Assembly: GCA_026122225.1 (NCBI GenBank)
Contig: JANEZZ010002879.1
Location: 186,001-250,000 of the forward strand
Origin: Heloderma charlesbogerti
Lineage: Eukaryota; Chordata; Lepidosauria; Squamata; Helodermatidae
Length of the DNA: 64,000 bases
Direction of reading: 5' to 3'
Both the position numbers and the translations under genes were made by a program. This document shows positions 1 through 64,000 of the stretch, in pieces. Under the pieces are notes generated by a model. That model searched no databases. It was not told the origin of the DNA and was given only the letters and a program-made list of their open reading frames with translations. How positions within the stretch are numbered: the stretch's first letter is position 1; each line of letters begins with the position of its first letter.

Positions 1-1517
1 ATCCCTATCTGTCTCTAATTTTGAGGAGAATGATGCATTTTGTCAGAACAGTCAAAAAAAGAGAGAAACACACACACACCATAGGTTGTAAGGACTTCTT
101 ATTTCCATTAATGTCATTGTGCCCATTAATCAATTGCAGCTGCCCCAGTCTGGATGGATAAATAAATAAATACTTAGCTTTAGGGAACTGCTCCAAGAAT
201 AAAGAAATCAGTGTGAAATCCTCCAGAAAGGTTTCACTAGTATTATTGAAATTCATTTGACTTCTCTCAAAATTTATTTTAAAAAACCTCAGCATATTCC
301 AGCACTTTGTGTCTGGAAGTGAAGGCTTTTTTATGCTTGAGCCTTCAAATTCCCACACAGAGCACAGATGCAAGCCATTAGGGCCACCAGAAGAAAAGTC
401 TACTCATGATCCAAGTGTACCTTTACTCATGAGGTGTTCCTACTCCTCAGGCAGGCAGTTCTGTACCTGGCAGCTGACTGACCCTTGTCCTTCAGATGCA
501 TGCACTCCCTGGAGCAAAGCGGCCTTTCAGAGTCTGCCTCTGAGTCTGAGTGGGGCCAACTATTAAGGTCAATGTCTATCTCCCTTGTGGGCCCAGGATC
601 CTCCTAGATCTGCCTCAAGGTCCCTGTCATAGGCAGCTCCTTTGTGATGTTTGGCTCAGAATCTCCAAGTCATCCTCTGAAGAGAAGTCCTCCAGAGGAG
701 GCATGATGTCCCCACACTAGCACTACCCCCAAGTTGTTCTTGGGTTGTTTGTTTGTTTAAGGAGATCCAGCCATGGATCTCTCATATCATGTGTTGTTTG
801 GTCCTGAGACACCTACCTTATTTTATAGAAATTATTGCTATAAATAAAATGCACTGGCTGGACAAAATGGATGCCTCAGTGTTTATATACAAAGTGCTTG
901 TGTATTCTTAAAAAAACCAAAAAACCCTCTAGAGTAGCAAACTACACCACTATCCTTCTCATGGCACTTCAAAGTCACTCTGCTTCTTGTTCTAGGAAGA
1001 CTAGCAATTATTTCTGATGAGGAACAATTGTCTTGGAAAGAAAGTATAGACAACTAAAATAGAACTGCAGCCACTAATGGATGGGTAGGCCATTATATTC
1101 CCCACACACCCCATCCTGTCAGGGAAAAGAGAAGGAATTCAATTAAAAGGCACCATCACTTCATCATTCCCACCCCCAATAGCACCAGAGTGTGAATCTG
1201 TTAGTAGCACAACCAATGTTCCATAGAAAAAAGGGTACTCATTCTAGGAGCAAATTTTCATAGAAAACAGCTACCCATTCCCAGAAAAAAATGGATCATG
1301 CATTTCTGTGTAATAGTCTTCAATAAACAAAGAAACAAAAATCCTACAGTCCCCAGCCCCCAAAAGGAAAAGTTGAGGCTATACATGTTTCAACCAAGCA
1401 CCAAAAAGGAGGGACATTGTGAGCTGCTGCTCACAAGCCCTAAATCCATATTCTCCCTAAAGAGGCAACTCTGCATGCTTCAGAGTTGTGGCATATTGTG
1501 CTCACTTCCAAATCAGC
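1..1517. other. No gene or clear repeat recognised
   Basis: AT-rich sequence with short (CA)n and purine runs. The frames at 5-373 (minus), 309-566 and 1298-1528 (plus) are short, show no family motif and look like chance openings. No exon with flanking splice sites was recognised. Confidence 0.5.
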
Positions 1518-1525
1518 CACCTGAT

Positions 1526-2055
1526 TAGGGATGTTAGAGAATTCCACCATCAACTCCAGTGAAGCTGGATTCTTTAGAATCTGGCCCCCAGAGTCTGTGG
1601 CAGAATGGAGCAATCCCCCTCGCCTCCCCGCGAAATTTATCTGGGGTGGAGCCTACCTTTGTCAGCCATCCACTGTCCTGCGAATGGCTGCCCCGGTCTG
1701 CGGCCACCATTTCCTCTCTACTTTAGCTGTGATAGGCTACGTAAGTATTTATGTAGCCTATCACAGCTAATGCAGGGATGCCATTTGCATCCCTGCCTTT
1801 TGCTGTGATAGGCTATGTAAATATATACGTAGCCTATCACGGCTAACGCAGGGACACAAAAGGTGGCTGCCATTTGCGGCTGCAGCCCAGCAGCGGATGG
1901 AAGTCCAGTTGCGGGTGGCCCCGGGCGGCGGTGGCTCTGTGGGCTCCCTGCAGAGCAGAGCTGGCCGGGAAGGATTCCAGGGGGGAGGGACAGATTGCCT
2001 CCCCCCCCCAGCAGATGGCCCCAGAGGAACGGGGTAAGTAATCCATATACCCCTA
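1526..2055 (-). mobile_element. Palindromic hAT-like element, copy A (short form)
   Basis: Starts TAGGGATGTTAGAG (END-2 type) and ends with the decayed END-1 sequence ACCCCTA. It is flanked by a perfect 8-bp duplication, CACCTGAT, at 1518-1525 and 2056-2063. Only two P1 palindromes remain (about 1727-1767 and 1802-1844); the P2 pair and central block are absent, so this is an internally deleted form of 530 bp. The GC-rich stretch at 1860-2035 leads to an outward donor GTAAGT at 2034-2039. The END-2 donor has decayed. Strand here means the END-1 to END-2 direction. Transposition by a hAT enzyme supplied elsewhere is inferred from the 8-bp duplication and the ends. Confidence 0.88.
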
Positions 2056-2319
2056 CACCTGATGGGGAAAAATGGTTTGCCTTATGCAAATGGTGTGAGG
2101 GGGGGGGTTAAATAATTCCAGTGTGTGGTGGCTCCAATCCAAATAGGCCCATGCACACTTCCTCTATTGTTAAAAAGCAAACCAGAACAAAGATAAACCT
2201 CAGCTACAATTAATGTCATATGTAGCTTGGTCCTGAAATGTAAATGGAGGCAAACAGTACATGAATATTACTCTGTACAAGATGTGTTAATAGGAAGAAT
2301 AATTATTAATAATATTTAT

Positions 2320-2690
2320 TTATTTTATTTGTAACCCTGCCTTTCTACCAAAAATAAAAAAGGCACTTAAGGCACACATAATAATAGTAACTCTTGTTAT
2401 TTCTATAGTTATTACTACAGGAAGACAAAACACAATTAAAAAGAGGCCCTTAAAAAAAAAAAAAAGCCTGCTGAGACAAAACGCTCATCTAAAAGCAGGC
2501 AATGAGAGTGTGAGACATACATCCCTTGGGAGGCTATTCCACAGACCAAAACCGACTGAAAAGCTCATCTCTCTTATTTCCTTCCCTTACTGTATATCTG
2601 ATGAAGAGAAACAAAAACAACCCAGGCTCCAACATTAGGACCAAGCCTGAGCCAAAGCTGTCATAGAGAAAGAGTGTTAGGTTCTGGGCC
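2320..2690 (-). repeat. Degenerate interspersed repeat, LINE-tail type
   Basis: Contains a 'tttgtaaccctgcctttctacc' type start, an A-rich central run and text of the form 'gggaggctattccacagacc'. This layout is typical of old reptilian LINE 3' tails and resembles the blocks at 26185-26465 and 28005-28490. The family cannot be named from reading alone. Confidence 0.35.
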
Positions 2691-3457
2691 CTATCCTCCT
2701 GCCCCATTAAGGCCTTCCACTCCTCAACAAAGGGGTGTTGCTTGGGTGGGGTGAACTGGTCTTGGAGGCATAAAGGGCTTCAGTCCAGTTTGTTTAAAGA
2801 CAACATCATACTCTTTGGTACTGGCTGATTTATAGCGCATAATGTTTTTTGCTATTAATGAGTTCCACAGTTTGAAGGTTGGTTGTTTTTCTTTAGAGTT
2901 TGTTCTCCAAAACATGAAGGGTAGAAGTACAGTAATTAAAATGTTAGGTAGATTTATTAAAGTTACTGGCTTCTTTGCCAGCTTGTAAGAATGAGACATG
3001 TGTGTGCCCCCCACGGGGGAGGGGGCTTTCATCAATAAGTGATGGATATAGGAATTTTCTGTTGGTGCTGATCTGCCATTATTTGCCAACAGAAGAAGAT
3101 GGAGGACTTTGCTTGTGCAAGCTGTTCAGCTGGAGCCTCCTATGGTGGTGCTTTGTGGGTTTGTTTTGTCAAGGTCACTGTAAGTTAGGAGAGGAAGGTA
3201 CTAGAGGTAGAGGAATAAAATCAAAAGTGGTGTGGAAGTGTGTAGAGGGGGAGTTGCAGAAAACCTGAATCAATTCCATGCTGGAAACATCCCATTGGAG
3301 GTGTCCTTGAAACACTCTGTATGTCCTCTCCGGACTTGTAGCTGAAATTCCATACTAACAACAGCCCATCTCAAAGAGCTGCTGATACTGGAAAATACAT
3401 TTAGCATGGGATTCAATGCCTGGTACACCAGTGGGGTTGCAAATGGTGACACTGGGC
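2691..3457. other. Unassigned; contains a 121-codon frame on the minus strand
   Basis: The minus-strand frame 2724-3089 has one hydrophobic stretch (NLPNILITVLLPFMFW) followed by a basic region. I do not recognise it. There is no poly(A) trace, no visible exon boundary and no relative elsewhere in the window, so it may be a decayed pseudogene or chance. Confidence 0.2.
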
Positions 3458-3880
3458 ATCTCTACACCAGCCTAAAATCCTGCATTTAAAATGGGACTGA
3501 GTGCTTCCGCTTAAGATGCAGGATCACAACTGACTCCCTTTACATTCACTTCCTTTCCTTCCCCCCTCCCCCCTCCCCTCCCCCCTCCCCTCCCCCCTCC
3601 CCTCCCCTCCCCTCCTCCCTCTCCCTGTACCTGAGTCTTCCACATCTTTCATTGATCTTGCTCCTCTTCTTGCCACTTTAACTCTTTTCATGGAGGAAAC
3701 TGAAGCAGAACACAATGGGGTATTGGATAGATCATTATCTGCAATCTATTTAAAAACAGAACAAAGGACATTTAGTGCAGGAGATGCCTTGGAGGGTCAT
3801 GGCATCATGTAAAGAGCCCACAAACTTCCTTGAAGGTGCAATCTCAATCTCAGGATAAAAACTCCTTGTGAAGGAGCCCA
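3458..3880 (+). repeat. Dispersed repeat R, copy 1 (uninterrupted)
   Basis: Runs from 'tctacaccagcctaaaatc' to 'gtgaaggagccca'. It aligns by eye over its full length with 60481-61820, where the same sequence is split by copy M. The segment 'agagcccacaaac|ttccttgaag' near 3826 is the unoccupied version of the M insertion point. No coding content is seen. It is probably a non-autonomous DNA element of unknown class. Confidence 0.7.
3553..3626 (+). repeat. Polypyrimidine tract (CCCCTCCC)n
   Basis: About 70 bases almost entirely C and T with a CCCTCCC-like unit, inside repeat R. The second R copy has only a short version at 60580-60610, so the tract expanded after dispersal. The complementary strand is G-rich. 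Confidence 0.85.
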
Positions 3881-6800
3881 CTGTGATGGTTTTATGGACT
3901 GAGGACAGATTGGCATGGATCACTCATGGGCTGATGAGAATTCTGGGGATCCATTTCAAGGTTAGGGGCACAGTAGACAGGTTCAAGGCATCAATGCAAG
4001 GTCTGTGGCTAAAGACAGGAGTAGTATTCATGGGAGCAAAACTCCAAGAAGAATATAGGAGTTAATGAAGGGTGGTGGTGAAATAACAGCACACTGGGGC
4101 TAAATGGCAAATATTATTGCATTGGAAATGACAGGTGGCCACCAAGCCCTTTCTGAGGGACAGAAAAAAATGTGATTATCAACCTCTTTGTTCCTGTCTC
4201 CCGACACCTCTCTAGTACAAACTCAGGCTCTTGGGTTGATCATGTGCAAAGGAAGTCAAGGCTGGGATTCTCCATAGTAATGCAGAAGATTGAATTTCAG
4301 TAAATATAGTGCTCTTCACCTGTACTTAACAGGGTTCAGCTGTCAAAATCTCTTGTTCAAGATCCCCTTACCTTAAAAGTAAAGAAGGAAGTTGCAATCC
4401 AGCCACTTGATAGCCTCCCCACTGATGTTTCCTGAGTTCTGTTTCTAGTCCAGTGGAAACTATCTGGAAGATCTCATTGAGAACTGTGAGTAAATAGTAG
4501 GGCTTTATTTGGTGCCAGTTGCGATTCCCTCTATAATGCTCTGCTCATCGGAAAGGTAAGTTGCAGCAAAATGGAACTTGGGGCATTCCAGGGAAGACAA
4601 ACAAAATAGAAAATCTGGGAGATTTATTTTGGAACAGCCTAGTAAAAGCATGGCTTTAAAATGTATCTATGCCTGAGATTAAATGAAAGAGACTTTTCTT
4701 TTGCTCATAGGAGATCCTGGGAAGGTATGGTGGCATTTTGCCCAGTCTCATTAATTCTTCTCACTTAAATGTAAAGGCCTGGGGCTGATATCATGCATGG
4801 ACATTCCCCCTTTCCTAGTGCCAAAACATCAGTTCCTTCTATACCATGAGATTATGTTCCTAGTGTGTCAGAACAATTCTCCCAATGCTGAACAGATTTG
4901 CACTTTGCATACACCTTTGTGGAACTACTGAGCTGCCTGTTTCTTTTAGAAAACTCTCAGTGCATGTGTATTGCTACTCGAGTGTCTATGGTTTGAGCCA
5001 TTGCTTCTAGAAACACAGCATAATGCTTCTGTCAGCAATTTAAACAAAGCTCGTTATCTAAATGGATCCATAATTAATAAATATGTGAAAGGATGTCAGC
5101 TTTAATGATTGCCTACTTCCATGAGCATTATTTTATTTGCTTATTATCTGTGGCCTTCCCTCTTCACTGGCTCCCACTCTGTGCTAAAGAACCAGGTTAT
5201 AAATGAGATGTGACAGGATGAAATGGAACCTGAAGTGATGGTATGCATACGTGAATGCATTGCCCATCTCAGCAACTGTTTCTGTCAATGACAGCCTGAT
5301 GAAATCTAGCACTGATCTGCTACATCTGGCCCATCTATATTTCCCCATGGCATGGATGGCTGGGCAAGTTATAACAGTCCAGGGCTGGTGGGAAACACCT
5401 GGTGGCTGCATGAGACCCATGGGCCCATAAACTGCCTTCCAGATTGGTTGGGCAACTGAAGTACAAGGGGCTCTACTTATATCCAGGGTGACCCAAATTC
5501 ATCCTCACCACCAGAAATATAGAATCTGTATCTCTTGTTTAGGGGTATAGGCTTTCTTTGCTTGGATAGGTGAATTTTGTCACCCTGCTGGGTACTCTCA
5601 CCCATCTGGTTTGGACCAGTAATGTATGTTTTTGTTTGACCTGCAAAGTTCAACCAGTTAAGGGCAGAATCCTATGGGGATGGCTGTAAGACTCTGGACC
5701 TGGAGACTTATGGCCATCCAGTGCAGAGCGGGAGGTGTGGCGGAGGCAATCTTTGTTGCCACACTCCTCCCACTCTGCATTTCAACTGGATGGGCTTCAT
5801 AGCCTGTCTAGATGAGGTGTTGGGGAGGGGGAGAGAAGGAGGCTGGAGAGGCTGGAGGATTCCTCAGAAGCCAGCCTCCTCAGTCCCCTCCCTTCCCACC
5901 CAAAAGAACACCCCCATTATTTGCCCTTTGAGGTTGCTTTTGCGACCTCGGAGAAGCAGTTGGCATGGTTCTCCCCATACCAACTGTTAGAAGAGAGGGT
6001 AGGGAGCTTGGACTCCTGGGTCCAAAGTCAGAGCACTGACTCTGACCTTGGATCCAGGAATCTGAACTATCTTACCCCCCCCTCCCCAAGATGCTGTATA
6101 GGGGCCATGGGATTTGCTCTCTAATTAGTTTAATGTGATCTATTAAACCTTTATAATGGTCTGGGAAGTTAACATCAATCAAACAAGATTCCCCCTCTCA
6201 TTACAAGAACAACAGTCAACAGAGGCAATGGTTGTTGTTGTTGTTGTTGTTTTCTCACACAAGGGGAGGAACACTTAAGGTTATGCCTGTCATGAAACTT
6301 CCTTTCTTTTTTTAGGCAAAGGAAGTATATTGAATATTGTAATTTAGAGATACTTCCTTTAGGGAAGGGAGTTTAGAAATGATCCCTGCAGGGAAGGGTC
6401 AGAGGAGCAAGAGAAACTGTTCCTAGATATACCTTCTTGGCAATAAACAATTATATTAATGTTTTCTTTGATGTGACCCTCATAGGAGTGAACCCCTAAC
6501 TTATTACATGGGGCCCAAAGTCGAGACCAAACATACTTCTTTCTCAGGGCAGAAACAGCTGAATAATGTGGGCAGGGAGTCACGCACACCCTGGTCAGAA
6601 TGCAGTGTAGCAGTAGAAAGGTACTATGGAACTTTTGCAAACCTCTTCCAGTCAACAGAATTCTGACAATGTTGCAGAAAATTTGAGGTGGGGGGGGACC
6701 TCCGGCAAACATTTGAATTTTAACTGGCTGCCATAGGGGCAAAAGAAAAACCCGTTCAAGTAAATAATTACAGAGCGTAGCCCTGGCAGTTTTCATATGC

Positions 6801-6950
6801 ACATGGGACTTGGATACCTCTGTCTTTGTCACATGGACATTATAATAAACTAAATGAAAGTTAGGTACCTGGGATGTTTCCTCTATTTCTTCACTTCCAG
6901 TTCCTTCCCTTCTCTTGGGTCAAACTAGATGCAACGTTAATTGTGTGAAT
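3881..6950. other. No gene recognised; short (GTT)n
   Basis: Mostly unique-looking AT-rich sequence with a (GTT)n run at about 6231-6250. The 157-codon minus frame at 6359-6832 has no recognised motif and is treated as chance. I see no rRNA, tRNA or clear TE ends here. Confidence 0.45.
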
Positions 6951-6963
6951 GCAATTAACATGC

Positions 6964-7917
6964 TAACAGTAAGAACCAGACATGGAACAACCGATTGGTT
7001 CAAAATTGGGAAAGGAGTACGACAAGGCTGCATATTGTCACCCTGCTTATTTAACTTATATGCAGAGTACATCATGAGAAACATCGCCGGGTTGGATGAA
7101 CCACAGGTTGGAATTCAGATTGCCGGGAGAATTATCAACAACCTCAGATACGCAGACGATACCACCCTAATGGCAGAAAGCAAAGAGGATCTAAAGAGCC
7201 TCTTGTTGAGGGTGAAAGAAGACAGTGCAAAAGCTGGTTTGAAAGTCAACATTAAAAAAACTAAGTTCATGGCATCTGGCCCCATCACTTCCTGGCATAT
7301 GGAAGGGGAAGAAATGGAAGCAGTGACAGATTTTATTTTCTTGGGCTCCAAGATCACTGCAGATGGTGACTGTAGCCATGAAATTAAAAGACGCTTGTTC
7401 CTTGGGAGGAAAGCTATGGTGAACCTAGTCAGCATAGTAAGAAGCAGAGAGATCACCTTGCCGACAAAGGTCCACATAATCAAAGCTATGGTTTTCCCAG
7501 TAGTAATGTATGGCTGTGAGAGCTGGACTATGAGGAAGGCTGAGTGCCAAAGAATTGATGCTTTTGAGCTGTGGTGCTGGAGAAGACTATTACAAGTCCC
7601 CTGGACTGCAAGGAGGTCAAATCAGTCAATCCTTAAGGAAATGAACCCTGAGTGCTCATTGGAAGGACAGATACTGAAGCTGAAGCTCAAATATTTTGGC
7701 CACCTAATGCAAAGAGAAAACTCTCTGGAAAAGACCCTGATGCTGAGAAAGACTGAAGGCAAAAGGAGAAGGGGATGGCAGAGGATGAGATGGCTAGATA
7801 GCATCACTGATGCAATGAATATGGACTTGAGCACGCTCCGAGCGCAGTACAGGAAGGCCTGGCATGCTATGGTCCATGGGGTCACGAAGAGTCAGACATG
7901 ACTGAACGACTGAACAA
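6964..7917 (+). mobile_element. BovB LINE, 5'-truncated (copy 1)
   Basis: RTE-clade non-LTR retrotransposon starting inside the reverse transcriptase and ending with the BovB 3' tail (gactgaacaacaa). It is flanked by the target duplication CAATTAACATG at 6952-6962 and 7918-7928, the product of target-primed reverse transcription with 5' truncation. Confidence 0.93.
6965..7901 (+). pseudogene. BovB reverse transcriptase C-terminal part
   Basis: An open frame of about 310 codons. The in-frame ATG at 6915 lies in flanking DNA and adds about 17 foreign residues. Visible motifs are RQGCILSPCLFNLYA (RT motif 4) and the catalytic LRYADDTTLMAE box. After that come the BovB C-terminal hallmarks MYGCESWT, DAFELWCWRRLL and KYFGHLMQRENSLEKTL, ending in VHGVTKSQT. 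The upstream RT motifs with the first catalytic Asp, and the whole endonuclease, are missing, so no active enzyme is expected. The frame has no internal stop, which suggests a young insertion. Confidence 0.92.
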
Positions 7918-7928
7918 CAATTAACATG

Positions 7929-8443
7929 TTGTTATAATATGAATAGCATCTTCAGGGAAGCCTGAGCAGCTTCCCACCGTGCAAGTTGGGAAGTGGGGAT
8001 TCAATTTTTCCTCTTCCCCGCCCAAAGCTACTGTTTGCATTCCGAGGAAATATCCCATTGGCACCAATGGAAGCTTTGCTGAAGTACAAATAGCAGATAA
8101 AGGGCAGATCTACACCTTGTGTCATATCATTACAATCCCATAATGGTAACACTATATCCCTCTTGAGCTTTTATACCTTGTAGGACACACAATGACATTT
8201 GCTGAAGTATATTGGATAATGTGGAATAAAGAGCAGGAAATAACACTACAAAAGTGGTATATCAAATGTGTAATGTTCCCCAACAGTTAGCAGTGCACTT
8301 CACTACCAGTACCACTATAAAGCAATAGTGTAGCCTTAGACAGAAGGTTGGTGCCATGGTAGGGACAGAGTGTGACAGAGTCCTCTCCCCCATTTTGTGG
8401 TATCCAAAGGTTGATCAGACTTCCCCTCATACTAAAACATACG
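7929..8443. other. No gene; possible decayed MITE
   Basis: The stretch from about 8100 ('cagatctacacc...') resembles the start of the small inverted-repeat element at 36207-36332. No matching right end was found. The rest is unassigned. Confidence 0.35.
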
Positions 8444-8445
8444 TA

Positions 8446-8661
8446 CAGTCAGGGACAGAAGTATTGGAACAAAGATAACTGTAGTTGGCCTCTGTACACC
8501 ACCAATTGAAGCTGAAAGGAAACACACCCAGATGGGAGCGAAGTCAGGACTTCCAGCTGTAATTCAAGGGGTTTGACAAAAGTGGGGCACTAACCATTCA
8601 GGAAGGACAGCCAGTGGCATACACACGCCTCCATCATTGGTGCCTCATAAGTAGTGGAACG
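8446..8661 (+). repeat. Left terminal inverted repeat of the Tc1-like element
   Basis: The reverse complement of 9873-10091 matches closely, including 'ggcctctgtacaccacca' and 'gggcactaac.attcagga'. Members with inverted repeats of about 200 bp normally carry two transposase-binding sites per arm. Only the repeat itself is directly visible here. Confidence 0.9.
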
Positions 8662-8798
8662 AATGGCTGACAAGCAGCTGCATGGACAGGTGTGGCCTGT
8701 TTCCTGGGTACCTTATGACCAATCAAGCAGATGAAAAGCCTGAAGGTGGTTCTGAGTGTTACATTTGCATGTAGTAGCTGTTCACTGGAACTCCCAAC

Positions 8799-9836
8799 AT
8801 GAGGTCCAAAGAGGTGTCCATGAGAGTGAAGGAGGCCATCATTAGGCCAAGGAAACAAAATAAACCCATCAGAGAGATAGCAAAAACCGTGGGAGTGGCC
8901 AATACAACAGTTTGGAACATCCTGAAAAAGAAGGAATTAACTGGCAAGCTCAGCAACAGCAAAAGGCCTGGAAGACCATGGACGACAACTAAAGTGGATG
9001 ACCGCAGAATTCTGCTCATGGTGAAGAGGAACTCTTTCACAACATCTAGCCAGGTCAAGAACACTCTTCCAGAGGTAGGCATGTCATTGTCAACATCTGC
9101 AGTCAAGAGACAGCTTTATGAATGTAAATACAGAGGCTTCACAACAAGGTGCAAACCACTGGTAATGCTCAAGAACAGACAGGCCAGATTAGCCTTTGCC
9201 AGCAAACACCTAAAAAAGCCTGCCCAGTTCTGGAATAAGATTCTTTAGACTGATGAGACCAAGATTAACTTGTACCAGAATGATGGGAAGGGAAAAGTAT
9301 GGAGAAGGAAAGCAACAGCTCATGATCCAGAGCATTCTACATCAACTGTCAAACATGGTGGAGGCAGTGTTATGGCATGGGCACGTATGGCTGCCAATGG
9401 AACCAGGTCACTGGTGTTTATTGTTGACCTGATTGCTGATAAAAGCAGCAGGATGCATTCTGAAGTGTATAGGGCTATACTTTCTGCTCAGATTCAGCCG
9501 AATCCTGCCAAATTGATAGGACGCCGCTTCATATTGCAGATGGATAATGACCCCAAGCATACAGCAAAAGCTACCCAAAAGTTTCTCAAGGCAAAGAAGT
9601 GGGATGTTCTTCAATGGCCAAGTCAGTCACCTGATCTCCACCCAATAGAGCATGCTTTTCACTTACTGAAGACAAGACTGAAGGCAGAAAGACCCACAAA
9701 CAAGCAGCAGCTGAAGGCAGCTGCAGTAAAGGCCTGGCAAAGCATCTCAAGGGAGGAAACTCAGCATTTGGTCATGTCCATGGGTTTCAAACTTCAGGCA
9801 GTCACTGACTGCAAAGGATTTTCATCCAGGTCTTAA
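8799..9836 (+). pseudogene. Tc1-like transposase with one in-frame stop
   Basis: Start ATG at 8799 and end at 9836 give 345 codons, full length for Tc1 transposases (about 340). The N-terminal part has a paired-like helix-turn-helix (IREIAKTVGVANTTVWNIL) and an AT-hook-like GRP segment (RPGRPW). The catalytic part has DETK just after the stop, the glycine box HGGGSVMAWARM, the second Asp in QMDNDPKH and the Glu in PDLHPIEHAF. The spacing from the first Asp of MDND to that Glu is 34 residues, i.e. DD34E. The only break is TAG at 9246-9248, where family members usually have Trp before the Asp-Glu-Thr motif. Upstream and downstream are in the same frame without indels. It is inactive as it stands, but only recently so. 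Confidence 0.93.
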
Positions 9837-9872
9837 AGGTGATCCTTAAGTTTGAAATGGTGTTGGTTTGTT

Positions 9873-10091
9873 CCATTACTTATGAGCCACCAATGATGGG
9901 GGCATGTGTATGCCACTGGCTGTCCTTCCTGAATTGTTAGTGCCCCACTTTCGTCAGACCCCTTGAATTACAGCTGCAAGTCCTGAATTCACTCCCATCG
10001 GGGTGTGTTTCCTTTCAACTTCAATGTGGTGGTGTACAGAGGCCAACTGCCAAAACAGTTATCCTTGTTCAAATATTTCTGGCCCTGACTG
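9873..10091 (-). repeat. Right terminal inverted repeat of the Tc1-like element
   Basis: Mirror of 8446-8661, ending CCCTGACTG next to the TA target. Differences from the left arm are scattered substitutions, consistent with decay after insertion. Confidence 0.9.
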
Positions 10092-10093
10092 TA

Positions 10094-10662
10094 TATGCAT
10101 GAACTTCATTCATGTTAGATATATGGAAATCAGAAAAGCTGAAGCTTGTTGAGTTTCACCTCAAAGCTTGGTCCAATTTGTGTCCATGTCGGATTACAAG
10201 GTTTTTCCCATTCAGGTTCAGGAGGTGCAAAAATGATATATTCTGGTCCTAAGCTAATTGAAACACATTCCTCATACATCTCTAACTCACTCTAGTCCAG
10301 CCCTCAGTGAAGCCATCAGGAGGGTAAGCAGATACAAGCAAGGGCAGGGGTCCTGAACCATTGATACTTGTGTAGAAGATAGGATGTTTTTCAGGAGGCG
10401 CAAACATTTCCCCCTCATTCGTAACAAGTCAGATTGGCCGAAATGACCTTTTCTGCACAGCTGTGAAGGTGAAAAAGCTCTGCTTTCCTCTCCATCTAGT
10501 GCCCCTAATCTGGTGCATTGTCAATTTCTTGTAATGCTCAACGTTGCAAACTTGATCCTTGCAGTTCTCCTCCAGAAGATATAGGGTGGTGTAATCCCAT
10601 CATGAGGAGGAAGAGTGATGTGCTCTATAAATCTGTGTCTGCAGCAGGATTTAATCCTGGAT
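10094..10662. other. No gene recognised
   Basis: Spacer between the Tc1-like element and the next BovB. No frame of note and no recognised repeat ends. Confidence 0.45.
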
Positions 10663-11625
10663 AGTATCAGCCAACCCCTTCATGGATCACTGCCTTGTTG
10701 TGGCGAAGGGGCTTATGTAACTCAGTGAAGCCATAAGCTATGCCGTGCAGGGCCACCCAAGATGGACAGGTCATGGTGGAGAGTTCTGACAAAATGTGGT
10801 CCACTGGAGAAGGAAATGGCAACCCACTCCAGTATACTTGCCAAGAAAACCACATAGAACGAATCACAAGGCTAAAAGATATTACGCAAGAAGATGAGGC
10901 CCTCAGGTCGGAATGTGTCCAATATACTACTGGGGAAGAGCAGAGGGAATTTCCAAGTAGCACCAGAAAGAGTGAAGCAGCTGGGCCAAACCCGAAAGGA
11001 CACTCAGCTCTGGATGTGTCTGGTGGTGACAAGAAAGTCCGATGCTGTAAAGAACAATATTGTTTAGGAACCTGGAATGTAAGATCAATGAATCAAGGTA
11101 AGCTGGAGGTGGTCAAATGATGGCAGGACTGAACATTGACATCTTGGGAATCAGGAAACTAAAATGGACAAGCATGGGCGAATTTAATTCAGGTCACCAT
11201 CATATCTACTACTGTGGGCTTAGAAGAAATGGAGTAGCTCTCATAGTCAACAAATGGGTGGGAAAAGCAGTACTGGGGTAAAATCTCAAAAACGACAGAA
11301 TGATCTCAGTACAAATCCAAGGCAAACCATTCAACATCACTGTAATTCAAGTCTATGCCTCAACCACTGATGCCGAAGAAGCTGAGGTTGATCGGTTCTA
11401 TGAAGACCTACAACACCTTCTAGAACTAACACCAAAAAAAGATGTCCTCTTCATCATAGGGGATTGGAATGCTAAGGTAGGAAGTCAAGAAGTCACCGGG
11501 ATAACAGGCAAGCATGGCCTTGGTGTACAAAATGAAGCAGGACAAAGGCTAATAGAGTTTTGCCAAGAGAACATGCTGATCATAGCAAACACGCTTTTCC
11601 AACAGCACAAGAGGTGACTCTACAC

Positions 11626-12402
11626 TAGGGATGTCAGAGAATTCCATGATGGATCTCAGTGAGGCCGAATGCCAGTGCATTTGGCCCCCCAAAATCCATC
11701 GCGGAACGGCCCGCCACCCCCCCGCTCCCCGCGGATCCCCCCTGGGACAAGACTTATCTGGGGCAGATGTTTCGGGCGGCGGCAGCTCCAGCAGTGGCTA
11801 CGATGGTGGTGGCAGCCACTGGTTTTCTAACTGGCTGCGGCGGCCGCCATTTGCATTCTGTGTTTTTTTCTTTTTTTCCCCCCATAGACGTGATAGGCTA
11901 TGTAAAGATGTACGTAGCCTATCACGTCTGGGTAAAAAAAAACAACACGTATGCAAATGGCGGTGGCTACGGCCACCGCCATTTGCATTCCTTATTTTTC
12001 GCGGACTTAGTCTATGTCAATATTTACATAGACTAAGACAAAGAAAAGAAAGGGGAACGCAAATAGCACCCCCTATGCTATTTGCGTTCCCCTTTCTTTT
12101 CTTCATCTTACTCTACGTAAATATTTACATAGACTAAGATGGCGAAAAATAAGGAACACAAATGGTGGTGGCCGTAGCCGCTGCCACTTGTGTACGTGTT
12201 TCTTTTTTTTTTTTACCCAGAGCCCTCTGCGGCCAGAAATCCAGCTGTGGATGGCCCTGGCCTGGGCCTGGTGGGCTGCTCTGCAGAGCTGCCACGAAGC
12301 ACAGCCAGCCGTTGAGGATTCCAAGGGGGAGGACCGGATCGCCTCCCCCCCCCCACCATGAACAGAATCTGCGAAAAGGTAAGTGACTTTTGTACATCCC
12401 TA
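11626..12402 (-). mobile_element. Palindromic hAT-like element, copy B
   Basis: 777 bp with END-2 at the left (TAGGGATGTCAGAGAATTC) and END-1 at the right. The perfect duplication CTCTACAC lies at 11618-11625 and 12403-12410 and fits the hAT preference nTnnnnAn. Copies 3 and 5 of BovB show the unoccupied site 'cgactctacacatgg'. The core uses TAGTCTACGTAAA-type palindromes and ATGGCGGC hairpins. The END-2 donor is mutated (GATAAGT on the minus strand near 11755); the END-1 donor at 12379-12384 is intact. Confidence 0.95.
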
Positions 12403-13101
12403 CTCTACACATGGACATCACCAGATGGTCAATATCGAAATCAGAGTGATTATGTGCTTTGCAGCCAAAGATGGAGAAGCTCTATAGAGTCAGTAAAAAC
12501 AAGACCTGGAGCTGACTGTGGCTCAGATCATGAGATTTCTATCACAAAATTTTGGCCTAAATTGAAGAACGTAGGGAAATCCATGAAACCATTCAGGTAT
12601 GACCTAAATCATATCCCTTATGAATATATAGTGGAGGTGAAGAATAGATTTAAGGGATTAGACCTGATAGACAGAGTGCCTGAGGAACTATGGACAGAGG
12701 TCTGTAACATTGTTCAGGAGGCAGCAACTCAATCAATCCCAAAGAAAAAGAAATACAAGAAAGCAAAGTGGCTGTCTGATGAGGCTTTACAAGTAGCTGA
12801 GGAAAGAAAGGAAGCGAAAAGCAAGGGAGAAAGGGGAAGATATACCCAACTGAATGCAAAGTTCCAGAGAATAGCAAGGAGAGACAAGAAGGCCTTCTTA
12901 AATGAACAATGCAAAGAAATTGAGGAAAACAATAGAATGGGAAAGACTAGAGATCTCTTCAAGAAAATCGGAGATCTCAAGGGAACATTTTGTGCAAAGA
13001 CGGGCATGATAAAGGACAAAGAAGGCAGGGACTTAAAGAAGCAGATGAGAGTAAGAAGAGGTGGAAAGAACACACAGAAGAACTATACAGGAAAGATCTG
13101 A
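12358..13101 (+). pseudogene. Element-B start codon fused in frame to BovB coding fragment
   Basis: ATG at 12358 lies in copy B in a strong context (CACCATGA). It reads MNRICEK, crosses the element end at 12402 and continues without a stop into BovB (YTWTSPDGQYRNQSDYVLC onward) for 247 codons. The fusion needs no splicing. The BovB part covers the end of the endonuclease, including GSDHE, and the linker. Alternatively a transcript could be spliced from the donor at 12379. Expression is not shown; the in-frame fusion may be luck. Confidence 0.6.
12379..12384 (+). promoter_or_regulatory. Outward consensus 5' splice donor, END-1 of copy B
   Basis: AAAAG|GTAAGT, 18 bases from the element end and directed into flanking DNA. 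It directly follows the short frame starting at 12358. Confidence 0.55.
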
Positions 13102-13750
13102 ATGTCCCTGATAGCCATGAGAGTGTGGTCACTGAACTTGAGCCGGACATCCTAGAGAGTGAAGTCAAGTGGGCCTTAGGAAGCATTAGTAACAACAAAG
13201 CTAGCGGAGATGACAGTATTCCAGCTGAGCTATTTAAGATCCTAAAAGATGATGCTGTTAAAGTGCTGCACTCAATATGCCAACAAATTTGGAACACACA
13301 ACAATGGCCACAAGACTGGAAAAGGTCAGTTTACATTCCAATTCCAAAGAAGGGCAATGCCAAAGAGTGTTCAAACTACCGTACAATTGTGCTCATTTTA
13401 CATGCCAGCAAGGTGATGCTCAAAATCCTACAAGCTAGGCTTCAGCAGTATGTGAACCGAGAACTACTTAAAGTACAAGCTGGGTTTTGAAGAGGCAGAG
13501 GAACTAGAGATCAAATCGCCAACTTTCGCTGTATCATGGAGAAAGCAAGAAAATTCCAGAAAAACATCTATTTCTGCTTCATTGACTATGCTGAAGCCTT
13601 GTGTGGATCACAACAAACTCTGGCAAATTCTTAAAGAGACGGGAGTACCAGACCACCTTACCTGTCTCCTGAGAAATTTGTACGAGGGTCAAGAAGCAAC
13701 AGTAAGAACTGGACATGGAACAACCAATTGGTTCAAAATTGGGAAAGGAG

Positions 13751-14452
13751 TAGGGATGTCAGAGAATTCCACCACGGATCTCGGTGAGGCCTAATGCCAG
13801 TGCATTCGGCCCCCGGAAATCTGTGGTGGAACAGCCTACCCCCCCGCCCCCCCACGGATCCCTCCCAGGACGAGACTTACCTGGGGTGGAATTTCTGGGC
13901 GGCGGCAGCTCCGGCGGGAGCTCCGGAGGCAGCTGGTCTTCCAACTGGCTACCACCGCCGCCATTTGCAGTTTTGTCATTTTTTTTTTTTACAAAGACAT
14001 GATAGGCTACTTAAAGATTTATGTAAATATTTACATAGGCTAAAATGGCAAATCAAAAAGGGACGAAAATAGTGCCCGCTACGCTATTTGCGTTCCCCTT
14101 TATTTTCGCCGTAATAGTCTATGTAAATATTTACGTAGACTAAGACGGTGAAAAATAAGGAACACAAATGGCAGCGGCCGTAGCTGCCGCTATTTGCGTA
14201 CGTGGTTTGTTTGCTTGGTTTTTTTACCCAGAGCCCTCAGTGGCCGGAAATCCGGCTGCGGACAGCTCTGGCCTGGGCCTTGCCGGCTGCTCCGCGGATC
14301 CGCCGTGGAGCACAGCCGGCCATCGAGGATTCCGGGGGGGAGGAACGGATCGCCTTCCCCCCCATTGAGGATTCTGGGGGGAAGGACGGAATGCCTCCCC
14401 TCCCACCATGAACATAATCCGTGGAAAGGTAAGTGACTTTCGTACATCCCTA
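13751..14452 (-). mobile_element. Palindromic hAT-like element, copy C
   Basis: 702 bp, END-2 left and END-1 right, inserted in the BovB RT motif encoding IGKGVRQG. The perfect duplication GAAAGGAG lies at 13743-13750 and 14453-14460, and the empty site is intact in BovB copies 1, 3 and 5. Donors are at 13875-13880 (minus) and 14429-14434 (plus). The END-1 side again has CACCATGAAC followed by a short frame to the donor. It has the same orientation and length class as copy B, 1.3 kb away in the same BovB. Confidence 0.95.
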
Positions 14453-15375
14453 GAAAGGAGTACGACAAGGCTGCATATTGTCACCCTGCTTATTTAATTT
14501 ATATGCAGAGGACATCATGAGAAATGCTGGGTTGAATGAATCACAGGTCAGAATTCAGATTACCAGGAGAATTATCAACAACCTCAGATATGCAGACGAT
14601 ACCATCCTAATTGCAGAAAGTGAAGAGGATCTCAAGAGCCTCTTGTTGAGGGTGAAAGTGGAGAGTGCAAAAGCTGGTTTGAAAGTCAACATTAAAAAAA
14701 CTAAGATCATGGCATCTGGCCCCATCACTTCCTGGCATATAGAAGGGGAAGAAATGGAAGCAGTGGCAGATTTTACTTTCTTGGGCTCCAAGATCACTGC
14801 AGACGGTGACTGTAGCCATGAAATTAAAAGACGCTTGCTCCTTGGGAGGAAAGCTATGGCAAACCTAGACAGCATAGTAAGAAGCAGAGACATCACCTTG
14901 CTGACAAATGTTTGTATAATCAAAGCTATGGTTTTCCCAGTAGCAATGTATGGCTATGAGAGCTGGACTATAAGGAAGGCTGAGTGCTGAAGAATTGATG
15001 CTTTCGAACTGTGGTGCTGGAGAATACTCTTACGAGTCCCCTGGACTTCAAGGAGGTCAAATCAGTCCCTCCTAAAGGAAATCAACCCTGAGTGCTCATT
15101 GGAAGGACAGATACTGAAGCTGAAGCTGAAATATTTTGGCCACCTAATCCAAAGAGAAAAGTCACTGGAAAAGACCCTGATGCTGGGAAAGATTGAAGGC
15201 AAAAGAAGAAGGGGACGGCAGAGGATGAGATGGCTAGATAGCATCACCGATGCAATGAATGACTTGAACACACTCCGGGAGAGAGCGCAGGACAGGAAGA
15301 CCTGGTGCTATGGTTCATGGGGTCACGAAGAGTCAGATATGACTGAACGACTGAACAACAAGGAGTATCAGCCAA

Positions 15376-16352
15376 AACCTATCACCCACCTACCCGCTCC
15401 TTGAACCTGAAGAAACTGGAACAATGTTGTAAAATTCATGCCTTAGTATACGGTTTTTTGTTTATTTTTCCTTTGACTTCCCTTTGTCCAAGGCTGAGAG
15501 GTGCAGAACCTGAAGGTAATACCAAGTATGAACCTACAGTGTATGTCATCAGCACAGGGCATTCTGTATCTGTGCTGCAGCTGCTTCCTGACCTTGAGCT
15601 GTTTCTTTAGAGACCTCTACAATATGCACTCTCTATACAAGCCTTGGGAAAGGAGCCTCAGGTCAGCCTCCATATGGTACTGCTTGTCAGCTTGATGTGT
15701 AGCTCCCCGTTCCATGGAGATAGGTTAAAAATCCCTGCAACTGGCTTGCCTTCAGGTGTGCTGAATCATGCATTCCCAGCCACCACATCTTTATCTGCAT
15801 CGACTGTTTAAAAATAAATTAAAAAAATGCTGACTTAAACATTTAGTGTCTCATTAGCAAAAAATTCACCTTTGCGTATATCTGTCTTGCACTTGCTGTG
15901 CCATCTTGACTGCTAAATAGGCCTGCTGCTGTCTCCTCCACAAGTGTGGTGATCCAGGAATCAATCACCAGGACATGAATTTATCTCAAATAGATGCAGA
16001 AATAGGGATGCTCAGTAACTTTCAGCTGAGCAAATTGGAACACAGTAGAAAATGTTTTACATTTCTAAAAAGCATTTAGGGGGAGCCTCCGTGGATGACC
16101 ACCAGGCTTTGCTAGATCAATCAAGTGGATCCTTTGGCCTATAGCCTGGGGGGGTGGGGCTGGGGGCTGCCAGCTTCCACCAACATTTTCTCTGCTCCCC
16201 TAATTTTTTAAACAGATAATTCAAAAACAGGCTTACAATTTTGTCTTTGAAAGGCCTGCAAACCAGATAAACTCCCCCACTACGTTTTTGATGTGTGTGT
16301 GTGTGTCCCCCCCCCCCAGAACTTTTAGGCTGGCTATGAGCCTATACACACC
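15376..16352. other. No gene recognised
   Basis: Mixed AT-rich sequence with a short (GT)n(C)n run near 16290-16318. No frame or repeat end recognised. Confidence 0.45.
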
Positions 16353-16602
16353 GGCAATCATATTGATCATCACCTTTATTTATTTATGATATTTATATAG
16401 GCCGCCTTATAACAATGGTCTCTGAATGGCTCACAAAACATGCAATAGTAAAATACATTACATTGTTCATGTGCGTACACACACACATTGTATAATTATG
16501 TATTGTATTTTAATACTGTATGTTTTGTGAGCCATTCAGAGACTATTGTTATAAGGCGGCCTATATAAATATCATAAATAGATGATGATTGATATGATTG
16601 CC
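16353..16602. repeat. Large near-perfect inverted repeat (hairpin), 250 bp
   Basis: Left arm from GGCAATCATATTGATCATCA through 'atataggccgccttataaca' to 'gctcacaaaacatgcaatag'. The right arm is its reverse complement, ending TGATATGATTGCC at 16602. Arms are about 100-110 bp with a spacer of roughly 30 bp containing (AC)n. The arm text resembles the tail of reptilian LINE repeats, so this may be two head-to-head repeat tails or a foldback element. Confidence 0.85.
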
Positions 16603-17102
16603 AAGTCTCCAACATTCCAAAGCCTGAGGTTCTACTAGTCTTTGATGTCAAAAACCCTTGAAAGTCAAAACTCTGATGAATGGTTTAGGCCTGGGAACAT
16701 GGTCCAGTAGTAAAGGGACCAAACTCATTTTCCTTTTTTGTTTGGAGGAATCCCTCCCCCCTTGGTTTTCTTTTTCCCCAGTTACTATAACCAGACATGG
16801 GTCAGCTAGTCTGGCACAGCTGTCTTAGAAGAAGCCATTGTGTGTAGGTATGCTGGATGAGCTGAAGCCCTGAGATAGTTTTGGCTAATTTTGGGAGAAG
16901 CTTCCTAACAGAGAAGGCTTTTCTGAAGTGGGACAGACTGTCTTGGGATGGGTTCTCTTTCACTGGAGGTACTTAAGCTGCTGGACTACCGTTTGTCAGG
17001 GATGCTACAGCTGCATCCTGCATTGCAGAGCTTGCGCTGAGCAGGAGGTCTGATGTTCTCCATGACGCTTCCAATTCTATGTTTAAGCTTGCCATAACAA
17101 GG

Positions 17103-17617
17103 TCATAGAATCATAGAACAGTAGGGTTGGAAGGGGCCTATAAGACCATAGAGTCCAACCCCCTGCTCAATGCAGGAATTTGGATTTCAGAGCATCCCTT
17201 ACTGATGGCTGTCCAGCCTCATCTTGAATGCCTCCAGTGTGGGAGAGCCCACCAGCTCCCTAGGTAATTGGTTCCATTGTCCTATTGCTCTAATAGTCCA
17301 GAAGTTTTTCCTGATGTTCAGCCAGAATCTGGCTTCCTGTAACTTGAGCCTATTATTCTGTGTCCTGCATTCAAGATGAAGAAGAGATCCTGGCCTTCCT
17401 CTCTGTGACAACCTTTCAAGTACTTGAAGAGCACTATCATATCTCCCCTCAGTCTTCTCTTCTCAAGGCTAAACATGCCCAGTTCTTTCAGTCTCTCTTC
17501 ATAGGGCTTTGTTTCCAGTTCCCTGATCATCTTCGTTGCCCTCCTCTGAACCCTCTCCAGCTTGTCTGCATCCTTCTTAAAGTATGGTGCCCAGAACTGG
17601 ACACAGTACTCCATCCC
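17103..17617 (-). mobile_element. CR1 LINE 3' fragment
   Basis: Read on the minus strand it carries the CR1 RT C-terminal motifs ([29 protein letters not shown]) and ends at 17103 in the 8-bp repeated CR1 terminus (TCTATGAT). It parallels 37556-38100, with an in-frame insertion or deletion near 17290. It is a 5'-truncated remnant without catalytic motifs. Confidence 0.92.
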
Positions 17618-18754
17618 AAAACCTGATTCTCAAGCCCAAAGCCTGAGTCCTGTAAATTCACAACAACCTGCAGATCCCCAAACCCCAAAGAGGGAAGCAA
17701 TAGAAAGGTATCCGCAGCAGTTAAGGAAAAATAACATTGCCAATAGAAAGGAGGAGCCCAAAAGAAAGAGAAAACTAGTGTACAAGGATTCCAGGGGAAA
17801 CATGTTTTATTTTATACTGATGGGCAAACTCCCCCAAGTGTGATTCAGAACTGGTTCAGCATTTACAAACTTCCTTGGAAAATTCTCAGGAAAAAGAAGA
17901 AGAAGCTCAATGTGTTAATTTTTTTTAATGAAAATTTATTTTAAAATAATACAGGAAACAAACAAACAAAAAAACACTACAAAACAATACATCAAAATGA
18001 CTAGGAATGTGTATCAGATTCAGATGAAGTCCAAAACCTGAGCAGAATTGGGCTGCTTTGATCCAATTATATTGGGTTCCATGGCAAAGTGGACTTCCCC
18101 CTGAACCCAACAGATTCAAAGCTGCTCCAGAATGAGGCTTCATTACAGATTCAGTTATAGTATGTGTCCTCAGACTTTATGTCTCCAAATAGCATTGTTT
18201 GCTTTTGTTTCTAAATGTTGCAAGGGGAGCGGGAGGGGAGTGCTATTGAATGACTGTCAAGTTCATCTTCTAATCCTGGAGCACATTTTACTAAGGGCTT
18301 CAGTTACTGTGGTTTAGGGGAAGGCACAGATGGGACTGTGAGATAGCCATTCTTCCAATGCCACCGCTCTTCATGATGAAAAAAAAAACCCTTAAACTGG
18401 TATGCAAGCATCTTTACTCCCTAGCCTGTGGACTGATCCTTCTGAAACATTGTGGGTTTCTTGCCTGGGAACAACTCGATGACGTCCCTTTGAGGTGTGT
18501 GATACTTTCAAAAACAATTATAAAAACCAAACCAAACCAAACCATGGGGATGCTTGGGAAGGGGAAGCAAATCACATTGTCAAGAAAAAAAAAAAAAAAA
18601 GCATCTTATTCTTGATCTATTTGGCATGTGATCAGAAACTTGAATGGTATCTATGTAGGCAATAAATAGAAACCAGTGTGCTCTAACATCTTTTTTTAAA
18701 TGCAATATCTTGTTTGCTGCACTTGCACAGTGAATTTGTAGATAATCATGGTCT
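17618..18754. other. No gene; decayed MITE fragment near 18000-18150
   Basis: 'gactaggaatgtgtatcag...gatgaagtccaaaacctgagcag' at about 18000-18060 resembles one end of the MITE family at 35600-36055. An A16 run lies at 18584-18600. Nothing else was recognised. Confidence 0.4.
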
Positions 18755-18762
18755 CCCAAATG

Positions 18763-19580
18763 TAGGGATGTACGAAAGTCACTTTCCTGAACCTGAAAGT
18801 TGATTCGTGGGGGGGGAGGCATTCTGTCCCTCACCCCGAAATTCTGGCTGGGGGGGAGGTGCCCCGTCCCTCCCCCCAAAAAATTCTGGCCGGAGGGGAG
18901 GCGCCCCATCCCTCCCCAAAAAAAATTCTGGCCAGGGGGAGGCGCCCCGTCCCTCCAGCCATGAATCCTGTCCTGCCGGGACGCAAATGGCGGCAGCCGT
19001 AGCCACCGCCGTTTGAGTCCCTGCAGTCAGCCGTGATAGGTTACCTGAATGTTTACGTAGCCTATCACGGCTGAGTGAAACAAACAAACAAACCACAAAT
19101 AGCGTTCCCCTTATTTTCGCCATAGTCTACGTCAATGTTTACATAGACTACACGTGCCAAAATAAGGAACGCAAATGGCGGCGCCCATGGGCACCGCCAT
19201 TTGCGTACGCGCGGTTTGTTTGTTTGTTTTCACTCAGCCGTGATAGGCTACATAAACATTTACATAGCCTATCACGGTGTTTTTAAAAAATCTAGCCGTG
19301 ATAGGCTACGTAAATCTTTACGTAGCCTATCACGTTTTGTTTTGCTTTTTTAACTTGGAAATGGCGGCAGCGGCAGCCGGTCGGAAGACCAGCCGCCGCA
19401 GCCGCCACTGCCGAACCGCCACCGGAGCCGCCGCCGCCGCCAGGGACATTCACACAAGGTAAGTCCCATCTCGGGGGGGGGAGGGCGGGGGGCAGACTGT
19501 TTCTCCACCAATTTTGGGGGGCTGAATGCGCTGGCATTCAGCCTCCCCAAGATTTGTGGAGAAATTCTCTGACATCCCTA
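18763..19580 (+). mobile_element. Palindromic hAT-like element, copy D
   Basis: 818 bp, END-1 left and END-2 right, with the perfect duplication CCCAAATG at 18755-18762 and 19581-19588. The END-1 donor has decayed (ACTTTC in place of ACTTAC). The END-2 side keeps the full cassette: ATGGCGGCAGCGGCAGCC at 19361, an open GC-rich frame and the donor GTAAGT at 19459-19464. Four GGGGGAGGC-type polypurine repeats follow END-1. Confidence 0.94.
19361..19464 (+). promoter_or_regulatory. Candidate outward first exon with 5' splice donor (copy D)
   Basis: Starts in 'gaaATGGCGGCAGC', which is both a YY1-type motif and a start codon. It encodes MAAAAAGRKTSRRSRH and onward without a stop to CAAG|GTAAGT at 19459. 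The equivalent frames in copies H, I, K and L begin the same way (MA-rich, then G-R/Q/L-K-T/A). It is short and low in complexity, and no protein relative is recognised. Use as an exon is inference. Confidence 0.4.
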
Positions 19581-19947
19581 CCCAAATGTTATCAATCACC
19601 AGCTGTACAAAAAATTTGGTTGGTGGCCTTCCAGTTCCCCATTTCTAAGGGTTCTTTTCCAGCTCATATTGTTGCCATATGTATGCTAGCAGCTTCTTCT
19701 TCTCTATAATCATTAAAGCTACAGGATCTCTGCCATCCTTTGCATCCAGCTACCCTGGCCCATGCTGAGGTAGAGCTGTTACCACATCATAGATATACCA
19801 CCTTTTCCATGCCAGCAGTGCAGAACTTACTTTTATAAAAGCAGATGTGCCTTGCTTATTCTGGGAGTGGTTACTTTCCTCTAGCAGGCAAAAGGCAATG
19901 AGAGTCACATGGCTCCAGCAGCCCTACTGGTTCAATAACAAGGTTGG

Positions 19948-20012
19948 GATGGATGGATGGACAGATGGATGGATGGACAGATGGATGGATGGACAGACGG
20001 ATGGACAGATTG
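19948..20012 (+). repeat. (GGAT)n microsatellite, followed by (GATT)n at 20139-20158
   Basis: Imperfect GGAT/GGAC tandem units, then a separate ATTG run. Simple sequence with no function implied. Confidence 0.85.
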
Positions 20013-20156
20013 ATTTAAATTTTATTGTTTATAGTCAATGGTCATTACAATATAAACACAAAGAAACATATTTATAAGACATTAAGCAATCAATCCAATA
20101 AAACACAAATAGATAGATAAACTTAGTGATAAGATTGATTGATTGATTGATTGATT

Positions 20157-20225
20157 TTGTATGCAGAAAGTTTTAGGTTCAATCCCTGGCAAAACCAGGT
20201 AGGGCTAGGGAAGTTCTAGAGATGT
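20157..20225 (+). repeat. tRNA-derived SINE fragment
   Basis: 'gcagaaagttttaggttcaatccctgg...ccaggtagggctaggg' contains the Pol III B box GGTTCAATCC and the start of the SINE body seen on the minus strand at 29225-29456. The A-box half is missing. Confidence 0.7.
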
Positions 20226-20627
20226 ATGAGATGTAAGAGAAATATATTTCAGTTCATTTTTTTATCAGGATTGTACCCAGGGGAAAAGGAAGGAAGGAAG
20301 AAAGGAAGTCTTCCCCGGTGCTTCTACTCTGTTAAAAGTCTGAGCACATTTAAAAAAAAAAGTCAGATGTCATAACAGATCTCATGCATAACATGTAGTT
20401 TACCCTCCCTCACACACACACACACACACACAAAGGGCCGATCTACATTGTGCCCGCCATGGCAATGAATTTGGTGTCCCGTCAGGTTAAACACTCTCGC
20501 ATTAAAACGTGATTATTCACACTCACCCATTTTCCCCATTGCAGTGCTTCATCGAATGCGCAAGCTTGGTTCACACTCGAGTGCTGTGCTGTTTTCCTGC
20601 TGTTTTCCTGCTGTTTTCCTGTGCGTG

Positions 20628-20697
20628 CTTGTCTGATCCTGGATGCTAAGCGGGGTCGGACCCAATCAGTAGTTGGATGGGCGACCGCCTGGGAATC
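20628..20697 (+). ncRNA. 5S rRNA-derived SINE unit 1 (pseudogene segment)
   Basis: Matches the middle of vertebrate 5S rRNA: 'tgtctgat', 'gctaagcggggtcg', 'ttggatgg' and 'gaccgcctgggaat', i.e. the internal control region. Only about 70 of 120 bases are present, so it is not a 5S gene. The tail includes 'tgcattgagcagggggttg', identical to the CR1 3' end in this window, as expected of a SINE3-type element mobilised by a CR1-like LINE. Confidence 0.8.
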
Positions 20698-20979
20698 AGG
20701 CTTCCTGCATTGAGCAGGGGGTTGTTGTATCCCCTCAAATGAGACTACATTTTACCCCCTCCTATCCCCCACTCCGGATGTGTGTGTTTTTTAAATTCAG
20801 GTGCTATCCTCACAGAATTGGGGCTTCTCCGCGATGTTTTTTTTTCCCTAATTGATGCATGATCTTTGAAGCTTCGAAGTTGTGAAGCATGTCTTCTTGT
20901 CTTCTTCTGGCTACAGATTGCATAGCTTCCTCAGCAGCCCCTGTTTCCTCAGCAACAAGCAAAGGGCTGGATGTGCACG

Positions 20980-21052
20980 CGCTTGTCTGATCTAAGAAGC
21001 TAAGCAGGGTCAGTCCCAGTCAGTGCTTGGATGGGAGACCGCCTGGGAATCA
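20980..21052 (+). ncRNA. 5S rRNA-derived SINE unit 2
   Basis: Closer to real 5S than unit 1 ('gaagctaagcagggtc', 'cttggatgggagaccgcc'). It has the same CR1-like tail and following 190 bp as unit 1, so the two arose by duplication or by paired insertion. Confidence 0.8.
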
Positions 21053-21471
21053 GGATTCCTGCACTGAGCAGGGGGTTGTTGTTTCCCCTCAAATGAGATT
21101 AGGTTTTACCCCCTCCTATCACCTGCTCTGGATGTGTGTTTTTTTTTTAAATTCAGGCATTATCCTCACAGAATTGGGGCTTCTCCGCAATGTTTTTATT
21201 TCCCCCCTAATTCAGGCATGATCTTCAAAGCTTCGAAGTTGTGAAGGGAAATGCAAACACCGCTGCATATGGACAGGCAGGGGAGGGGACTATGACTGGA
21301 TACGGTAGTGAAGACGGAAAATCAGAGCACATTAAGGGGAAATACCGGGATATAAAGTGGGAGCACAGAAGTGGGAAATTCTGGTTCCAATTCGAGGCGG
21401 CTACTGCGTAGTGTGAAAGGCGGGCAGTGAAACCTCATTGGAAGTGAAAAAAGGTGGTAAGCGTAGATCCA

Positions 21472-22110
21472 GCCAAACACAGACCTTATTCCTAAGTTAC
21501 CACTTGAAAATGACTTCTTGAATGCATCTCCTGTCATGGCTGAAAAAGTGACACTCATGATCATTCTTATCTGTTAAGACGTTCAGCAATTCTCATTTGC
21601 CTTCTCCTCCCTTGAGTTAGCAGCTCAAATTTAATAGTGTTTTTATCTGCTTTAATATACTCATATTTTTAATGTAAAACTTAAATGTGCATAGCACTCA
21701 GCTTGCATATTTCAACCCACTTAGAAGTTTCACTAACCGTCCAGGATGCTTTTTACGGGTGCCCATGAAATAATAAAAAAATGCATAAATTTGTATCTGA
21801 TTTAAAATTTTATAACTAGAGTTACACTGAACATTAAGTAGGCCATTTTTAGCTAATCCACAGTGCTGTGAATTAAGCTGTTTCACTAAAATGAAGAGGA
21901 GAGGACAGCAGTTCCTGCATTTCCCAAGTGGCCAGTTTGCTTCAACAAGCTGAATCCCAGGCTGGAAAGTATATTAATCACTATTGGTATTTGTTTCTCC
22001 ATGGGAAAGTTTTTTTATCCATCTAAATTTCTAACCTACCTCATCATGAGAGCTTGGGGCTAATAACCACAGTAAATTCTGGACAGAGATATACCCTGGC
22101 CTGTTTTTAT
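21472..22110. other. No gene recognised
   Basis: AT-rich sequence. No repeat termini or meaningful frames were seen. Confidence 0.45.
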
Positions 22111-22364
22111 GCTTCTCCGGGTAACATCCAGGTTAGACTACTAACTGGGATCTATGGATTTTGTTAAATCCACTCCAACTGTGTTTTGGGGATTGTCAGA
22201 TGTCTTTCGTTCTGTCATCAGCTCATTGATGAAATTGTTTTGTTTTTTATTTTAGGGATGTATGAGAATTTTGTTCTGCTTGTGCTAATGTGGAATTTTG
22301 TTCCATTTGTGTTAATGTGCACTTGTGCTTACACCTGCATTAGTGTTCATGCACACTTTGGGGG

Positions 22365-25300
22365 CCCTTCATGGATCACTGCCTTGTTGTGGCGAAGGGG
22401 CTTGTGAAACTCAGTGAAGCCATAAGCTATGCCGTGCAGGGCCACCCAAGACGGACAGGTCATGGCGGAGAGTTCTGACAAAATGTGGTCCACTGGAGAA
22501 GGAAATGGCAACCCACTCCAGTATTCTTGCCAAGAAAACCCCATGGAACGTAACACAAGGCTAAAAGAGATGACACCAGAAGATGAGCCCCGCAGGTCGG
22601 AAGGTGTCCAATATACTACTGGGGAAGAGCAGAGGGTATTTCCAAGTAGCGCCAGAAAGAGTGAAGCGGCTGGGCCAAAGCCGAAAGGACACTCAGCTGT
22701 GGATGTGTCTGGTGGTGAAAAGAAAATCCAATGCTGTAAAGAACAATATTGTTTAGGAACCTGGAATGTCAGATCAATGAATCAAGGTAAGTTGGAGGTG
22801 GTCAAACATGAGATGGCAAGATTGAACATCGACATCTTGGGAATCAGCGAACTAAAATGGACAGGCATGGGCGAATTTAATTCAAGTGACCATCATATCT
22901 ACTATTGTGGGCAAGAATCCCTTAGAAGAAATGGAGTAGCACTCATAGTCAACAAAAGGGTGGGAAAAGCAGTCCTGGGGTACAATCTTAAAAATGATAG
23001 AATGATCTCAATACGAATCCAAGTCAAACCATTCAGCATCACAGTAATTCAAGTCTATGCCCCAACCACTGATGCCGAAGAAGCTGAGGTTGATCGGTTC
23101 TATGAAGACATACAACACCTTCTAGAACTAACACCAAAAAAAGATGTCCTCTTCATCATAGGGGATTGGAATGCTAAAGTAGGAAATCAAGAAATCACCG
23201 GGATAACAGGCAAGCATGGCCTTGGTGTACAAAATGAAGCAGGACAAAGGCTAATAGAGTTTTGCCAAGAGAACACGCTGATCATAGCAAACACTCTTTT
23301 CCAACAGCACAAGAGACGACTCTACACATGGACATCACCAGATGGTCAATATCAAAATCAGATTGATTATGTCCTTTGCAGCCAAAGATGGAGAAGCTCT
23401 ATACAGTCAGTAAAAACAAGACCTGGAGCTGACTGTAGCTCAGATCATGAGCTTCTTGTTGCAAAATTTTGGCTTAAATTGAAGAACGTCAGGAAAACCA
23501 CTAAACCATTCAGCTATGACCTAAATCATATCCCTTATGAATACACAGTGGAGGTGAGGAATAGATTTCAGGGATTAGACCTGATTGACAGAGTGCCTGA
23601 GGAACTATGGACGGAGGTCCGTAACATTGTTCAGGAGGCAGCAACTCAATCCATACCAAAAAAAGAAATGCAAGAAAGCCAAGTGGCTGTCTAATGAGGC
23701 TTTACAAGTAGCTGAGGAAAGAAAGGAAGCAAAAAGCAAGGGAGAAAGGGGAAGATATATCCAACTGAATGCAGAGTTCCAGAGAATAGCAAGGAGAGAC
23801 AAGAAGGCCTTCTTAAATGAACAATGCAAAGAAATCGAGGAAAACAACAGAATGGGAAAGACTAGAGATCTCTTCAAGAAAATTGGAGATCTCAAGGGAA
23901 CGTTTTGTGCAAAGACGGGCATGATAAAGGACAAAGAAGGCAGGGACCTCACAGAAGCAGATGAGATTAAGAAGAGGTGGCAAGAATACACAGAAGAACT
24001 ATACAGGAAAGATCTGAATGTCCCTGATAGCCATGATAGTGCGGTCACTGTACTTGAGCCGGACATCCTAGAAAGTGAAGTCAAGTGGGCCTTAGGAAGC
24101 ATTACTAACAACAAAGCTAGCGGAGATGACAGTATTCCAGCTGAGCTATTTAAAATCCTAAAAGATGATGCTGTTAAAGTGCTGCATTCAATATGCCAAC
24201 AAATTTGGAACACTCAACAATGGCCGCAAGACTGGAAAAGGTCAGTTTACATTCCAATTCCAAAGAAGGGCAACACCAAAGAGTGTTCAAACTACCGCAC
24301 AATTGCACTCATTTCACATGCCAGCAAGGTTATGCTCAAAATCCTACAAGCTAGGCTTCAGCAGTATGCGAACTGAGAACTACCGGAAGTACAAGCTGGG
24401 TTTTGAAGAGGCAGAGGAACTAGAGATCAAATCGCCAACATTCGCTGCATCATGGAGAAAGCAAGAGAATTCCAGAAAAACGTCTATTTCTGCTTCATTG
24501 ACTACGCTAAAGCTTTTGATTGTGTGGATCACAACAAACTCTGGCAAATTCTTAAAGTGATGGGAATACCAGACCACCTTACCTGTCTCCTGAGAAACCT
24601 GTGCGAGGGTCAAGAAGCAACAGTAAGAACCAGACATGGAACAACCGATTGGTTCAAAATTGGGAAAGGAGTATGACAAGGCTGCATATTGTCACCCTGC
24701 TTATTTAACTTCTATGCAGAGTACATCATGAGAAATGCCGGGTTGGATGAATCAGAGGTCGGAATTAAGATTGCTGGGAGAATTATCAACAACCTCCGAT
24801 ATGCAGACGATACTACCCTAATGGCAGAAAGTGAAGAGGATCTCAAGAGCCTCTTGTTGAGGGTGAAAGAGGAGAGTGCAAAAGCTGGTTTGAAACTCAA
24901 CATTAAAAAAACGAAGATCATGGCATCTGGCCCCATCACTTCCTGGCATATAGAAGGGGAAGAAATGGAAGCAGTGACTGATTTTACTTTCTTGGGCTCC
25001 AAGATCACCGCAGACGGTGACTGTAGCCATGAAATTAAAAGACGCTTGCTCCTTGGGAGGAAAGCTATGGCCAACCTAGACAGCATAGTAAGAAGCAGAG
25101 ACATCACCTTGCTGACAAAGGTCCGTCTAATCAAAGCTATGGTTTTCCCAGTAGTAATGTATGGCTGTGAGAGCTGGACTATAAGGAAGGCTGAGCGCCG
25201 AAGAATTGATGCTTTCGAACTGTGGTGCTGGAGAAGACTCTTACGAGTCCCCTGGACTGCAAGGAGGTCAAATCAGTCAATCCTAAAGGAAATCAACCCT

Positions 25301-25582
25301 GAGTGCTCATTGGAAGGACAGATACTGAAGCTGAAGCTGAAATATTTTGGCCACCTAATGCGAAGAGAAAACTCCCTGGAAAAGACCCTGATGCTGGGAA
25401 AGACTGAAGGCAAACTGAGAAGGGGATGGCAGAGGATGAGATGGCTAGATAGCATCACCGATGCAATTAATATGAACTTGAGCACACTCCGGGAGAGAGC
25501 ACAGGACAGGAAGGCCTGGTGTGCTATCGTCCATGGGGTCTCGAAGAGTCGGACACGACTGAACGACTGAACAACAACAACA
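22365..25582 (+). mobile_element. Full-length BovB LINE (copy 3), uninterrupted
   Basis: 3.2 kb from 'ccttcatggatcactgcc' to '(aac)n', with the target duplication ACACTTTGGGGG at 22353-22364 and 25583-25594. It is the best whole reference for BovB in this window and supplies the empty sites for copies B, C, J and K. Confidence 0.95.
22429..25570 (+). pseudogene. BovB endonuclease-reverse transcriptase, few breaks
   Basis: Frame 22429-23694 holds the AP endonuclease: LGTWNVRSM near residue 109, the catalytic SELKW near 138, GDWNAKVG near 245 and SSDHELL near 338. All four motifs look intact. A one-base loss in the A-run near 23660 shifts the frame, and 23670-24376 continues the linker and first RT motifs (IPKKGNTKECSNYRTIAL). 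Stops then follow at 24374 (AGA to TGA), near 24405 (TGA before RGRGTRDQ) and at 24675 (CGA to TGA in GVRQG). The open frame 24689-25570 contains LRYADDTTLMAES and the complete C terminus ending TRLND. With one indel and three stops it is inactive but recent. Confidence 0.93.
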
Positions 25583-25754
25583 ACACTTTGGGGGGATTTA
25601 CACAAATCTGCATTAGTGCAATTCCCCGCCCCCCGTTAAAAAAAAGAAAAAAAAGAGTCCATGTAGCTCTGAAAAAGCTGGTCTGCCACAGAATCCATAG
25701 GTCGGATTCACAGAAATCCGAACTTATTTGAATCCATCGCAGATCTATCCCAGA

Positions 25755-26120
25755 TCCCTACTACTTACCTGTGTTGTACCTGGGACTCTCACATCAAAGA
25801 TTGCTCAGAAACTACATCTAGTTCAGAATGCAGCAGGTAGATTTCTGATCAGGACTGGTTCATTGGTTTCATGAACGTCCTGTCTATTCCTGGCCATAAT
25901 TCAAAGTGCTGCTTTAAATCTTTAAAGCCCTTTATGACTGGGGATCTTTATATCTAAAGGGCCACCTGCTCCCACAGGATCCAATTAAGATCATCATCCT
26001 TTCTGAGCCCTTCCCTGAAGAACTTTGCCACCTGCCTGAACTCAGATAGCAATCAGGGTGCCTGTGGTGGTATCCTGTCCCTGGAAAATCTTCCCCAGGA
26101 CTGCTTCCCTAGTGTACATT
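25755..26120 (+). repeat. Old LINE 3'-region fragment, L2/CR1 type
   Basis: 'cagaatgcagcaggtagatttctgatcagg', 'ttcaaagtgctgctttaaatctttaaagccct' and 'gatctttatatctaaagggcc' follow the pattern of decayed reptilian L2-like repeats. No open frame. The family is tentative. Confidence 0.4.
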
Positions 26121-26184
26121 CCGAGTTTTAGGGGATAGGCTTCCTCCTCCTCCTTCCCCCTTGTGCTCTCTCCCCTGCTTGTAA

Positions 26185-26465
26185 TGTTTGTTTATTTATT
26201 TATTTATTTAATTCATTTTTTTATATACCACAGCAATACATAGATTTAAAATGCAGATTTGAAACAGCAGAGAAAGAAGACTAGAATGCTAAAATGCTGG
26301 GAAAATATAAAAAGGCCTGGCAGCAAAGGAGTACAATGTAGGTGCCAGGTAAACCTCTCTAGGGAGCTCATTCAACAGCCAGGGTGCCACAGCAGAAAAG
26401 GCCTTTTAGTAAATCTGCTGCTGTTCTGCTCTTTTGCTACTGTTTCTCGAGGCTTTGGATGTATT
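26185..26465. repeat. Degenerate interspersed repeat with (TTTA)n start
   Basis: 'tttatttatttatttatttaattcatttttttatatacc' followed by A-rich sequence and 'gagctcattcaacagccagggtgcc...aaaaggcc'. This is the same general layout as 28005-28490. Family not certain. Confidence 0.4.
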
Positions 26466-26471
26466 TTTAGT

Positions 26472-27417
26472 AGGGGTGCGCTTTGAATTTGGCTGAAACT
26501 TGGGGCTTGATCCCCTCAGGAGGGACAACTATGCCTGGAAATCCCATCAAATTTTGCCAAGAATTTGTTTTAAGTGTTTGTCAGTTTGATATTTCTATCT
26601 ATCTATTTAAATGTATCTAGCGCAAACCACTGGAAACTATTTGTCTGACATTTGGTAACTTTCAATTCCTTACAAAACACTACTCTTCCTAGAAATTTCA
26701 CCCAATTCTGTCAAAGAGGAACAAAATATGAAGAAGAAAACATACAAAAATATGTTGTTCCATTCACACAAGTGCACACTCTGATCCATACCTTAGCAGA
26801 TAGTCAAGAAGCAGGATTCACCCAGGGAATAAAGGAGAATGATATATTACTTGATTTTTCCCCCCCAGGACACCAGGAGCAGGGAAGAAATTTGTTCAGT
26901 TTGCATTGTAATGCAAACTTACCTAATTCACACTTCCCAAGTCAATACATGAACTGAAATGAAGTTATGCTTCAATAATCATGTTTTTCTGAATTTTGCA
27001 GTACAGTTCTCCAATTAAAAATGCATATAAAGAAGCGTATATTAGGGGAAAGGGCGCACAAAAATGTGTACGTTCATTAACATAATGATGATCACACCTT
27101 TCTGAATTTTGCAACACAGTTCTTCAGTTAAAAAAAAATGCATATAAAAGGTTATATCAGGGGAAAGTACACACCAAAATGTGTGTATTAGTTAAAATAA
27201 TGAACTAATTATATTAGGGCAAATTGCTTAAAAATGTGTATATTAGGCAAACATGCACACAAACATGCACATACAAGGAAAATATGCACAAAAATGTGTA
27301 CAAATGTTTGTGCAGACAAAAATTGCGAACTAATGTAAGAAGGGTATAAAACAGTCTTAGGGCTGGAAAAATGAGAAACTGAGCAAAACCAAAATTGAGA
27401 GATTTGTCTATCCCTCA
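26472..27417. mobile_element. Possible hAT-type MITE with internal 110-bp duplication
   Basis: Left terminus TAGGGGTGCG and right terminus TCTATCCCTC are compatible with hAT ends, although no clean 8-bp duplication was found. Two direct units (about 26985-27095 and 27098-27205) share 'ttctgaattttgca', 'tgcatataaa', 'aggggaaag' and 'aaaatgtgt'. Confidence 0.45.
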
Positions 27418-27548
27418 CTTTTTCCTTGGTCCTCTCTAGCAAGTGAGTCTTCCAGTAATTCCCCCAGACTATAAGTATTATGAGCAGGAGAGTTTTGAGG
27501 AATTGAGCAGGATTAATACTGCAGATTTAAAGTGAAGGATCCACAGCA

Positions 27549-27574
27549 ATACATACATACATACATACATACAT
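27549..27574 (+). repeat. (ACAT)n microsatellite
   Basis: Six to seven perfect units. Confidence 0.9.
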
Positions 27575-27943
27575 AGTAGCTGTTTTCCAGCTTTGATATG
27601 TGTATATTATGTTCAGAGGTTTGAAGAGCTGAAAATCTTCTCATCCCAGTAGGGTATTAACAGTCTTTTTCCTTTTGATTTGCGACCTTCCTGGTATTAG
27701 CTACGATGTCCAGGTTTCTTTGAACAAGGACAAGCTGCCTCTCCTCTCTGCAGTAAAGTACTCAGTCTGGGGTGGGGGTCTTTTGGTTATCAGATCAAAG
27801 GCAGAGTTCCCTTTTATATTTTGAATGCGATGGCTTTCAGTTAAGTAGCACACCAAGGCCTTGAAATGGTTATAAACCCTTCACATAACATACTGAAATA
27901 AACATCCATTACAAAAGAAACTCAGTGGTGATTTATCTGTTCT

Positions 27944-27953
27944 ATTATTATTA

Positions 27954-27990
<37 letters not shown>

Positions 27991-27991
27991 C
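27944..27991 (+). repeat. (ATT)n microsatellite
   Basis: Fifteen or so TTA units with one interruption (GTT). Confidence 0.92.
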
Positions 27992-28004
27992 TTATCTAGT
28001 TATT

Positions 28005-28490
28005 AAAAATGTTTCTTGGTAGAAGCCCTCCCAAGGGGGCTTACAACAATAAAATACATAAAAAACAGTTAAAATATTAAAAGTGATAAAAACATGAATG
28101 CAATAAAAACAACAATAAAACCAGCAGCAACAACAACGGGGATAACAGCAACGACAGTAATCATGTAAAGAGAAGGACAAGGAAAAATAATGCTCTTTCA
28201 AAGCCTTCTTCAAAGCCTGCCATGATGGAGTGTGGTGGACCTCCGATGGCAACTTGTTCCAAGGTGTGGGACCACTGCAGAGAAGGCCCTCTCATGTGTG
28301 GTCACCCCCTAACTGCTCTCACATGTGGGCAACTGGGAAGGGCCTCTTTTCTGATTTTAAAGTGTGGGCAGGGTGATATGGGTGAAGGCAGTCCTTCAAA
28401 TGACTTGGTCCCAAACCATTTAAGGCTTTAAAGGTCAAAACCAGCACTTTAAATTGGGCTCAGAAACACATTGGTAACCAGGGCAGCTGG
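28005..28490 (-). repeat. Interspersed repeat, LINE-tail type
   Basis: Includes 'gggggcttacaacaataaaatac', a long A-rich run, 'gggaccactgcagagaaggccct' and 'catttaaggctttaaaggtcaaaaccagcactttaaattgggctc'. This is a familiar reptilian pattern, but I cannot give the family with confidence. Confidence 0.45.
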
Positions 28491-28784
28491 ATGTCTACAT
28501 AAGCATTAGCACTTTTCAGGCATTCAAGTTACTCACTTGATGAGGGAGAGTGGGGAATGAGCAAGCAAGCTCTACTCCCCCCCTGCATTGGCATCCTGAT
28601 TACCTTCCATGAGATGGAGGCAAATACCTGCAGCAGGGAGACCTCTCTACTTATGGAAGCTCCCTGTGTGACTTTGAGCCGTGAAAAATCAGGGTTCTAG
28701 ATCATGCAGGGAGGTCACAAAGGAGAAAAGGCTGTAGACATTTTCTTCCATTCACAGAGGGTGTTGAAGACAGTGAAGAAGAGG

Positions 28785-29178
28785 AAATAGATTTTGTTAA
28801 ATCCATTCCATCTGTGTTTCATGGATTGTCAGGCACCTTTCATTCCATCATGCACTTATTGATGGAATTGGATATTTTTTTTGAACCAGAATTTAATTCT
28901 ACTTGCGCTAATTCACAATAGCGCTAATGTGTGAATGCACATTAGTGCTAATGCACACTTGAGCTAATGTAAATAAGTGCTAATGCGCACTTGCACAAAT
29001 GCACTGATACGCATTAGCGCTAATGCAAATGTATGCAAAATACTGTCAAATGTGAAGAACCAGTCGATGAAATCTGCGTGACGAGGAGGAAAACGCCTTT
29101 CAACTGCAGAATCTGCAGGTCAAATTCATAGAAAACTGAACTCATTTGAATCCATTGTGGATTTCTCCAACATCCCTA
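28785..29178 (+). mobile_element. hAT-type MITE (family 2), uninterrupted
   Basis: Starts 'agattttgttaaatcc' and ends 'gaatccattgtggatttctccaacatccctagc'. It matches both halves around BovB copy 3. Its interior (28900-29035) is a degenerate tandem of AGCGCTAATG-like units. No coding content. Confidence 0.65.
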
Positions 29179-29224
29179 GCTAGCATGTTCATCCCCAATT
29201 TCCCTTATCACTTGGATCATTTGA

Positions 29225-29456
29225 GCACCAGAACAGGGCTCTAAAGGACATTGGAAGCTGCCTTCTACCAGGTCAAAGTATTTATCTATCTTGCCCCACA
29301 TTATTGACTCTGACTCATGGTAGTTCTCCAGAGTCTCCACCAGAGAAAGGTCTTTCCCATCATTCACTGCTTGGTCCTTTTAACTGAAGATTCCAGGGAT
29401 TGAACCTAGGGCCTTCTGCATGTAAAGCAGATGCTGTACCACTGAGATAGCCCCCC
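29225..29456 (-). mobile_element. tRNA-derived SINE
   Basis: Read on the minus strand, the head has an A-box-like TATCTCAGTGGTACAG and a B box GGTTCAATCC spaced as in tRNA. It is followed by 'ctggaatcttcagttaaaagg' and a body ending 'gaaggcagcttcca'. A 5' tRNA-like portion with this body is a widespread reptilian SINE. It is not a functional tRNA gene; the head lacks a consistent acceptor stem. Confidence 0.82.
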
Positions 29457-30772
29457 TCCCCAAGGGGAAGACAAAGCAGAAAAAGGTGTCTACCAACAGT
29501 ACAAACCACCTTATCCTCAAATAAAATATAGTGGAGTATCAGCAGTATATATTTTTGCATCCCACCTGCCACAAACCTGAAAGAAAAGAGAGGGGGAAAA
29601 GAACTATTCCCTGTCAGACATACTTCCTCTCCTCTATGCAATCCTGGGAAGAAGAAAAAATGTTTTCAGAATGTGATCTGTCTCAACCATGTGAGGTTTT
29701 GGTTCTTTCTTTCAATCTAGGGTGCTCAGACTATCTGGCTTCCAGTTGCTTCCCCCTTGTGAAAAGACACAGCAAACTAAGAGTGTGCAGAGACTTCAGG
29801 TGGTAAGATGAAGGTTGATTGGTTTTATTTCAGAGTGATGTATCCTGGAGATGGAAGATAGATGGTCTGAAGCATTTTCACACAGATTTATATATCCTCA
29901 GAATCCTCAGCTTTTCAGATTACGTAGGAAAAATAAATTACTTGCATGAACTAGCAGGAAAACAAATAAGCAAGCATGTTATGACATAAAGCTTTGAAAA
30001 TACAAATGCCCCTTGAGCAAGAAGCCTACACAATGTTGTTACACACATTTTGTTTTCAGTGATGACCAGGACATATTTACATAAAGCTAGAGTACTCTTC
30101 CACTACATCTTATTTTTGTACTCAGTTCAGAGTTTAGAAGCAAACTTCCACAACAGGGGGGGTGCAGAATCACAGCCCCAGGAACCATATCTAGCCCAAC
30201 TGGGGTCCCAATCCAACCCTACAGGTTTCTCCAAATGGGCAGACCCTCTTCTTCATGCCCCACCCTATTTTTCTTGACCACCAAATTGTTTGCTGTTCTC
30301 CTGGCTTTTGTGCAGTACCCCCACCCCTGTTCTATAGGGTTGAAGTGCCTCGCCAAAGGCTTGGTTTCTGGCACCAAGAGCTTTTAACTAGAGCTGTGCA
30401 CAAGTGGCCTTTCCAAATTCTCCACCCTATTTGTGGGCAGAGAAACTGAGGGGAGAATTTCACTGAATTTCTCCAGTGGGAGGAGAAATTCTCCAATAAT
30501 TTCTGACAGGGAGGTCTCATCACTGGCAAGGGGCATAGCACAGCTTCTTTCTCCCCCCCCTCCCAGGGGTTGTGTGTGTGTTTTGCACAGTCACTGCACA
30601 TGGCAACAGCAGCAAATGTGTTGGCAGCCTGGCGCCAACTTTGAATTATTCACAATAGCCCATAACTAGCATCATTCTGGGGCTTGGGGGCGAGGGGAGG
30701 CAAGCCACACCAAAATATGGGGAAGAGAATTTGGGGACATTCTGCAAAGTGGCCTTTTATTTCTAGGGGGGT
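29457..30772. other. No gene recognised
   Basis: No convincing exon, tRNA or repeat terminus. The short frames at 29360-29641 (minus) and 30332-30601 (minus) look like chance. Confidence 0.45.
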
Positions 30773-31201
30773 AAGAAAAAGGACTTCAGCAAAGGAGATC
30801 ATTACCTTGTCGTGGAGCTGGAGCTTGAGCACCTCAATGATGTCATGAGCTAAACCGTGAAGGGACACCCAGGACGGAAAGATCATGGCAGAGATAAATG
30901 GATAAATACGATCCCTGGGGAAGGAAACGGCAACCCACCCCAGTATTCTTGCCATGAAAATTAAATGGATCAGTACAACCAGAGATATGTTGGTATACCA
31001 TCAGAAGATGGGACTCCCAGGTCGGAAGATGGTCAAAATGCTACTGGGGAGGAACAGAGGATAAGTTCAACTAGCCCCAGATGTGATGACGCAGCTAGCT
31101 CAAAGCCAAAAGGATGGCTAGCAGCCAATGGTGCTGGTGGTGAACGACGAATCCAATGTTCTAAAGATTAACACACCATAGGAACCTGGAATGTAAGATG
31201 T

Positions 31202-33175
31202 ATGAGCCAGGGCAAATTGGATGTGGTTATTGGGGAGATGTCGAGATTAGATATAGACATTTTGGGTGTCAGTGAACTGAAATGGACTGGAATGGGCCAC
31301 TTCATATCAAATGACCACCAGATCTACTATTGTGGACAAGAGGACCATAGAAGAAATGGAGTAGCCTTCATAATTAATAATAAATTGGCTAAAGCAGTGC
31401 TTGGATATGATCCAAAAAATGACAGAATGATCTCAATTCGAATTCAGGGTAAGCCATTTAACATCACAGTGATCCAAATATATGCCCCAACCACAGATGC
31501 TGAAGAAGCAGAAGTAGATCAGTTCTATGAGGATCTGCAGCACCTACTGGATAGCGCGCCCAAAAAAGATGTTATTTTCATTACAGGAGACTGGAATGCT
31601 AAGGTGGGTAGTCAAACGACACCTGGAATTACAGGCAAGCATGGTCTGGGAGAACAAAATGAAGCGGGACATAGGCTGATAGAATTTTGCCAAGACAACT
31701 CACTGTGCATAACAAACACTCTCTTCCAACAACCTAAGAGACAACTTTATACATGGACTTCACCAGATGGTCGACACCGAAATAGGGATGGGGGAGAATT
31801 TCTCCCCGAAACTTCGGGGGGCCGAGTGCCAACGCATTTGGTCCTCCAAAGGTTCGGGGAGAAATTCTCCGCCCCCCCGCCCCCCCCGGGATGGGACTTA
31901 CCTTTCACGAATGTCGCTCCCGGCGGCGGATCCCGGCGGCGGTTCGGCAGGTCTTCGTCAGGGGCGGGGGCGGCAGCCGGTCTTTCGACCGGCTGCCGCC
32001 GCCGCCATTACAAGAAAAGTAAAAAAACAACAACACGCCCCTGTGATACGCTACGTAACGATTAACATACCCTATCACGGCTAGATTTGCAAAGTCAGCT
32101 GTGATAGGCTACGTTAATCGTCACGTAGCCTATCACGGGTGACTTTAAAAAAAAAAAAAGCGCGTACGCTAATGGCGGCCCCCATAGGGAGCCGCCATTC
32201 ACGTTCCTTATTTGGTCCCTGTAGTCTACGTAAAGATTTATGTAGACTATGGCGAAAATAAGGGCAATGCTATTTCCGTTGAGGTATACTCTCACCCTAC
32301 CTATTCAACCTGTATGCAGAACACATCATGCAACGTGCTGGGCTTGATGAAGCCAAGGCTGGAGTTAAAATCGCTGGAAGAAACATTAACAATCTCCGAT
32401 ATGCAGATGATACCACTTTGATGGCTGAAAGCGAGGAGGAGCTGAGGAACCTCATGACGAAGGTGAAAGAAGAAAGTGCAAAAGCTGGGTTTCAGACAGT
32501 TAAACCTAAAAAAAACCAAGATTATGGCAACCAGCTTGATTGATAACTGGCAAATAGAGGGAGAAAACGTGGAGGCAGTGACAGACTTTGTCTTTCTAGG
32601 CACAAAGATTACTGCAGACGCTGACTGCAGCCAGGAAATCAGAAGACGTTTAATTCTTGGGAGGACAGCAATGACAAATCTTGATAAAATAGTTAAGAGC
32701 AAAGACATCACACTGACAACAAAGGTCCGCATAGTTAAAGCAATGGTATACCCCGTAGTAACCTATGGCTGCGAGAACTGGACCATAAGGAAGGCTGAGC
32801 AAAGGAAGATAGATGCTTTTGAACTGTGGTGCTGGAGGAGAATTCTGAGAGTGCCTTGGACTTCAAGATGATCAAACAAGTCCATACTCCAGGAAATCAA
32901 GACAGACTGCTCACTTGAGGGAATGATATGAAAGGCAAAACTGAAGTACTTTGGCCACATAATGAGAAGGCAGGATACCCTGGAGAAGATGCTGATGCTA
33001 GGGAAAGTGGAAGGCAAAAGGAAGAGGGGCCGACAAAGGGCAAGATGGATGGATGATATTCTGGAGGTGACAGACTCGACCTTGGGGGAGCTGGGGGTGG
33101 CGACAACTGACAGGAAGCTCTGGCGTGGTGGGCTGGTCCATGAAGTCATGAAGAGTTGGAAGCAACTGACCGAGT
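31202..33175 (+). pseudogene. BovB endonuclease-RT of the divergent lineage, deleted
   Basis: The endonuclease (31202-31782) is open with VSELKWTGMGHF and TGDWNAKVGSQ. At 31783 element E interrupts. After about 32284 the sequence resumes inside RT motif 4 (LTLPIQPVCRTHHA region in a shifted frame), then LRYADDTTLMAESEEEL near 32394, a frameshift near 32500, and MVYPVVTYGCENWT with DAFELWCWRRILRVPW up to a TGA at 32869. The linker and first half of RT are gone, so it is inactive. Confidence 0.88.
31783..32280 (-). mobile_element. Palindromic hAT-like element, copy E (truncated)
   Basis: END-2 starts at 31783 (TAGGGATGGGGGAGAATTTC); the left target is CACCGAAA at 31775-31782. The element contains the minus-strand cassette (donor at 31896-31901), two P1 palindromes, one ATGGCGGC hairpin and one P2. 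It then stops at the centre of symmetry, where BovB RT sequence begins. The second half and END-1 were deleted together with about 0.9 kb of BovB. Confidence 0.9.
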
Positions 33176-33200
33176 AAACAACAAACAACAAGAAAAAGGA

Positions 33201-34237
33201 AAATCTCAGGACTTTTCTGAGAAAAATGTCCTCTGAGAAATGTTGCCTCAGATCTAGTGGTTTTTGTTTTGTTTTTGTTTTTTTAGGATCCAGCATTTTC
33301 CCTAGGATCTTCCAAATATTAAATTTCTGAGGGGCGATTGTGGATACATCTTATTTCTAATGCAGGTGCAGAGGATTGATTGTACAATAAAAGGCCCCCA
33401 TACACACTTCTCAGCCACCTTGTAAAGGAAGCACAATAACCCTGAATGAAACACATGAGAATTTCTCCAAAATTTCTTCTCCTTTGAATTTATTTTTGAA
33501 AGCAATTTCTTTTCAATCAAACTGAATGAGAGTGGTCGAAAAACTGTGGGAGGGATTTTCGGCACAGCACTACTTTTAACTAAAAAATAAATACAAATGC
33601 TGGTACTGGGGCCCCTGCCCACTTTTGCCTTTGACTCCCACCCATCACATAAATGCAGCCCCTAGGAGCGTCTCCAAACAGGACTTTGGCCATTGGGCTG
33701 AAAGAGATTCAACACACCCATTCTACAATATATTTTCATTAATGAACAAGCCAACATTAGTCTGGAAGGAAAGACCTCAAACTGTTATTTTGCCATTCTG
33801 TGGATGAATGGATATTCTAGAACAGTCTGGACATTTCCTGGATATCCTACAACAGCCTTCACTGCCTTGGTGCCCTCAAAATGGGCTACATGGCAACTCA
33901 ATTGGTACTTGGGCTGGTGGGAGTTATCACCCATCACATCTAGAAGGCACTAGGTTGGGGTAGGTATGTCACAGATGCCCAACTGGGTCCAGGAGTCCAT
34001 CAAGCTGCCCCTGCCTGCAGCCCCCAGACCACGCCTGCTGAGCCCTTGCCCTCTTTTGCCCCTGCTCATGCCCTGCTGGACTCACCCAGACCTGTCCAGT
34101 GAGTGCCCAACATTTTGCGGCTTTTTTTAAAATGGAGCTTTAAAAATGTGCATATTTAAATTTGTGTGGTTTAGAGCCTGGAAAGCTTAATATGTGCAAT
34201 ATTAGAGGCATAATGCCTCTAATTTTTTTAAGCTTCC
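33201..34237. other. No gene recognised
   Basis: Contains a small perfect palindrome (TTAGAGGCATAATGCCTCTAA region near 34203-34223). Otherwise unassigned. Confidence 0.4.
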
Positions 34238-34245
34238 TTTTTTTC

Positions 34246-35011
34246 TAGGGATGTACGAAAGTCACTTACCTTTTCGCAGGTGTGATTCGCGGTGGGGGGG
34301 AGGCGCTCCGTCCCTCCCCCCGGAATCCTCCCTGGCCGGCTCTGCTCCACGGCGGCTCTGCAGAGCCACCGGGCTGCTGCAGCCGCAAATGGCAGCCACC
34401 ATAACGGCCGCCATTTGCGTCCTTCCAGGCTGCCATGATAGGCTATGTAAGTATTTACATAGCCTATCACAGCAAAGAGCAGGAATGCAAACGGCAGCTG
34501 CTACGCCATTTGCGCTGCTGCTCTTTTCGTGATAGGCTACGTAAGTATTTATGTAGCCTGTCACGATAAAGGCAGCCATGCAAATGGCACAGTGGTCACC
34601 GTTTGCATGGCTGCCTTTACCATAAATACTTACGTAGCCTATTACGTAGCCTATCACGTAAATACTTACGTAGCCTATCACAAAAAGAGCAGCGGCGCAA
34701 TGGCATAGCAGCCGCCGTTTGCGTCCCTGCTCTTTGCCGTGATAGGCTACATAAATACTTACGTAGCCTATCACGGCAGCCTGGCAGGACGCAAATGGTG
34801 GCTGCTACGGTGGCCACCATTTGCGGCCGCAGCAGCCAGCTGGAAGACCAGCCACTGCTCCTGCCCCCGCTGCCCCAGGTAAGTTTCATTCCGGGGGGGA
34901 TTCCGCGGGGTGGCGGGGGGTGGGAGGCCATTCTGGCATGGGTTTTGGGGGGTCAAATGCCAGTGCATTCGACCTCACTGAAATCCGTGGCGGAATTCTC
35001 CGCCATTCCTA
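34246..35011 (+). mobile_element. Palindromic hAT-like element, copy F
   Basis: 766 bp, END-1 left and END-2 right (ending CCATTCCTA). The duplication TTTTTTTC lies at 34238-34245 and 35012-35019. Its core has P1 palindromes only, with GTAAGTATTTAC loops, and one junction at 34620-34680 where three P1 arms abut. Donors are at 34264-34269 (minus) and 34879-34884 (plus). The insertion lies in a block whose right end ('gatttgcacatcccta', 35190) looks like another hAT MITE. Confidence 0.93.
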
Positions 35012-35199
35012 TTTTTTTCATCAAAAAAAATATGGCAAAATGATGGGCACTCGCCAGACAGGACTGGGCTGAGTGTGGGCAACTCACCGTGCTCGTGGGG
35101 GCTTGAGCATGGGTCCACAGGGGACAATTGGGGTGGTGCTTCAGTGGGTGCCCAGAAAACCCAGGTTGGGGTGGATTTGCACATCCCTAGTTGGGGGGC

Positions 35200-35590
35200 T
35201 GTGCCAAAACATTTCTAGTTAGGAGACTGTGCCCTCAAATTAAAGTACACTTTACTTTAGAACTAGAATAAATAATAGGTTAACAGGAAAGGAGGAAACT
35301 AGGATGATGATAATCTATACTTCATTAATTTTTTTTCTAATCGAGTACTCAAGGCTAGGTGTCTAGTTTACTTGTATATAGTTTTCTTGGAGCGATTTTC
35401 ACTCACAGCATTGTATAAACTTTTCAACTTGCAGAACTATGAACTTGTAGCTTTTAGGTCAATTACATTATAAATGTCAGCCTGGATCATAGGACTTTAT
35501 GGGGGGGGGGAGGTTTCCCTGCATTAATCAGATCATTCATTCTAAGGATTTAGAATCAAAGGATTTAAGTTAAAATGATTTCAAAGTGGC
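35200..35590. other. No gene recognised
   Basis: AT-rich sequence with a G10 run near 35502-35511. Confidence 0.4.
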
Positions 35591-35599
35591 TTACTTGGT

Positions 35600-36055
35600 A
35601 ACAACAAATAGGAATGTGGGAATCAGCAGAACTTGATCTTGCCAAAGGCCAAAGCTCTCTGAATTCCATCTTGAAGCTTGTTCTGACTCGAATCCACATC
35701 ATATTGCAAACGGGGTTTTTTTTCTTTCCACATAAAAATCTGCATATTTTTGTGCATTTTTTTCCAAATGTATGCATCAATTGTCCACATCTTTGAAATC
35801 TATGGATTTTTCTCCCATTGATTAAAGTGTATTTCTGTGTATTTTTCAAAAGTACCCATTTTTTCATGCACATTTTTAAATGTACACATGCTGTTGAACA
35901 CACGGGGGGTGTGCAAATCACTTTGCAAGCTCAGGAATGTATGGACTTTGATTGCAGATTGTGTCTGAGTCTGTGTTTGATTCGAAAAGTGTGAACTGGT
36001 TAAATTCTGCTCAAAAAGGAACTGAAATGAATTTCTCTAACATTGATATAAAGAG
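35600..36055 (+). mobile_element. hAT-type MITE (family 3), uninterrupted copy
   Basis: 'taggaatgtgggaatcagc...ctctctgaattccatcttgaagc...tgcacatttttaaatgtacacatgctgttgaac...gaactgaaatgaatttctctaac'. The same order of blocks occurs at 42700-44160 (split by copy H) and, inverted and cut by the window edge, at 63890-64000. No coding content. Confidence 0.65.
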
Positions 36056-36206
36056 TAAAAAAAATAAAAAATCAACAAAACAACAGGATAATACTAGTGG
36101 TGGGCAAACGTATCCGAACAGAAATTGTAATTTGCTCATCAGGTCACAAATCCCTCCATCCCATATTGCATGAAATGTCTCATAGTGTAGATACAATTTC
36201 TGCGGA

Positions 36207-36332
36207 GGCTGAATCTACACATAGCAGTGTATCATACCATTATCATAAATGTTGTTACACGTGACACCAATGAGCACCAATAGTTATGATTATGGTATGA
36301 TTATGGTATAACTGCTATGTGTAGATTCAGCC
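36207..36332. mobile_element. Small MITE with near-perfect inverted repeats
   Basis: 126 bp. The left arm GGCTGAATCTACACATAGCA is mirrored exactly by the right arm TGCTATGTGTAGATTCAGCC, with partly complementary text further inward (ATCATACCAT / ATGGTATGAT). No target duplication is certain, so the superfamily is not assigned. Confidence 0.82.
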
Positions 36333-36599
36333 TGAATCTCAGATCTTCTCCTCCCCTGCCAGACAGCCACACCAGGCTGCATCACTCCCCTCCTGACCTC
36401 CTCCTCCTTCAAAAGGCATGTGCACATGTATGCTCACAGTTGCACAGGTCTTTTCACAGATAGTCTTTCAGTCCAGAAGCACTTCCTGAAATGCCCTTGT
36501 GACCATGTGACATGAAAAGACCACTGCCACTGTGAGCAAGAGCATGGCATTTTCAAAGTAAAACAATAGGTAAAGGATAGATTATTTGCGAGCGGAGAT

Positions 36600-37340
36600 G
36601 GGTCAAAGAAGACGCAGACAACAAGCTTGGGTTGGAAATTGGGCCACATTTATTGAAATACTTGCAAAGGGGTAACTAGGATGGGCATCTAACTGTGTCA
36701 GTGGCTAGCTGGCACTTCTTGGGTGAAAACACACCCAGCCTGAGGGGTGGCGGTGATCTCGCCATCCCTCCGGACTGCCCCTTCTGGGGGAGGTAGACCT
36801 TCCGGTGTCACCCCCAACCTGGTGCTGCACAACACCTGGGTGAGTGAGTAGGGTTGGTCTCCCAGGCAACCCTTATCCCCCCGCCGAGCCGCACAACCCG
36901 TTCGGGGGGCCTCAGGCATCACCTGTCACCATAAGGTGCCTCTGCATGCACACCATCCCTACTCCCTTTCCTGTTTTGCCCGTCCTAGCCTCCAAGTGGA
37001 ATGTGACCGATGATATAGACCGTATTCCCCTACAGGACACACCCAACCTGCATAACAGTGTGATGTAGGCAAAAAAGACCCACAGCCCTAGGCCAATCAA
37101 ACTGTGAACCAAAAAATTCCTACATGGCTCCCGAAGGGGCAACCGGCAAGAACCCACACTGCTTAGGGGAGGGTAGGAGGAAGCTGCGTGGAGCCAGAGA
37201 GCTGAGATAGGGAGGGGGGTCGAGTTTAAGGCAACTCGGCCTGCCCCTCCCTGACTGGTGGTGTGACTGGGGTGCACCAATCAGAGGCCCTTACGTCTTG
37301 TCACCCCACCCACCCGCAATGCCCCCCCCTTTCAGCCAGA
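36600..37340 (-). repeat. GC-richer block, unidentified repeat or LTR-like
   Basis: Composition differs from both sides. On the minus strand it ends 'caataaatgtggcccaattt', a polyadenylation-like AATAAA context, and it contains many short C and G runs. This could be the 3' end of an LTR or DIRS-like element, but no coding domain or primer-binding site is visible. Confidence 0.3.
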
Positions 37341-37796
37341 CAAGCTGGTGCTAGGTTAGGGCATTTACTCATGCAGAATGCACAGTCACCAATAATCAAT
37401 GTTGTTTACATAGCTATCCAAGGCCAGGATACAAGGAAGTATTATGAACATAAAAGATCCTACCAACAAACAGCACAAGTTCAAGTTTTGGTGGCATCAC
37501 CAGATAATACAGCAATAAAGGGAACACAACATATATAAAACAGGATACTAAGTAATATAGAATCATAGAATCATAGAATAGTAGGGTTGGAAGGGGCCTA
37601 AAAGGCCATCAAGTCCAACCCCCTGCTCAATGCAGGAATCCAAGTCAGAGCATCCCTGACAAGTGGCTGTCCAGCCTCGTCTTGAAGGCCTCCAGTGTGG
37701 GAGAGCCCACCACCTCCCCAGGTAATTGGTTCCGTTGTCGTATTGCTCTTACAGTCAGGAAGTTTTCCTGGTGTTCAGCCGCAATCTGGCTTCCTG

Positions 37797-40700
37797 TCAC
37801 TTGAGCCCATTATTCCATGTCCTGCACTCTGGGATGATCAAGAAGAGATCCTGGCCTTCTTCTCTGTGACAACCTTTCAAGTACTTGAAGAGTGCTATCA
37901 TATCTCCCCTCAGTCTTCTCTTCTCAAGGCTAAACATGCCCAGTTCTTTCAGTCTCTCTTCATAGGGCTTTGTTTCCAGTCCCCTGATCATCTTTGCTGC
38001 CCTCCTCTGAACCCTCTCCAGTTTGTCTGCATCCTTCTTAAAGTATGGTGCCCAGAACTGGACACAATACTCCAGATGAGGCCTAACCAGTGCTGAGTAG
38101 AGGGGAACTAGTACTTCCCGGGATTTGGAAGCGATGCTTCTATGAATGCAGCCCAAAAGAGCATTGGCCTTTTTTGCAGCCACATCACATTGTTGGCTCA
38201 TATTCAGCTTGTGATAGACAACAATTCCAAGATCCTTCTTGCTCGTAGTGTGGTTGAGCCATGTATCCCCCATCTTGTAACTGTGCATTTGGTTTCTTTT
38301 TCCTAGGTGCAGAACTTGGCATTTATCCCTATTCAATGTCATTCTGTTGTTTTCTGCCCAGCGCTCCAGTCTATCCAGATCACTTTGAATTTTGTTTCTG
38401 TCTTCCAAAGTATTAGCTATCCCTCCCAATTTGGTGTCATCTGCAAATTTGATCAGCATTCCCTGCATCTCCTCCTCCAAGTCATTAATAAAAATGTTGA
38501 AGAGCTCTGGGCCCAGGACTGAGCCCTGCGGTACCCCACTTGTTACCTCTCCCCAGTTTGAGAAGGTCCCATTGATAGGCACTCTTTGAGTCCAATTCTG
38601 TAGCCAACTGTGGATCCACCGGATCGTTGTTTCATTTGGCCACTTTGAGCTAGGGATGTATGAAAGGGACTTACCTTGTCCCACAGCTTTTTTCGCGGTG
38701 GGGGGGAGGCGCTTCGGTTCTCCCCCCGAAGTTCATGCGAGGGGGGGGAGGCTTCCCGCCTCGCCCGGCCAAAATTCGGGCCGGGCGGGAGGCGCCCCAT
38801 CCCTCGCCGGCAAAAGTCAGGCCTGGTAGAAGCGCCCCGTCTACCCAGCCGCAAAAAAACCAACAAAAAACCCCACCCCCGTGATAGGCTACGTAACGAT
38901 TAACGTAGCCTATCATGGCTAGATTTGCAAAGTCAGCCATGATAGGCTACGTTAATCGTCACGTAGCCTATCTAGGGATGGCAGAGAATTTCTCAACGAA
39001 TTTTGGGGGGGCTGAGCGATGAGGCATTCGGCCCCCCGAAAGTGTTGGGGAAAATCTCCACCGGCCCCCTGCCCCCCCCGGGATAGGACTTACCTTCAGC
39101 GAATGTCCCTCTCGGCAGCGGGCCCTGGCGGCAGTTCGGGGGCGGTTCGTCGGGGGCAGGGGCGGCGGCCGGTCTCCTGACCAGCTGCCGCCACCGCCAT
39201 TACAAAATAAAAAAGTAAACACACACACACACACCCGTGATAGGCTACGTGACGATTTACGTAGCCTATCACGGCTAGATTTCCAAAGTCAGCCGTGATA
39301 GGCTATGTAAATCATCACGTAGCCTATCACGGGTGACTTTGGGGGAAAAAAAAAAGCACGTACGTAAATGGCGGCAGCCCATGGGCGCCGCTATTTGTGT
39401 TCCTTATTTTGGCATGTCTAGTCTATGTAAATATTTACGTAGACTATGGCAAAAATAAGGGCAACGCAAATAGCGTTCCCTTATTTTCGCCGTACTCTAC
39501 CTAAATCTTTACATAGACTACAGGGACCAAATGAGGAACGCAAATGGCGGCTCCCTATGGGGGCCGCCATTTGCGTACATGCTTTTTTTTTTTTTTTTCA
39601 AAGTCACCCGTGATAGGTTACGTGACGATTTACGTAGCCTATCACGGCTGACTTTGGAGATGTAGCCGTGATAGGCTACGTTAATTGTTACGTAGCCTAT
39701 CACGGGGGTATTTTTTATTTTAACTTTCCTTGTAATGGCGGCGGCGGCAGCTGGTCTAAAGACCGGCTGCCGCCCCAGCCCCTGAAGAAGACCCGACGAA
39801 CCACCGCCAGGACCTGCCTCCGGGAGGGACATTCGTGAAAGGTAAGTCCCATCTCGAGGGTGGCGGGGGGTGGCAGGGGGTGGCGGGGGGTGGTGGAGAA
39901 TTTCACTGCCAATTTCGGGGGGCCGAATGCATTGGAGCTCGGCCCCCCAAAGTTTCAGGGAGAAATTCTCCCCCATCCCTACTTTGAGCTAGTTTGCTCA
40001 TCAGGGTATCATGGGGCACTTTGTTGAAAGCTTTGCTGAAGTCGAGGTATATGATTTCTACAGCATTCCCACGGTCTACAAGGGAGGTTACTTGATCAAA
40101 AAATGAGATCAGATTTGTCTGGCAGGACTTGTTTTTGACAAATCCATGTTGGCTTTGAGTAATCACGGCATTGTTGTCTAGGTGCTTCCAGATGGATTCC
40201 TTTATCATCTGCTCCAGAATTTTCCCAGGGATTGATGTCAGACTGACTGGCCTGTAGTTCCCAGGTTCCTCCTTTTTACCCTTTTTGAAGGTAGGGACAA
40301 CGTTAGCCCTCCTCCAGTCATCTGGCACTTCCCCAGTCCTCCATGATTTCTCAAAGAGAATAGACAGTGGTTCTGAGAGTTCTTCTGCCAGTTCCTTTAT
40401 GACTCTAGGATGCAGTTCTTCTGGCCCTGGAGATTTGAACGCATTCAAAGTCATTAGGTGTTCCTTGACCATATGCCTATCGATCTCAAGCTGCAATCCT
40501 GCCCCTTCTGCCTGTACTTCACCTTTGCCAGGGGGGTCATAGACCCTCTTTTGGGAGAAGACTGAGCCAAAGTAGGAATTGAGCACCTCTGCCTTTTCTT
40601 TGGCATCTGTTATCGTTTTGCCATCCTTATTTAATAGCTGAACCACCATTTATTTCCTTTGCCTTTTACTATGCACATAGCTGAAGAAAGCCTTTTTGTT

Positions 40701-41594
40701 GTTTTTAGCATCCCTTGCTAACCTCAGCTTATTCTCAGCTTTAGCCTTCCTGACGCCATCCCTGCAATTCTGTGCTACCAGCCTGTACTCTTCCTTTGTT
40801 ACTTGGCCTTCTTTCCACTTCCTATATATGTCCTTTTTTGTTTTCAGGTCATCCCTAAGCTTTTTGTGAAGCCACATTGGCTTCTTCTGTTGTCTTCCAC
40901 CTTTTCTTCTTGTTGGAATTGTTTGTGATTGTGCCTTGAGAATTTCCTTTTTTAAAAGCTCCCACCCATCTTGGACTCCTTTTCTCGTTAGCGTCGCTTG
41001 CCATGGGACCTTACTGATCATTGTTCTGAGTTTATTAAAATCATCTTCCCTAAAATCCAGGGTACGCATTTGACTACACTCAGCTTTTGCTTCCCTTAGA
41101 ACCAAGAACTCAAGTACAGCATGGTCGCTTTCCCCCAGAGTTCCTGTAACTGCTACTTTATCCACTAAGTCATCTCTGTTGGTTAGGATCAAGTCAAGGA
41201 TAGCCGATTCTCTAGTTCCTTCCTCTACTTTCTGTAGGAGGAAGTTATCTGCCACACAAGTCAGGAATTTCCTGGAGGAGCCATGTTTTGCAGAATTTGT
41301 CTCCCAACAAATATCGGGGAAATTGAAGTCCCTCATTACTACTACATCATGCTTTCTTAAAACATTGGCTATTTGCTTTCCAAAAGTTTCATCCTCGTCT
41401 TCTCCTTGATTGGGTGGCCGGTAGTAGACTCCAACCACCAGGTTCCTTTTATTCTTTGCTCCATTTATTTTGATCCAGATGCTCATGATGGGGCTACCAA
41501 GCTCCTCCTCCTGTATTTCTGTGCAGAGATATGTATTTTTCACATACAGTGCAACCCCACCTCCCTTTCTGTTCCTCCTGTTCTTTTTGAACAA
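37797..41594 (-). pseudogene. CR1 ORF2 (endonuclease and reverse transcriptase), broken
   Basis: Minus-strand order: endonuclease part 41594-40653 (GVYYRPPNQGEDED, then RDFNFPDICW where CR1 has GDFNFP, then GESDHAVLEFLV), one in-frame stop at 40650-40652, then the RT fingers and palm (PDDWRRANVVPTFKKGKKEEPGN in two parts, IIYLDFSKAFNKVPHD). The coding region is cut at 39989 by G and resumes at 38650 with GVPQGSVLGPELFNIFINDL and the catalytic LIKFADDTKLGG. The N-terminal endonuclease is missing. Apart from G and one stop the frame is well kept, so the copy is fairly young. Confidence 0.92.
38651..39981 (+). mobile_element. Palindromic hAT-like element, copy G (composite)
   Basis: The duplication CTTTGAGC lies at 38643-38650 and 39982-39989 around the whole 1331 bp. 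From 38651 to 38972 it is END-1 plus two P1 palindromes. At 38973 a new terminus, TAGGGATGGCAGAGAATT, begins, followed by a complete core and a second END-2 at 39981. The 38973-39981 part therefore has END-2 at both sides and is a palindrome of about 1 kb. Donors are at 38669-38674 and 39088-39093 (minus) and 39842-39847 (plus). Confidence 0.92.
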
Positions 41595-41690
41595 GTTATA
41601 TCCTTCAATTGCTATATTCCAGTCATGAGAATCACCCCACCAAGTCTCAGTTATACCTATATATCAGGTATATATATAGTTATATCAGTT

Positions 41691-42690
41691 ATATCAGAAC
41701 AATCATAGTATGAATTGAAAGCAGGAAAATATAAGTCTCAATCCACAATCTGGTTCTATAGAAAATAACAAAAGATGACATGAGTGAGTTTTAGAATTTG
41801 GGGAGGACATTTTTGCTCAGCCCTAGGCAAGATGTGTGAGTGTTACACTGGCTTCCATTATAATATTTCAGATATCACACTTGCACCCTGCAAAACAAAA
41901 CAAAAGAGTGCAAACTGTTTGCCAGGAACTTTGCTAATACCATCATCATCATCGACAGAAAGGCAGGTTTGGTTTTATTCCAGCTGCTTCGGCATGGTCT
42001 GCATCTAAGCTCAAATGAAAACAGTTCCTTTTCGTTATCAAATTTGTGCAAATTTAACCATTAAGGGACCCTTCAACTCTTGCAACTTTGAGCAAATTGC
42101 AGCTGCAATCTTAATCCACCATGATATAGGACTTCTTCTTTTAGGCAGAAATGCAAATCAGAAATCATCTTAAGCTTTCTTTAATACATCGATATTTTAT
42201 TCATTTTATGCTGCTTTACCACTGTAAAAAAAAGGGGAGGCTTTTAAGATGATGACATTCTGGTTTCACTGGACTCAAGAGTAAAACATCAGTTGACTTC
42301 AGTGGGTTGGAAGGCTGCCTGTGATATATACAAGGCTCTGAATATTAGAAGGGGAGAAAAAGCTCCAGAAGTTGCTGTAAAGAGGCTGAATTTGGCTCTA
42401 GCCTGGGGAAGCAATGGGAAGCTGGGTATAATAATCAACTGCACTTATGCTCCAGGTCCTTCACCTATGGATTCCCTTCCCTTGTCTTAGGGTAGCAGAG
42501 GTGTAGATCTCCAGCCATTTTGCTGGAAAGCTGGCACATCTGTCAACTTAACTTGTGCGGCCATGAAGGGGCTTTGGGAAAGAGGAGGAGATGGTGTAAG
42601 CAGGAGTCAGCAAACCAAGGCAGAGATGCAGCCAAGAAAAAAGAGGGGTAGCAGCACTAAAATAACTTGAAAGCTGCACCCATGACCATA
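41691..42690. other. No gene recognised
   Basis: Short (CAT)n near 41942 and ordinary AT-rich sequence. The frame 42293-42490 is unassigned. Confidence 0.45.
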
Positions 42691-42753
42691 CCAGCTGTTG
42701 ATGGGGATGTGCAAATCAGAAAAAAGTGAGCTTGCCAAAGTTCTCTGAATTCT

Positions 42754-43842
42754 AGGGGTGGACGAAAGTCACTTACCTGTTGTTGAAGGACGTTCGCGGT
42801 GGGGGGGAGGCGCTTCACTGCTCCCCCCGCGAAGTTCAGGCCGGGGGGGAGGCTTCCCGCCTCGCCCGGCTGAAATTCAGGCCGGGGGGGAGGCTTCCCG
42901 CCTCGTCCGGCCGAAATTCAGGCTGGGGAGGAGGCGCCTCGCCTCACCCGGCCGCGAACGCGAAAGTAAAAAAAAAAAACACCCCCTGATAGGCTACGTG
43001 ATGATTCACGTAGCCTATCACGGCTAGATCTGCAAAGTCAGCCATGATAGGCTACGTGAATCGTCACGTAGCCTATCACGGGTGACTTTAAAAAAAAAAC
43101 ACCGCCCCCTGACAGGCTACGTGACGATTCACGTAGCCTATCACGGCTAGATCTGCAAAGTCAGCCGTGATAGGCTAAGTGAATCGTCACGTAGCCTATC
43201 ACGGGTGACTTAAAAAAAAATAAAAGCGCGTACGCGAATGGCGGCCCCCATAGGGAGCCGCCATTCGCGTTCCTTATTTAGTCGCTGTAGTCTACGTAAA
43301 TTTTTACGTAGACTACGGCGAAAATAAGGGCAATGCAAATAGCGTTGCCCTTATTTTCGCCGTAGTCTATGTAAACATTTACGTAGACTACAGCGACTAA
43401 ATAAGGAACGGGAATGGCGGCTCTCTATGGGGGCCGCCATTATCCGTACACTCTTTTTTTTTTTTTTTCAAATTCACCCGTGATAGGCTACGTGACGATT
43501 CACGTAGCCTATCACGGCTGACTTTGCAGATCTAGTCGTGATAGGCTACGTGAATCGTCACGTAGCCTATCAGGGGGCTTTTTTTTTTTTCTTTGATTGC
43601 AATGGCGGCAGCGGCAGCCGGTCAAAAGACCGGCTGCCGCTCCCGCCTCACTCAAACACCCGCCGAACCGCCGGCCGGACCAGCCACCGGGAGGGACATT
43701 CGGTGAAGGTAAGTCCCGTCCCGCGGGGGGTGCGGGGTGCGGGGGGGGTGCGGAGGATTTCTCCCCGAACCTTGTTCAGGGGGCCGAACACGTTGGCACT
43801 CGCCCCCCCGAAGTTTCGGGGAGAAATTCTCCGCCATCCCTA
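42754..43842 (+). mobile_element. Palindromic hAT-like element, copy H (most complete core)
   Basis: 1089 bp. In order: END-1 with donor at 42772-42777 (minus); three GGGGGGAGGC polypurine repeats; P1 at 42986-43022, 43041-43081, 43110-43146 and 43164-43205; ATGGCGGC hairpin 43226-43272; P2 43287-43320; central block about 43321-43357; P2 43358-43395; second hairpin 43410-43450; P1 43478-43518 and 43536-43572; ATGGCGGCAGCGG cassette from 43602; donor 43709-43714; END-2. The left target is CTGAATTC at 42746-42753; the right copy has lost two bases (CAATTC). The left pair of P1 units is duplicated compared with I, J and K. Confidence 0.94.
43602..43714 (+). promoter_or_regulatory. Outward ATGGCGGC cassette and splice donor (copy H)
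   Basis: Starts in 'gcaATGGCGGCAGCGGC'. The frame MAAAAAGQKTGCRSR runs to a TGA four bases before the donor. Here the frame closes just before GTAAGT, so a conserved protein is doubtful even though the donor (GAAG|GTAAGT) is perfect. Confidence 0.4.
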
Positions 43843-44165
43843 CAATTCTATCTCGAAGCTCATTCCAACTTGAGTCCATATAAGATTGCAAGCTTTTTTC
43901 TTTTCTTTGGCATGAAAATCTGTGTGTCCGTTGTGTAATTTCCTCAAATGTACACATCAATTGTATGCATTTTGGAAATGTACACATGCTGTTAAATGCA
44001 TTTTTTTTAAAAAGATAGTCTGCAAATCACATTGGAAGCTTGGAAATATATGGACCTAGACCACAGCTTGTATCTGAGTCCATGTTCAGTCCATAAGGTG
44101 CAAATTGGGTAATGCCCTGGTCAAAAATGAACTGAAACAAATTTCTCATACTTCTCTAGCTGTTG

Positions 44166-46125
44166 AAAGCCTGGGTGGGAACCCTTTCTGTCCAAGGTTC
44201 ATGTATTTTCCTTGAAGGTCAGATGCTGGATAGTTAAAACCTACAATTTAGATCCTGCCCAAACAATCTACACTGGATGCAGATTCCTTGTCTATTTACT
44301 GCCCCGTCTCCAGTTCTCCTTTCATAGGGAAGGTGACTGAGTTACTGGGCAGCCATCCAGATCCAAGCACCTCTTGCTTAGGGATGGGTGATTCTGCCCA
44401 TTCTAGTCACTCAATGGATATTTATGAGGACAGGGTGGTAGCTGCCATGTCTGAATGCCTGAAGAGTAGGGATGAGTGAAGAATGTTCTTGGTTTTCCAT
44501 TTGATGTGGGAATGTCTAATTTTCATCTCCCAGGACTGAACATGGAATGGAACACATCTCACTAATGAAATCTGCACATTTGGGGGGATAGGGGCATCAG
44601 TGCAGCTCCATTTTTTGTTGGCTCTTGGACAAGGTCCCCTGGACCTCCTTCCTCAGTGAATCTATGTATCACCACTACTGTCATCAGCTGCTATTCCTCA
44701 TCTTCCTCTTTCCCAACAAGTTGACAGTGGCATCTACTGCTCCTCCTTCTCACCACCTTCAATGTCTGGGCCAGAGAGAGGGAGGTGAACAAGCAGGTCA
44801 CAACAGTGAAGAGTAGAAACAACTCAAGGGGGCTGTTGTCAGTGGGGCCCTACTGAGGTGTGGGCCCTCATCAGGTGCCCAACCATGCCTTCCCTTAATG
44901 CTGACCCTGGGGGGAATGCATACAAAAAGAAATACATACACTGAAAATGTACACAAAACCACTGTTGTTTCCATATAGCTGATATAAACAGAGGGAGGGG
45001 TAGAGCCTGCCAGTATGATGCACCCAACTTTTCAGGTCTCCCAGCCTGAGCAGCAACTTAGGCTCTGGCTCCAACTCAGTTTAGGAGTAGTGGGCCAGTT
45101 CTGATTGAACAGTGGCACCACTGATGTAGATGCTGGAAACTATCTCATTCCCCATATCATACTGGGACTGAGCCTTCATTGCCATCCCATCATGAAGTTG
45201 AAGAGAGGCCCCTGAATGTTCTACCTCATCCTCACTGGCTTGTGTTCACTGGGGCAAAGCTTGCCAGGGTCCTGGGGTGGCCCCTTCCCACATCCCCTGG
45301 AGCCAACCGGAAATAAGGGTAGTCCATCCAAGCCACTCCTCACCCCCTGGTGCCTCAGGTGCTCCTCAGAGTAAAGATCCTAAGCTGGTTGGGTGCCCCC
45401 ACTACCTGGCTGTTGTGACCAGGATGAGGCCAATCAGCTTAATAAATGCCATCCCATGGGTCAAAGACTCAAAGTAGTAAGGAGTAGGTGGCAAAAGACA
45501 TTTCCATGGCCAATCAGGAAGATGTCCAAATTCCAATTCAGTCTCCACAACCAGGCTACTGCCTACCTGCCACTCCCAGGGAGGTAGGAGGGTTGCTGCA
45601 GCAGGAAGATTTCCTAAAGCAGCCATGGCCAGTTTAAATAGCAGCCTGTGTGGTGCCTGCCTACTGATTGGCCAGCCCTGTTCACATGGGGATGGCCTCT
45701 TCCTGTTTGCATCTTCCTTCCCACAAGGTGTAGAGCAGGAAATAGTGTCCCAGCTAGAATGCCTGGGAGCATCAATTTGAAAAGTGATCTTTTTTAAGGG
45801 GTGGGGAACAGGTGAGAAAAAGGGAAAAATCTCACAATGTCTGAGAAATTTTGGCTACGCTCCCATTTAAAGTTAAAATTAGATGCAATGACTTTTAAAT
45901 ATCCTTTGTTTTAGAGGCACTGTTCTTCTTGACCTTCATGAAATGGTACTGGAAGGGCAAGAATGGGGAACCAAAGTTCTGGCCATTCATGTACTAATAA
46001 TAATAGCTAAGAGTTTGGAGAGATACCCCATGTTATTGAAAAATAATAATTAAATTCATTATGGGACCATGGAGGAGATGGACATATATTTTGAATGGAG
46101 TGTGTTGATGATGGAAAAACGTAAT
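44166..46125. other. No gene recognised
   Basis: Ordinary composition with scattered short frames. No TE termini recognised. Confidence 0.45.
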
Positions 46126-46129
46126 CATA

Positions 46130-46290
46130 TTTTAATTTTAATCCCACCCTTTAGCCAAAAAGGCTCAAGAGGTAGTTTACAAAGATAAAAAGTAAGACAG
46201 TTCCTGCCCACAGGCTTACAATGTAAAAGATGTGACACAAAAGGAAAGGGGCTTGGGAAGGAGGAGGAAAAAAGAAAATTCAGGCACTGG
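46130..46290 (-). repeat. Degenerate reptilian repeat tail
   Basis: 'ttttaatcccaccctttagccaaaaaggctcaagaggtagtttacaa...ttcctgcccacaggcttacaatgtaaaag'. This is a common vertebrate repeat-tail pattern whose family I cannot fix. Confidence 0.45.
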
Positions 46291-46696
46291 ATTCTGTTAA
46301 GGAAATATCCAAGGAAGGTTAGGCTGAACAGTCAGAAATTTATTAAAGCCCATCACAGCTGAGGGATAGACAGTCGACGCTGTGTCTCCCCAAATAAAAA
46401 GAAACAGGATGCATTTATACAGATTGAAAGTTGGAGAACAAAGAAAATACATTATACATGCTCAGGAACTACTTTAGCTCGGCAACAGCTTTATCAGCAC
46501 AGCTGCCTGCTTATTTTCAGGGATGAGCTACTTTGGTGGATAGAAATTCCCTGTTTATAATGAGGAAGTTACAATTACCTTCTCAAGGTCAGACACACAC
46601 ACGCTCTCTCTCAATCCCATTAGGCACCTTTGTTGCAGGGGTGCTGCTCGGTTCTTAAAAGATCCAGGACATTGGCCCATAACACAGATTTGCACA

Positions 46697-46777
46697 TATA
46701 TATATATATATGTATGTATGTGTGTGTGTGTGTGTGTGTATGTGTATATGTGTGTGTGTCTAAGCGCACCGCTAATA

Positions 46778-46818
<41 letters not shown>

Positions 46819-46868
46819 GTGTGTGTGTGTGGTGTGCATGTGGTGTGGTTGTGTGTGTGTATAGATTA
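46697..46868 (+). repeat. Compound (TA)n(TG)n microsatellite
   Basis: Alternating purine-pyrimidine tract: (TA)6, (TG)n, TATATG, then (TA)16 and (TG)n again. All frames across it are artefacts of the repeat. Confidence 0.95.
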
Positions 46869-47654
46869 TATACACACAAACGTAAGAAGTGTGCACTGAC
46901 CCGCCCACCCCACTTCAACTCAGACCCCGATTCAGCATTTTGGAAAACATCCCGCTTCTGCTCCGGCCAATTTATAGTCAATCCATTCCAGTTCAGCACC
47001 ACCCCTGAGTCAAGGTCTGGAAAAATGAGTCTTTATGCTTCCTGCTGATTACCATGGGAAATTCGAAAAACCAACAAACGCCTGTAACTTTTTTTTTCTT
47101 AGTCAGAACTGAATGATAATGTCACACATAGTAGCCCCTAGAAGGGGATTACACCTGCCCAAAGTAAGAAAAATAGGTGCAGGGTTATATTTTGGCTTTC
47201 TTATAAAGGGAACTACCAATAACTTTTTTATTACTTGGAAGAATTCGATAAAATTTTCAGGATTCATTGCCCCATGAGAGGAGATCATGTCTGCCAAATT
47301 TCAGAATGATAGCCATGGGGGTGCAAGGTTGGCCTTGACATTTTGAGGTCTCCAAAAGAGGACATACTTATCTCCCTATTTTCCTTGTGGACCATTGTTC
47401 TGAAAAGAAACCAGCAAAGTTTCAGAAGGATAGGTGCAGAAGTTCATGTGGAAGGGGAGTTCTCCAATTTGGAGGCAGGAGTGATTTGCTTTCCCTTCCT
47501 TTCACCCCTTCCCCTATAGTTTTTAGGTAAGTTTGTATGAAAATGCACAGGTCATTAGAGGTGTCCCCCAGGCAAGGAACCTGCAAAGTTCCTGAAGGAT
47601 ATACGTGCATGCAAATTTAGAATGACAAGAATTTATTTACATTTCACCAATGTT

Positions 47655-47815
47655 AGCAGCAGGGGAACATGAGTGGGAAGATGCTGTTGCACTCATGTCC
47701 TGCTTGTGGGTTTCCTGTGGGCATCTGGTTGGCCACTGTGTGAACAGAATGCAGGACTAGATGAACGTTGGTGTGATGCAGCACGGCTCTTCTTACGGGC
47801 TTAAATAGAGAGTGC
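47655..47815 (+). repeat. CR1/L3-type 3' tail fragment
   Basis: 'gctgttgcactcatgtcctgcttgtggg', 'gcatctggttggccactgtg' and 'gcacggctcttcttacgggc' form a pattern seen as a stand-alone tail in many reptile repeats. It is truncated and non-coding. Confidence 0.55.
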
Positions 47816-47952
47816 CTCTGAGCATATGAAGAATGCTTTTCTTTCACCAATGAACACTTACATTCTCCACAACCAATTTTATCCCCCTCCATGCATCCAT
47901 CCCCCTTCATGGATCACTGCCTTATTGTGGCGAAGGGGCTTGCGTAACTCAG

Positions 47953-48932
47953 TAGGGGTGGACGAAAGTCATTTACCTTTTCTCGCAGCTTGTTCGCGGT
48001 GGGGGGGAGCGCTTCGCTGCTCCCCCCGCGAAGTTCAGGCCAGGGGGGGAGGCTTCCCTTCTCGCCCGGCCGAAATTCAGGCCGGGGAGGAGGCTTCCCG
48101 CCTCGCCCGGGCGAAATTCAGGCCGGGGAGGAGGCTTCCCGCCTCGCCCGGCCGCGAACATGAAAGTTAAAAACAAAACAAAAACACATCCCCTGATAGG
48201 CTACGTGACGATTCACGTAGCCTATCATGGCTAGATCTGGAAAGTCAGCCGTGATAGGCTACGTGAATCATCACGTAGCCTATCACGGGTGACTTTAAAA
48301 AAAAAAAAAAAAAGCGCGCACGCGAATGGCGGCCCCCATAGGGAGCCGCCATTCGCGTTCCTTATTTAGTTGCTGTCGTCTACGTAAATGTTTACGTAGA
48401 CTACGGCGAAAATAAGGGCAACGCAAATAGCGTTGCCCTTATTTCCGCCGTAGTCTACGTAAACATTTACGTAGACGACAGCCACCAAATAAGGAATGGG
48501 AATGGCGGCTCCCTATGGGGGCCGCCATTATCCGTACACACTTTTTTTTCTTTTTTTTTAAAGTCACCCAGGATAGGCTATGTGACGATTGATGTAGCCT
48601 ATCACGGCTGACTTTGCAAATCTAGCCGTGATAGGCTACGTGAATCGTCACGTAGCCTATCAGGGGACTTTTTTTTTTTTTCTTTCATTGCAATGGCGGG
48701 GGCGGCAGCCGGTCGAAAGGCCGGCTGCCGCTCCCGCCCCGCTCGAACACCGGACGAACCGCCAGCCGGACCCGCTGCCGGGAGGGACATTCAGGGAAGG
48801 TAAGTCCTGTCCCGGGGGGGTGCGGGGTGTGGGGGGGGTGCGGAGGATTTCTCACCGAAACTTGTTCGGGGGGCCGAACACGTTGGCACTTGGCCCCCCG
48901 AAGTTTCGGGGAGAAATTCTCCGCCATCCCTA
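47953..48932 (+). mobile_element. Palindromic hAT-like element, copy I
   Basis: 980 bp, END-1 left (TAGGGGTGGACGAAAGTCAT) and END-2 right. The left target is TAACTCAG (47945-47952). After END-2 the BovB leader resumes at 'aagccataagc', so the right duplication plus two bases are missing. The END-1 donor is weakened (GTAAAT); the END-2 donor at 48800-48805 is intact and follows the ATGGCGGGGGCGG cassette. Confidence 0.93.
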
Positions 48933-48955
48933 AAAGCCATAAGCTATGCCATGCA

Positions 48956-49835
48956 TAGGGGTGGACGAAAGTCCCTTACCTGTCCTCGAAGGATGTTCGC
49001 GGTGGGGGGGAGGCACTTCACTGCTCCCCCCGCGAAGTTCAGGCCGGGGAGGAGGCTTCCCGCCTCGCCCGGCTGCGAACGCGAAAGTTAAAAAAAAAAA
49101 CAAAACCCTGATAGGCTACGTGACGATTCACGTAGCCTATCATGGCTAGATCTGCAAAGTCAGCCATGATAGGCTACGTCAATCGTCACGTAGCCTATCA
49201 CGGGTGACTAAAAAAAAAAAAAAAAGCGCATATGCTAATGGCGGCCCCCATAGGGAGCCTCCATTCACGTTCCTTATTTAGTCGCTGTACTCTACGTAAA
49301 TGTTTATGTAGACTACGGTGAAAATAAGGGCAACGCAAATAGCATTGCCCTTATTTTCACCGTAGTCTACGTAAACATTTACGTAGACTACAGCGACCAA
49401 ATAAGGAATGGGAACGGCGGCTCCCTATGGGGGCCGCCATTATCCGTACACGCTTTTTTTTTTTTTTTAAAGTCACCCGTGATAGGCTACGTGACAATTG
49501 ACGTAGCCTATCATGGCTGACTTTGCAAATCTAGCCGTGATAGGCTACGTGAATTGTCACGTAGCCTATCAGGGGGCTCTTTTTTTTTTTCTTTGATTGT
49601 AACGTCGGCGGTGGCAGCCGGTCAAAAGACCAGCTGCCGCTCCTGCCCCGCTTGAACACCCGCCGAACCGACAGCCGGACCCGCCACCAGGAGGGACATT
49701 CGGTGAAGGTAAGTCCCGTCCCGGGGGGGGGGTGGGGGGGTTTCGGAGGATTTCTCCCCGAAACTTGTTCGGGGGGCCGAACATGTTGGCACTCGGCCCC
49801 CCGAAGTTTCGGGGAGAAATTCTCCACCAACCCTA
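48956..49835 (+). mobile_element. Palindromic hAT-like element, copy J
   Basis: 880 bp in the same orientation as I, with duplication GCCATGCA / GCCGTGCA (48948-48955, 49836-49843; one difference). Copies 2 and 3 of BovB show the empty site 'gctatgccgtgcaggg'. The END-1 donor reads GTAAGG; the END-2 donor is intact at 49709-49714. The cassette start has mutated from ATGG to ACGT. Confidence 0.94.
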
Positions 49836-50103
49836 GCCGTGCAGAGCCACCGAAGATGGACAGGTCATGGCAGAGAGTTCTGACAAAATGTGGTCCACTG
49901 GTGAAGGAAATGGCAACCCGCTCCAGTATTCTTGCCAAGAAAACCCCATGGAACATATCACAAGGCTAAACGATATGATGCCGGAAGATGAGCCCCTCAG
50001 GTCGGAAGGTGTCCAATATACTACTGGGGAAGAGCAGAGGGTATTTCCAAGTAGCGTCAGAAAGAGTGAAGCGGCTGGGCCAAAGCCGAAATGACACTAA
50101 GCT

Positions 50104-51030
50104 GTGGATGTGTCTGGTGGTGAAAAGAAAATCCGATACTGTAAAGAACAATATTGTTTAGGAACCTGGAATGTCAGATCAATGAATCAAGGTAAGCTGG
50201 AAGTGGTCAAACATGAGATGGCAAGATTGAACATCGACATCTTGGGAATCAGGAAACTAAAATGGACAGGCATGGGCGAATTTAATTCAGGTGACTATCA
50301 TATCTACTACTGTGGGCAAGAATCCCTTAGAAGAAATGGAGTAGCACTCATAGTCAACAAGAGGGTGGGAAAAGCAGTACTGGGGTACAATCTTAAAAAT
50401 GATAGAATGATCTCAGTACGAATCCAAGGCAAACCATTCAACATCACAGTAATTCAAGTCTATGCCCCAACCACTGAGGCTGAAGAAGCTGAGGTTGATT
50501 GGTTCTATGAAGACCTACAACACCTTCTAGAACTAACACCCAAAAAAGATGTAATCTTCATCATAGGGGATTGGAATGCTAAAGCAGGAAGTCAAGAAAT
50601 CACCAGGATAACAGGCAGGCATGGCCTTGGTATACAAAATGAAGCAGGAGAAAAACATATAGAGTTTTACCAGGAGAACACGCTGATCATAGCAAACACT
50701 CTTTTCCAACAGCACAAGAGACGACTCTACACATGGACATCACCAGATGGTCAATATCGAAATCAGATTGATTATGTCCTTTGTAGCCAAAGGTGGAGAA
50801 GCTCTATACAGTCAGTAAAAACAAGACCTGGAGCTGACTGTGGCTCAGATCATGAGCTTCTTGTTGCAAAATTTCAGCTTAAATTGAAGAACGTAGGGAA
50901 AACCACTAAACCATTCAGGTATGACCTAAATCATATCCCTACTGAATATACAGTGGAGGTGAGGAATAGATTTAAGGGATTAGACCTGATAGACAGAGTG
51001 CGGTCACTGAACTTGAGCTGGATATCCTAA
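50104..51030 (+). pseudogene. BovB endonuclease domain, copy 5
   Basis: The frame starts after a TGA at 50092 that separates it from the leader frame 49867-50094. LGTWNVRSMNQGK, IGDWNAKAG and GSDHELLVAKF are present. The motif reading SELKW in copy 3 reads RKLKW, as in copy 2, so the metal-binding Glu is replaced. The frame runs into the deletion junction at about 51000 and ends soon after in a different frame. No nicking activity is expected. Confidence 0.88.
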
Positions 51031-51088
51031 AGAGTGAAGTCAAGTGGCCTTAGGAAGCATTAGTAACAACTAGGGATGTACGAATGTC

Positions 51089-51094
51089 ACTTAC
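51089..51094 (-). promoter_or_regulatory. Outward 5' splice donor, END-1 of copy K
   Basis: On the minus strand AAAAG|GTAAGT, 18 bases from the element terminus and directed to the left flank. Confidence 0.5.
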
Positions 51095-51800
51095 CTTTTC
51101 GCAACATGGCTTCTCGGTGGGGGGGAGGCGCTTCGCTTTCCCCCCCGAAGTTCAGGCGAAGGGGGGGAGGCTTCCCGCCTCGCCCGGATGAAATTCAGGC
51201 TGGTGGGGAGGCTTCCTGCCTCGCCCGGCCAAAATTCAGACCGGGGAGAAGCACCCCGTCTCCCCGGCCGCGAAACAAAAAGTAAAAAAAAAAAAAGACC
51301 CCGTGATAGGCTACATGATGATTTACGTAGCCTGTCATGGCTAGATTTCCAAAGTCCGCCATGATAGGCTACATAAATCGTCACGTAGCCTATCACGGGT
51401 GACTTTGAAAAAAGAAAAAAAAAGCGCATACACAAATGGCGGCAGCCCATGGGCGCCGCCATTTGCGTTCCTTATTTTGGCACGTCTAGTCTATGTAAAG
51501 ATTTACGTAGACTACGGCGAAAATAAGGGCAACGCAAATAGCGTGCCTTTATTTTTGCCGTAGTCTACATAAATCTTTACGTAGACTAGACGTGCCAAAA
51601 TAAGGAACGCAAATGGCGGTGCCCATGGGCCGCTGCCATTTGCGTACGCGCTTTTTTTTTCTTTTTTCAAAGTCACCCGTGATAGGCTACGTGACGATTT
51701 ATGTAGCCTATCATGGCTGACTTTGGAAATCTAGCCGTGATAGGCTACGTAAATTCTTACATAGCCTATCATGGGTGTGTGTTGTTTTTTTTTACTTTAG

Positions 51801-53507
51801 GTGTTTTTTTTTTGCAATGGCGGCAGCGGCAGCCGGTCAGGAGACCGGCCGCCGCCCCCACCCACAACGAACCGCTGCCGAAACGCCGCTGGGACCCGCC
51901 GCCGGGAGGGACATTCACCAAAGGTAAGTCCCGTCCCAGGGGGGGCGGGGGGGTGGAGAATTTCACCGCCGATTTCGGGGGGCCGAATGCATTGGCACTC
52001 AGCCCCCCAAAGGTTCGGGAAGAAATTCTCCACCATCCCTAGTAACAACAAACCTAGCGGAGATGACAGTATTCCAGCTGAGCTATTTAAAATCCTAAAA
52101 GATGATGTTGTTAAAGTGCTGCATTCAATATGCCAACAAATGTGGAACTCTCAACAATGGCCGCAAGACTGGAAAAGGTCAGTTTCCATTCCAATTCCAA
52201 AGAAGGGCAATGCCAAAGAGTGTTCAAACTACCGCACAATTGCACTCATTTCACATGCCAGCAAGGCGATGCTCAAAATCCTACAAGCTAGGCTTCAGCA
52301 GTATGCGAACAGAGAACTACCGGAAGTACAAGTGGGGTTTCAAAGAGGCAGAGGAACTAGAGATCAAATCGCCAACTTTCGCTGGATCATGGAGAAAGCA
52401 AGAGAATTCCAGAAAAACATCTATTTCTGCTTCATTGACAACGCTAAAGCCTTTGATTGTGTGGATCACAACAAACTGTGGCAAATTCTTAAAGTGATTG
52501 GAGTACCAGACCACCTTACCTGTCTCCTGAGAAACCTGTGCGAGGGTCAAGAAGCAACAGTAAGAACCAGACATGGAACAACCAAGTGGTTCAAAATTGG
52601 GAAAGGAGTACGACAAGGCTGCATATTGTCACCCTGCTTATTTAACTTATATGCAGAGGACATCATGAGAAACACCGGGTTGGATGAATCACAGGTCGGA
52701 ATTAAGATTGCTGGGAGAATTATCAACAACCTCCGATATGCAGACGATACCACCCTAATGGCAGAAAGCGAAGAGGATCTAAAGAGCCTCTTGTTGAGGG
52801 TGAAAGAGGAGAGTGCAAAAGCTGGTTTGAAACTCAACATTAAAAAAACTAAGATCATGGCATCTGGCCCCATCATTTCCTGGCATATAGAAGGGGAAGA
52901 AATGGAAGCAGTGACAGATTTTACTTTCTTGGGCTCCAAGATCACTGCAGATGGTGACTGTAGCCATGAAATTAAAAGACGCTTGCTCCTTGGGAGGAAA
53001 GCTATGGCAAATCTAGACAGCATAGTAAGAAGCAGAGACATCACCTTGCCAACAAAGGTCCTTCTAATCAAAGCTATGGTTCTCCTAGTAGTAATGTATG
53101 GCTGTGAGAGTTGGACTATAAGGAAGGCTGAGCGCCAAAGAATTGATGCTTTCGAACTGTGGTGCTGGAGAATACTCTTACAAGTCCCCTGGACTGCAAG
53201 GAGGTCAAATCAGTCCATCCTAAAGGAAATCAACCCTGACTGCTCCTTGGAAGGACAGATACTGAAGCTGAAGCTCAAATATTTTGGCCACCTAATGCGA
53301 AGACAAAACTCTCTGGAAAAGACCCTGATGCTGGGAAAGACTGAAGGCAAAAGGAGAAGGGGACGGCAGAGGATGAGATGGCTAGATAGTATCACCGATG
53401 CAATGAATATGAACTTGAGCACACTCTGGGAGAGAGCACAGGACAGGGGGGCCTGGCGTGCTATGGTCCATGGGGTCACGAAGAGTCGGACACGACTGAA
53501 GGACTGA
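51801..53507 (+). CDS. Chimeric frame: element K leader fused to complete BovB reverse transcriptase
   Basis: 568 codons without a stop. Residues 1-80 are from element K: MFFFCNGGSGSRSGD, a Gly/Pro/Arg-rich stretch, then the END-2 segment. From residue 81 (NNKPSGDDS) it is BovB: IPKKGNAKECSNYRTIAL, the first catalytic Asp in FIDNAKAFDCVDH near 210, RQGCILSPCLFNLYAED, the LRYADDTTLMAES box near 312, MYGCESWT and the normal C terminus RTRLKD. It is the only BovB RT here with all palm motifs uninterrupted. It lacks the endonuclease. The join at 52041 is element END-2 to target duplication without a frame change. An alternative start is ATG at 51817 in another frame. Expression is unknown; a neutral coincidence is quite possible. 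Confidence 0.7.
   Translation: MFFFCNGGSGSRSGDRPPPPPTTNRCRNAAGTRRREGHSPKVSPVPGGAGGWRISPPISGGRMHWHSAPQRFGKKFSTIPSNNKPSGDDSIPAELFKILKDDVVKVLHSICQQMWNSQQWPQDWKRSVSIPIPKKGNAKECSNYRTIALISHASKAMLKILQARLQQYANRELPEVQVGFQRGRGTRDQIANFRWIMEKAREFQKNIYFCFIDNAKAFDCVDHNKLWQILKVIGVPDHLTCLLRNLCEGQEATVRTRHGTTKWFKIGKGVRQGCILSPCLFNLYAEDIMRNTGLDESQVGIKIAGRIINNLRYADDTTLMAESEEDLKSLLLRVKEESAKAGLKLNIKKTKIMASGPIISWHIEGEEMEAVTDFTFLGSKITADGDCSHEIKRRLLLGRKAMANLDSIVRSRDITLPTKVLLIKAMVLLVVMYGCESWTIRKAERQRIDAFELWCWRILLQVPWTARRSNQSILKEINPDCSLEGQILKLKLKYFGHLMRRQNSLEKTLMLGKTEGKRRRGRQRMRWLDSITDAMNMNLSTLWERAQDRGAWRAMVHGVTKSRTRLKD
51924..51929 (+). promoter_or_regulatory. Outward 5' splice donor, END-2 of copy K
   Basis: CAAAG|GTAAGT after the cassette beginning ATGGCGGCAGCGGCAGCC at 51817. 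It lies inside the chimeric frame, so a spliced transcript would skip the rest of END-2. Confidence 0.5.
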
Positions 53508-53523
53508 AAAACAAATGCATCCA

Positions 53524-54118
53524 GCTCTCCTCATCCTACCATCCTCCAGCAATACTTCATAAGAACTGACATCTTGTTTTGTGCAACTCTCCACTTCCAC
53601 CTCCTTGTTAAGCACAAGCTCTCATTGTGTCTTCCTCCCCATAAATTCATTTGTGCCAAGACTTCACCAGGATTCAGCCAATGAGTCTGTTTTCAAAACT
53701 AGGGTTAGGGTTTGGAGAAGCTCTGATCATGTACTAAGTGCCTTTCCCTCACCAGTGAAGCCAGAGTTCATGAAAAATGAAACACACACACACAACAAAA
53801 CATGCATAAGACTGAGCTGAAAGGGTAGTCAATTCATCAGACTGAATTGGGTAGGCACTGTATTAAGCCTGCGGATCCATGCTCACAACTCAGGAATTAT
53901 TTCTGAGTAAACAGGAAGAACATCAGGGTGCAAACCTCCCTGCAAAATTAACTTCTACTGGAATCCTATGCACACTTTCCTAGTCAGGCCTACCTTCACA
54001 ATTCTTAGTTGCAGGGTTCAGCAGGTCATGGGCAGAGTGGAAGGGTTGCTGCTGCATCTCCATCTGATGTTCTTAGCAGTGACAGTTGGTAGCAGAAGGG
54101 AGGGAGCTCTCAGCTGGT
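53524..54118. other. No gene recognised
   Basis: Short (CA)n near 53785. No repeat ends recognised. Confidence 0.45.
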
Positions 54119-54353
54119 TCTGTAACCAGTGGCTGGTGACTCTAGTCCCAGAGGGGCTATAATTCCATTCAGGGTCCTAGTTACCACCAGCCAAAACTCT
54201 AGTGGTGCTATCCAAGGTCCTGAACCCATTTCACCTTTCAGCACCTTTCAGCACCACTAGATAGGATAGTTTTGGCTGGTGGCAACTAAGACCCTGAATG
54301 GAATCACAGCTCCTCCTCAGTTTGAGTCACCAGCTGCCACTGGCTGTATTCAG
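54119..54353. repeat. Inverted repeat, arms about 95-100 bp
   Basis: The left arm 54119-54210 (including 'ccattcagggtcctagttac' and 'cagccaaaactctagtggtg') is mirrored by 54250-54353 ('caccactag...agttttggctgg', 'ctaagaccctgaatgg'). The right arm has about nine extra bases. The spacer is about 40 bp. Copy L inserted 37 bp to the right. Confidence 0.85.
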
Positions 54354-54389
54354 GCACAAGGGAGGAGTGCCTGACTGCTGTTTCCTCTC

Positions 54390-56061
54390 TAGGGATGTAC
54401 GAAACACTTACCTGGTTTCATCCAGGGACATCCGCAGTGGAGGGGAGGCGCTCTGTCCCTCCCCCTGAAATCCTCGACAGGGGGGAGGCGATCCATTCTT
54501 CCCTCCCCCTGGAATTCTGCCCAGCTGGCTCCGCTCCGCCGCCAGGCTGCGGAGCTGCCGGCCGGGCCAACCCGCAGCAGGGCCTCCAGCCACTGCCGGG
54601 CTGCTGCGGACACAAATGGCGTCCTGAGTAGGGGACGCCATTTGCATCCCTATGGTAGCCCATGATAGGCTACGTGAATATTTACGTAGCCTATGACGGC
54701 AAGCAAAAAAAAAAAAAAGCATATGCAAATGGCGGCTACGGCAGCCAGCATTTGTGGCTTCCCTTTTGTTCCTCGCCATTTTAGACTATGTAAATATTTA
54801 CGTAGGCTATTACAGCGAGAAAAAAAGGAACGCAAATAGCGCCCACTATGCCATTTGCGTTCCCCCTTTTTTTTTGCCATAATAGCTTATGTAAATATTT
54901 ACGTCAGCTAAAACAGCGAAAAAAAAGGAACGCAAATGGCAGCCGCCATAACCACCGCCATTTGCGTATGCTGGGTTTTTTTACGTAAATAATTACGTAA
55001 CCTATCACGGCCTCTGCAGGGATGCAAATGGTGTTCCTGCTTTAGCCGTGATAGGCTACATAATTATTTATGTAGCCTATCACAGTTATGATGAGGAAGC
55101 GAATGTCAGATGTACAAAAGTCACTTACCTTTTGCGGATTATGTTTATGGTGGGAGGGGAGGCGTTCTGTCCCTCCCCCCAGAATTCTCGATGGGGGAGG
55201 GAGGCGATCCGTTCCTCCCCCCTGGAATCCTCCAAGGCTGGCTGTGCTCCGCAGCAGCTCCGTGGAGCAGCCGGCTAGGCCCAGCCAGGCCAGAGCCTTC
55301 CGCAGCTGGATTTCCTGCCGCAGAGGGCTCTGGGGGGAAAAAAACAAACAAACTGTGTATGCAAATGGCGGCGGCTATGGCCGCCGCCGTTTGCATTCCT
55401 TATTTTTGCCGTCTGAATCTACGTAAATATTTATGTAGACTATGACGGCGAAAATCAAGGGGAAGGCAAATAGTGTAGCGGGCACTATTTGCCTCCCTTT
55501 TTGATTCACCATTTTAGCCTACGTAAATATTTACGTAGGCTAAAACGGTGAATTAAAAAGGGACTCAAATAGCGCCCGCTACGCTATTTGCGTTCCCCTT
55601 TATTTTCGCCGTCATAGTCTATGTAAATATTTACGTAGATTAAGACGGCAAAAATAAGGAACACAAATGGCGGCGGCCGTAGCCACCGCCATTTGCGTAC
55701 GTGGTGTTTTGGGTTTTTTCAACCCAGCCATGATAGGGTACATAAATCTTTACATAGCCTATCACGTGGTGTGTGTTTTTTTAACCCAGCCATGATAGGC
55801 TATGTAAATCTTTACGTAGCCTACCACATCGTTTTTTGTTTTTGTTTTTTTTACAAGACAAATGGCGGTGGCAGCAGCCGGTCTGAAGACCAGCTACCGC
55901 AGCCGCCGCCACCCGGAAGATTCGCCCCAGGTAAGTCTCATCCTGGGGGGGATCCGCGGGGGGGCAGGGGGGGCAGGCTGTTCCGCCACAGATTTCGGGG
56001 GGCCGAATGTACTGGCATTCGGCCTCACTGAGATCCATGGCGGAATTCTCTGACATCCCTA
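54390..56061 (+). mobile_element. Palindromic hAT-like element, copy L (partial tandem dimer)
   Basis: 1672 bp. END-1 at 54390 is followed by a core, then a second END-1 in the same direction near 55104 (decayed terminus GTCAGATGTACAAAAGTCAC), a second core and END-2 at 56061. The left target is TTCCTCTC; the right flank reads TTCTTCCTCT, an imperfect match. Donors are at 54406-54411 and 55123-55128 (minus) and 55931-55936 (plus). The END-2 cassette is ATGGCGGTGGCAGCAGCC from 55863, with an open frame through CCCCAG|GTAAGT. Confidence 0.9.
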
Positions 56062-57650
56062 TTCTTCCTCTGCTTGCCTCAGCAGTAACATACAGTTGGT
56101 AGCAAGCCGGAGGGAGGCAAATGGGGTGAGAAGTGGTTGTGTCCTCATGAAGGAATCCTGAAATTGCCATTGGCCATAGAAGGATGCCAAACTCTTCAAC
56201 AGAATGAAAACTTTTTGAGAGATTGAGGAACGATCATGCTGGTGGCGAAAGCTAGTAAAAGCAAAATTATCTCATTAAACCTCTTCATTCGCTGCCTGAA
56301 AAAGCTCTATTAAAGCCACAGATGGGATTAAGAAAGGGCATCAAGATGAATGGAGTGTGGCCGTGTCAAGCTGGGGCTTTGCAGATTACATTCATCTTTT
56401 TCAAGAAAATAGTTTTTGACCTTAACATAATGTTAGGCAGCTTAACAAAGTTTTTGGGGTGGGATGGATATGAAAGGGGGAAAGTGTTATCTGACAAAGG
56501 AGGCCCTAAGAGAAGATAGTGTTGTGGGGGCAGTCCAGTGTTCAAATAAATATGGAGAGAGGTGTCTGTGTGTGTGTGTTTATTGGCCGGGGGGCGGGAA
56601 GTGGTGTAGTGGAGCCAGGGCACACAGGGATGAAGCACTGGCACTTTCTGATTAGCAGGGATGCTGATGTCATCTGCCACCCCCCTCAGAATTCCCGTTC
56701 CCTCTAAGTTTAGTTGTAATCCTCACAGTAGCAGGGGAGGGGGGATTTTCTCAGCAACAATATATAGTTCTGAGCTAACCCTGTTGTAATGCAAAGTATT
56801 TTGAGGTGGCCTGGTCTTGAATGGTCAATTAAGACCCATTAGCTTCATAAAAGACCTGTTTCTGGTAGAGATTAAAACTGCTACAATTGGTTTGTTGATA
56901 TGGATCTAGACAGCTACCTGCATCTTCAGCCTTTCCTTGGGGGTGTGGCTGTGGCGATTGTCATTGTGAACACCTGTGCTTCAAAATGTACCACTTCACC
57001 ATTGGTGGGGTGGCTTAATGCCCCAGCCCCTAACACCCATCAATTTATTCCAAATCATAGTCCATCGTACCATTTTCTAAGCATGGTAGCGAAGGGTGGG
57101 GTCACTAATGGTAGGTGGCTGGGACCCCTCTGTAATATAAACACTAGTGCCATACAAACTGTGGTTTGTTGGCTACTTGTTCTGTCAATATTCTGTCAAT
57201 ATTGTTGTCAGCTGTGTTTTCATGTTTAAAACATTTTAGTTGTTTGCTGGTGTTAGGGCCATTGGCTTGTTAGTGATGGCATATGCGCTTTAGAATAGAT
57301 GAATAAAAATGCATTATTTGGGGAAGGAGAACTGACAATTTTGATTAGGCTTCAGATTCTGGAAATCCTCCAGAAAGGATGTTTAAACTTTGACAGGAAT
57401 CTACAACTTACACATCCACATTAGGGAAGTAGTTCCAATGTGGAAGTCAGTGTTGTATGTTCCCAGAACTTCGATTCTCTCTCTCCCTCCCCCCGCCCCT
57501 CTCACACACACGTCATATACTCCACCTAGATAATACTAGAGTTGCCATTCTCCAAGGCTCAACTCCCTTTGCAAGATGTCTAGAAGCTAAGTTTCAGAGT
57601 CCCTTGTCACAGACTGGGTTGGACAGATCTTGCAGAGATTGACAGATTTC
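56062..57650. other. No gene recognised
   Basis: Short (TG)n near 56565-56580. Frames at 56366-56680 and 56900-57229 lack motifs. No repeat ends were identified. Confidence 0.45.
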
Positions 57651-57654
57651 CAGG

Positions 57655-58053
57655 ATTAAGTTCCATTCCATAATGTCCATATAAGTGTGTGAGGGTTTTT
57701 CTTTGTGTGTGTGTTTTACATCAGAACTTCTTTCTGCACATTTTTCCAAATGTATGCATTTTTGTGCCCATTTTTCTAATGTGCACATTTTTTTTCAAAG
57801 AACTTTTCATTCACATACTGCAGGTTTGCATGCATGCTTCTCAAATATACACATTTTGTGCACACTTTCCACTATTATACATATTTTGGTGTGCATTGCA
57901 TTCACACACCTCTCCCTCAACAAGCTGCGTCACCAAGCTCAGAAAAGTGCAGATTTCAAGATGCAACTCTTTCTCAGCTATTGGTTCGGGAGGTGTGAAT
58001 TTGCTGCATTTGTATTAAAAACCTGACATGACCAATTTTTCACCCATCCCTAG
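57655..58053. mobile_element. hAT-type MITE relative (family 3-like)
   Basis: Repeated 'tttttccaaatgtatgcatttttgtg' and 'tgcacatttttt' blocks, with a right terminus 'tttttcacccatccctag'. The interior vocabulary is that of family 3. The left boundary is uncertain. Confidence 0.45.
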
Positions 58054-58461
58054 TTGCAGGTATCTAAACACATACAGATGAACAGTACGATGCCATGTAG
58101 TGCACAGTCTGAAATTTCCACTGTTGGTGAGATGCATTTTAAACTGTTGATAACAGTGTGTTTGACAGTTATGTCTTTGTAGTAAGTCAGACTGGTCCAA
58201 CCATTTGCAGCAACTGGGGAAACAAAAGGTGTAAACCCTCTTTGAAGTTTGGGGGGAGCAGGAGAAACATGCAGGTGGGGGTGGGCAGATGTTCAGGTGA
58301 GATGGGCACTTACAATTATTTGAGATGGCCAAGGTTGTTGTTTTAATCCCCATACCCTCCCTTTAACCTATTGAAGTGTCCAGCTACCACTTCAAGTGTC
58401 TGCCTGTCTGTCTTGGCTTCTGCATACTTGAAAATGAGGGCTGGATACCCCTAGAAACAAT

Positions 58462-59310
58462 GCCAGAGTGGTGCAATGGTTAGAGCTTTGGACTGTGATG
58501 TGGCTGCAAAAAAGGCAAATGCTATTTTAGGCTGCATTAATAGAAGCATAGCTTCCAAATCCAGGGAAGTACTAATTCCCCTCTACTCAGCACTGGTTAG
58601 GCCTCATCTGGAGTACTGTGTCCAGTTCTGGGTGCCACATTTTAAGAAGGATGCAGACAAACTGGAGAGGGTTCAGAGGAGGGCAACAAAGATGATCAGG
58701 GGACTGGTAACAAAGCCCTACGAAGAGAGACTGAAAGAACTGGGCATGCTTAGCCTTGAGAAGAGAAGACTGAGTGGAGATATGATAGCACTCTTCAAGT
58801 ACTGGAAGGGTTGTCACTGAGAGGAAGGCCAGGATCTCTTCTTGATCATCCCAGAGTGCAGGACATAGAATAATGGGCTCAAGTCACAGGAAGCCAGATT
58901 CTGGCTGAACATCAGGAAAAACTTCCTAACTGTTAGAGCAATATGACAATGGAGCCAATTACCTAGGGAGGTAGCGGGCTCTCCCACATTGGAGGCATTC
59001 AAGATGAGGCTGGACAGCCACCTGTCAGGGATGCTCTGACTTAGATTCCTGCATTGAGCAGGGGGTTGGACTCGATGGCCTTGTAGACCCCTTCCAATCC
59101 TACTATTCTATGATTCTATGACTAGGACTCAGTAGATCTGGGTTCTCATTCTCACTTGTCCATGAAGCTCGCTGGGTCATTTTGCCACTCAGTCATTGAC
59201 TCTCAGCCTAACCTACCCCACAGGGTTGTTGCAATGATAACATGGAGAGGAGGAGGGCCATGTAAGCTGCCTTGGGTTCCTTGCAAGAGGAAAAAAAGGC
59301 AGGATATAAA
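58462..59310 (+). mobile_element. Sauria-SINE-like element, split by a CR1 fragment
   Basis: The tRNA-like head 'gtgcaatggttagagctttgg' precedes the CR1 insert. The body resumes with 'gatctgggttctcattctcac', 'gaagctcgctgggtca', 'ctcagcctaacctacc', 'cacagggttgttgcaatga' and ends 'aggcaggatataaatg'. These blocks in this order are the Sauria SINE, a squamate family that shares its 3' end with BovB. This is the strongest lineage marker in the window. Confidence 0.85.
58495..59122 (+). mobile_element. CR1 LINE 3' fragment inside the SINE
   Basis: Encodes the CR1 RT C-terminal segment ([40 protein letters not shown]) from 58491 to a stop at 58818, then the 3' UTR and the terminal octamer repeats at 59105-59120. 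Short GGACT repeats at 58490-58494 and 59125-59129 are the likely target duplication. Confidence 0.92.
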
Positions 59311-59936
59311 TGTATCAGTACCATGACGATGATAATAAAGATGATGCAGGGTCAGTCATTCTCAGGGCTGTGGCCTCTTGTAGCAGTACCTTGGCACTTT
59401 AAAGGGTTAAATGAAATCCCTCCGCCATCTTGTTTATTGAACTACCACCTCCCAAAGCCAAGTTATCCTTCCTCCTCCCCAATTTTGTAGGGAATGAATG
59501 GTCCAACCAATGAATGTGGGAGAAGGTGCTGCTCTACTTTCTGGGATATTTTTTTAATATAAATACTGACACCATCTTGCTTTTAAAACATAGTAGGGCT
59601 GTAGCAGAGTATATAAATACAACTTCAAGCAGAAGAACTTTCAGCGATGCATAATGGCAGAGTGGTGAGGAACCTGGGCAGTGACCCTTGTTATGAAAAT
59701 AAAGATATTTCTAGTGTGTTACATGCGCATGGATGGGTCTGTCAATTTTGGTTTCTCTCAGTTTTTCTCTCTCTCTCTCTTTGAAATCTTAAACGTCATT
59801 TGTCCCAAAATTTGATTTTTTTAAAAAAATTGCTTTAAAACGGAAATGGATTTTTATTCTCTCAGCATACTTGGCAGCAATGACATTTGTCTATGTTATG
59901 CCTTTGTTTGTTTGTTTTACCAGTTGTATATTGTTC
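59311..59936. other. No gene recognised
   Basis: (CT)n near 59765-59780 and AT-rich sequence. Confidence 0.45.
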
Positions 59937-60048
59937 ATTTGTTGTTGTTCAGTCATTCAGTCGTGTCCGACTCTTCGTGACCCCATGGACCATAGCATGC
60001 CAGGCCTTCCTGTCCTCCGCTCTCTCCCGGAGTGTGCTCAAGTTCATG
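59937..60048 (-). mobile_element. BovB LINE 3' end fragment (copy 6)
   Basis: The reverse complement matches the last 112 bp of BovB ('gtgtccgactcttcgtgacc' on the plus strand). It is a severely 5'-truncated insertion. Confidence 0.93.
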
Positions 60049-60109
60049 TTTGTTTTATACATTTGCAGAAATTTGTACCATCTTCATAGATTAATAAAAT
60101 TTATTTAAA

Positions 60110-60445
60110 AATGCTTTAAAATTCATATATATGCTTTTGTGCACATTTCTCCTAATACATGCATTTTCCCATGCAGTGTTGCCTAGAAAACACATTTTGT
60201 GCAAGCAGTTTTCCTAGGATGCATTTTAACGCTATTTTCCCTAATGTACACATTTTTGTGTGCACTTCCTGCTTTTCTACAGTCTTCCCTTTTGTATACA
60301 TTTTTTCATTAGATAATTCCCTTGCAAAATTTGGAGCGGTGTGAGTTTTGTAGGGTAACTGAATTTCAGTTCATGCATTGGTTCAAAAGTGCAAAACAAG
60401 GTGTGTTCACATGAAAATGTTAACTGAATGAATTTCTCCTCTATC
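60110..60445. repeat. Degenerate 'tgcacatttttc' repeat tract
   Basis: Imperfect units such as 'ttttgtgcacatttctcctaatacatgcatttt' occur several times, as in the MITE interiors at 27000-27310 and 57720-57900. No boundaries were determined. Confidence 0.45.
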
Positions 60446-60480
60446 TCCCCCAGCGCTCGCTTGTGCTCTCTCTCTCTCGG

Positions 60481-61820
60481 CATTTCTACACCAGCCTAAA
60501 ATCTTGCATTTAAAATGGGGCTTTCTGCTTCCGTTTTAAATGCAGGATCACAACTGACTCCCTTTATGCGCACTCCCTTTCCTTCCTCCCCCTCTTCCCT
60601 CCTTCTCCCAATATCTGAGTCTTCCATGATCTTTCATTGATCTTGCTCCTCTTCTTGCCACTTTAACTCTTTTGATGGCGGAAACTGAAGCGGAACACAA
60701 TGGGGTAATTTGATAGCTCATTATCTGCGATCTATTTAAAAACAGAACAAAGGGCATTTAGTGCAGGAGGGTCACAGCGTTGTGTAAAGAGCCCACAAAC
60801 TAGGGATGGGGGAGAATTTGTCCCCGAAACTTCAGGGGCCGAGTGCCAACGCATTCGGTCCTCCAAAGGTTGTTTGGGGAGAAATTCTCTGCCCCCCCCC
60901 CCGGGATGGAACTTACCTTTCACGAATGTCCCTCCCGGCGGCGGGTCCCGGCAGTGGTTCGGCAGGTCTTCGTCAGGGGCGGGGGCGGCAGCCGGTCTTT
61001 CGACCGGCTGCCGCCACCGCCATTACAAGAAAAGTAAAAAAAAAAACCCGCCCCTGTGATAGGCTATGTAACGATTTACGTAGCCTATCACGACTAGATC
61101 TGCAAAGTCACCCATGATAGGCTACGTTAATCGTCACGTAGCCTATCACGGGTGACTTTAAAAAAAAAAAAAGCGCGTACGACTAATGGCGGCCCCCATA
61201 GGGAGCCACCATTCGCGTTCCTTATTTGGTCGCTGTAGTCTAAGTAAAGATTTACGTAGACTACGGCGAAAATAAGGAAAACGCAAATAGCGTTGCCCTT
61301 ATTTTTGCCGTAGTCTACGTAAATCTTTATGTTGACTACAGGGACCAAATAAGGAACACGAATGGCGGCTCCCTATGGGGGCCACCATTTGCATATGCAC
61401 TTTTTTTTTTTCTTTTCACAGTCACCCGTGATAGGCTACATGATGATTAACATAGCCTATCATGGCTGACTTTGCAGATCTAGCCGTGATAGGCTACATT
61501 AATCGTTACGTAGCCTATCACAGGGGTGTTTTTTGTTTTGTTTTTTCTTTTGAAGTTCGCGGCCGGGGAGACGGGGCACTTCTCCCTGGCCTGAATTTCG
61601 GCCGGGCGAGGCGGGAAGCCTCCCCCCTGGCCTGAATTTTGGCCGGGCGAGGAGGGAAGCCTCCCCCCCCAGCCTGAAGTTCGGGGGGAGCAGCAAAGCA
61701 CCTCCCCCCCACCGCGAAGCAAGCTGCGAGACCAGGTAAGTGACTTTCGTGCATCCCTACCACAAACGTCCGTGAAGGAGCAATCTCAATCACCGGATAA
61801 AAGTCTGGTGTGAAGGACCC
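60481..61820 (+). repeat. Dispersed repeat R, copy 2 (split by copy M)
   Basis: 60481-60800 and 61760-61820 together reproduce 3458-3880, including 'cacaactgactcccttta' and 'aacagaacaaagggcatttagtgcagg'. The comparison confirms that M is a clean insertion. Confidence 0.8.
60801..61759 (-). mobile_element. Palindromic hAT-like element, copy M
   Basis: 959 bp, END-2 left and END-1 right, with the perfect duplication CCACAAAC at 60793-60800 and 61760-61767. Donors are at 60911-60916 (minus) and 61736-61741 (plus). Core: two P1, hairpin, P2, centre, P2, hairpin, two P1, then CCTCCCCCC polypyrimidine repeats. On the minus strand the cassette frame from ATGGCGGTGGCGG closes at a TGA well before the donor. 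Confidence 0.95.
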
Positions 61821-61835
61821 CCTCACACCCTCTCT

Positions 61836-62740
61836 CTCACACACACACACCTGCCAGATGCATTCTCCAATAGATTATGTTTTGTCTAATTGTTTGGGAA
61901 GCCTTTATATCATGGAGAGAATACAAAAATAATTTCTAAAGCAGTTTCCTCCTTAAAGGGAACTGTAGGGAATTCAGAAGGAAATGAAAGTGGGATAAGC
62001 ACCCCAAGAAATGCAAAACGTACATATACGCACTGGGCCAATTCTTGACATCTGATCTTGGTTTTTGGCATATTAAGTCAAGAAGGACTCTAAGGCCTGC
62101 ACACTTTCCATTGCCCCTCTCCTGGTTTCAGATTCCCATTACTAAATCAAGATTATCACATCTTCCCATTTTAGATATAACAGAAAACTGTGATTTTAAA
62201 GGAAGTACAATAAAAGCACCGAATCCACTATGTGAGGGAGAGGGGCGGAGGGGAAAGATTATAGGCCTGATGATCATTCTCTGCTTATAAATATATGGAT
62301 CATGGCCTACCAAGCTTAGACCATCTGAATCAGGACACTCACGTTGCAGACATGTAGCTGCTGAATCTTGCTTTTAAGACTCAACAAATGTAGGCTTTTC
62401 AGACTCTATCTGAAAGTTGTCTGAATGCAAAGTACGTACTTTCAGTACATTAGAAGCTTAACAGCCTTATTCAAAGGGATGTTTGCAGTGCAGTTGCAGT
62501 CATGCTGGCATTAAAAAAAAAAATGCATTTGCACCAGCAATTTACCATTGGTTTACTGCTAAAAGTCTTAGGTTTCACAATTGACCAGCAGTTGTTTGGC
62601 TTTAAATTAGTCCTAGAAGATCCAACAGTAATATGCTGCTTTTTTCCCCTGGGATGATTCTAAGGGAGAGCATGGATAGATTTGAAGTCAGCCATGCTAT
62701 GTCTGTCCTCCTGGACAGAAAAAGGTTAGAGTGGCCTTTT
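61836..62740. other. No gene recognised
   Basis: (CA)n near 61840-61850. No motif-bearing frames. Confidence 0.45.
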
Positions 62741-62744
62741 CAAA

Positions 62745-62890
62745 AGCAGTCTTGAGAGGGGCTGCTATGTTGGTCTGTTGCAGCAAAAATAACTGAGTCT
62801 TGTGGCATCTTAAAGACCAACAAATTTGTTCTGACATAAGCTTATGCCAGAATGTCCACCTTATCTGATGTCCACCTCATCAGAAGTGTT
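62745..62890 (+). repeat. Interspersed repeat fragment
   Basis: 'gctgctatgttggtctgttgcagcaaaa...cttgtggcatcttaaagaccaacaaatttgttctgacataagctt' is a pattern widespread in reptile genomes. I do not assign the class. Confidence 0.5.
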
Positions 62891-63885
62891 AACCTCAAAT
62901 TGGCAGTACTGTATACACATGCTGGGATGGCCGGGGCAGGGGGTGGCCGGGGTGGTGGGGGATGTAAATGGTATTGTCAGGGAGAAATGCAAAGAAAGTA
63001 CATACAGTGATAACTACATTAACAGTTGCCATTCAAAAAACACTGTTGAGTGATAACACAGACCTCATTGGGGCATCATCCTATCTTCTTCATGGACCTG
63101 GAAGTTCCTTTGGTCCACAAGATGTCTTTAGTATTTACCTAAGGAAAAAGGATAAGCACTTATAAATAAATAAACCACCAACAAACATTTATTTGGTGGG
63201 TACTTCTTACTTAAGCTGTCCACACTCTACTTCCATTTTCAACAGAGCATGGTACATGATGCATATGAATAAATTGCCATAATATCACTTCAATATGCCA
63301 AAACAATATAACATTGTAAAAACAAAAGCATTTAAAAAACAACAACCAAAAGTTAAAACAAAGAATGGTATGGAGATATCCCCATTGTTCTGGACACATG
63401 TGAAGATGTTGGTGGAAAAACTTCCCTCTCAAAATCTGGCATAGTCTTAAACACAGTTTACTCCCAAGCATTATTTCTGTTCCCTTCCCAAGCAGAACCA
63501 AATAACCACTAATTAGGTCTTTTGTTCCCTTATTCTGAGCTAATGAGGAGTAATTGAGCCTTGTTGCACATTTGCTGTTTCAATGCTTACCTCAATAATC
63601 ATGGAAGATGTAGATCCTTGAATCCTGTCACTGGGCAATGTAAGGATTCTAATTCAACTTAAAAGCAACAACAACAACAACTACACATGCCCCAAAGTTT
63701 TGATTTAGTCTATTATTTGTATGTTTCTTTTCTGTTCAGGAGAAATCTGAGTGGCTTTCATCAAAAAATAAAACAAATACAAAGTCCTACAATGTCTTCT
63801 CCTATGTATTCTATCCCCATGTTGTTCAGCATTTCCATGAAACCATTACGGGAGGTCATCCAGGGATTCGAGGCTCTCGTCTCTT
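62891..63885. other. No gene recognised
   Basis: G-rich patch near 62925-62965 and (AAC)n near 63666-63682. Otherwise unassigned. Confidence 0.4.
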
Positions 63886-63889
63886 CTGT

Positions 63890-64000
63890 AGGGCTATAAG
63901 AGAAATTCATTTCAGTGCGTTTTTGAGCAGGATGTACCCAGTTCGCACGTTCTGGATCAAACATGGACTCGGACACAATTTTCAGTCAAAGTCCATTCAT
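63890..64000 (-). mobile_element. hAT-type MITE (family 3), cut by the window end
   Basis: 'agagaaattcatttcagtgc' and 'tggactcggacacaattttc' are the reverse complement of the right part of 35600-36055. The element continues beyond the window. Confidence 0.65.

Follow-up and report, generated by a model that had tools for sequence, protein, structure and literature searches.

How a mobile element comes to carry a palindrome made of smaller palindromes, and whether such symmetry is only inherited or is renewed, are the questions raised by copy H, an element in a 64,000-nucleotide stretch of the Heloderma charlesbogerti genome (hereafter, the window). Palindromic interiors of transposons are usually taken either as accidents or as selected structures. 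In the present case, very many copies of one element let the origin of a palindrome be tested by counting.

The sequence of copy H starts with TAGGGGTGGACG and finishes with CCATCCCTA, and its parts are listed in Table 1 together with the other copies found in the window. The smallest inverted pairs in H, which form the P1, N, and GC hairpins, have arms of 18-20 bp, and the P1-P1 blocks have arms of 43 bp. Longer inverted arms comprise 100 bp (43237-43336 with 43342-43441, 95% identity), 131 bp (42969-43099 with 43460-43590, 95%), and 134 bp (43092-43225 with 43457-43590, 93%). A self-comparison of H gave best anti-diagonal scores of 21, 37, and 104 for small, medium, and large spans (a division of our own), while the maxima in 25 dinucleotide shuffles were 10, 12, and 12, respectively. 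Furthermore, the segment 42969-43590 was predicted to fold, as single-stranded DNA, with an energy of -324.5 kcal/mol, compared with -78.7 kcal/mol for 20 shuffled sequences. The three-scale symmetry claimed for H in the preliminary description, that is, palindromes at about 40, about 100, and 500-600 bp, was therefore recovered well above shuffled sequences, and two of the checks proposed there, self-comparison and DNA fold prediction, agreed with it. A splice-donor-like motif, GGTAAGT, was also noticed in H at 42771-42777 and 43708-43714; it points outward near both ends in four of the six copies with positions (H, K, L, and F) and near the right end only in I and J.

Table 1. Copies of the family in the window and component parts of copy H. 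Positions refer to the window; copy letters other than H are labels of this analysis and are not those of the preliminary description. TSD, target duplication.
Feature	Position	Strand	Remarks
Copy A	1526..2055	-	TSD CACCTGAT/CACCTGAT; TSD and last base of each end assigned by eye
Copy B, inside LINE	11626..12402	-	TSD CTCTACAC/CTCTACAC, by eye
Copy C, inside LINE	13751..14452	-	TSD GAAAGGAG (+ strand); empty site in other LINE copies
Copy E	18763..19580	+	TSD CCCAAATG
Copy M, right half only	31783..32281	-	Broken a few bases beyond the palindrome centre
Copy G	34246..35011	+	TSD TTTTTTTC
Copy F, recombinant	38651..39981	+	TSD CTTTGAGC; left end followed by a K-like right half in inverted orientation and an L/M-like right half
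Copy H, full element	42753..43842	+	1090 bp
H, left end	42753..42778	+	TAGGGGTGGACGAAAGTCACTTACCT; AAGT-C-ACTT 14-22 bp from tip
H, left-end 41-bp subterminal tandem repeat, 3.7 copies	42801..42952	+	
H, extra left P1-P1 block (123-bp tandem duplication)	42983..43082	+	
H, left P1-P1 block	43106..43205	+	Two P1 hairpins; block itself palindromic
H, left N hairpin	43232..43270	+	ATGGCGGC arms
H, P2-centre-P2 palindrome	43279..43399	+	58-bp arms, 55 pairs
H, right N hairpin	43408..43441	+	
H, right P1-P1 block	43477..43576	+	Inverted relative to left block
H, third hairpin, GC-rich	43604..43647	+	Close to right end
H, right end	43811..43842	+	...GGAGAAATTCTCCGCCATCCCTA
Copy I, inside LINE	47953..48932	+	TSD searched, none found
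Copy J, inside LINE	48956..49835	+	TSD 7/8
Copy K (K-type subfamily)	51071..52041	+	TSD GTAACAAC; empty site in other LINE copies
Copy N, composite	54390..56061	+	Second left end near 55108; no in-register TSD
Copy L	60801..61759	-	TSD CCACAAAC (+ strand); empty-site match at 3617-3879

Thirteen copies of the family, twelve of them with both termini, were found in the window, which are the numbers counted before. Together they cover 18.7% of it. The P1 string GATAGGCTA occurs in all 13 copies and nowhere in the other 52 kb, and the observed/expected ratio of CpG is 0.43-1.18 in the copies vs 0.20 in the remaining window. Eight of the 13 (A, B, C, E, F, G, K, and L) are flanked by perfect 8-bp TSDs, and J by one matching at 7/8 positions. 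As for the others, the TSD of H is out of register, which fits a 2-bp deletion, none was found for I, N fails, and M is without a left end. Empty sites were obtained for three insertions, those of C and K in uninterrupted LINE copies within the window and that of L in the match at 3617-3879. The LINEs hosting C and K are presumably BovB-like. The joined flanks of H gave a weak spanning match (70%) at 35608-35802, which was not counted. The left tip reads TAGGGRTG in 11 of the 12 copies having a left end (A differs), and the right tip reads TAGGGATG in 11 of 13, with G and J one base off. A Pfam search of the eight open reading frames that overlap copies (8 of the 13) found no transposase domain in them; one of these frames overlaps a LINE endonuclease. 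By its ends, 8-bp TSDs, and empty sites, the family is a non-autonomous, Ac-like hAT element. This bears out the earlier assignment, made from hAT-type ends with 8-bp duplications, and perfect TSDs were present at 20 of 30 loci in the whole genome, H included (see below). Membership of the hAT superfamily is in itself ordinary and nothing new.

Several further observations were made in the window. The recombinant copy F was at first read as a transposed composite; this reading was dropped, since an account by K-like insertion and deletion fits better, in which an L/M-like copy would have received a K-like insertion in inverted orientation and then lost sequence by deletion between like-oriented arms. 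The motif AAAGTCA in the core was considered as a set of transposase sites and rejected as inconsistent across subfamilies. Within the CpG-rich copies, the N hairpins carry the string ATGGCGGC, which is absent from the rest of the window, and those of some copies carry ATGCAAAT, which has five further occurrences in non-family sequence; we take these to resemble YY1 and octamer sites. Two neighboring open frames at 8778-9836, the second with a DDE_3 domain, represent a transposase remnant, presumably Tc1-like, and the single Rfam match in the window was a tRNA at 29385-29456 (- strand), possibly a SINE.

A first look at the genome (2.302 Gb, 3246 contigs) yielded 10,842 candidates with H as the query and 13,462 with K, the two sets overlapping, and 40 places were scored for each query. 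On these first-look counts, the family has thousands of copies in the 2.3-Gb genome. The window holds seven H/K/L-type copies vs about 0.3 expected in 64 kb from at least 10,842 genome candidates, possibly a local cluster. A candidate pair of ends was obtained at 28 of 30 H-type loci (H included), one of the 28, L011, being spurious. Perfect 8-bp TSDs were present at 20 of the 30 and TSDs matching at 7/8 positions at four more, so that copies outside the window, whose TSDs the preliminary description had proposed to test, also show both termini and target duplications. Two of the latter four (L024 and L025) are one insertion: they lie about 11 kb apart on contig C3169 in opposite orientation with an identical imperfect TSD and represent an inverted segmental duplication. 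Four P1 units were counted in 26 of 28 loci, six in H (L001), and three in L011, the last because its left end was misplaced. H had been regarded as the copy that shows the plan best, and in this respect it turned out to be atypical. The usual copy, about 0.9-1 kb in size, consists of the left end, 41-bp repeats, P1-P1, N, P2-centre-P2, N, P1-P1, the GC hairpin, and the right end. Its large symmetric stretch is about 500 bp, and this core palindrome is formed by two arms of about 230 bp, each a chain of smaller palindromes. Classic MITEs are below about 600 bp, a size exceeded by 26 of the 28 H-type loci (888-979 bp) and by H, with L011 misplaced; the window copies likewise exceed 600 bp, apart from A (530 bp) and the truncated M. 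Exact P1 patterns found 0 relatives in viral contigs and 0 in prokaryote contigs.

A search of the genome for the hAT dimerisation domain gave 871 candidates, of which 150 were scored; 17 of these lie in open frames of 870-910 codons, and one frame of 883 codons also contains a BED finger just under the cut-off. Downstream ends were identifiable at 25 of 30 hAT-domain loci, and 16 of them read TAGGGATGTACG, a 12-bp sequence also present at five left ends of the family (C, E, G, K, and N). The sequence CTACAC follows 23 of the 25 identified ends of this abundant hAT family (L042-L071), suggesting insertion at CA repeats. Across the 30 loci and 14 further 3' regions, the ends found share 8-12 bp with the palindromic family and differ in the rest, and this hAT gene family is therefore a candidate helper, not a proven one. 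No hAT gene flanked by both family ends was found in the loci and 3' regions searched, nor was the left end of one of them (C1725) in about 8 kb upstream of its hAT domain. Two loci, L083 and L053, at first appeared to be a helper with family ends and proved to be family copies inserted in a hAT gene, the copy in L053 being broken off in the left P2.

The two arms of the core were then compared site by site. In six cores from the window, 23 of 208 arm-arm pairs had changed on both sides vs 12.2 after shuffling (0 of 500 shuffles reached the observed value), and slid controls gave 1-4. Rare states common to both arms numbered 18 vs 1.1 expected, 11 of them in K. One of the six cores is that of copy F, whose left arm is not orthologous since F is recombinant, a caveat on this test. 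In the first 31 H-type elements, the arms at the 500-bp scale had 16 matched states vs 8.4 expected, a value reached by one of 1000 permutations; the mean correlation between arms reached only 0.042 at homologous columns, vs 0.017, and columns with a correlation above 0.4 made up 26% vs 5.2%. The sample was then 42 H-type elements, namely the 40 scored H-query places minus L025 (the same insertion as L024, and left out of the first 31 as well), plus I, J, and L083; K, L, and F were likewise left out, and L041 was dropped as it holds half a core only. Columns in A-runs were dropped, and the permutation counts also excluded columns whose fixed majorities differ between the arms. Minor states matched between the arms 62 times, vs 30.0 (sd 4.6, 0/1000) under permutation of whole arms, with 32 vs 10.5 in non-CpG and 30 vs 19.3 in CpG columns. 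Since permutation also breaks subfamily structure, homologous columns were compared with slid columns: homologous columns showed an excess co-occurrence of 27.8, and 120 slid offsets gave 0.84 (sd 2.8, max 10.6); the excess at homologous columns was 11.9 after removal of the top three. For K-type, 21 elements were compared, comprising K itself and 20 of the remaining 39 scored K-query places (the top of the inverted-match list); they gave 33 matched states vs 16.2 (0/2000) and an excess of 12.1 vs a slid maximum of 5.7. The arms of about 230 bp inside this mobile element evolve in concert, and the comparison of copies suggests that sequence is copied between the two halves, the symmetry being renewed and not just inherited.

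We consider it probable that this is a trans-mobilised hAT family whose core grew by inverted duplication and whose source elements undergo patchy arm-to-arm conversion, with the hairpins as passengers. Mobilisation would be by cut and paste, with a BED-type hAT transposase from the same genome acting in trans, and the core may have grown as small palindromes were duplicated in inverted orientation. Occasionally, an arm of a source element would be overwritten by a copy of its partner, through gene conversion or template switching; the inverted arms might pair in a cruciform or when templates are switched during gap repair. Copying of this kind would let new copies leave with nearly symmetric cores, which then decay after insertion, while the small hairpins would ride along with the symmetry of the arms and would not be separately maintained. 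Arm conversion is read here from the pattern of matched sites, and pairing selection on the whole palindrome, or its repeated re-formation, would also match that pattern.

If the family were an ordinary hAT MITE with a palindrome that arose a single time and has since only been inherited, the arm matches would reflect mutation hotspots and differences in copy age, and part of these data could be explained. In H-type elements, identity is 93.1 between the arms within an element, 92.6 between opposite arms of different elements, and 95.6 between same-side arms; the corresponding values for K-type are 88.8, 88.2, and 92.3. Same-side identity thus exceeds within-element identity in both subfamilies, as expected for a single origin, and within-element identity is barely above that of opposite arms in different elements, so that any exchange must be partial and mostly older than the copies. 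Moreover, in the first set of 31 H-type elements, no linkage between the arms was seen at three C>T columns (55, 96, and 255), and 27 of the 33 K-type matches are C>T or G>A. With these transitions removed, K-type retained 6 matches vs 1.0 (7/5000), or vs 2.0 (162/5000) when divergence-matched, that is, when arms were exchanged only inside blocks of five elements of like divergence; K-type support for concerted arms is then weak. The same treatment of H-type left 48 matches vs 20.6 (0/5000), and the excess persisted under divergence matching (48 vs 32.4, max 46, 0/5000). Single-site linkage is strong at column 206 (changed in both arms in 14 elements, in the left arm alone in 1, in the right alone in 4, and in neither in 23; p=7.5e-7). 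Furthermore, between the H-type and K-type consensus arms (42 and 21 elements), 18 sites, a one-base insertion included, agree in both arms and differ between the subfamilies, whereas 0 agree by side and 0 are crossed (17 have one odd arm, 203 are the same). Given this evidence, a palindrome formed once and only inherited is rather unlikely.

Selection could alternatively preserve the hairpins themselves as DNA cruciforms or RNA structures, for example, as small-RNA precursors or a transposition signal. The extreme folding energy speaks for it, as does the fact that the N hairpins of K-type and H-type differ, yet each reads as a palindrome. In the first 31 H-type elements, the hairpins also gave 29 matched states vs 16.2 expected, but 28 of these trace to one compensated pair in the N hairpin, at which the left and right arms differ; the 100-bp blocks of these elements had 5 vs 2.5. 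In the six window cores, however, the small hairpins gave no excess of compensatory change: 3 of 160 pairs of the 40-bp hairpins had changed on both sides vs 6.2 expected, with 495 of 500 shuffles at least as high, and the 100-bp blocks had 4 of 90 vs 3.5. On these window copies, the visible hairpins are therefore not maintained as such, and we regard their selective maintenance as quite improbable. The scales thus separate: the arms are concerted, and the eye-catching hairpins are without compensatory excess on the window copies. All three symmetry levels of the preliminary description exist, but they are not equal, since in the six window cores concerted change of partners was seen only at the largest. 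A Foldback-like element, in which long inverted arms serve as the transposition ends, would account for the large arms and for the breaks near the centre in M and L053. The long arms are internal here, though, and the outer ends are short, distinct from each other, and TSD-flanked, which makes a Foldback-like origin extremely improbable. These breaks, together with the recombinant F, which is joined at the centre, show that breakage and recombination involve the core. A trans-mobilised hAT family with occasional arm-to-arm copying is the simplest and the preferred explanation.

The palindromes of Y chromosomes are likewise inverted arms kept alike by arm-to-arm copying, although they span many kb, as opposed to about 230 bp inside a mobile element. 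Foldback elements differ in that their long inverted repeats are the transposition ends, while the present family has internal arms and distinct ends. The maize Ac/Ds system, in the portion of the article available, has the TIR C/TAGGGATGAAA and an 8-bp TSD; the first 8 bp, TAGGGATG, and the TSD length are common to Ac and the family (PMC3260210). Ds elements (Ds1, Ds2, and Ds-like elements) are non-autonomous with variable interiors and subterminal repeats, like the copies here. The family differs from this system in being animal and in its core of nested palindromes, the string 'palindrom' occurring 0 times in the main text of PMC3260210. Hermes, an Ac-like hAT element of the house fly, has asymmetric ends, as does our family, and its AAG(T/C) subterminal sites are bound, with a quasi-palindromic pair at 11-27 of the left end, according to the part of the article accessible to us (PMC10368747). 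The AAGTCACTT at 14-22 bp in the left end of H is suggestive only. The target pattern of Hermes is nTnnnnAn, and in the family T occupies TSD position 2 in 42% of cases, over both strands of 32 TSDs. Hermes differs in encoding its own transposase, and only two subterminal pairs are palindromic in the account given in that portion (PMC10368747); the putative sites of the family are likenesses of sequence. Among vertebrates, hAT-6_XT also has a short non-autonomous derivative, hAT-6N1_XT_ESp, an amplified 800-bp region, for which the available part of the article describes no internal palindrome (PMC11008031). No description of a nested-palindrome hAT element was found among the PMC records listed, at the level of titles and the beginnings of abstracts, with available portions of PMC3260210, PMC3942097, PMC10368747, and PMC11008031 included. 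The earlier remark that such symmetry is not recognisable from described hAT MITEs stands within that literature, and the nested palindrome with concerted arms is new as far as checked there.

The absence of compensatory excess in the hairpins of the window copies, with so extreme a predicted fold, cautions against reading an RNA or cruciform function into folding energy by itself, and the family provides a natural system for measuring short-range conversion between inverted repeats. More tentatively, renewed symmetry might be a trait of the life cycle, in which excision or replication exposes the palindrome, arm is copied onto arm, and mutations are purged from the cores of elements that still move; this is possible but doubtful. 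If it were true, the nested palindrome would be a built-in repair template that helps a non-coding parasite resist decay.
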